22,831 nucleotides of DNA from a virus. Shown here piece after piece: positions 1 through 22,831 of the stretch. The DNA lies in IMG/VR virus record IMGVR_UViG_3300047560_000213, positions 1 through 22,831 of that record; one strand, written 5' to 3'. Position 1 is the stretch's first letter. Each line of letters starts with the position of its first letter. The notes beneath the pieces were generated by a model. It made no database searches. It was given only the letters and a program-made list of their open reading frames with translations, and was not told the origin of the DNA. The position numbers and the translations under genes were made by a program.

Positions 1-143
1 CTATCTAACGCTATGTTTTGTTCTAATATAGATTCAGACTCCACTGTAAACTGAACATCTACATGATAGACATTCATTACAAACTCAGTTTCTATATATA
101 CACCTGAAACAAATTGGAAGTCTCTTTGTATTCTTGCTGTCAT
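1..143 (-). CDS. Partial phage protein, N-terminus only (47 residues visible)
   Basis: The reading frame starts at ATG 143-141 and runs off the left edge of the window. The visible N-terminus begins MTARIQRDFQFVSGVYIETE. Its ATG overlaps the TGA stop of the preceding 80-residue gene (ATGA overlap), so the two are probably translationally coupled. It lies downstream of the tail-appendage cluster, and a structural or baseplate-associated role is possible from position alone. I do not recognise the family from this fragment, and no catalytic motif is visible. Confidence 0.75.
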   Translation of the reverse strand, partial: MTARIQRDFQFVSGVYIETEFVMNVYHVDVQFTVESESILEQNIALD

Positions 144-379
144 TGTTTTTCTTTATTAGAGATGTTGATTTTATTACTTAAATTTTGTTTCTTATATACT
201 TCGTCTATTCTCTTAGCATATTCAGTTTTATAACTTTCTATGACCATATGCAGTTGTTGGATCATTGGAGAGTTCTGTGTACGATACACAAAGTTAAGTT
301 TTTTGGTTAAGTCATTGATGGTGCTTTGTAACTCATCTAATGACTTGTTGCTTAAATCATTAATAAATGGATGTTGCAT
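140..379 (-). CDS. Small conserved phage protein, 79 residues, unknown function
   Basis: The product is a small, charged, mostly helical protein beginning MQHPFINDLSNKSLDELQST, with a likely coiled-coil middle and a lysine-rich C-terminus. It resembles small proteins I recall from aquatic T4-like phages that share an HPF...L..KS.DE pattern, but no function is known to me. I chose ATG 379 over the in-frame TTG one codon upstream because the HPF start looks family-typical. There is no good Shine-Dalgarno sequence. Instead an exact TATAAATA late-promoter core ends four bases before the ATG, which suggests a leaderless or near-leaderless late message. The stop overlaps the start of the next gene. 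Confidence 0.7.
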   Translation of the reverse strand: MQHPFINDLSNKSLDELQSTINDLTKKLNFVYRTQNSPMIQQLHMVIESYKTEYAKRIDEVYKKQNLSNKINISNKEKQ

Positions 380-383
380 CAAT

Positions 384-391
384 TATTTATA
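384..391 (-). promoter_or_regulatory. T4-type late promoter core TATAAATA
   Basis: The minus strand reads TATAAATA, the exact T4 late-promoter consensus, followed by ATTG and then the ATG of the 79-residue gene. With T4 geometry (core at -13 to -6) transcription would start within about one base of that ATG. The motif lies in the 32-base gap between two genes. Confidence 0.6.
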
Positions 392-411
392 TGCCTAAAA
401 TAAGCACTAAA

Positions 412-1227
412 TTAAGTTACTGCGGTTATAGGACCCACTTTACCCCAAATAGTACTGGAGCCATCATAGTATCCAACACAGATATAAACGTAACTGCCAT
501 CAGTACACATTTGCCCAGGTGCGTCACCCAATTCACCTGTTGCAGTGGGTTCTCTTACTTGCAATTGCGTAGAACGCTGTGGACGATTTATGGGTGTGAT
601 ATCTATGGTTGTTCCGCAATCAGTAGTACTTACATTATAGCTAACATCAGTAACGCCGTAAGGTACGCTAATTAAGTTAGTGTATGTTGTATTAGCAGCC
701 ACTGTTATACCAGAAACGTTAGAGTAGTAATTCTCTAATAATCTAGCTGATGGTAATGGACCCACTGTAATATTTCCACCATTATCAATGGTTGTAGTAG
801 GGAAACTGACATAAGCAGCATTGTTTGCCATTGTAAATTTAATCTCTACATTTGATTGTGTGCCAGCTGGAGCCCAACCACCAAAAGTAACAGCGGTGTT
901 TTGTGTTATTGTACCGTATTGTACATCTGCTTTGGTAACGTCAATCAATACAGTCTCGGGTAGATTGCTACCTAGATTGTATGTCTTAGCTCTAAAACCT
1001 TGAACAGCAGCATTGGTAATCAATGTATTACCCATATCATTATTCAACGCAGTACCACTGAGTGCAGACTTAACAATAGCCTTACTTTGTAAGTCTGTTA
1101 TTTCATCTTTTGCAGTATCTAAATTGTTTTTGATACTTCCAAAATTATCCCTAAAGCCTTGGGAGTTATTGTTTGTCCCTGGGATAGGATAATTTGTATT
1201 GATTGCTGTTGTGTTAATATTGCTCAT
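412..1227 (-). CDS. Tail-appendage / virion structural protein, 271 residues
   Basis: The N-terminus (roughly residues 10-50) has the pattern YPIPGTNNNSQGFRDNFGSI followed by a helical segment ending in TDLQSKA. I recognise this from virion structural proteins of aquatic T4-like phages, and it also resembles the N-terminal RAAFQKIQDNFTDLYTA of the 1554-residue fibre in this window, so it is probably an attachment segment. The middle is beta-rich. The C-terminus (about 230-271) has GELGDAPGQMCTDGSYVYIC followed by a YDGSSTIWGKV stretch, a small domain common at the ends of phage fibre-associated proteins. It follows the 723-residue Ig-like protein, with a late-promoter-like motif overlapping that gene's stop. 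The role in the tail-fibre complex is inferred. Confidence 0.7.
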   Translation of the reverse strand: MSNINTTAINTNYPIPGTNNNSQGFRDNFGSIKNNLDTAKDEITDLQSKAIVKSALSGTALNNDMGNTLITNAAVQGFRAKTYNLGSNLPETVLIDVTKADVQYGTITQNTAVTFGGWAPAGTQSNVEIKFTMANNAAYVSFPTTTIDNGGNITVGPLPSARLLENYYSNVSGITVAANTTYTNLISVPYGVTDVSYNVSTTDCGTTIDITPINRPQRSTQLQVREPTATGELGDAPGQMCTDGSYVYICVGYYDGSSTIWGKVGPITAVT

Positions 1228-1244
1228 ATTTTATATTCCGTATA

Positions 1245-1252
1245 GTATTTAG
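1245..1252 (-). promoter_or_regulatory. Late-promoter-like motif CTAAATAC
   Basis: The minus strand reads CTAAATAC, with the TAA doubling as the stop codon of the 723-residue gene (stop at 1251-1249). The ATG of the 271-residue gene follows 17 bases after the motif. Spacing matches the other late motifs in this window. Confidence 0.6.
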
Positions 1253-3420
1253 TTATCAGAATCCTTGGGGGAAATAGATTTTTTCGGGAATAAAACGGGT
1301 AAATCATATTTATGTAGTGGATTGGGTGTAGGTGACGCACTAGGTAGTTGTGACCAAGCTGGTTTTAATAAGGTTGTATTGTAATTATAAGTAGTGCTCT
1401 TATCAATATATACCCTGTCTACTGAGAAATCTATAACGTTAAGAGCATATCCCCAATAATTCTCAATGTTATATTTGATAGTCGATCCTTTACCGGGTAA
1501 CGCATAACATAATACCCAGGCTTGTACAAATCCCAAAGTGTTACCATTTTCTTGTTGACTAGTCATCCAATCAGGTAATAAGTCTTGGTCATTTACATAA
1601 GCTAAGTTATTCAACATTTCAACACGCATATTTGTTAGACTAGCAGGATATAATTTCTTAGTTGTACCTATATCATAACTAGTATATACATTTTCATTGC
1701 TTGTCCATATTTTAGTATAGCTAGTATAGTAAGGTCCAGTGTTAAGAACAATATTGTAGGGCCATACTTCTTCTTGTGGTAAAGATTTTCCAGCTGAGTT
1801 TATTAAATCATCTATAACTTCAGCATAAACAGCCTCGTATACTACATTTCCTGAACTATCTCTCGCCTCAGCTACTTTTATTTCACCTAGCACTAATCTT
1901 CTATTGTAGTGATTTTTAGCCATAGCGTCTATGTAAGACTGTAGATTAGTTGATTCTACACCGTATATATGTACATACCTAACTTCAGTAGCTTTGCCAA
2001 AGTTTGGATCTTCTGGCCTATACAAGAAGTTAGTAGGCATTAATTCTTCATTAGTGAGTAAAGAATTTAGTAATCGTCTACTTTCAATATTAGGGCTAGC
2101 TTTCATGTAAACGTTCTCTACAGGTACATCATACTTCTGATATACTGTCAATGTAAATTCTTTTTCTGATTTTACTATAGGGAACAATGGATTGTATGCT
2201 GCTACTACAAATGTGTAGACAGTTGATTCACCTTTAGACATGACCCTATATGGGTTAGGTTGAAACGGCACCTTACCTATTAACTGTCCATTTTCTAGTA
2301 AGGACATGTTAGGAGGTATTGTTCCTGATATTATAGTATAGTATAAAGGATTAGAAGAAGTTGCTTCAAAGTATAGTTCGCTGGTCTGTCCGTTATCAAT
2401 TATACCTAAATTAGAATCAGTCACCCATTCTACATCTTGGGCAATATCATTTGTTATAGTCAATATAAACGTAGAGGTCTTACTAACTATATTAGTATTA
2501 TTAACTTTTGCTATGTTTACATAGATTTCATATTTGTTAATGCTATTAGCAGGAATATTGGGAGTTCCAGTAATCCAGCCGGTAGTAGTATCACCCGTTA
2601 GTCCACTAGGTAAAGCACCAAATTGATATATTAACACACTGTTATCAAAATCGTGTCCTATAATTTTAAAATTAAAATATTCGCCCGATCTGATAGTAGG
2701 TATTATATTGTCTGTTACATAGTATCCATAGTATATGTCATTAGGATCTACTGGTATATGTATAGCGTTATCATTTAATATAACCGGGACTCTAGTGTTG
2801 ATTGCATTATTGAGTTGCCAGTTACGTACAGTAATTGAATAATTTTTAGTGTCATTACCTAATTCACTTATTAACTGTACTGTAAAATTATAAGTTTTTT
2901 GTGTTGGGCTACCGTTTGTCAACGTAGGAGGTGTTGGATATCCCCTTATCAACCCGTTCTCATCCATCGATATTCCCGGTGGCAATTCTCCGGAGGATTG
3001 AGATATGTATATTTTATTAGTGGGTATAGGGTTGAAATATTCAATTTGAAATTCAACAAATTTACTATCATATGTTGTTAGTAAAGAACCGTTATCTGTT
3101 AATATACTAACACCTTCATACCCAAAGATTCTCATACTAAACGTACGGTCTTTTAGATTTCCTAAATTATCTGTAGCACGTATAGTAAAACTATATGTAG
3201 TTTCTACGCTAACATTGATCGGAGTTCCTCCTAATCTTCCTGATGGAGAAAAAGTTATTGGATCATCTGTTGTACCTTGTGGTATAGAACCGTTTAATAA
3301 TGAATAAGTTATTGTAACCGCAGGTGCTACAGGATCTGCTTGAAACTGAAACAGAAAATTGAACCCAGAAGGAAATATTCCTAGGTCACCGCCTTCCGTG
3401 ATCCATACAGGTTGTGCCAT
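1249..3420 (-). CDS. Ig-like (He_PIG-type) virion structural protein, 723 residues
   Basis: The N-terminus begins MAQPVWITEGGDLGIFPSGF. It is followed by four beta-rich repeats with the putative-Ig (He_PIG) signature, in which a G.(L/I)P.. segment is followed by G.(L/I).G.P: about residues 39-67 (NGSIPQG...GRLGGTP), 138-164 (SGELPPG...GLIRGYP), 265-288 (GALPSG...GWITGTP) and 361-387 (SGTIPPN...GQLIGKVP). The C-terminal 300 residues are a different domain rich in aromatic residues, which I do not recognise. Such proteins are common in marine T4-like phages as tail or fibre-associated adhesins. The gene starts one base after the endolysin stop (TAATATG), with Shine-Dalgarno AAGGA five bases upstream. 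Host-surface binding is inferred. Confidence 0.75.
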   Translation of the reverse strand: MAQPVWITEGGDLGIFPSGFNFLFQFQADPVAPAVTITYSLLNGSIPQGTTDDPITFSPSGRLGGTPINVSVETTYSFTIRATDNLGNLKDRTFSMRIFGYEGVSILTDNGSLLTTYDSKFVEFQIEYFNPIPTNKIYISQSSGELPPGISMDENGLIRGYPTPPTLTNGSPTQKTYNFTVQLISELGNDTKNYSITVRNWQLNNAINTRVPVILNDNAIHIPVDPNDIYYGYYVTDNIIPTIRSGEYFNFKIIGHDFDNSVLIYQFGALPSGLTGDTTTGWITGTPNIPANSINKYEIYVNIAKVNNTNIVSKTSTFILTITNDIAQDVEWVTDSNLGIIDNGQTSELYFEATSSNPLYYTIISGTIPPNMSLLENGQLIGKVPFQPNPYRVMSKGESTVYTFVVAAYNPLFPIVKSEKEFTLTVYQKYDVPVENVYMKASPNIESRRLLNSLLTNEELMPTNFLYRPEDPNFGKATEVRYVHIYGVESTNLQSYIDAMAKNHYNRRLVLGEIKVAEARDSSGNVVYEAVYAEVIDDLINSAGKSLPQEEVWPYNIVLNTGPYYTSYTKIWTSNENVYTSYDIGTTKKLYPASLTNMRVEMLNNLAYVNDQDLLPDWMTSQQENGNTLGFVQAWVLCYALPGKGSTIKYNIENYWGYALNVIDFSVDRVYIDKSTTYNYNTTLLKPAWSQLPSASPTPNPLHKYDLPVLFPKKSISPKDSDN

Positions 3421-3421
3421 A

Positions 3422-4042
3422 TTATCCTTGTAGTAAATGCAATGCTATTTCGTAATGGTGTTTTCTATCCTCTAATCCGATAGTACCACCATTGATACGT
3501 TTTGTTAATGTCACAAAATCATCTTTGTCACACCATTGATTTAGATTATTATTGTCCCAGAACCAACCTGCACTTGATACTGCACCTGGGGGTGTTTCTA
3601 AATAAGCAACTGTCTCGTCAACGCTGATACCCAAGTCTGCGGCAAAACGTGTATAGTTATCTTTACCGGTCAACTGAATCAATCCACGACCACAGTATTT
3701 GTAACCATCACCTGATTCTTCTGGACCGTTGCCCATACGATTAGCATAGACACGATTAGCAATCTTAGCTGGTTGACGCTCATATTGTTTTGCTAAATCT
3801 TCTGTTGGGAAGTATTTCTTAAATGTACCCATCAAACCCTTAGCACTGTAATTCAAGTTTTCTTTAACAAAGTTAAAGCCACCAGACTCATGTGCGATTT
3901 GTGCTACAAACGCGGCTGCACGTTTAACGTTAACATACATATCGTAGTATTCTGCTACTTCGTGTACTGGTTCTGCGTAGACTTGCAACACAGATGTTTT
4001 TGTCTTTGGACAAAGTTGTTGTAAAAGTTCTAATGTAATCAT
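3422..4042 (-). CDS. GH19-family endolysin (chitinase-like lysozyme), 206 residues
   Basis: This is a glycoside hydrolase family 19 enzyme of the kind used by phages to cut peptidoglycan glycan chains. Visible marks are AQIAHESGGF with the likely catalytic Glu52, the ANRVYANRMGNGPEESGDG segment (about 95-113), GRGLIQLTGKDNY (118-130) and the closing TKRINGGTIGLEDR (180-193). The usual YRGRG is YCGRG here. I chose ATG 4042, preceded by AAGGA at five bases, over an upstream in-frame ATG at 4081 that would overlap the fibre gene. It lies between the 1554-residue fibre (stop eight bases upstream) and the Ig-like protein, in one apparent transcript. No signal peptide or membrane segment is visible and no holin is adjacent, so it may act at lysis or be carried on the virion. 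Confidence 0.88.
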   Translation of the reverse strand: MITLELLQQLCPKTKTSVLQVYAEPVHEVAEYYDMYVNVKRAAAFVAQIAHESGGFNFVKENLNYSAKGLMGTFKKYFPTEDLAKQYERQPAKIANRVYANRMGNGPEESGDGYKYCGRGLIQLTGKDNYTRFAADLGISVDETVAYLETPPGAVSSAGWFWDNNNLNQWCDKDDFVTLTKRINGGTIGLEDRKHHYEIALHLLQG

Positions 4043-4050
4043 AAATATCC

Positions 4051-7000
4051 TTAACCGTAAATACCTGCCATTGTATACCATTGGCTTGTGCCAGCAGAAA
4101 CTACCATCAGTCTTGCATTTGGTCCTAATGAATATGCAGTATTAGTTGCCAATGAATCAATTTTGGCACCTGTAGCAGGGTACAAACTCAATGTTACTGT
4201 TGTTGCATTAATGATGATAACCTGCATGCCTGCAGCACCGGCTGGTAATGAAATACCCGTAGCAGTACTTGCAGTTGCACTAGTAACAACGTTTATTTGT
4301 TTACTCAATGCAGTAGCAGTACCTTGTGTTGTACCTGCGGCTGCAACGCCGCCACTAATACTAGCAAACATATAACCGGTTGTACTAACGTTTACCCCAG
4401 TCAATGCACCGTTTAATGTTAAACCAGTCAATGTTCCAACACTAGTAATATTGGGTTGTGCGCCGTTAATAACTGTATCAGTATTAACTGATGACGCTGT
4501 TCTGGCTGCACCTGTCACGGTTCCTGATGTAGTCATTGCTCCAGTTGCGGTAGATGCATATGTAACTTGTGACGTTGTACAAGTCACTACAGTGTATGTT
4601 CCATTGTATCCTGATGGTACTAAGCCTGCTACTGTTATACTTTGACCTACATAGAATGGGACAAATGACGCTGTAGCATATGTCAATGTTGCTGTAGCTC
4701 CATCGCCGGATGTTGCTGTAATAGGTAATACAACGCCGGCATTCATACTATTAATGTTAGTAATACTTGCTCCGTTACCGCTAAACAATGTAGCAGAGAA
4801 AGTACCACCTGTTATAGCTCCGGATCCTGCATTAATACCCCCACCTGATGTGTTCAAGCCACCCAACAAGTTAGCAGTACTTTGTAAGATTAATCCAGTT
4901 CCTGAAGTTCTCGCATATCCTCCTGACACATATGATCCTGAGGCACTGCTTGTATATGTAACTGCCGTTGTGTTAGAACCGGTTACAGTAAATGTACCAT
5001 TATATTGACTTGGATTTATACCAGTAACAACAATACTAGAACCTGCTGGGAATGGTGGTGATGTTTGTGTGGCATAGGTTAATGTTACAACACTACCTGT
5101 ACCACTAGCATTGGTTATAGCTATATTAGAACCTACATTTATTGCACCACCTACGTTATAAGTTCCTGTTACGATTGCATTTGCAATAGTAACGTTACTC
5201 ATGGTTGCATTACCGTCAACTTGCAAGAAGCCTCTAGATATTAAGTTTCCACCTGAGACGTTTCCTGATAAGTTAGAAGTAACACCAGTAATATTACCAA
5301 TGTTAGCATTACCATTCTGTAGACTTAGTATACCACTTGTTGCAAAAGTTAAGTTAGTTAAAGCTGCATCAGTTGTTGTGAAACTTGCAGCATTCAAATT
5401 AGTTACACTTGCATTACCTTCAATGTTTAATGCTGTGCCGCCAGTACGAATTCTACCCAATGCTGTTGTAGCACCTGATGCAGAAGTGCTGATAACCACT
5501 TGAGTTGTGTTTCCAGACACAACGTTAAACGTTCCATTGTATCCAGTAGGTATATTGTTGTACAAGTTAACTTGTGATCCTGCTAGGAATGGAGCAGTAG
5601 TTTGAGCTGCAAATGTAACTGTAGCACTTCCCGCTGAAGGACTAGAAGGTGTTATACTTGAGATTGCTAAATTAGCACCAACTCCCAATGCACCTGTGAT
5701 ATTTGCAGTTTGATTAACAGTCAATGAACCATTTGCAGAAATAGCTCCATTTGCTGTTAATTGTCCAGTAGTTGCAGCACCAGTTACACTTAATGTACCA
5801 CCTGTTTCTAAGTTACCTGCGTTTGCTGTCCCCGTGACACTTAAAATTGTACTGTTAACAGTACCAATATTAGCGGTAGCGTTTAACGCACTAATTATCG
5901 CTCCTGCCGCAATATTCATATTACTTAATGAAGAATTTGCAGTAATATTAAGACCAACACCACCAGTTCTAATTCTTGCACTAGTTACAATTGCTGATCC
6001 TACTGTAGAACTACTAAACGTAACTTGGGCATTACTAGCAGTTGCTACAGAATAACTTCCATTATATGCTGTAGTACCGGTTACACCAGAAATTACAACT
6101 GTTCCACCGACTGGGAACGGTATAGTACTTTGTTGGGTAAATGCGGCTGTTACAGTAGAACCATCACCAGATATACTTGAGAGTGCTAGGTTAGCTCCTA
6201 CTGTTAGTGTAGAAGCAATATTAGCTGTACTTTGAATAGTTAATTGATTATTCGCTACTATATTACCAACAGTTGCTGTGCCTGCTACTGACAAGAATCC
6301 ATTTGTTAGTACATTACCACCGGTCATGTTTCCGGTTACGTTTACTAATCCTGATGTAATAGTTGTAGCACCAGTTATTGCACCATTCAATGCTAATGAA
6401 TCCGCAGAAGTTGCACCTAACGTAGCTGCACCTGCATTTAATGTACCTGATGTGCTAAAACTTGCGCCTGAAATTGCTCCAGTGGCGCTGATTGTCTGAA
6501 GGCTAATATTTGAAAAACTAGCGTTGCCAGCAGTTAGTGTTCCGGTAGTACTTAGGTTACCTGCACTAATGTTACCACTAGCAGCTAATGATGAACCGGT
6601 CATAGCACCTAACGCTGCTGAGGTAGCCTCTAATGTAGCTGCTGATACAAGTCCAGATGTAGTTAGATTACCGACGTTGGCATTACCATCAACACGTAAT
6701 ACACCGCTAGCAACTAAGTTTGCACCTGATATATTTCCACTAATAGATACGGTTTGCCCAGTTACAGTTGTTGTAGTTAAGTTGCCGGCGCTGATATTAC
6801 CTTCAACGCTCATAAATCCATTTACTGTTGTGTTACCACCGCCTTTAATTCTACCACCAGTGAATGATCCAGACTGTGTACTAGTAAATGTAACGGCAGC
6901 TATATTACCAGTTAATATAGTGTATTCCCCATTTAATGTAGAAGGTGTTACATCAGATATAACAACCTTTGTTCCTACTGGGAATGGTGTAGCACTTGTA

Positions 7001-8715
7001 GGAGCTGTGAAATTAACTTGTATAGTATTGAAAGGTGTGCCACTTGTAACAGATATAGATGATATGGACAGATTGGCACCCATAGATGCGCCACCTGTTG
7101 CGGATACTATACCTATGGAAGTGATGCCATTTGCTTGTACACTTCCTGTTGCAGTTAAACTTGTTGCACCAACATTAGCTAATGTAGCATTACCTGCGGT
7201 CAATGCACCGGATGTTGATATATTACCACCTGTGATATTACCAGTGCCTGCACTTATTGCACCATTGTTTGTTGATAATGAACCTACAGTAGCAGAACCA
7301 CTAGCAACAAGAGCACCACTAGTTGTTAAGTTTCCACCTGATACATTACCTTGAATAGTTAGTAAACTAGTTGTTTTGTTAAACGTTAATCCAGGAACGG
7401 CTGCACTATTACCACCGTCATTAAACATTAATTGTGTATCACTACCAGGAGCAGCTAAATTAGCGCCAGGTGGTAAAATCACGTTACCTGAAATAGTTGT
7501 AGCATTTAATACAGTTGCTGTTAAATTAGCAGTAGATAAATTACCAGTAACAGATAAATTACCTGAAGTGGTAGTTCCAGCAACTGACAATGCATCCAAT
7601 ATACCCACTGAGGTAAGATTGGGCTGCGTACCAGTAGTTAATGTTCCACCTATATACGTAGCTGTAACGTTTCCAGCATCTATATTACCTGTAATTAAAG
7701 AAGGTGATATCGTAAGACTAGTAGTATTGGATGACAATGTTGTACTACCAATTGTAAGTGTATTACCACTTAAGTATAAGTCTTTCCATTTTCTTGAAGC
7801 ACTACCCAATGATCTAGTCTCATCACCATCAGGCAATAAATCTGTAGTGACGTAGCCTGTCATTGCAAAGTTGTTAGTTGTTAACTTTTGTGATACAGTT
7901 ACGTTAGCACTAGCAGTTACATTTCCTGTTATGCCAGTAATTCCACCGACTACTAAATTACCCACAACATTAGCATTTTGGTTAACCAATAAATTAGCAG
8001 ATGCTGTAATGTTAGCACCAGACACATTGCCGGTCGCACTAACTATACCACCAGTAATAATGTTACCACCAGTAATATTTCCGGTAGCTACAAATGTTCC
8101 TGTTGTAGAAAGGTTTCCTGCTGAAATGTTACTAGTAACTGATATGTTACCGGTTGTTATATTTGTGGTTATGTATAGATTACCAGTCAGTATACCAGTG
8201 CTGTTAGCAGTTACTGTTTGAGACCCTAATGATAATACGTTTCCATAAAAAGTAGACCAACGTGATGTAGGTGAACCTAAGTTATATGTAATATTTGCGT
8301 TAGGTACTAGATTAGATATAACATTATTGGTTACGGATAAATTGCCAGCAGTTACTAAATTACTTAAGCTAGCATTATTTGTTGTTATTGTAGATGCCAA
8401 GTTTAGATAAAATGCTGAATCTGATGTGGCAATTGTAACTGTATTAGCTGCCGGCGAGCCAGCAGCTACTGGTACTACGGTTAAGTTATTAGCAGTTTGT
8501 ATTGTTACGTTGGGAAGTAATGAGTAGAGATAAATGTTACCAGTAGTTCTGTTTTGTTGTAACCCAGGTCCCGCGGTTAATTCCAATACACCTGCGCTAA
8601 CTTGTGCAGTGTATAAATCTGTAAAATTATCTTGTATTTTCTGAAAAGCTGCCCTAATAGGATCCGCAGTCGGATCGTTAGGGAAAGTGCCGAAATCAAT
8701 ATACTGTTGGGCCAT
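4051..8715 (-). CDS. Very long repetitive tail fibre protein, 1554 residues
   Basis: This is a low-complexity, beta-rich fibre dominated by short GN(I/V)(S/T)GGN(L/I)(S/T)T(S/T)G-like repeats, typical of long tail fibres in marine T4-like phages. The N-terminus has a short helical attachment segment (RAAFQKIQDNFTDLYTA, 21-37). Two LGS..R.W..(F/L)Y motifs lie at about 146-157 and 303-314. Five copies of a roughly 70-80-residue module interrupt the repeats at about 549-628, 844-917, 1017-1093, 1197-1273 and 1331-1400; each has PF..G..(V/I), then (Y/L)NG.(Y/F), then a VT(F/Y)(S/T)S-like strand. The C-terminal 100 residues (SKQINVVTSAT to QWYTMAGIYG) form a compact cap domain I recognise from other aquatic phage fibres. 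A late-type motif lies 19 bases upstream of the start. Receptor binding is inferred. Confidence 0.85.
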   Translation of the reverse strand: MAQQYIDFGTFPNDPTADPIRAAFQKIQDNFTDLYTAQVSAGVLELTAGPGLQQNRTTGNIYLYSLLPNVTIQTANNLTVVPVAAGSPAANTVTIATSDSAFYLNLASTITTNNASLSNLVTAGNLSVTNNVISNLVPNANITYNLGSPTSRWSTFYGNVLSLGSQTVTANSTGILTGNLYITTNITTGNISVTSNISAGNLSTTGTFVATGNITGGNIITGGIVSATGNVSGANITASANLLVNQNANVVGNLVVGGITGITGNVTASANVTVSQKLTTNNFAMTGYVTTDLLPDGDETRSLGSASRKWKDLYLSGNTLTIGSTTLSSNTTSLTISPSLITGNIDAGNVTATYIGGTLTTGTQPNLTSVGILDALSVAGTTTSGNLSVTGNLSTANLTATVLNATTISGNVILPPGANLAAPGSDTQLMFNDGGNSAAVPGLTFNKTTSLLTIQGNVSGGNLTTSGALVASGSATVGSLSTNNGAISAGTGNITGGNISTSGALTAGNATLANVGATSLTATGSVQANGITSIGIVSATGGASMGANLSISSISVTSGTPFNTIQVNFTAPTSATPFPVGTKVVISDVTPSTLNGEYTILTGNIAAVTFTSTQSGSFTGGRIKGGGNTTVNGFMSVEGNISAGNLTTTTVTGQTVSISGNISGANLVASGVLRVDGNANVGNLTTSGLVSAATLEATSAALGAMTGSSLAASGNISAGNLSTTGTLTAGNASFSNISLQTISATGAISGASFSTSGTLNAGAATLGATSADSLALNGAITGATTITSGLVNVTGNMTGGNVLTNGFLSVAGTATVGNIVANNQLTIQSTANIASTLTVGANLALSSISGDGSTVTAAFTQQSTIPFPVGGTVVISGVTGTTAYNGSYSVATASNAQVTFSSSTVGSAIVTSARIRTGGVGLNITANSSLSNMNIAAGAIISALNATANIGTVNSTILSVTGTANAGNLETGGTLSVTGAATTGQLTANGAISANGSLTVNQTANITGALGVGANLAISSITPSSPSAGSATVTFAAQTTAPFLAGSQVNLYNNIPTGYNGTFNVVSGNTTQVVISTSASGATTALGRIRTGGTALNIEGNASVTNLNAASFTTTDAALTNLTFATSGILSLQNGNANIGNITGVTSNLSGNVSGGNLISRGFLQVDGNATMSNVTIANAIVTGTYNVGGAINVGSNIAITNASGTGSVVTLTYATQTSPPFPAGSSIVVTGINPSQYNGTFTVTGSNTTAVTYTSSASGSYVSGGYARTSGTGLILQSTANLLGGLNTSGGGINAGSGAITGGTFSATLFSGNGASITNINSMNAGVVLPITATSGDGATATLTYATASFVPFYVGQSITVAGLVPSGYNGTYTVVTCTTSQVTYASTATGAMTTSGTVTGAARTASSVNTDTVINGAQPNITSVGTLTGLTLNGALTGVNVSTTGYMFASISGGVAAAGTTQGTATALSKQINVVTSATASTATGISLPAGAAGMQVIIINATTVTLSLYPATGAKIDSLATNTAYSLGPNARLMVVSAGTSQWYTMAGIYG
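4516..7071 (-). repeat. Five diverged copies of a fibre module inside the 1554-residue gene
   Basis: Coding copies lie at about 7071-6832, 6186-5965, 5667-5437, 5127-4897 and 4725-4516. Shared features at protein level are a strand ending in PF(P/L/Y)(V/A)G, a (V/I)..(V/I) strand, a GYNGT(Y/F) or close variant turn, and a closing (T/S)F(T/S)S strand before G. Copies 2-4 are also followed by similar RTGG or RTSG linkers. The copies are diverged at DNA level, so this is protein-domain duplication rather than a recent tandem repeat. Confidence 0.75.
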
Positions 8716-8734
8716 ATCTAATCTACCTTATTAT

Positions 8735-8742
8735 GTATTTAT
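8735..8742 (-). promoter_or_regulatory. Late-promoter-like motif ATAAATAC before the fibre gene
   Basis: The minus strand reads GATAAATAC, 19 bases before the ATG of the 1554-residue fibre gene. A second related core, CTAAATAA, lies at 8754-8747 just upstream. Both sit immediately downstream of the intrinsic terminator at 8767-8795, so the fibre gene appears to begin a new transcription unit. Confidence 0.65.
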
Positions 8743-8766
8743 CGTTTTATTTAGGTTACACTATCC

Positions 8767-8795
8767 AAAAAAATAGCCCGGGGTAACCGGGCTAT
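8767..8795 (-). terminator. Intrinsic terminator after the 773-residue gene
   Basis: A perfect nine-base-pair GC-rich stem (arms ATAGCCCGG and CCGGGCTAT, 8773-8781 and 8787-8795) has a five-base loop. On the minus strand it is followed directly by a run of T residues (8772-8767). It lies 18 bases past the stop of the 773-residue gene and separates the head/neck block from the fibre block. Confidence 0.9.
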
Positions 8796-8813
8796 CTAAA
8801 GTACGGTTTATTG

Positions 8814-11135
8814 TTATTTTATACCGCTTAATTTTTTCCAGTCACGTAATGACTCTGCTACATTGACTTGTGTTGGGTTCAACACTGATTGGTCACGTTT
8901 CATTTTGTGCAAATCACCGCCCATTGTTAACAATGCTTTTAGTTTAGCTAATTCTGTATCTGCCATAGCATCACCACCTACATCATTAGCAAATTCGTTC
9001 ATTTGCTCATGGTCGCACTCACAATCTTCCATTGTATATCCACACTCGTTGCAACTATCATCACCTTCGTGAACTTTTTCCATATCTCCGTCATTATCTA
9101 AGTCTGCTTCTTCTTTACCTTGAGCACGTGCCTTAGCTAGATTACCGGTAAACATGTTACCTTCTTCCATGTCATCTTCTTTAACTGGGTACTCTTTACC
9201 ACCTACGTTAATTTTCTCGCCAGATTGAATACCATCTTGTTTAGCTTTAGCAACAGCTCCGCTGAAAGCATTACCTTCATCTGTCTGTTCTTCTTCATCT
9301 GAATCTTCTTCGGAAGAATCTTGTTCTTCTTCACCTTCTTCATCTGAATCTGCTGGCTCTAATGTACCATTCTGATGTTCTTCTCCGCCTTCTTCATCTT
9401 CATAGTCTTGACCACCCTCGGATCCAGTTTCGATTCCAGACATTTTCTTGATTAGAGCAAGCATGTCATCACCATCATCAACTACATCTGGGCTTGGCTG
9501 AGGTTCTGTACCTGTACCTGTATGTTCTTCCTCACCACCTTGTGCGACACCATATCCAATTTCTGGCTTCTGTTCACCAGCACCAAAACCACCGATACCT
9601 GCGTTACGCAATACGCCCATTAATGATTGTGCATCATTGTCAGTAGCGGTAATGCTTAGGCTATCAGGAGCTCCCTGTTGACCTGTACTTGAAGATACCG
9701 TGATACCTTCTGTTAATAATGAATTTAGCTGTTGTTCCCAGCTTTCTAATTGAATGTCTTTCATATCTTCTGTACTTTCTTTAACTGATTTCTTTCCTAG
9801 ACCGGAAATAAAATTAATTGCTCTATCTGTTGTTGCTTGAATTGGGTCTACTTTCCATGGAGTAGGTTCTGCTCTTCCAGTAGGGGTATCAGCAACTGCT
9901 TTGAATGCAGAAGGCTTGCTGTCCATACCATGTGTTCTTAATGCTAATTTGCTAGGAACTTCTGGTCGTGTATCTGCTTCTTCTAAACTCTCATCGTAGT
10001 TAGTGAAACCAAATTCTTCTAAGGCTGCATCACGCAACTGACCTTTTAATGTACCAGCTAAACGCTTGTAACGATCACCGTGTTGCAATGTCTTGTCAAT
10101 AATACGATTTGCCAGTGCCTTATCACCTATTTCTTGTGCTGGTCTGATGTTGTAACCTTTTGGTCCATTTTCTAAATCATCTAGCAAGCATGTAACTAAA
10201 TCTTTCATCGCGCCTTCAGTTAAGATTGTACCATCTTCAAACTTGAATGATTCTTCTACATGACCTTTGTTGTGTGCTGCCCATGTAGTAGCATAAGCAA
10301 TAGCTTTTTCTTTAGGAGTTAGTTTACCATCCTTAGCATAGCTTGCCTTAATATGTTTTACCATGCGCTCTGCTTTAGCTCCTGGAGGAGCTTTCTCATC
10401 CATTGTAGCTGGTTGATCTAATGCTTCTTCGTGCATTTTAGCTAATGTTTGTGCTAAACGTGCTTGCTTACCTGTCTTACCTTTGTCATGTGCATGTGCT
10501 TTAGCAAATGCTGATGTAGACATATGAGCAGCTTTAGCTTTCTTTGTTAGTGCACCTGGATGCTTGATAGCTTTCTGGATCCACTTCTCGCCACCTTCTT
10601 CAGCCATTTGTTCTTGCTTCATTCCAGCTGGTCCTGCTGTGCCTGGATTCAATGTCATTTGACCTTGACCAATAGCTTGTTTGATTTGTTGTGCTAGTTG
10701 TGGGTTTGTAACTGTCCCCAACATCTTGCTACCTTGCTTGATAACTTGCGTGTTTTGTTGTGCTGGTGCAATAGTTAATTGTTCAGCCTCATCTAGTTGT
10801 GTGGTCTCAACTTCTTCAATATATTCTTTTAGCGAATGCTTTGTGGTCTTAGACTTATCCCACTTAGGTAACTTAACATCCTTGCCGCTACCACCAAATG
10901 CTGACCAGTCATATTTTTTAACTTCACCAGATGCATCAGCACCTTTCTTAGGACGACCACGTCCACGCTTCTCTGCTGGCTTACTTGCGGCTGCGTCTTT
11001 ATTGACTTTGCCAACTTTATGTCCATATTGGTCACGAACATCTTCACTGCCATGACTTGTACCATATGTACCTTTATGCACAACGTCTCCTTCAGAGAGT
11101 GTGTTCATTGATTGTAATAGGCTTCTGAAATCCAT
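8814..11135 (-). CDS. Large acidic virion-associated protein with AT-hook, 773 residues
   Basis: This mosaic protein contains modules I recognise from aquatic T4-like phage structural proteins, but it has no T4 name. In order: an AT-hook-like KRGRGRPKKG (56-65); a basic helical module from GEKWIQKAIKHPGAL to ARLAQTLAKM (182-234); a KAERMVKHIKASYAKDGKLT module (254-289); an acidic Glu/Asp/Ser-rich stretch (about 570-620); two copies of EGN.F(S/T)G..AKA (620-632 and 658-669); and a possible zinc site C695, C698, C705, C707, H709. Five sites fit the T4 prohead-protease pattern (L/I)xE followed by G or A (after residues 15, 116, 307, 386 and 476). The start overlaps the preceding stop (TAATG), with AAGGA upstream. 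A role as an internal head or scaffold-like protein is an inference; a neck or tail component is also possible. Confidence 0.75.
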   Translation of the reverse strand: MDFRSLLQSMNTLSEGDVVHKGTYGTSHGSEDVRDQYGHKVGKVNKDAAASKPAEKRGRGRPKKGADASGEVKKYDWSAFGGSGKDVKLPKWDKSKTTKHSLKEYIEEVETTQLDEAEQLTIAPAQQNTQVIKQGSKMLGTVTNPQLAQQIKQAIGQGQMTLNPGTAGPAGMKQEQMAEEGGEKWIQKAIKHPGALTKKAKAAHMSTSAFAKAHAHDKGKTGKQARLAQTLAKMHEEALDQPATMDEKAPPGAKAERMVKHIKASYAKDGKLTPKEKAIAYATTWAAHNKGHVEESFKFEDGTILTEGAMKDLVTCLLDDLENGPKGYNIRPAQEIGDKALANRIIDKTLQHGDRYKRLAGTLKGQLRDAALEEFGFTNYDESLEEADTRPEVPSKLALRTHGMDSKPSAFKAVADTPTGRAEPTPWKVDPIQATTDRAINFISGLGKKSVKESTEDMKDIQLESWEQQLNSLLTEGITVSSSTGQQGAPDSLSITATDNDAQSLMGVLRNAGIGGFGAGEQKPEIGYGVAQGGEEEHTGTGTEPQPSPDVVDDGDDMLALIKKMSGIETGSEGGQDYEDEEGGEEHQNGTLEPADSDEEGEEEQDSSEEDSDEEEQTDEGNAFSGAVAKAKQDGIQSGEKINVGGKEYPVKEDDMEEGNMFTGNLAKARAQGKEEADLDNDGDMEKVHEGDDSCNECGYTMEDCECDHEQMNEFANDVGGDAMADTELAKLKALLTMGGDLHKMKRDQSVLNPTQVNVAESLRDWKKLSGIK

Positions 11136-11362
11136 TATCGTGATCCTTTTTGTTTCTGATTAATTAATAAATCTTCTATCTTAGTAAGTTGAACACTCAT
11201 TTCGTTCAACTTCTTTTCGCTATTTTCTGCTTTTACAGTTATGACAGCAACTTTTTTATCTAACTCGATTATCTTGCTATCCATAGTCATATAACCTGTG
11301 CCGCCAATACTGCATGCACCGATCAATATCCAACTAAGTTGGGTAGAGGTGAAGTCGACCAT
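11135..11362 (-). CDS. Small membrane protein with coiled coil, 75 residues
   Basis: The N-terminus has one hydrophobic segment (about residues 8-27, SWILIGACSIGGTGYMTM). A charged heptad-like region follows (about 28-70) and suggests a coiled coil. Similar one-pass proteins beginning DFT.TQLSW occur in aquatic T4-like phages, with no assigned function known to me. A holin or spanin-like role can be imagined from the topology but nothing in the sequence establishes it. Its start abuts the stop of the 200-residue gene (TAAATG), and its own stop overlaps the start of the 773-residue gene, so the three are one coupled unit. Confidence 0.75.
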   Translation of the reverse strand: MVDFTSTQLSWILIGACSIGGTGYMTMDSKIIELDKKVAVITVKAENSEKKLNEMSVQLTKIEDLLINQKQKGSR

Positions 11363-11965
11363 TTAGCGTCCAGCTCCTGTCTTTGGCTTCTCCGGTGCTC
11401 TTACGCGGCCATTACCCATTGGGCTAACTGTGTTGATACCTTCTTTACTCTTGTTTGGACTAGTTGGAGTTTGTTTTCCTGCATAAGGAATATCAACACT
11501 TGGTTTCTTAGGTACTACTTTGTCCAAGTATTGATTTGCGTATTCTTTGCTTGCTTCTTTTCCGTTATCTTCTAATTCTGTTGTTAGAAGTAATGGCTCA
11601 TCTTTCTTCTCATTAGCATACTGTTCAGATTCTGCATTGATACTCTCATCATAATCTGTTGTTACTACACGAACTCTACCAATTTGGCATCCACATGCTT
11701 GAGCACATTGTTGAATCATTGGCTCTGTAGCTGGATACTTGAATTCTACTTTGATGATAGTAATAGATTCATTCTGTAATTCAGGGAATCCATATGGATC
11801 TTTTTGTATAGGTGTTGTTTTAGGATCCTCGATCTTAACGGGATCAAATTTAGATAGGTTATGCTTGAACATATCTAAGAATTTAGAGTCGCAATCACCT
11901 GCAATTTTGATTGTATAGCGATAAGTGCGAACACTTTCTACTAAGTAATGACGAAGGGTTTTCAT
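11363..11965 (-). CDS. Conserved phage protein of the head/neck block, 200 residues
   Basis: The protein begins MKTLRHYLVESVRTYRYTIK. It has an N-terminal alpha/beta domain (about 1-110) containing KYPATEPMIQQCAQACGC. The C-terminal half is polar, proline- and lysine-rich and probably disordered. The MKT(L/F)RHYL start and the YPAT motif resemble conserved proteins I recall from aquatic T4-like phages; I know no function. Shine-Dalgarno AGGA lies eight bases before ATG 11965, and a late-type motif overlapping the gp16 stop lies 18 bases upstream. It heads a coupled trio with the 75- and 773-residue genes. Confidence 0.75.
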   Translation of the reverse strand: MKTLRHYLVESVRTYRYTIKIAGDCDSKFLDMFKHNLSKFDPVKIEDPKTTPIQKDPYGFPELQNESITIIKVEFKYPATEPMIQQCAQACGCQIGRVRVVTTDYDESINAESEQYANEKKDEPLLLTTELEDNGKEASKEYANQYLDKVVPKKPSVDIPYAGKQTPTSPNKSKEGINTVSPMGNGRVRAPEKPKTGAGR

Positions 11966-11983
11966 TATTTTATTCCTATTGTA

Positions 11984-11991
11984 GTATTTAT
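11984..11991 (-). promoter_or_regulatory. Late-promoter-like motif ATAAATAC
   Basis: The minus strand reads TTGATAAATAC, where TGA is the gp16 stop. The next ATG (11965) follows after 18 bases. Motif, spacing and overlap with a stop codon match the site at 12498-12505. Confidence 0.6.
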
Positions 11992-12479
11992 CAATTTACT
12001 GGTTTTTTATTTGCCAGAATGGTTTTCAATAACTCATTCCTGTCAACTAAGCTACCCTCACCCAACGGTGTATTTTCAATTTCTTTAACTTGACTAGCTG
12101 ATTTTTGATCCAGTGCAGCCTTCTTTAACTGCAAGTCAATCATTTTTAATTTCTTATTAATTTTAGCTGTTTTTGCTGTAATAGCGTGACCTAACATTGT
12201 CCCAGCACTATTAAATATCTCACTAGCAAAACGACTATCAACTTGCATACCCAAATCCATCAAGTCTTTATAACTATCTTTGGCCATTTGTGCTAGTTCA
12301 TCCATTTCTGTGTCACTAGCTTCTAATCCACGAACTTGTGGTAACGCATTTTCTATCTTTTCTAAATTAGAATATGCTTCTTGTGTAACTATTTCTACTT
12401 GAGCACCTTCTAATATATCCTCATTGAGGTTAGATTCATCAGCAGGTAGGTCAAATAATTCTGATAACTTTTTAGTCAT
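11991..12479 (-). CDS. 16: Terminase small subunit (gp16-like DNA-packaging protein), 162 residues
   Basis: The length matches T4 gp16 (164 residues). The layout also matches: a short acidic N-terminus (LSELFDLPADESNLNED), a central helical hairpin from about 58 to 125 (YKDLMDLGMQVDSRFASEIF, then TAKINKKLKMIDLQLKKAAL) forming the oligomerising coiled coil, and a short C-terminal tail. This subunit would bind phage DNA and regulate the large terminase during packaging. I chose ATG 12479, at the MTKKLSELF start, with GGAAA upstream; longer in-frame starts would run into gp4. The large terminase gp17, adjacent to gp16 in T4, is not in this window. The assignment rests on length, fold pattern and context rather than a unique motif. 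Confidence 0.75.
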   Translation of the reverse strand: MTKKLSELFDLPADESNLNEDILEGAQVEIVTQEAYSNLEKIENALPQVRGLEASDTEMDELAQMAKDSYKDLMDLGMQVDSRFASEIFNSAGTMLGHAITAKTAKINKKLKMIDLQLKKAALDQKSASQVKEIENTPLGEGSLVDRNELLKTILANKKPVN

Positions 12480-12497
12480 GCTATTTCCATAATAGCA

Positions 12498-12505
12498 GTA
12501 TTTAT
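12498..12505 (-). promoter_or_regulatory. Late-promoter-like motif ATAAATAC before gp16
   Basis: The minus strand reads AGTAATAAATAC, where the first TAA is the gp4 stop. ATG 12479 of gp16 follows after 18 bases. Confidence 0.6.
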
Positions 12506-12942
12506 TACTTTTTCCTACCGTTGTAGAAAAGGTCATCTTCAGTAATGACTCTAAAAGTAAATCCATTTTGTTTGCAATAAGCCATAGCACTACCCCACTT
12601 TGCATGGTTGATAGCTACGACGGCTCTATCTTTTGCGCTTGCAACACGACTTTCTATAAGACTTTGTTTCTTGGGCTTTATTTCAACCACTTCTGCTAGT
12701 TGGCGCCCATACTTATTTTGATATACAATGAAAAAGTCTGGGATGTAGTTAGTTTTCTTACCAGTAAGTGGATGTATATATGGGATACTGATTGCTTCGC
12801 TTGCCCATTTTAATACAGCTTTGTTATTATCGCAGAACTGCATAAAGGTAAATTCCCAACCACTGCGAAATTTGGGCTTATGTTTTCCTATATACTTTTC
12901 AGGATTCTTGGGTGTGTAAATACCCTGTGCATAGTTCGCCAT
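12505..12942 (-). CDS. 4: Head completion protein gp4-like (TnsA-like nuclease fold), 145 residues
   Basis: The length is close to T4 gp4 (150 residues). The protein carries the family pattern FRSGWEFTFMQFCDNN (Glu30), then YIPDFF (Asp69) and EVVEIKPKKQ (Glu87 to Lys89). This is the E...PD...ExK arrangement of a restriction-endonuclease-like (TnsA-type) active site, intact here. In T4, gp4 acts with gp2 after packaging to complete the head so the tail can join. Its ATG overlaps the stop of the 120-residue gene (TAATG), indicating coupling. Whether this protein cuts DNA is not shown by sequence alone. Confidence 0.85.
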   Translation of the reverse strand: MANYAQGIYTPKNPEKYIGKHKPKFRSGWEFTFMQFCDNNKAVLKWASEAISIPYIHPLTGKKTNYIPDFFIVYQNKYGRQLAEVVEIKPKKQSLIESRVASAKDRAVVAINHAKWGSAMAYCKQNGFTFRVITEDDLFYNGRKK

Positions 12943-13304
12943 TATTGTAAAATATTTCTTTGTACGTTTTGATTTGGTTGCGGTACAACACTAATACCAT
13001 ACAAGGTAGTTTTACTTTTTATACTATTAATATAGTATGTTAACAATGAATTAGTTTCTAACTTATTTTGACCCTTGATATATTCCAATAAGTCTAAAAC
13101 GTTTTGTCCAGTGACCATTGCAATTCTAAAAAGAATAGTAGTAAAATTGCGTGATATGTTGTTTGATTTATTGATAGAGTAAAAGTAAGAATATACTAAC
13201 TCATATTGATCCGCACTTACAACTAAGTCAAAGTTGTAAAATTGGTCAAATACCTTAACTGTTGCGTCTAATTGTGATCTTGGTTCATCTACTGATCGTG
13301 CCAT
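12942..13304 (-). CDS. Conserved T4-like structural-block protein, 120 residues
   Basis: This mainly helical protein begins MARSVDEPRSQLDATVKVFD. It has a YNFDLVVSADQYELVYSYFY segment (about 23-42) and a C-terminal KSKTTLYGISVVPQPNQNVQ (about 95-114). I recall similar proteins (ADQY..V.S.F, KSKT.LYG) in aquatic T4-like phages next to tail-tube and gp4 genes, but I know no function. It lies between the second tube-like gene and gp4, overlaps the gp4 start, and has GAGGTAG as a probable ribosome-binding site. A tail or neck connector role is a guess from position. Confidence 0.7.
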   Translation of the reverse strand: MARSVDEPRSQLDATVKVFDQFYNFDLVVSADQYELVYSYFYSINKSNNISRNFTTILFRIAMVTGQNVLDLLEYIKGQNKLETNSLLTYYINSIKSKTTLYGISVVPQPNQNVQRNILQ

Positions 13305-13319
13305 ATGCTACCTCGTAGA

Positions 13320-13327
13320 TTATTTAT
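13320..13327 (-). promoter_or_regulatory. Late-promoter-like motif ATAAATAA
   Basis: The minus strand reads GCATAAATAA, 15 bases before ATG 13304 and just after the stop of the 396-residue gene. It is a weaker match than the TAAATAC sites. Confidence 0.45.
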
Positions 13328-13331
13328 GCTT

Positions 13332-14522
13332 TTAAATAGTGCCAGGTTCAAGAGGCTTAGGACTCTTAACAACACCTTTATAAGAACCATTAATAGAATC
13401 TGTGACATTCTGTACTAATGTTTGTGCATTAGATGGGAAGGTGAAAATGTTGTTTCTATTAGGTGTTCCTTGCAATGCTTGCGTCACTGACCCTAGTGCT
13501 TCTGCTTTTGCAATTTGTAATATGTTCTGTGGGTTCTTAAATGTATTAGCTGCTACACCTGCTTTTTGCACAGCACCTACAATATTGCCGTTCTCTAAAT
13601 CATCTAATATGCCGCCGGCCGCCGATACTAATCCACCTTGACCTAGTATTGTAGCATTGCTTCCGGGTCTAGATATAGGACTCAATCTAGTATCATAATG
13701 TGTTTCTTCACCAAATCCTGGAACGAACGCTGCAGGAGTTCTTCCGTCAATAGCACCTTCGAAGTATTTTACAGTTTCATATTCTAAAGACATTCTATTT
13801 TCCATAGTTCCGTTTTCACTGTAACCATATGTGTCGTGAGAGAAACTTTGAATTATAGGATTGATTAATTTGTACAATACAAAATTGTGTTGGTTGAAAC
13901 CATAGATATTGATTGACTTAAAGAATGGAGCCTTACTCACACCTTGACTTGCTGCTTGGTTAGTAGCAGGAGACTTACCGGATTCTCCTACATAACCCCA
14001 ATCATCACTTCCGGCAATACTTGGATCATATATGTTTCTATGATTTAGGTCATATCTTGCGCCATACCCACCGTCACCCAAAGATGATTTTGAGCTTGGT
14101 GAGTTTGAATCTAATTGGGTAGCATCTTTATAATAATATGTATAATACGTATACCACATTCTACGTATCAAATTGCTGTTATCATCATGGAACACAATGT
14201 TAACAGGGTCATAATTAATTTTAGTTTGTACAACACGTTTTCTGTTGTACTGATTCATTGTCTGTGTATTAAAAGTAAACTTAGGTAATTCGACAGATTT
14301 TACTGCTAACCCAAAATTTTGATCTTGTGGCCAATTTTGAGTAGCACCTATGTATTGCTTGTTTACATCAAAGTAAACATGAAATAAGAATTTAAACTTA
14401 GGTGCATAACCGTACGCATTGGTTCTAAAGGTTTTACTTGCGTGAGTAAAATCACGCAAGTATTCATTGCCGAAAAAACCTTTAGCGGCGTCAGTTAATA
14501 AATTCTGTACGAATCCGGCCAT
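13332..14522 (-). CDS. Second tail-tube-like virion protein, 396 residues
   Basis: The N-terminus carries a pattern widespread in aquatic T4-like phages: NLLTDAAKGFFGNEYLRDFT, HASKTFR (27-33), PKFKFLFHVYFDV, and later LPKFTFNTQTMNQYNRKRVV (about 75-94) with ITYDP/HDD-like beta strands. This beta-rich core resembles the gp19 tail-tube family, and the gene directly follows gp19 with a TAATG overlap. At 396 residues it is far longer than a plain tube subunit. The extra part includes a glycine/serine-rich stretch and a C-terminal helical segment. It could be a tube-initiating, baseplate-proximal or terminal tube-like protein; I cannot decide between these. The gp19-like fold is an inference from pattern and context. 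Confidence 0.75.
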   Translation of the reverse strand: MAGFVQNLLTDAAKGFFGNEYLRDFTHASKTFRTNAYGYAPKFKFLFHVYFDVNKQYIGATQNWPQDQNFGLAVKSVELPKFTFNTQTMNQYNRKRVVQTKINYDPVNIVFHDDNSNLIRRMWYTYYTYYYKDATQLDSNSPSSKSSLGDGGYGARYDLNHRNIYDPSIAGSDDWGYVGESGKSPATNQAASQGVSKAPFFKSINIYGFNQHNFVLYKLINPIIQSFSHDTYGYSENGTMENRMSLEYETVKYFEGAIDGRTPAAFVPGFGEETHYDTRLSPISRPGSNATILGQGGLVSAAGGILDDLENGNIVGAVQKAGVAANTFKNPQNILQIAKAEALGSVTQALQGTPNRNNIFTFPSNAQTLVQNVTDSINGSYKGVVKSPKPLEPGTI

Positions 14523-15151
14523 TAGCTACCGATACCAGTTACTGCTGTACCACCGAATGCACGACCAACGTTAGTACCAACGCCAGATGTTAATGGTGAT
14601 TGAATTGCGTTATCAAATCTTACAGAAAGTTGAATAGTTACTGGATCACTTGTTTTGTAGTCCATGTTGTTATAGTTTGCTGTCTTAATAAAGCAGCCAT
14701 ATAATTCCCATGTCTCTAATACTGTAGGTGCTAGAACACCGTTACCACCGTCAAGAACTTCATAGTTAATTTGGAACTTATAATCTTGTGCGGTTGCAGC
14801 ACTAGCTTGCTCAACAAAGTCCATTTGCTTCTGAATTTGTTGTCCAACCAACTTGCTGACGTTACCTTGAGCATCGTCACGTAGATTGATTGTTGTTTCT
14901 TGCCATGCATGCTTACCAGCTAGATAGATACGTGAGTTGTAAACATCTAATTGTACTTCATCAAACTGTACTTGAGGTCTTGAAATATCCATGACTTGTT
15001 TTGTTAGTTCCTGTGTGGAACCACCTACACCAAAGTTCAGAAACAAAGCTCTAAAACGATACTGTAGTTTAGGCATCAACAGACCTTGGCTATTGGATGA
15101 ATTATCCGCTGCTACGGTCATATTGAACAATGATTGTGAGGCTGTTGCCAT
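14522..15151 (-). CDS. 19: Tail tube protein gp19, 209 residues
   Basis: This is the major tail-tube subunit, which stacks inside the contractile sheath. It matches the family pattern: an N-terminal MPKLQYRFRALFLNFGVGG, a VMDISRPQVQFDEVQLDVYN segment (about 53-72), IYLAGKHAWQETTINLRDD (75-93), and late strands LETWELYGCFIKTANYNNMD and VTIQLSVRFDNA. T4 gp19 is 163 residues, so this copy has modest extensions at both ends. It directly follows gp18, as in T4, but after a stem-loop and its own late-type motif. The Shine-Dalgarno GGAG lies nine bases before ATG 15151. A separate strong message for this abundant protein is expected. Confidence 0.9.
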   Translation of the reverse strand: MATASQSLFNMTVAADNSSNSQGLLMPKLQYRFRALFLNFGVGGSTQELTKQVMDISRPQVQFDEVQLDVYNSRIYLAGKHAWQETTINLRDDAQGNVSKLVGQQIQKQMDFVEQASAATAQDYKFQINYEVLDGGNGVLAPTVLETWELYGCFIKTANYNNMDYKTSDPVTIQLSVRFDNAIQSPLTSGVGTNVGRAFGGTAVTGIGS

Positions 15152-15171
15152 TTTTTATTTCTCCTATGTCT

Positions 15172-15179
15172 TTATTTAT
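15172..15179 (-). promoter_or_regulatory. Late-promoter-like motif ATAAATAA before gp19
   Basis: The minus strand reads GATAAATAA, 20 bases before the gp19 ATG and just past the stem-loop that follows gp18. Confidence 0.55.
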
Positions 15180-15186
15180 CTTTAAA

Positions 15187-15210
15187 TGACCCCCTTATTC
15201 AGGGGGTTCA
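15187..15210 (-). terminator. Stem-loop after gp18, terminator-like or processing site
   Basis: The arms TGACCCCCT (15187-15195) and AGGGGGTTCA (15201-15210) pair with a five-base loop and one bulged base. The hairpin starts five bases after the gp18 stop. On the minus strand the following sequence is TTTAAAG rather than a full T-run, so termination may be partial. It may instead protect or define the 3' end of the sheath message. Confidence 0.6.
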
Positions 15211-15214
15211 TTTA

Positions 15215-18200
15215 TTACTTAAGGCTTGCTATTTCTCCGGTGTTCAATACACGAACTGGGATATAGATAAATTCAGCAGCCTTGACTGGTTCGATAGCAA
15301 CATCAATCCAGAGTTCATTTCTATCAATACGGGCTGGTGTGTTGTTAGAATCATCACAAACCACTAGATAGTCATATAAACCACGTTTAGCAACTAAGTC
15401 AATAAACAATGATTGTACAACACCTTGAATCTGGCTACGTGTTAACGCATCGTTTGGTTCGAATACGAATGGACGAGCCAAAATCTGTAACTGATAACGA
15501 ATATAAGCTACTAGTCGTGCTACGTTGATACGATCCAATGCACTTTGAGTATCCTTAACGTTCTTGTTACCATAATTCAATAGACCAATACCAGTGAAGT
15601 ATGCCAATGGGTTAATCTGATTAGTATACAATACATCACGAATTGCCATACGGTTCTTAATTACCACAAACTCACCTGTAGCAGCATCTAAGTATCCAAT
15701 GTTTGTAGCATTGTCAATAGTACCACGGCGTGTGCCTGCTGGTGCTAACCAAGGATAAGCAATTGTGTCATTACGTAAGAATGTACGCAACATCATATGA
15801 CTTGCAGGAACAACAACTGCTGCACCTGTTAAGTCTGTTGTTATACCACTTGGGTAGAAAAGACCCATATACTCATTACGTGTTACTAGACCATCTTCAC
15901 CTGTGCTTATTGCACCTGCTTGGTTTGTAGCCCAGTTGATTAAGTCTGTAGCTTGATCTGGTAAACGTAATGGTGTATCACCGATAATATAAGCTGTATT
16001 GTTACGATTATTATTCAATGTAACCATATCAGGTTGTAGTTCAGGATAGTTAGGGCAAGAAATTAAGTTAAAGAATGTATCTTCTTCTAAAATGCTTTGG
16101 TTAGTACCAATAGCCGCCTTCAATGCTTGAACAACCATATTACGTTGTGCCTTACGACCCATGTAAGCAGCTCCATTTGATTGTAGGCCACTAGCACTTA
16201 CCCATGTATATGAGTTAGTTGGTAGATCCATATCTGGATACTTAGCAGCAGTAAAATAATTTGTTGTAAATTGTTTTACATTATATCCACTGCGTCTTGT
16301 GTTGAATAACAACATACCTTGTGGGAACAATGTTGGATCAGGAGCATCTAAATCTATATAATTAGTGGTCAACAACGTTGAGATAGGTACGATTGGATCG
16401 TTAACTGGATTCACAGTTCCATTGTTTGCCCAACGTGCGTCAGCAAATAGAATACCATTCTGACTTGTTTGGTCTGTATTGTCAATTGCTACCCATTGAT
16501 CTAATGAGTCAACCATTTGCCAACGTGATAATTTAGGATAGTTCTCTAAATCAGATGTATCTAACCATAAATCACCATATTGTAATGGATCACCGCTAGA
16601 TTGTTCTGTTGGTGCTGTTGTGCTAACAATAGGACCATTTGGATCTGTTGTGTTTGATCCGTCGATTGGGTGACCGTTTTGGTCATAATTGACATTACCA
16701 TAACCATACCATTCGCCGTCCTTGTTAATCATAATATCAACTTGACTTGCTGTGCTATAGAACCACTTGGTTCCATTTAATGGATTTGTTACTGGTGCAC
16801 CTTCGTTTGCGATATATTCTAGCTTAGACCAGTTACCTAACCATACAAAATAATTTTGTTTTGGTGTTCCAGAAACATACGTAAAGCTAGCTACTGGTGA
16901 GGGTACCAATGATTCATCATTCATTACTCGTATTGTAACGTCATTAGTATTATCAACTCCGCCTATGTCAGCTCCGGAGAATGTAATTGTATCTCCCAAT
17001 ATGTACCCTGAGCCACCATTAATAACTTCAATTTCATAGTAGGTTCCGAAGTTAGTAATACTGTATGTGCCACCTGAACCCGCTAATGAATTTACTGATT
17101 TTGGTGAAACCGCAGAATTTTTGTAAACTGCAAGACTACCATAACTTACATTGGCGCCCCCTTGGCTGAATCCAAGTTCTGAGAGTAATCCATTACTTTG
17201 ACCTGTAGTGTCTATGTCACTCAATAGAATAATTCCACCATTATTATGTGTAATTTGTACTGCGTTATTGACAGAGACAGAAGCTGTTGTATCGGCGATG
17301 TTAGCTGATAACCATGCACTAACAAACGCGGTTGCTGTTGTGCCAGTTGTAGTAAGAACATATGTACTTACTGATCCATCAGAGTTGCTAACTACGATTG
17401 TTAAATCCAATCCTGATGTAATACTAGGACTTGTTACTGTACCAGTTGTTGTTACTGAACCGGTGCTAGTTTTTTCCCATAATGTCAAGAATTCGTATGG
17501 AATTGGATCAAACTGAGTAGCGTATGTTCCTTGTTGATAAGTTGCGATAACTGTTCCTGCAGGAATAGATTTTCCTCCATCACTGCTTAAATCACCGATA
17601 GCGGCAGCAACTGAAGTATACTTACCTACTACTAAACTTTTCCAAGTATCAGTTGAGGTAATATAACGTGATACGTTCAAGTCCATACCACTTCCAGCAA
17701 TGCTAGTCTTTATCCATACACTACCTGTTGGGTGAGGATATGATTGACCAGCTGTCCATAGTGGCATATTAGCAGAAGTACCGTATGAGGTATCTGGGCA
17801 ATAGAATGTACTAGGAGAAGTTGTTGCCAATCCTAAATCTTGCAATGGTGTACCTGAAACGTTAGATAAGGTAATGTTCTTGTTTAAGCCTGGCTCTCCG
17901 TATGAAATAGCCAATCTACCATCAATTGTTCTAGCAAATAGATATGAGACTCCCAATGCATTGATTTTATTTGCAAGAGTCTCAGTAGTATCGCCAGTTA
18001 CAATAGGAACTGTTAGATAAAATGAGCTACCGACCGTGATACTGAAATAATCACCATCGTTTAAAGTAGGATTACCGTTTGATCCAATTACGAATGGTAC
18101 AGCTTTTTTCCAATCAGAAGAACCTAATACTACCCATTCATTGTTGAAGTTTTTATAGAAGTATGTTGCTCTAGCGAAATCACCCACTAAATTTTCTGTA

Positions 18201-18766
18201 GGGATTACGGCGTAACTACCGATATTGCCTATAGATTGAACTGGATAGTTATCTTCAATGTACTCTGAATCTACTATCACAGTAGGTGTCTTTTGTGTGA
18301 ACTTACCGGTATCAGCATTGAATTCATAGATACCCCATGTAGAATTAGTTGTATCTAACCAATAAGTACCGTCTGCTGGGTTTCCTGTAGGACGTGATAA
18401 TGTACCTACTAACTGTCCTAAGTCGATATCTGCACGTAAAACATAAGCACGATTAGTAGCACCTAATAATGAATATGTTGCTAATAAGCCATATTCATTT
18501 AGTTCGTAACCTTGAATTGGTGTACCGTTCGTTGTCTTATAGAAGAATGGAGTACCAAACAAGTTCACTAGGTCACGCTGACTTGTAACTTGATATAATT
18601 TATTTGCGTTTGCGGCTGTTGTTGCTGCTGCAACTCCTGTACCTGCTGCATTAGCTTTATTCTCTGCTGTTGCTAACAAGATTAAGGGAACTGAATTTGA
18701 GGCAGCAGGAAGATACTGACTTTGGTCAATGATTGTAACTTCTACGCCTGGTGATACTAGTGCCAT
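15215..18766 (-). CDS. 18: Tail sheath protein gp18, enlarged (1183 residues)
   Basis: This is the contractile tail sheath subunit. The conserved N-terminus (MALVSPGVEVTIIDQSQYLP) and a C-terminal core from about 800 on match the T4 gp18 family: FPQGMLLFNTRRSGYNVKQF (814-833), AYMGRKAQRNMVVQALKAAI (867-886), NNRNNTAYIIGD, YPWLAPAGTRRGTIDN (1004-1019), INPLAYFTGIGLLNYGNKNV and LNTGEIASL at the end. T4 gp18 is 659 residues. The extra roughly 500 residues lie between about 120 and 800 as surface insertions containing four GxxW(L/I/F)..(T/S) units (132, 347, 665 and 731) and other beta modules. The start has AAGGAA six bases upstream. It begins the tail block after an intergenic region shared with the divergent zinc-finger gene. 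Confidence 0.95.
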   Translation of the reverse strand: MALVSPGVEVTIIDQSQYLPAASNSVPLILLATAENKANAAGTGVAAATTAANANKLYQVTSQRDLVNLFGTPFFYKTTNGTPIQGYELNEYGLLATYSLLGATNRAYVLRADIDLGQLVGTLSRPTGNPADGTYWLDTTNSTWGIYEFNADTGKFTQKTPTVIVDSEYIEDNYPVQSIGNIGSYAVIPTENLVGDFARATYFYKNFNNEWVVLGSSDWKKAVPFVIGSNGNPTLNDGDYFSITVGSSFYLTVPIVTGDTTETLANKINALGVSYLFARTIDGRLAISYGEPGLNKNITLSNVSGTPLQDLGLATTSPSTFYCPDTSYGTSANMPLWTAGQSYPHPTGSVWIKTSIAGSGMDLNVSRYITSTDTWKSLVVGKYTSVAAAIGDLSSDGGKSIPAGTVIATYQQGTYATQFDPIPYEFLTLWEKTSTGSVTTTGTVTSPSITSGLDLTIVVSNSDGSVSTYVLTTTGTTATAFVSAWLSANIADTTASVSVNNAVQITHNNGGIILLSDIDTTGQSNGLLSELGFSQGGANVSYGSLAVYKNSAVSPKSVNSLAGSGGTYSITNFGTYYEIEVINGGSGYILGDTITFSGADIGGVDNTNDVTIRVMNDESLVPSPVASFTYVSGTPKQNYFVWLGNWSKLEYIANEGAPVTNPLNGTKWFYSTASQVDIMINKDGEWYGYGNVNYDQNGHPIDGSNTTDPNGPIVSTTAPTEQSSGDPLQYGDLWLDTSDLENYPKLSRWQMVDSLDQWVAIDNTDQTSQNGILFADARWANNGTVNPVNDPIVPISTLLTTNYIDLDAPDPTLFPQGMLLFNTRRSGYNVKQFTTNYFTAAKYPDMDLPTNSYTWVSASGLQSNGAAYMGRKAQRNMVVQALKAAIGTNQSILEEDTFFNLISCPNYPELQPDMVTLNNNRNNTAYIIGDTPLRLPDQATDLINWATNQAGAISTGEDGLVTRNEYMGLFYPSGITTDLTGAAVVVPASHMMLRTFLRNDTIAYPWLAPAGTRRGTIDNATNIGYLDAATGEFVVIKNRMAIRDVLYTNQINPLAYFTGIGLLNYGNKNVKDTQSALDRINVARLVAYIRYQLQILARPFVFEPNDALTRSQIQGVVQSLFIDLVAKRGLYDYLVVCDDSNNTPARIDRNELWIDVAIEPVKAAEFIYIPVRVLNTGEIASLK
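16367..18409 (-). repeat. Internal repeat-rich insertion in gp18
   Basis: Within the sheath insertion, four short units share G(T/S/D).W(L/I/F).(T/S)(T/S), followed after 15-30 residues by another tryptophan or aromatic residue: about residues 132-160, 347-378, 664-690 and 730-760. Two longer modules (about 233-313 and 447-537) also look alike, each a beta strand, a T.(T/A)..(F/L) helix and an ending L..LG(L/F). A GGSGY..GDTI motif lies at 584-594. Divergence is high, so boundaries are approximate. Confidence 0.55.
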
Positions 18767-18817
18767 GTTAAATTTCCTTTATGTTATGATTATGAGGGTT
18801 AACGCCCTAACGTACAT

Positions 18818-18825
18818 ATATTTAG
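18818..18825 (-). promoter_or_regulatory. Possible late promoter CTAAATAT for gp18
   Basis: The minus strand reads GCTAAATATATG, 51 bases before the gp18 ATG. It is the only TAAATA-like sequence in the gp18 leader and is further from the start than at other genes, giving a leader of about 45 bases. Confidence 0.4.
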
Positions 18826-18855
18826 CGAAAATATTAAAAAATACCCAATTAGCGT

Positions 18856-18867
18856 ACCTTCGAAGGT
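18856..18867. promoter_or_regulatory. 12-bp perfect palindrome ACCTTCGAAGGT, possible operator
   Basis: The sequence is a perfect two-fold palindrome and directly abuts the CTAAATAC motif of the zinc-finger gene. It lies in the divergent region between that gene and gp18. The right half (AAGGT) could also serve as a ribosome-binding site 11 bases before ATG 18879 on a longer message. A protein-binding role is inferred only from symmetry and position. Confidence 0.4.
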
Positions 18868-18875
18868 CTAAATAC
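18868..18875 (+). promoter_or_regulatory. Late-promoter-like motif CTAAATAC before the zinc-finger gene
   Basis: The plus strand reads TCTAAATACGTTATG. Aligned to TATAAATA, the core is followed by exactly four bases and then ATG, the same geometry as at 384-391. Transcription starting six bases after the core would begin within about one base of the start codon. Confidence 0.55.
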
Positions 18876-18878
18876 GTT

Positions 18879-19223
18879 ATGAGACCTATCTGCAAAACTT
18901 GCAACAAAAACTTTTGTGCTGTGAATTACAAGCGCGGTGAGGTAACTCATTACCGAAGTTCATGTGATGAATGCGGTCGTAAAAAGAACAAGAAAAAACC
19001 TAGAGTTCCTAGTTGGCAGAAGTCTGGGTACAAGAAAAAAGCCACATGTGATTTATGTGGCTTTAAAAGTATCTACCCATCTCAAACTACAGTGTTTCAC
19101 ATAGATGGGAATTTAGAAAATTCAATTTTTACTAATCTCAGGACCATATGCCTCAACTGTGTTGAAGTCATAAAACGCAAAGAAGTCACTTGGCGTAGGG
19201 GTGACTTAGAGGTTGATAATTAA
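18879..19223 (+). CDS. Small zinc-finger / degenerate HNH-like protein, 114 residues
   Basis: The protein has two N-terminal CxxC pairs (C5/C8 and C29/C32), a CDLCGF knuckle (C57/C60) and then an HNH-like block, FHIDGNLENS followed by NLRTICLNCVEVI. In active HNH nucleases the last CxxC is normally followed by histidine; here it is valine, so catalysis is doubtful. I recall close relatives (RP.CK.C..., HYRS.CD.C) as a conserved small family in aquatic T4-like phages. I chose ATG 18879 because this gives the family-like MRPICKTC start and excludes an upstream stretch that would run into gp18. It is the lone plus-strand gene amid minus-strand genes, and its 3' end overlaps gp1 by 18 bases. Nucleic-acid binding is likely; its role is unknown. 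Confidence 0.8.
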   Translation: MRPICKTCNKNFCAVNYKRGEVTHYRSSCDECGRKKNKKKPRVPSWQKSGYKKKATCDLCGFKSIYPSQTTVFHIDGNLENSIFTNLRTICLNCVEVIKRKEVTWRRGDLEVDN

Positions 19224-19841
19224 ATCAATCTGTTTACGCAAATCATCTATAGTTCCGTTATTATCTAAGTAATGGTCATAGTTCAGTCCCACACTAGAAT
19301 ACTCACTTGCATGTACTCTATTCTTGTCTAGTTTAGCTTTGCTAATAGACCAAGCTGAGTTACCATCAGGACCCCTGTTAAATGCAATTGCGGCATCATA
19401 CCAGTTTGGCCTGTCACCACGTTCTACCCTCATAGTTATTCCCCCGGCGTCTTTTATAGCTTTTACCTCATTAGAAAAACGACAGTCAGTAATTACAATG
19501 TCATCTTTGGCTTGACGTAGTTTGTTTTCTACGCTAGCTACCCAAATATCACTATGGAATCCCCTACGACAAACTTCAGTACCCCACTGTTGTAGTATCC
19601 ACCTAGGAGTAAGGTCAGGCATGTCTAATCGTTCTGCCCACCAAGGATCTACTTTTTCTCTCCATTCACGGCTAGTCTTAGTTGTGCCTTCTAGCATTTC
19701 TCTGTCCCAACCAAATACTGATGCAACTGCGTCTTTAAGAGAAGCCGCAAAACTGATTCTTTTGAATCCGTGAAATGTACAAAGATAGTCAGCAATAGTG
19801 TCTTTGCCGCTACCAATAAATCCGGTGACGCCTATAATCAT
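19206..19841 (-). CDS. 1: Deoxynucleoside monophosphate kinase gp1, 211 residues
   Basis: This cytoplasmic enzyme phosphorylates dNMPs to dNDPs for phage DNA synthesis. It has a P-loop GFIGSGKDTIA (about 7-17), RISFAASLKDAVASVFGWDR (31-50, the LK.A and FGW elements of the T4 gp1 family), a WILQQWGTEVCRRGFHSDIW segment (81-100) and a DIVITDCRFSNEV strand-helix (114-126). T4 gp1 is 241 residues. It follows gp13 after a hairpin that contains its ribosome-binding site AGGAG, nine bases before ATG 19841. It has no TAAATA motif in front, in keeping with an early or middle metabolic gene. Its 3' end overlaps the convergent zinc-finger gene. Confidence 0.9.
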   Translation of the reverse strand: MIIGVTGFIGSGKDTIADYLCTFHGFKRISFAASLKDAVASVFGWDREMLEGTTKTSREWREKVDPWWAERLDMPDLTPRWILQQWGTEVCRRGFHSDIWVASVENKLRQAKDDIVITDCRFSNEVKAIKDAGGITMRVERGDRPNWYDAAIAFNRGPDGNSAWSISKAKLDKNRVHASEYSSVGLNYDHYLDNNGTIDDLRKQIDLIINL

Positions 19842-19850
19842 AAAAGAAAA

Positions 19851-19879
19851 CTCCTGTAATACTTATTATATTACAGGAG
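19851..19879 (-). promoter_or_regulatory. Perfect 11-bp hairpin covering the gp1 ribosome-binding site
   Basis: The arms CTCCTGTAATA (19851-19861) and TATTACAGGAG (19869-19879) are exact complements with a seven-base loop. On the minus-strand message the 3' arm ends in AGGAG, the gp1 Shine-Dalgarno, followed by TTTTCTTTT and ATG. It may hide the start of gp1 in read-through messages, act as an intrinsic terminator or attenuator after gp13 because of the U-rich tail, or both. A TATAAT also lies across the loop on the minus strand, without a well-spaced -35. Confidence 0.65.
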
Positions 19880-19900
19880 CGTGACGAAATAAATGTCAGT

Positions 19901-20662
19901 TTAACCAATTATCCAAGTTAATGGCTGTGAATGGTCAACATAACGCTTCAACTCGTCTATTAAATCTTTCTGTTGTTGTAAGCCTTCCGACTTCATTGCT
20001 GTACCATTTAATGATGTACCACCACCTGGGCCTGCAATTGAACCAAACTTTTCACGTGCCTCACCTATAATCATTTTACAGGTAGCCAATGTGAAGTCAC
20101 CAATCCATATTCCTGCTCCTGGATCTTGTAGCAACTCTGCTTCAGGGCGCTGAATGTCGGCCCATATAAGTATCTGTTCTCCACTAGCTTTAGGATCACG
20201 TACTATTTTAATCTGTTTCGTAACGGGGTTGAATGTATAGATAACATACCCACCGAACATACGTGCGGCTAATTCAATGTAGCCTGCATAGAAATCGTAT
20301 GTAGCCAAACCACCTGCGTAGTTGTAATTCAACAAATACGTATTAAGAATAGCACTTGAGAATGGGTCAAAGCTACTTGCGGCTGGACCAGTTTCTAAAC
20401 CAACCGTTCTACGAAACACTTGTCGTACACTCATAAACTCTTGGGGAAGAGTATAAATGTAAGTGTCCTTTTCCATCTTCATTAATGTGTAAGATTCTAT
20501 CGTAGAGTTTTGTGCCCTCTGACGATAGATTTTAATGGAATAGGAATAGGCTGCTTCTAAGTGAGCAGGGTCTAATTCAATATCTACGATTCCGTCACCT
20601 AAACGCAATCTGATATTTTGGAATAATGCTTCTTTTAATTCGTCTAACGATAGACCGGCCAT
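19901..20662 (-). CDS. 13: Neck protein gp13, 253 residues
   Basis: This head-tail connector protein is part of the neck formed with gp14. It matches the gp13 family of T4-like phages: LRLGDGIVDIELDPAHLEAA (36-55 region), IKIYRQRAQNSTIESYTLM, TYIYTLPQEFMSVRQVFRRT (72-91 region), then a GGLATYDFYAGYIELAARMF block with FGGYV, and a C-terminal LTWIIG. It has a perfect hairpin over its ribosome-binding site (20669-20693) containing a late-type motif. It follows MazG by 38 bases in the same direction. In T4 gp13 and gp14 are adjacent on one strand; here gp14 lies on the opposite strand beyond two other genes. Confidence 0.88.
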   Translation of the reverse strand: MAGLSLDELKEALFQNIRLRLGDGIVDIELDPAHLEAAYSYSIKIYRQRAQNSTIESYTLMKMEKDTYIYTLPQEFMSVRQVFRRTVGLETGPAASSFDPFSSAILNTYLLNYNYAGGLATYDFYAGYIELAARMFGGYVIYTFNPVTKQIKIVRDPKASGEQILIWADIQRPEAELLQDPGAGIWIGDFTLATCKMIIGEAREKFGSIAGPGGGTSLNGTAMKSEGLQQQKDLIDELKRYVDHSQPLTWIIG

Positions 20663-20668
20663 AAAAAT

Positions 20669-20693
20669 CTCCAGATAATGTATTTATCTGGAG
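20669..20693 (-). promoter_or_regulatory. Hairpin over the gp13 ribosome-binding site, with embedded late motif
   Basis: The arms CTCCAGATAA (20669-20678) and TTATCTGGAG (20684-20693) pair perfectly over ten bases with a five-base loop. On the minus-strand message the 3' arm ends in GGAG, then six bases, then ATG 20662. The late-type motif ATAAATAC (20687-20680) spans the end of the 5' arm and the loop. A message starting downstream of that motif would lose the 5' arm and leave GGAG free. Confidence 0.75.
20680..20687 (-). promoter_or_regulatory. Late-promoter-like motif ATAAATAC before gp13
   Basis: The minus strand reads GATAAATAC, 17 bases before the gp13 ATG, the same spacing as at other structural genes. 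It sits inside the 20669-20693 hairpin, so promoter and RNA structure share sequence. Confidence 0.65.
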
Positions 20694-20700
20694 CTGGCTA

Positions 20701-21108
20701 TTACAGATCACCTTCTTTTCGGTTCTCGCTATAGAATGCATCAAAGTGTCCGCCCGGGTACCGTGCTTCAAGTTTTGCAACATTCTCAGCAATTACCTCG
20801 TTAGGATCATATCCAAGTGCCCTACAAGCATTGATCCAATACCAAATGATATCACCGAGTTCACGCTTCATGTGAAAACGATTATCCTCATTGAATGGCT
20901 TACCTTGGAACAACATCTTTTTAACGATTTCGTTAAACTCGCCTCCTTCACTTGCTAGACCAATACCGGCTGTAGCAAGCAATGGAACATTTAGTCCTAG
21001 TTCTTGCAATTCAAGTACACGTGCAATAAACGTACCTGTGTTGTTACTTGCGTCACTTGTGACTGCTTGGACAAAGTCCTGATATTTGTTTAAATCAATT
21101 TTACTCAT
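20701..21108 (-). CDS. mazG: MazG-like nucleotide pyrophosphohydrolase, 135 residues
   Basis: This is an all-alpha NTP pyrophosphohydrolase of the MazG type. The metal-binding pattern ExxE...ExxD is present: E54 and E57 in LASEGGEFNE, then E83 and D86 in KRELGDIIWYW, with spacing normal for the family. Phage MazG proteins are thought to hydrolyse (d)NTPs or alarmones and so modulate host metabolism; the substrate cannot be told here. It is coupled to the 377-residue gene by a TAATG overlap and has no Shine-Dalgarno of its own. With that gene it forms the part of the operon immediately behind the sigma-70-type promoter. Confidence 0.88.
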   Translation of the reverse strand: MSKIDLNKYQDFVQAVTSDASNNTGTFIARVLELQELGLNVPLLATAGIGLASEGGEFNEIVKKMLFQGKPFNEDNRFHMKRELGDIIWYWINACRALGYDPNEVIAENVAKLEARYPGGHFDAFYSENRKEGDL

Positions 21109-22241
21109 TAGAATGCTTTCAAAATAATCATGTTCTCATTAAAGCGACCGTTAGGTGTAGTACTGACAGCTTTAATGTCCTTAAAGAATTTACGTGCCGC
21201 AGGCTTTGAACCCATGACTTCTTTAATTTGCTCACCCGGCTTACGCAGGGTTTTAATCTCGCTCTGATTAGTATCAAAGCCTAGAATTGTATTACCCTTG
21301 ACTGTAAAAGTCTTAGAGTACTCATCCGCAATATAGTGATGCAGTTTGCGCTTGCTAGTATCATATACCCACGCTTCACTAGCACCGTGAAGTTTTGTAG
21401 GATGGATACTGATAAGATCCAGCTTATTTGCGGCGTCTTTGAATTCCTTCATGTACTTGAGTTTAGCTACAACTTTCTCAATAGGAACTGCCTTGCGCTT
21501 ACGTGGCGCTTTGCTTGCTTTCTTAATAGAAATGTAACTGTTCAAGTCACCTAGAACGCCGTCGATGAATTTAGTGATGTTTCGAACCTGAACCTTACCC
21601 AAATGTTTGTATGCTTCGGTTAGGTCTTTGTCTTTGCCCTCACTCAATTGCTCAAATTCTTCCTGCTTTTTCTTCCAGATATCAACAATCAACGGAATAT
21701 GTTGGGGCATAACGTTGAAACGTGCTACAACATCTACAGTTTTGGCACTTGCTTTACCCACTTGTATAAAATCGTCAAACACACCCTCAAGTTCACCTGC
21801 GGCTTCGCGGGCTTTGTCACGCATAATTTCCTGTACATTAGGACGATTGGTGACTTTTTCTTCTTTGACTTCAACAACCTTGACTTTCAATTTAGTCAAT
21901 CGGGTAATCTCGTTTTCGAGAGTCAATTCCTCATGTTCGTTGAGTTCTAGACCACGCAATGTCATACGTGCTAGCCAGCAATGTGTCATTACAAAATCGC
22001 GGTCATCAATTTTGCGAATAAGTTTGGCTTCATTTTCACGCTTATTGTGATCCAAATACTGCGCCAATAGTTCTTTTGCATCCTTCTTACCGTAGAAACG
22101 GTTGTACCACGTAAAACCTTCTTCACTTTCGGGCTGAATTGGGAAGAATGGCTCGTTACCCATATACTTTGTATCAGCATCACGGGGATTCAATGCTTTC
22201 ACAAAATGGTCGCCAGTCAGTTTGGGTTTACGTGTAGCCAT
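21108..22241 (-). CDS. Conserved phage protein of unknown function, 377 residues
   Basis: The protein begins MATRKPKLTGDHFVKALNPR. It is charged and mostly helical: a heptad-like Glu/Lys-rich region lies around residues 100-130, a KKASKAPRKRKAVP basic patch around 238-251 suggests nucleic-acid contact, and the C-terminal third is beta-containing (AWVYDTSKRKLHHYIADEYS). I recall similar proteins in aquatic T4-like phages but no function. It is the first gene after an exact sigma-70 consensus promoter and has a strong Shine-Dalgarno AAGGAG seven bases before ATG 22241. It leads MazG by a TAATG overlap. Position suggests an early-expressed role rather than a virion component. Confidence 0.8.
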   Translation of the reverse strand: MATRKPKLTGDHFVKALNPRDADTKYMGNEPFFPIQPESEEGFTWYNRFYGKKDAKELLAQYLDHNKRENEAKLIRKIDDRDFVMTHCWLARMTLRGLELNEHEELTLENEITRLTKLKVKVVEVKEEKVTNRPNVQEIMRDKAREAAGELEGVFDDFIQVGKASAKTVDVVARFNVMPQHIPLIVDIWKKKQEEFEQLSEGKDKDLTEAYKHLGKVQVRNITKFIDGVLGDLNSYISIKKASKAPRKRKAVPIEKVVAKLKYMKEFKDAANKLDLISIHPTKLHGASEAWVYDTSKRKLHHYIADEYSKTFTVKGNTILGFDTNQSEIKTLRKPGEQIKEVMGSKPAARKFFKDIKAVSTTPNGRFNENMIILKAF

Positions 22242-22266
22242 GTATACTCCTTATAAAACATACTGT

Positions 22267-22295
22267 ATTATATAGTGTAATCCATTTATTGTCAA
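22267..22295 (-). promoter_or_regulatory. Exact sigma-70 consensus promoter for the 377-residue/mazG operon
   Basis: The minus strand carries TTGACA (22295-22290), a 17-base spacer and TATAAT (22272-22267), consensus in both boxes and in spacing. Transcription would start near 22260, giving a leader of about 20 bases that includes AAGGAG before ATG 22241. This is a host-RNA-polymerase early promoter by form. Confidence 0.85.
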
Positions 22296-22343
22296 GTTTC
22301 GTAGGTAATACTTTTGTAATAAATACTAAGTAAACGGATTACA
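22276..22343. repeat. Inverted repeat TGTAATCC / GGATTACA in the divergent region
   Basis: TGTAATCC lies at 22276-22283, inside the spacer of the minus-strand sigma-70 promoter. Its exact complement GGATTACA lies at 22336-22343, two bases before the gp14 ATG. The 52-base separation argues against a stable hairpin. It could be a pair of binding sites, or chance. Confidence 0.35.
22319..22326 (+). promoter_or_regulatory. Late-promoter-like motif ATAAATAC before gp14
   Basis: The plus strand reads TAATAAATACTAAG, 19 bases before the gp14 ATG. It points away from the sigma-70 promoter in the same 104-base intergenic region, giving one early and one late promoter back to back. Confidence 0.65.
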
Positions 22344-22345
22344 AT

Positions 22346-22831
22346 ATGCCAAGACTCTCATTATACCGTCCCGATAAAACAAACGATTATAGATACCTAG
22401 ACCGAAACATTAGGGAAATGTTTGTTGTGGGTGGAACGGATTTATATGTCCACAAGTATGTAGGAATCGGTAATACTGGCCCCAGTAATGATTTTACTCA
22501 GCCACAGTATGATGCATTAAATCCTACAAATATACAAGATTTACTATTCTTAGAAAACCGCGATAGAAAATATGATCCAGATATCTATAGACTTCGTGGA
22601 CATTACAACGTACAGAATTTAGATTTTGACTTAAGCCAATTTGGATTGTTCTTAAACAACGATATCATATTCATTACTGTACATTACAACGACATGATTG
22701 ATTTGATTGGTCGTAAATTGATGGTTGGTGATGTTTTAGAATTGCCACATTTAACAGACTATCATCCATTGAATGAAACGATACCAATAGGATTGCGTAG
22801 ATATTATCAAGTAACTGATGGTAACTTTGCA
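22346..22831 (+). CDS. 14: Neck protein gp14, N-terminal 162 residues (runs off the right edge)
   Basis: This is a head-tail neck protein that with gp13 closes the filled head for tail attachment. I translated it directly from ATG 22346. It matches the gp14 pattern of aquatic T4-like phages: MPRLSLYRPDKTNDYRYLDR at the start, EMFVVGGTDLYVHKYVG, then IQDLLFLENRDRKYDPDIYR (62-81 region), LDFDLSQFGLFLNNDIIFIT, GRKLMVGDVLELPHLTDY and LRRYYQVTDG. No stop codon occurs before the window end. The Shine-Dalgarno is weak (GGAT, about six bases upstream). It is the only structural gene here on the plus strand. Confidence 0.88.
   Translation, partial: MPRLSLYRPDKTNDYRYLDRNIREMFVVGGTDLYVHKYVGIGNTGPSNDFTQPQYDALNPTNIQDLLFLENRDRKYDPDIYRLRGHYNVQNLDFDLSQFGLFLNNDIIFITVHYNDMIDLIGRKLMVGDVLELPHLTDYHPLNETIPIGLRRYYQVTDGNFA

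Follow-up and report, generated by a model that had tools for sequence, protein, structure and literature searches.

A class of late genes in which a T4-type late promoter is fused to the start codon, so that the messages would be leaderless or near-leaderless, is very probably present in the phage lineage analysed here. The window, meaning the whole stretch of DNA that was analysed, is one virus record of 22,831 bases, carrying mostly T4-type structural genes on the minus strand, amongst which those for tail sheath, tail tube, head closure and endolysin were identified. The closest named phages by tail sheath were Sinorhizobium phage Phosso, Agrobacterium phage Atu_ph07 and Pseudomonas phages such as PA5oct, with 46-48% identity across 57-59% of the protein.

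Late promoter cores of the window

The first-pass annotation had reported an exact late promoter core, followed by four bases and ATG and lacking a Shine-Dalgarno (SD) sequence, at a gene of 79 residues. Both observations were confirmed: TATAAATA occupies positions 391-384 of the minus strand and is followed by ATTG and by the ATG at 379-377, and no SD tetramer stands at the usual distance, the nearest AGG being 15-17 nt upstream of the ATG and beyond the core. A second site of this kind, TAAATACGTTATG at 18869-18881 (plus strand), opens a 114-residue zinc-finger gene, the upstream sequence of which reads TCTAAATA-CGTT-ATG (18867-18881, plus strand). The relevant features are given below, with N denoting the number of bases between TAAATA and ATG.

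384..391, minus: T4-type late promoter core TATAAATA of the 79-residue gene; TAAATA at N4-6 in 25 of 29 sequences
377..379, minus: ATG start codon, its A being base 5 past the core and the predicted +1 (base preference; MQHPFI conservation)
140..379, minus: 79-residue gene, predicted two-helix hairpin
18869..18874, plus: core TAAATA of the zinc-finger/HNH-like gene, N4 before ATG; N4-6 in 80 of 80 related loci
18879..19223, plus: 114-residue zinc-finger/HNH-like gene, between two minus-strand genes
18856..18867, unstranded: perfect palindrome ACCTTCGAAGGT, candidate operator upstream of the zinc-finger promoter
18819..18824, minus: gp18 late promoter core, N52; divergent leadered counterpart, SD AAGGA
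1246..1251, minus: leadered late core, N18, 271-aa gene
8736..8741, minus: leadered late core, N20, 1554-aa gene; second core at 8748-8753, N32
11985..11990, minus: leadered late core, N19, 200-aa gene
12499..12504, minus: leadered late core, N19, ATG giving 162 aa
13321..13326, minus: leadered late core, N16, 120-aa gene
15173..15178, minus: leadered late core, N21, 209-aa tail tube gene, SD AGGAGA
20681..20686, minus: leadered late core, N18, 253-aa gene, SD GGAGA
22320..22325, plus: leadered late core, N20, ORF from 22346 running off the window

Taken alone, the window is not significant, since its two occurrences of TAAATA-N4-ATG compare with 0.83 expected and two or more were reached in 19 of 100 shuffles. 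Exact TATAAATA occurs once (chance expectation 3.45), and TAAATA itself is scarcer than expected, with 19 copies versus 37. Twelve of these 19 copies precede an ORF start, namely those of eight genes at N16-21 (the 1,554-aa gene having its extra copy at N32), of gp18 at N52 and of the two genes at N4.

The ORF at 140-379 (minus strand) encodes 79 aa from its ATG, or 80 aa from an in-frame TTG immediately before it. A later start codon was rejected on the grounds that the MQHPFI N-terminus is identical in all 17 aligned 79-aa proteins. Use of the protein as a query retrieved 28 related viral loci, and TAAATA was located at N4-6 in 25 of the resulting 29 sequences (15 of 19 distinct upstreams, judged by eye). 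In the four exceptions (L008, L018, L021 and L023) the gene begins 1-4 nt past the upstream stop codon, which suggests that these loci use translational coupling instead of a TAAATA of their own. A search of the minus strand from 1189 to 379 found no sigma-70 promoter for the gene. The protein, modelled as a two-helix hairpin with a mean pLDDT of 86, belongs to no Pfam or PHROG family, gave no tblastn hit at 1e-3 amongst 50,697 phage records and fell short of the BFVD threshold of E <= 0.001, its best match there being an uncharacterised one at 0.0039.

Spacing, predicted RNA start and inheritance across the lineage

The first-pass annotation had also proposed a genome-wide count of spacings, which was run over eight pooled records of approximately 1.0 Mb in total, comprising the window and the whole or near-whole records for seven of the 28 loci. 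TAAATA was counted before any ATG opening at least 50 codons, and 14 permuted hexamers, which gave flat distributions, served as controls. The TAAATA-to-ATG spacing is two-peaked, with 110 cases found versus 20.4 expected at N4-7 and 170 versus 46 at N16-24, and without an excess between the peaks (N8-15: 27 found, 34 expected). An early histogram built from the window and 18 loci was excluded as evidence because every locus had been fetched via the 79-aa gene. A simple ATG-ORF caller underlies all counts; it yielded 1,123 genes, of which 105 fell into a short class (N3-7) and 159 into a long class (N15-26). When one gene per family was counted, 54 families were represented at N4-7, the empty middle of that count being set by the class limits.

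In the short genes, the promoter box stands where an SD would be. SD tetramers between -20 and -4 were scored in 3.8% of short genes (n=105), 61.6% of long genes (n=159) and 45% of genes without TAAATA (n=815), although the low score of the short genes is partly built in, given that the core occupies part of that stretch. At the N4-7 position SD-like hexamers take the first twelve places by enrichment, and TAAATA at this distance precedes the first ATG in 94 of the 1,123 genes versus about six (scaled from the N16-24 expectation of 13.6). Amongst all copies of TAAATA, 9.1% lie at N4-7 before a gene; the share was 4.7% for the overlapping permutation ATAAAT and at most 1.4% for the 13 others, including TAATAA (0.6%) and TAAAAT (0.3%). 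The flanking bases of short and long promoters are alike, with A just upstream in 73% and 72%, respectively, and C just downstream in 47% and 49%, which argues that the motif is a promoter and not an RNA signal; the lineage consensus is close to GATAAATAC. A T directly before the ATG was found in 66% of short genes versus 51% of leadered late genes and 27% elsewhere, a preference partly common to both late classes. The base composition after the AUG of short genes revealed no clear overall difference.

With the T4 geometry assumed in the first-pass annotation (+1 six bases past the core), the RNA of the 79-residue gene would begin at 378. The leadered promoters of the lineage itself (n=154, N16 or more) instead favour the fifth base past TAAATA, which is A in 63%; a scan for a purine from that base onwards stops at base five in 107 of the 154 and at base six in 42. 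The +1 of the 79-residue gene is accordingly moved to 379, the A of the AUG, and a leaderless RNA is predicted, though a rule derived from base composition leaves room for a shift of one or two bases in the core-to-+1 distance. Applied to the short genes, the purine rule placed the start on the A of the AUG in 77 of 105 (N4, 33/33; N5, 34/39; N6, 10/15). The other 28 comprise the 16 genes at N7, each with A at base five and a predicted three-base leader, ten genes with a predicted leader of one or two bases, and two genes at N3 that do not fit the rule. The N7 class includes, in three genomes (G003, G018 and G017), the family of an SNase-type nuclease encoded in G003, likewise with a predicted three-base leader, and some members of this family begin, by eye, with a signal-peptide-like stretch.

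The predicted leaderless arrangement is inherited gene by gene. Reciprocal best hits yielded 96 pairs in which both genes were short, versus a mean of 48.7 and a maximum of 80 in 2,000 permutations that shuffled labels within genomes. In 90 of the 96 pairs the alignment starts within the first six residues, and later start codons in the short genes generally were rejected through this N-terminal conservation. A further 51 orthologue pairs mixed short with long genes and 33 mixed short genes with genes lacking a recognised TAAATA, which shows that some genes vary in their class and that the arrangement can switch; the portal gene, for instance, belongs to the short class in two genomes and to the long class in another. 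Families with at least three short and no long members include pairs of 31 to 93% identity.

Two further genes were sampled deeply. For the large terminase gene (the best 80 of at least 600 loci), TAAATA stands at N4-7 in 64 of 68 distinct upstreams; the other four have it at N8, at N12 (counted to a second ATG, the first being at N6) or at N20, or have no core but GAGGA. For the zinc-finger gene (the best 80 of at least 573 confirmed relatives, with 52 distinct upstream sequences), all 80 loci have the core at N4-6 (N4 in 58, N5 in 20 and N6 in two). The sharing of TAAATA-N4-ATG between this gene and the 79-residue gene, as first noted, was thus borne out at 18869-18881, with the qualification that the spacing which recurs family-wide is N4 to N6 and not N4 alone. 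In the terminase and zinc-finger families some proteins are a few residues longer or shorter at the N-terminus, and the core is nearly always four to six bases from the present ATG; the core tracks the ATG of each protein, which indicates that the spacing follows the start codon. The suggestion that these genes form a deliberate class rather than chance matches is supported by the spacing count, the orthologue test and the three deeply sampled genes.

Mechanism, alternatives and related systems

An iterated HMM search from T4 gp55 detected a homologue in G003, G011 and G018, the three largest of the eight lineage records, and that of G003 matches the PHROG 'sigma factor for late transcription' (E=4e-73). 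The window is a fragment without a gp55 gene, so the late sigma was identified in its relatives only. The same procedure with T4 gp45 gave no match in the lineage records or in the searched parts of Atu_ph07 and PA5oct. In the mechanism that we propose, the gp55-like late sigma would bring host RNA polymerase to the GATAAATAC-like box, and the RNA would start with whichever purine comes first amongst the fifth to seventh bases beyond TAAATA. For the short class that purine would be the A of the AUG (N4, N5, N6), or three bases would precede the AUG (N7), such that the mRNA would be leaderless or nearly so and would have no SD, and its translation would follow the 70S pathway for a 5'-AUG. For the long class an identical core, 16-24 bases upstream, would give a short leader usually with an SD. 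The exact +1, the late timing and the 70S initiation are what we infer from this arrangement. As the same phages use SD sequences at other genes, the choice would be made gene by gene and would not reflect an SD-less host.

Some explanations of the short spacing do without a leaderless class. Chance in an AT-rich genome, or the by-production of TAAATA by upstream TAA stops, would account for the two matches in the window, which are within chance (19/100 shuffles), and for the overlap of the core with the upstream stop codon in 13 of the 105 short genes; this explanation was rejected by the family-wide counts and is scarcely credible in view of the 110 cases versus about 20 at N4-7, the 9.1% share of TAAATA versus the controls, the uniformity of single genes (80/80 and 64/68) and the depletion of TAAATA in the window. 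Only a little less improbable is that TAAATA near the AUG acts in the RNA as a translation element, AU-rich and S1-type or initiator-like, instead of as a promoter. It does occupy the position at which other genes have their SD hexamer, but the same extended motif occurs at N15-26 before genes that mostly bear an SD, a T4-type late sigma is encoded by three relatives, and the isolated zinc-finger gene has no sigma-70-like promoter before it (none was found at 18700-18900). It is also unlikely, if less markedly, that the core is a real late promoter whose RNA starts inside the short gene and serves the next one, the short gene being read from read-through RNA. Up to 78 of the 105 short genes come after the end of a same-strand gene (27 do not), hence some translation from read-through RNA is possible, and the four 79-aa loci without TAAATA look coupled, with gaps of 1-4 nt. 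However, the AUG stands sharply at N4-6, which would be needless for an unrelated downstream start, SD tetramers are rare in the short genes, and the zinc-finger gene has both neighbours on the opposite strand in 77 of 80 loci (the other three being at a contig edge or having no called neighbour on one side), meaning that it should depend on its own promoter and that nothing nearby could express it.

A fused promoter giving leaderless messages is therefore the reading retained, and what it serves is less certain. The messages may be leaderless merely because intergenic space has been compressed, without regulatory use, an explanation that we regard as quite possible while leaning against it. 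Called ORFs cover 0.91-0.97 of the lineage records, and several orthologues switch between short and long. Against this, the zinc-finger promoter stands at N4 despite lying within a divergent region of 112 bp, the families with only short members retain the arrangement over pair identities of 31 to 93%, and T4 and syn9, compared on spacing only, do not have the class. Plausibly, the fused promoter doubles as a translational lock that opens late, as RNA read through from earlier promoters would not be translated efficiently; this idea draws on the missing SD and on the precedent of I-TevI (PMC2988022). In its widest form, which we advance tentatively and consider rather unlikely, a large clade of the T4 superfamily would use one late sigma for two late classes, one leadered with an SD and one leaderless. 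The leaderless one (terminase, portal, nuclease) would be a time lock, its genes staying silent on read-through RNA until the late promoter itself fires, and the phage would benefit late in infection from ribosomes that accept 5'-AUG messages.

T4 late transcription is a textbook system, and syn9 has reportedly been the subject of a transcript-mapping study. At N4-7, T4 gave 3 cases versus 4.2 expected, syn9 1 versus 2.5, Atu_ph07 (first 400 kb) 6 versus 4.1, PA5oct (first 280 kb) 5 versus 7.8 and P-SSM2 an ambiguous 7 versus 3.1. The pelagiphage HTVC008M (NC_020484) gave 15 versus 3.9, with 12 at N5. T4, syn9, Atu_ph07 and PA5oct are thus without the class, and HTVC008M has it. HTVC008M resembles the lineage in its N4-7 excess and differs from it in having a single peak (N16-24: 10 found, 9.6 expected). 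Seven of its short genes, located at 5-20 kb, coincide with annotated starts, though annotation is not independent proof, and these seven include the genes of the tape measure, the DNA end protector, the head closure protein and the tube cap. Examples of its N5 genes lie at 16007 and 18916 (minus strand) and at 18943 and 19456 (plus strand), and the phage is in culture on Pelagibacter HTCC1062. Since both the lineage and HTVC008M show the excess, the arrangement appears in at least two groups. Counts of the N5 pattern versus its reverse gave 2 and 2 in KVP40, 0 and 0 in phiM12, 0 and 1 in Cr30, and 3 and 2 in Phosso, where this single pattern count indicates no excess.

The T4 late box is described as lying roughly a helical turn ahead of the start, without a conserved -35 element, and as working with gp55, gp33 and gp45 (PMC2988020). 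The lineage promoters are alike in their TATA-type box, the absence of a conserved -35 and a gp55-family sigma; they differ in the N4-7 peak, as T4 is at chance there and has its box-to-ATG peak at N25-30 (27 found, 7.7 expected). In bacterial leaderless genes, a TA-like box is reported some 10-12 bp ahead of the start codon (PMC3160421), and leaderlessness is similarly deduced from box position and a missing SD, yet the box there resembles the -10 of sigma-70 and precedes cellular genes, whereas here a T4-type late box precedes terminase, portal and other phage genes. Phage transcripts have been said in passing to be often leaderless, in a paper on AR9 (PMC5312081), whose leaders span 26-491 nt and which, in the portions available, mentions no group of leaderless genes linked to a late promoter of T4 type. 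A late promoter directly before an endonuclease gene is known from I-TevI of T4, of which only the late RNA is translatable (PMC2988022); there, an SD is hidden by a hairpin in the earlier RNA, whereas the zinc-finger gene has no SD.

Raised IF3 is said in a review to inhibit some leaderless messages (PMC9031893). Amongst the ten records examined, an IF3 gene (PF00707) was present in Atu_ph07 and Phosso, and none was found in the seven lineage records (possibly incomplete) or in HTVC008M, a distribution over ten records that is suggestive and in line with the wider two-class reading. Phage-encoded bS21 was rejected as a correlate of the class, being present in G017, HTVC008M, Atu_ph07 and Phosso (4 of 10 records).

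In the lineage TAAATA stands at the short or the long spacing before 264 genes, chance matches counted, and 105 of these look leaderless, with the packaging motor amongst them. These phages would offer a natural system in which leaderless translation of essential genes proceeds beside SD-led translation, and recognition of the class would improve start-codon calling in metagenomic phages. The class may also account in part for the difficulty of locating late promoters in certain groups, such as the pelagimyophages, for which prediction is reported as unsuccessful (PMC7029224). No description of a leaderless late class in T4-related phages was found in the literature searched, which was mostly open-access and in part seen as excerpts.

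A candidate operator between divergent late promoters

The mechanical ORF call for the zinc-finger gene gives 164 aa from 18729 (18729-19223, plus strand). Conservation places the true start at 18879, and automatic annotation of this family may hence have the start wrong. Against the Pfam HNH model the protein scored 18.8 bits (E=0.0018), below the cut-off of 21.4, and no HNH domain was assigned. The gene has an AAGG 13-16 nt ahead of its start codon, likewise beyond the core; an SD tetramer was scored in seven of the 52 distinct upstreams, next to or upstream of the core, and was mostly the AAGG of a palindrome.

That palindrome has CCTTNNAAGG as its inner ten bases, which recur in 53 of 53 distinct loci (L166-L245). 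Its centre is CG in 42, TA in eight, CA in two and TG in one, making it symmetric in 50 of the 53, and the outermost pair is complementary in 29. The distance from palindrome to core is 8-11 bp in 46 of the 53 loci and shorter in the window. In its symmetric form the ten-base sequence has a single copy in the window and one to three copies in five of the seven other records, and G008 has a different palindrome, CTCTTTATAAAGAG, in the same place. The palindrome resembles an operator set between a pair of divergent late promoters and may be a binding site of the zinc-finger protein; autoregulation by this route is only a suggestion. The I-TevI protein also represses via an operator that overlaps its late promoter (PMC2988022).

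On the other side of the palindrome, the gp18 message (window 18767-18813, minus strand) has a predicted leader of 43-54 nt over 47 distinct loci, with the SD AAGGA. A small inverted repeat recurs by eye in this leader (AGGG-CGTTAA-CCCT and variants); a conserved hairpin is not claimed, RNAalifold having returned no consensus structure for the 47 leaders. The zinc-finger protein of L166, which is IMG/VR contig 3300043410_000175 of 34,089 bases, is 100% identical to that of the window, and this contig may extend the phage from which the window derives.
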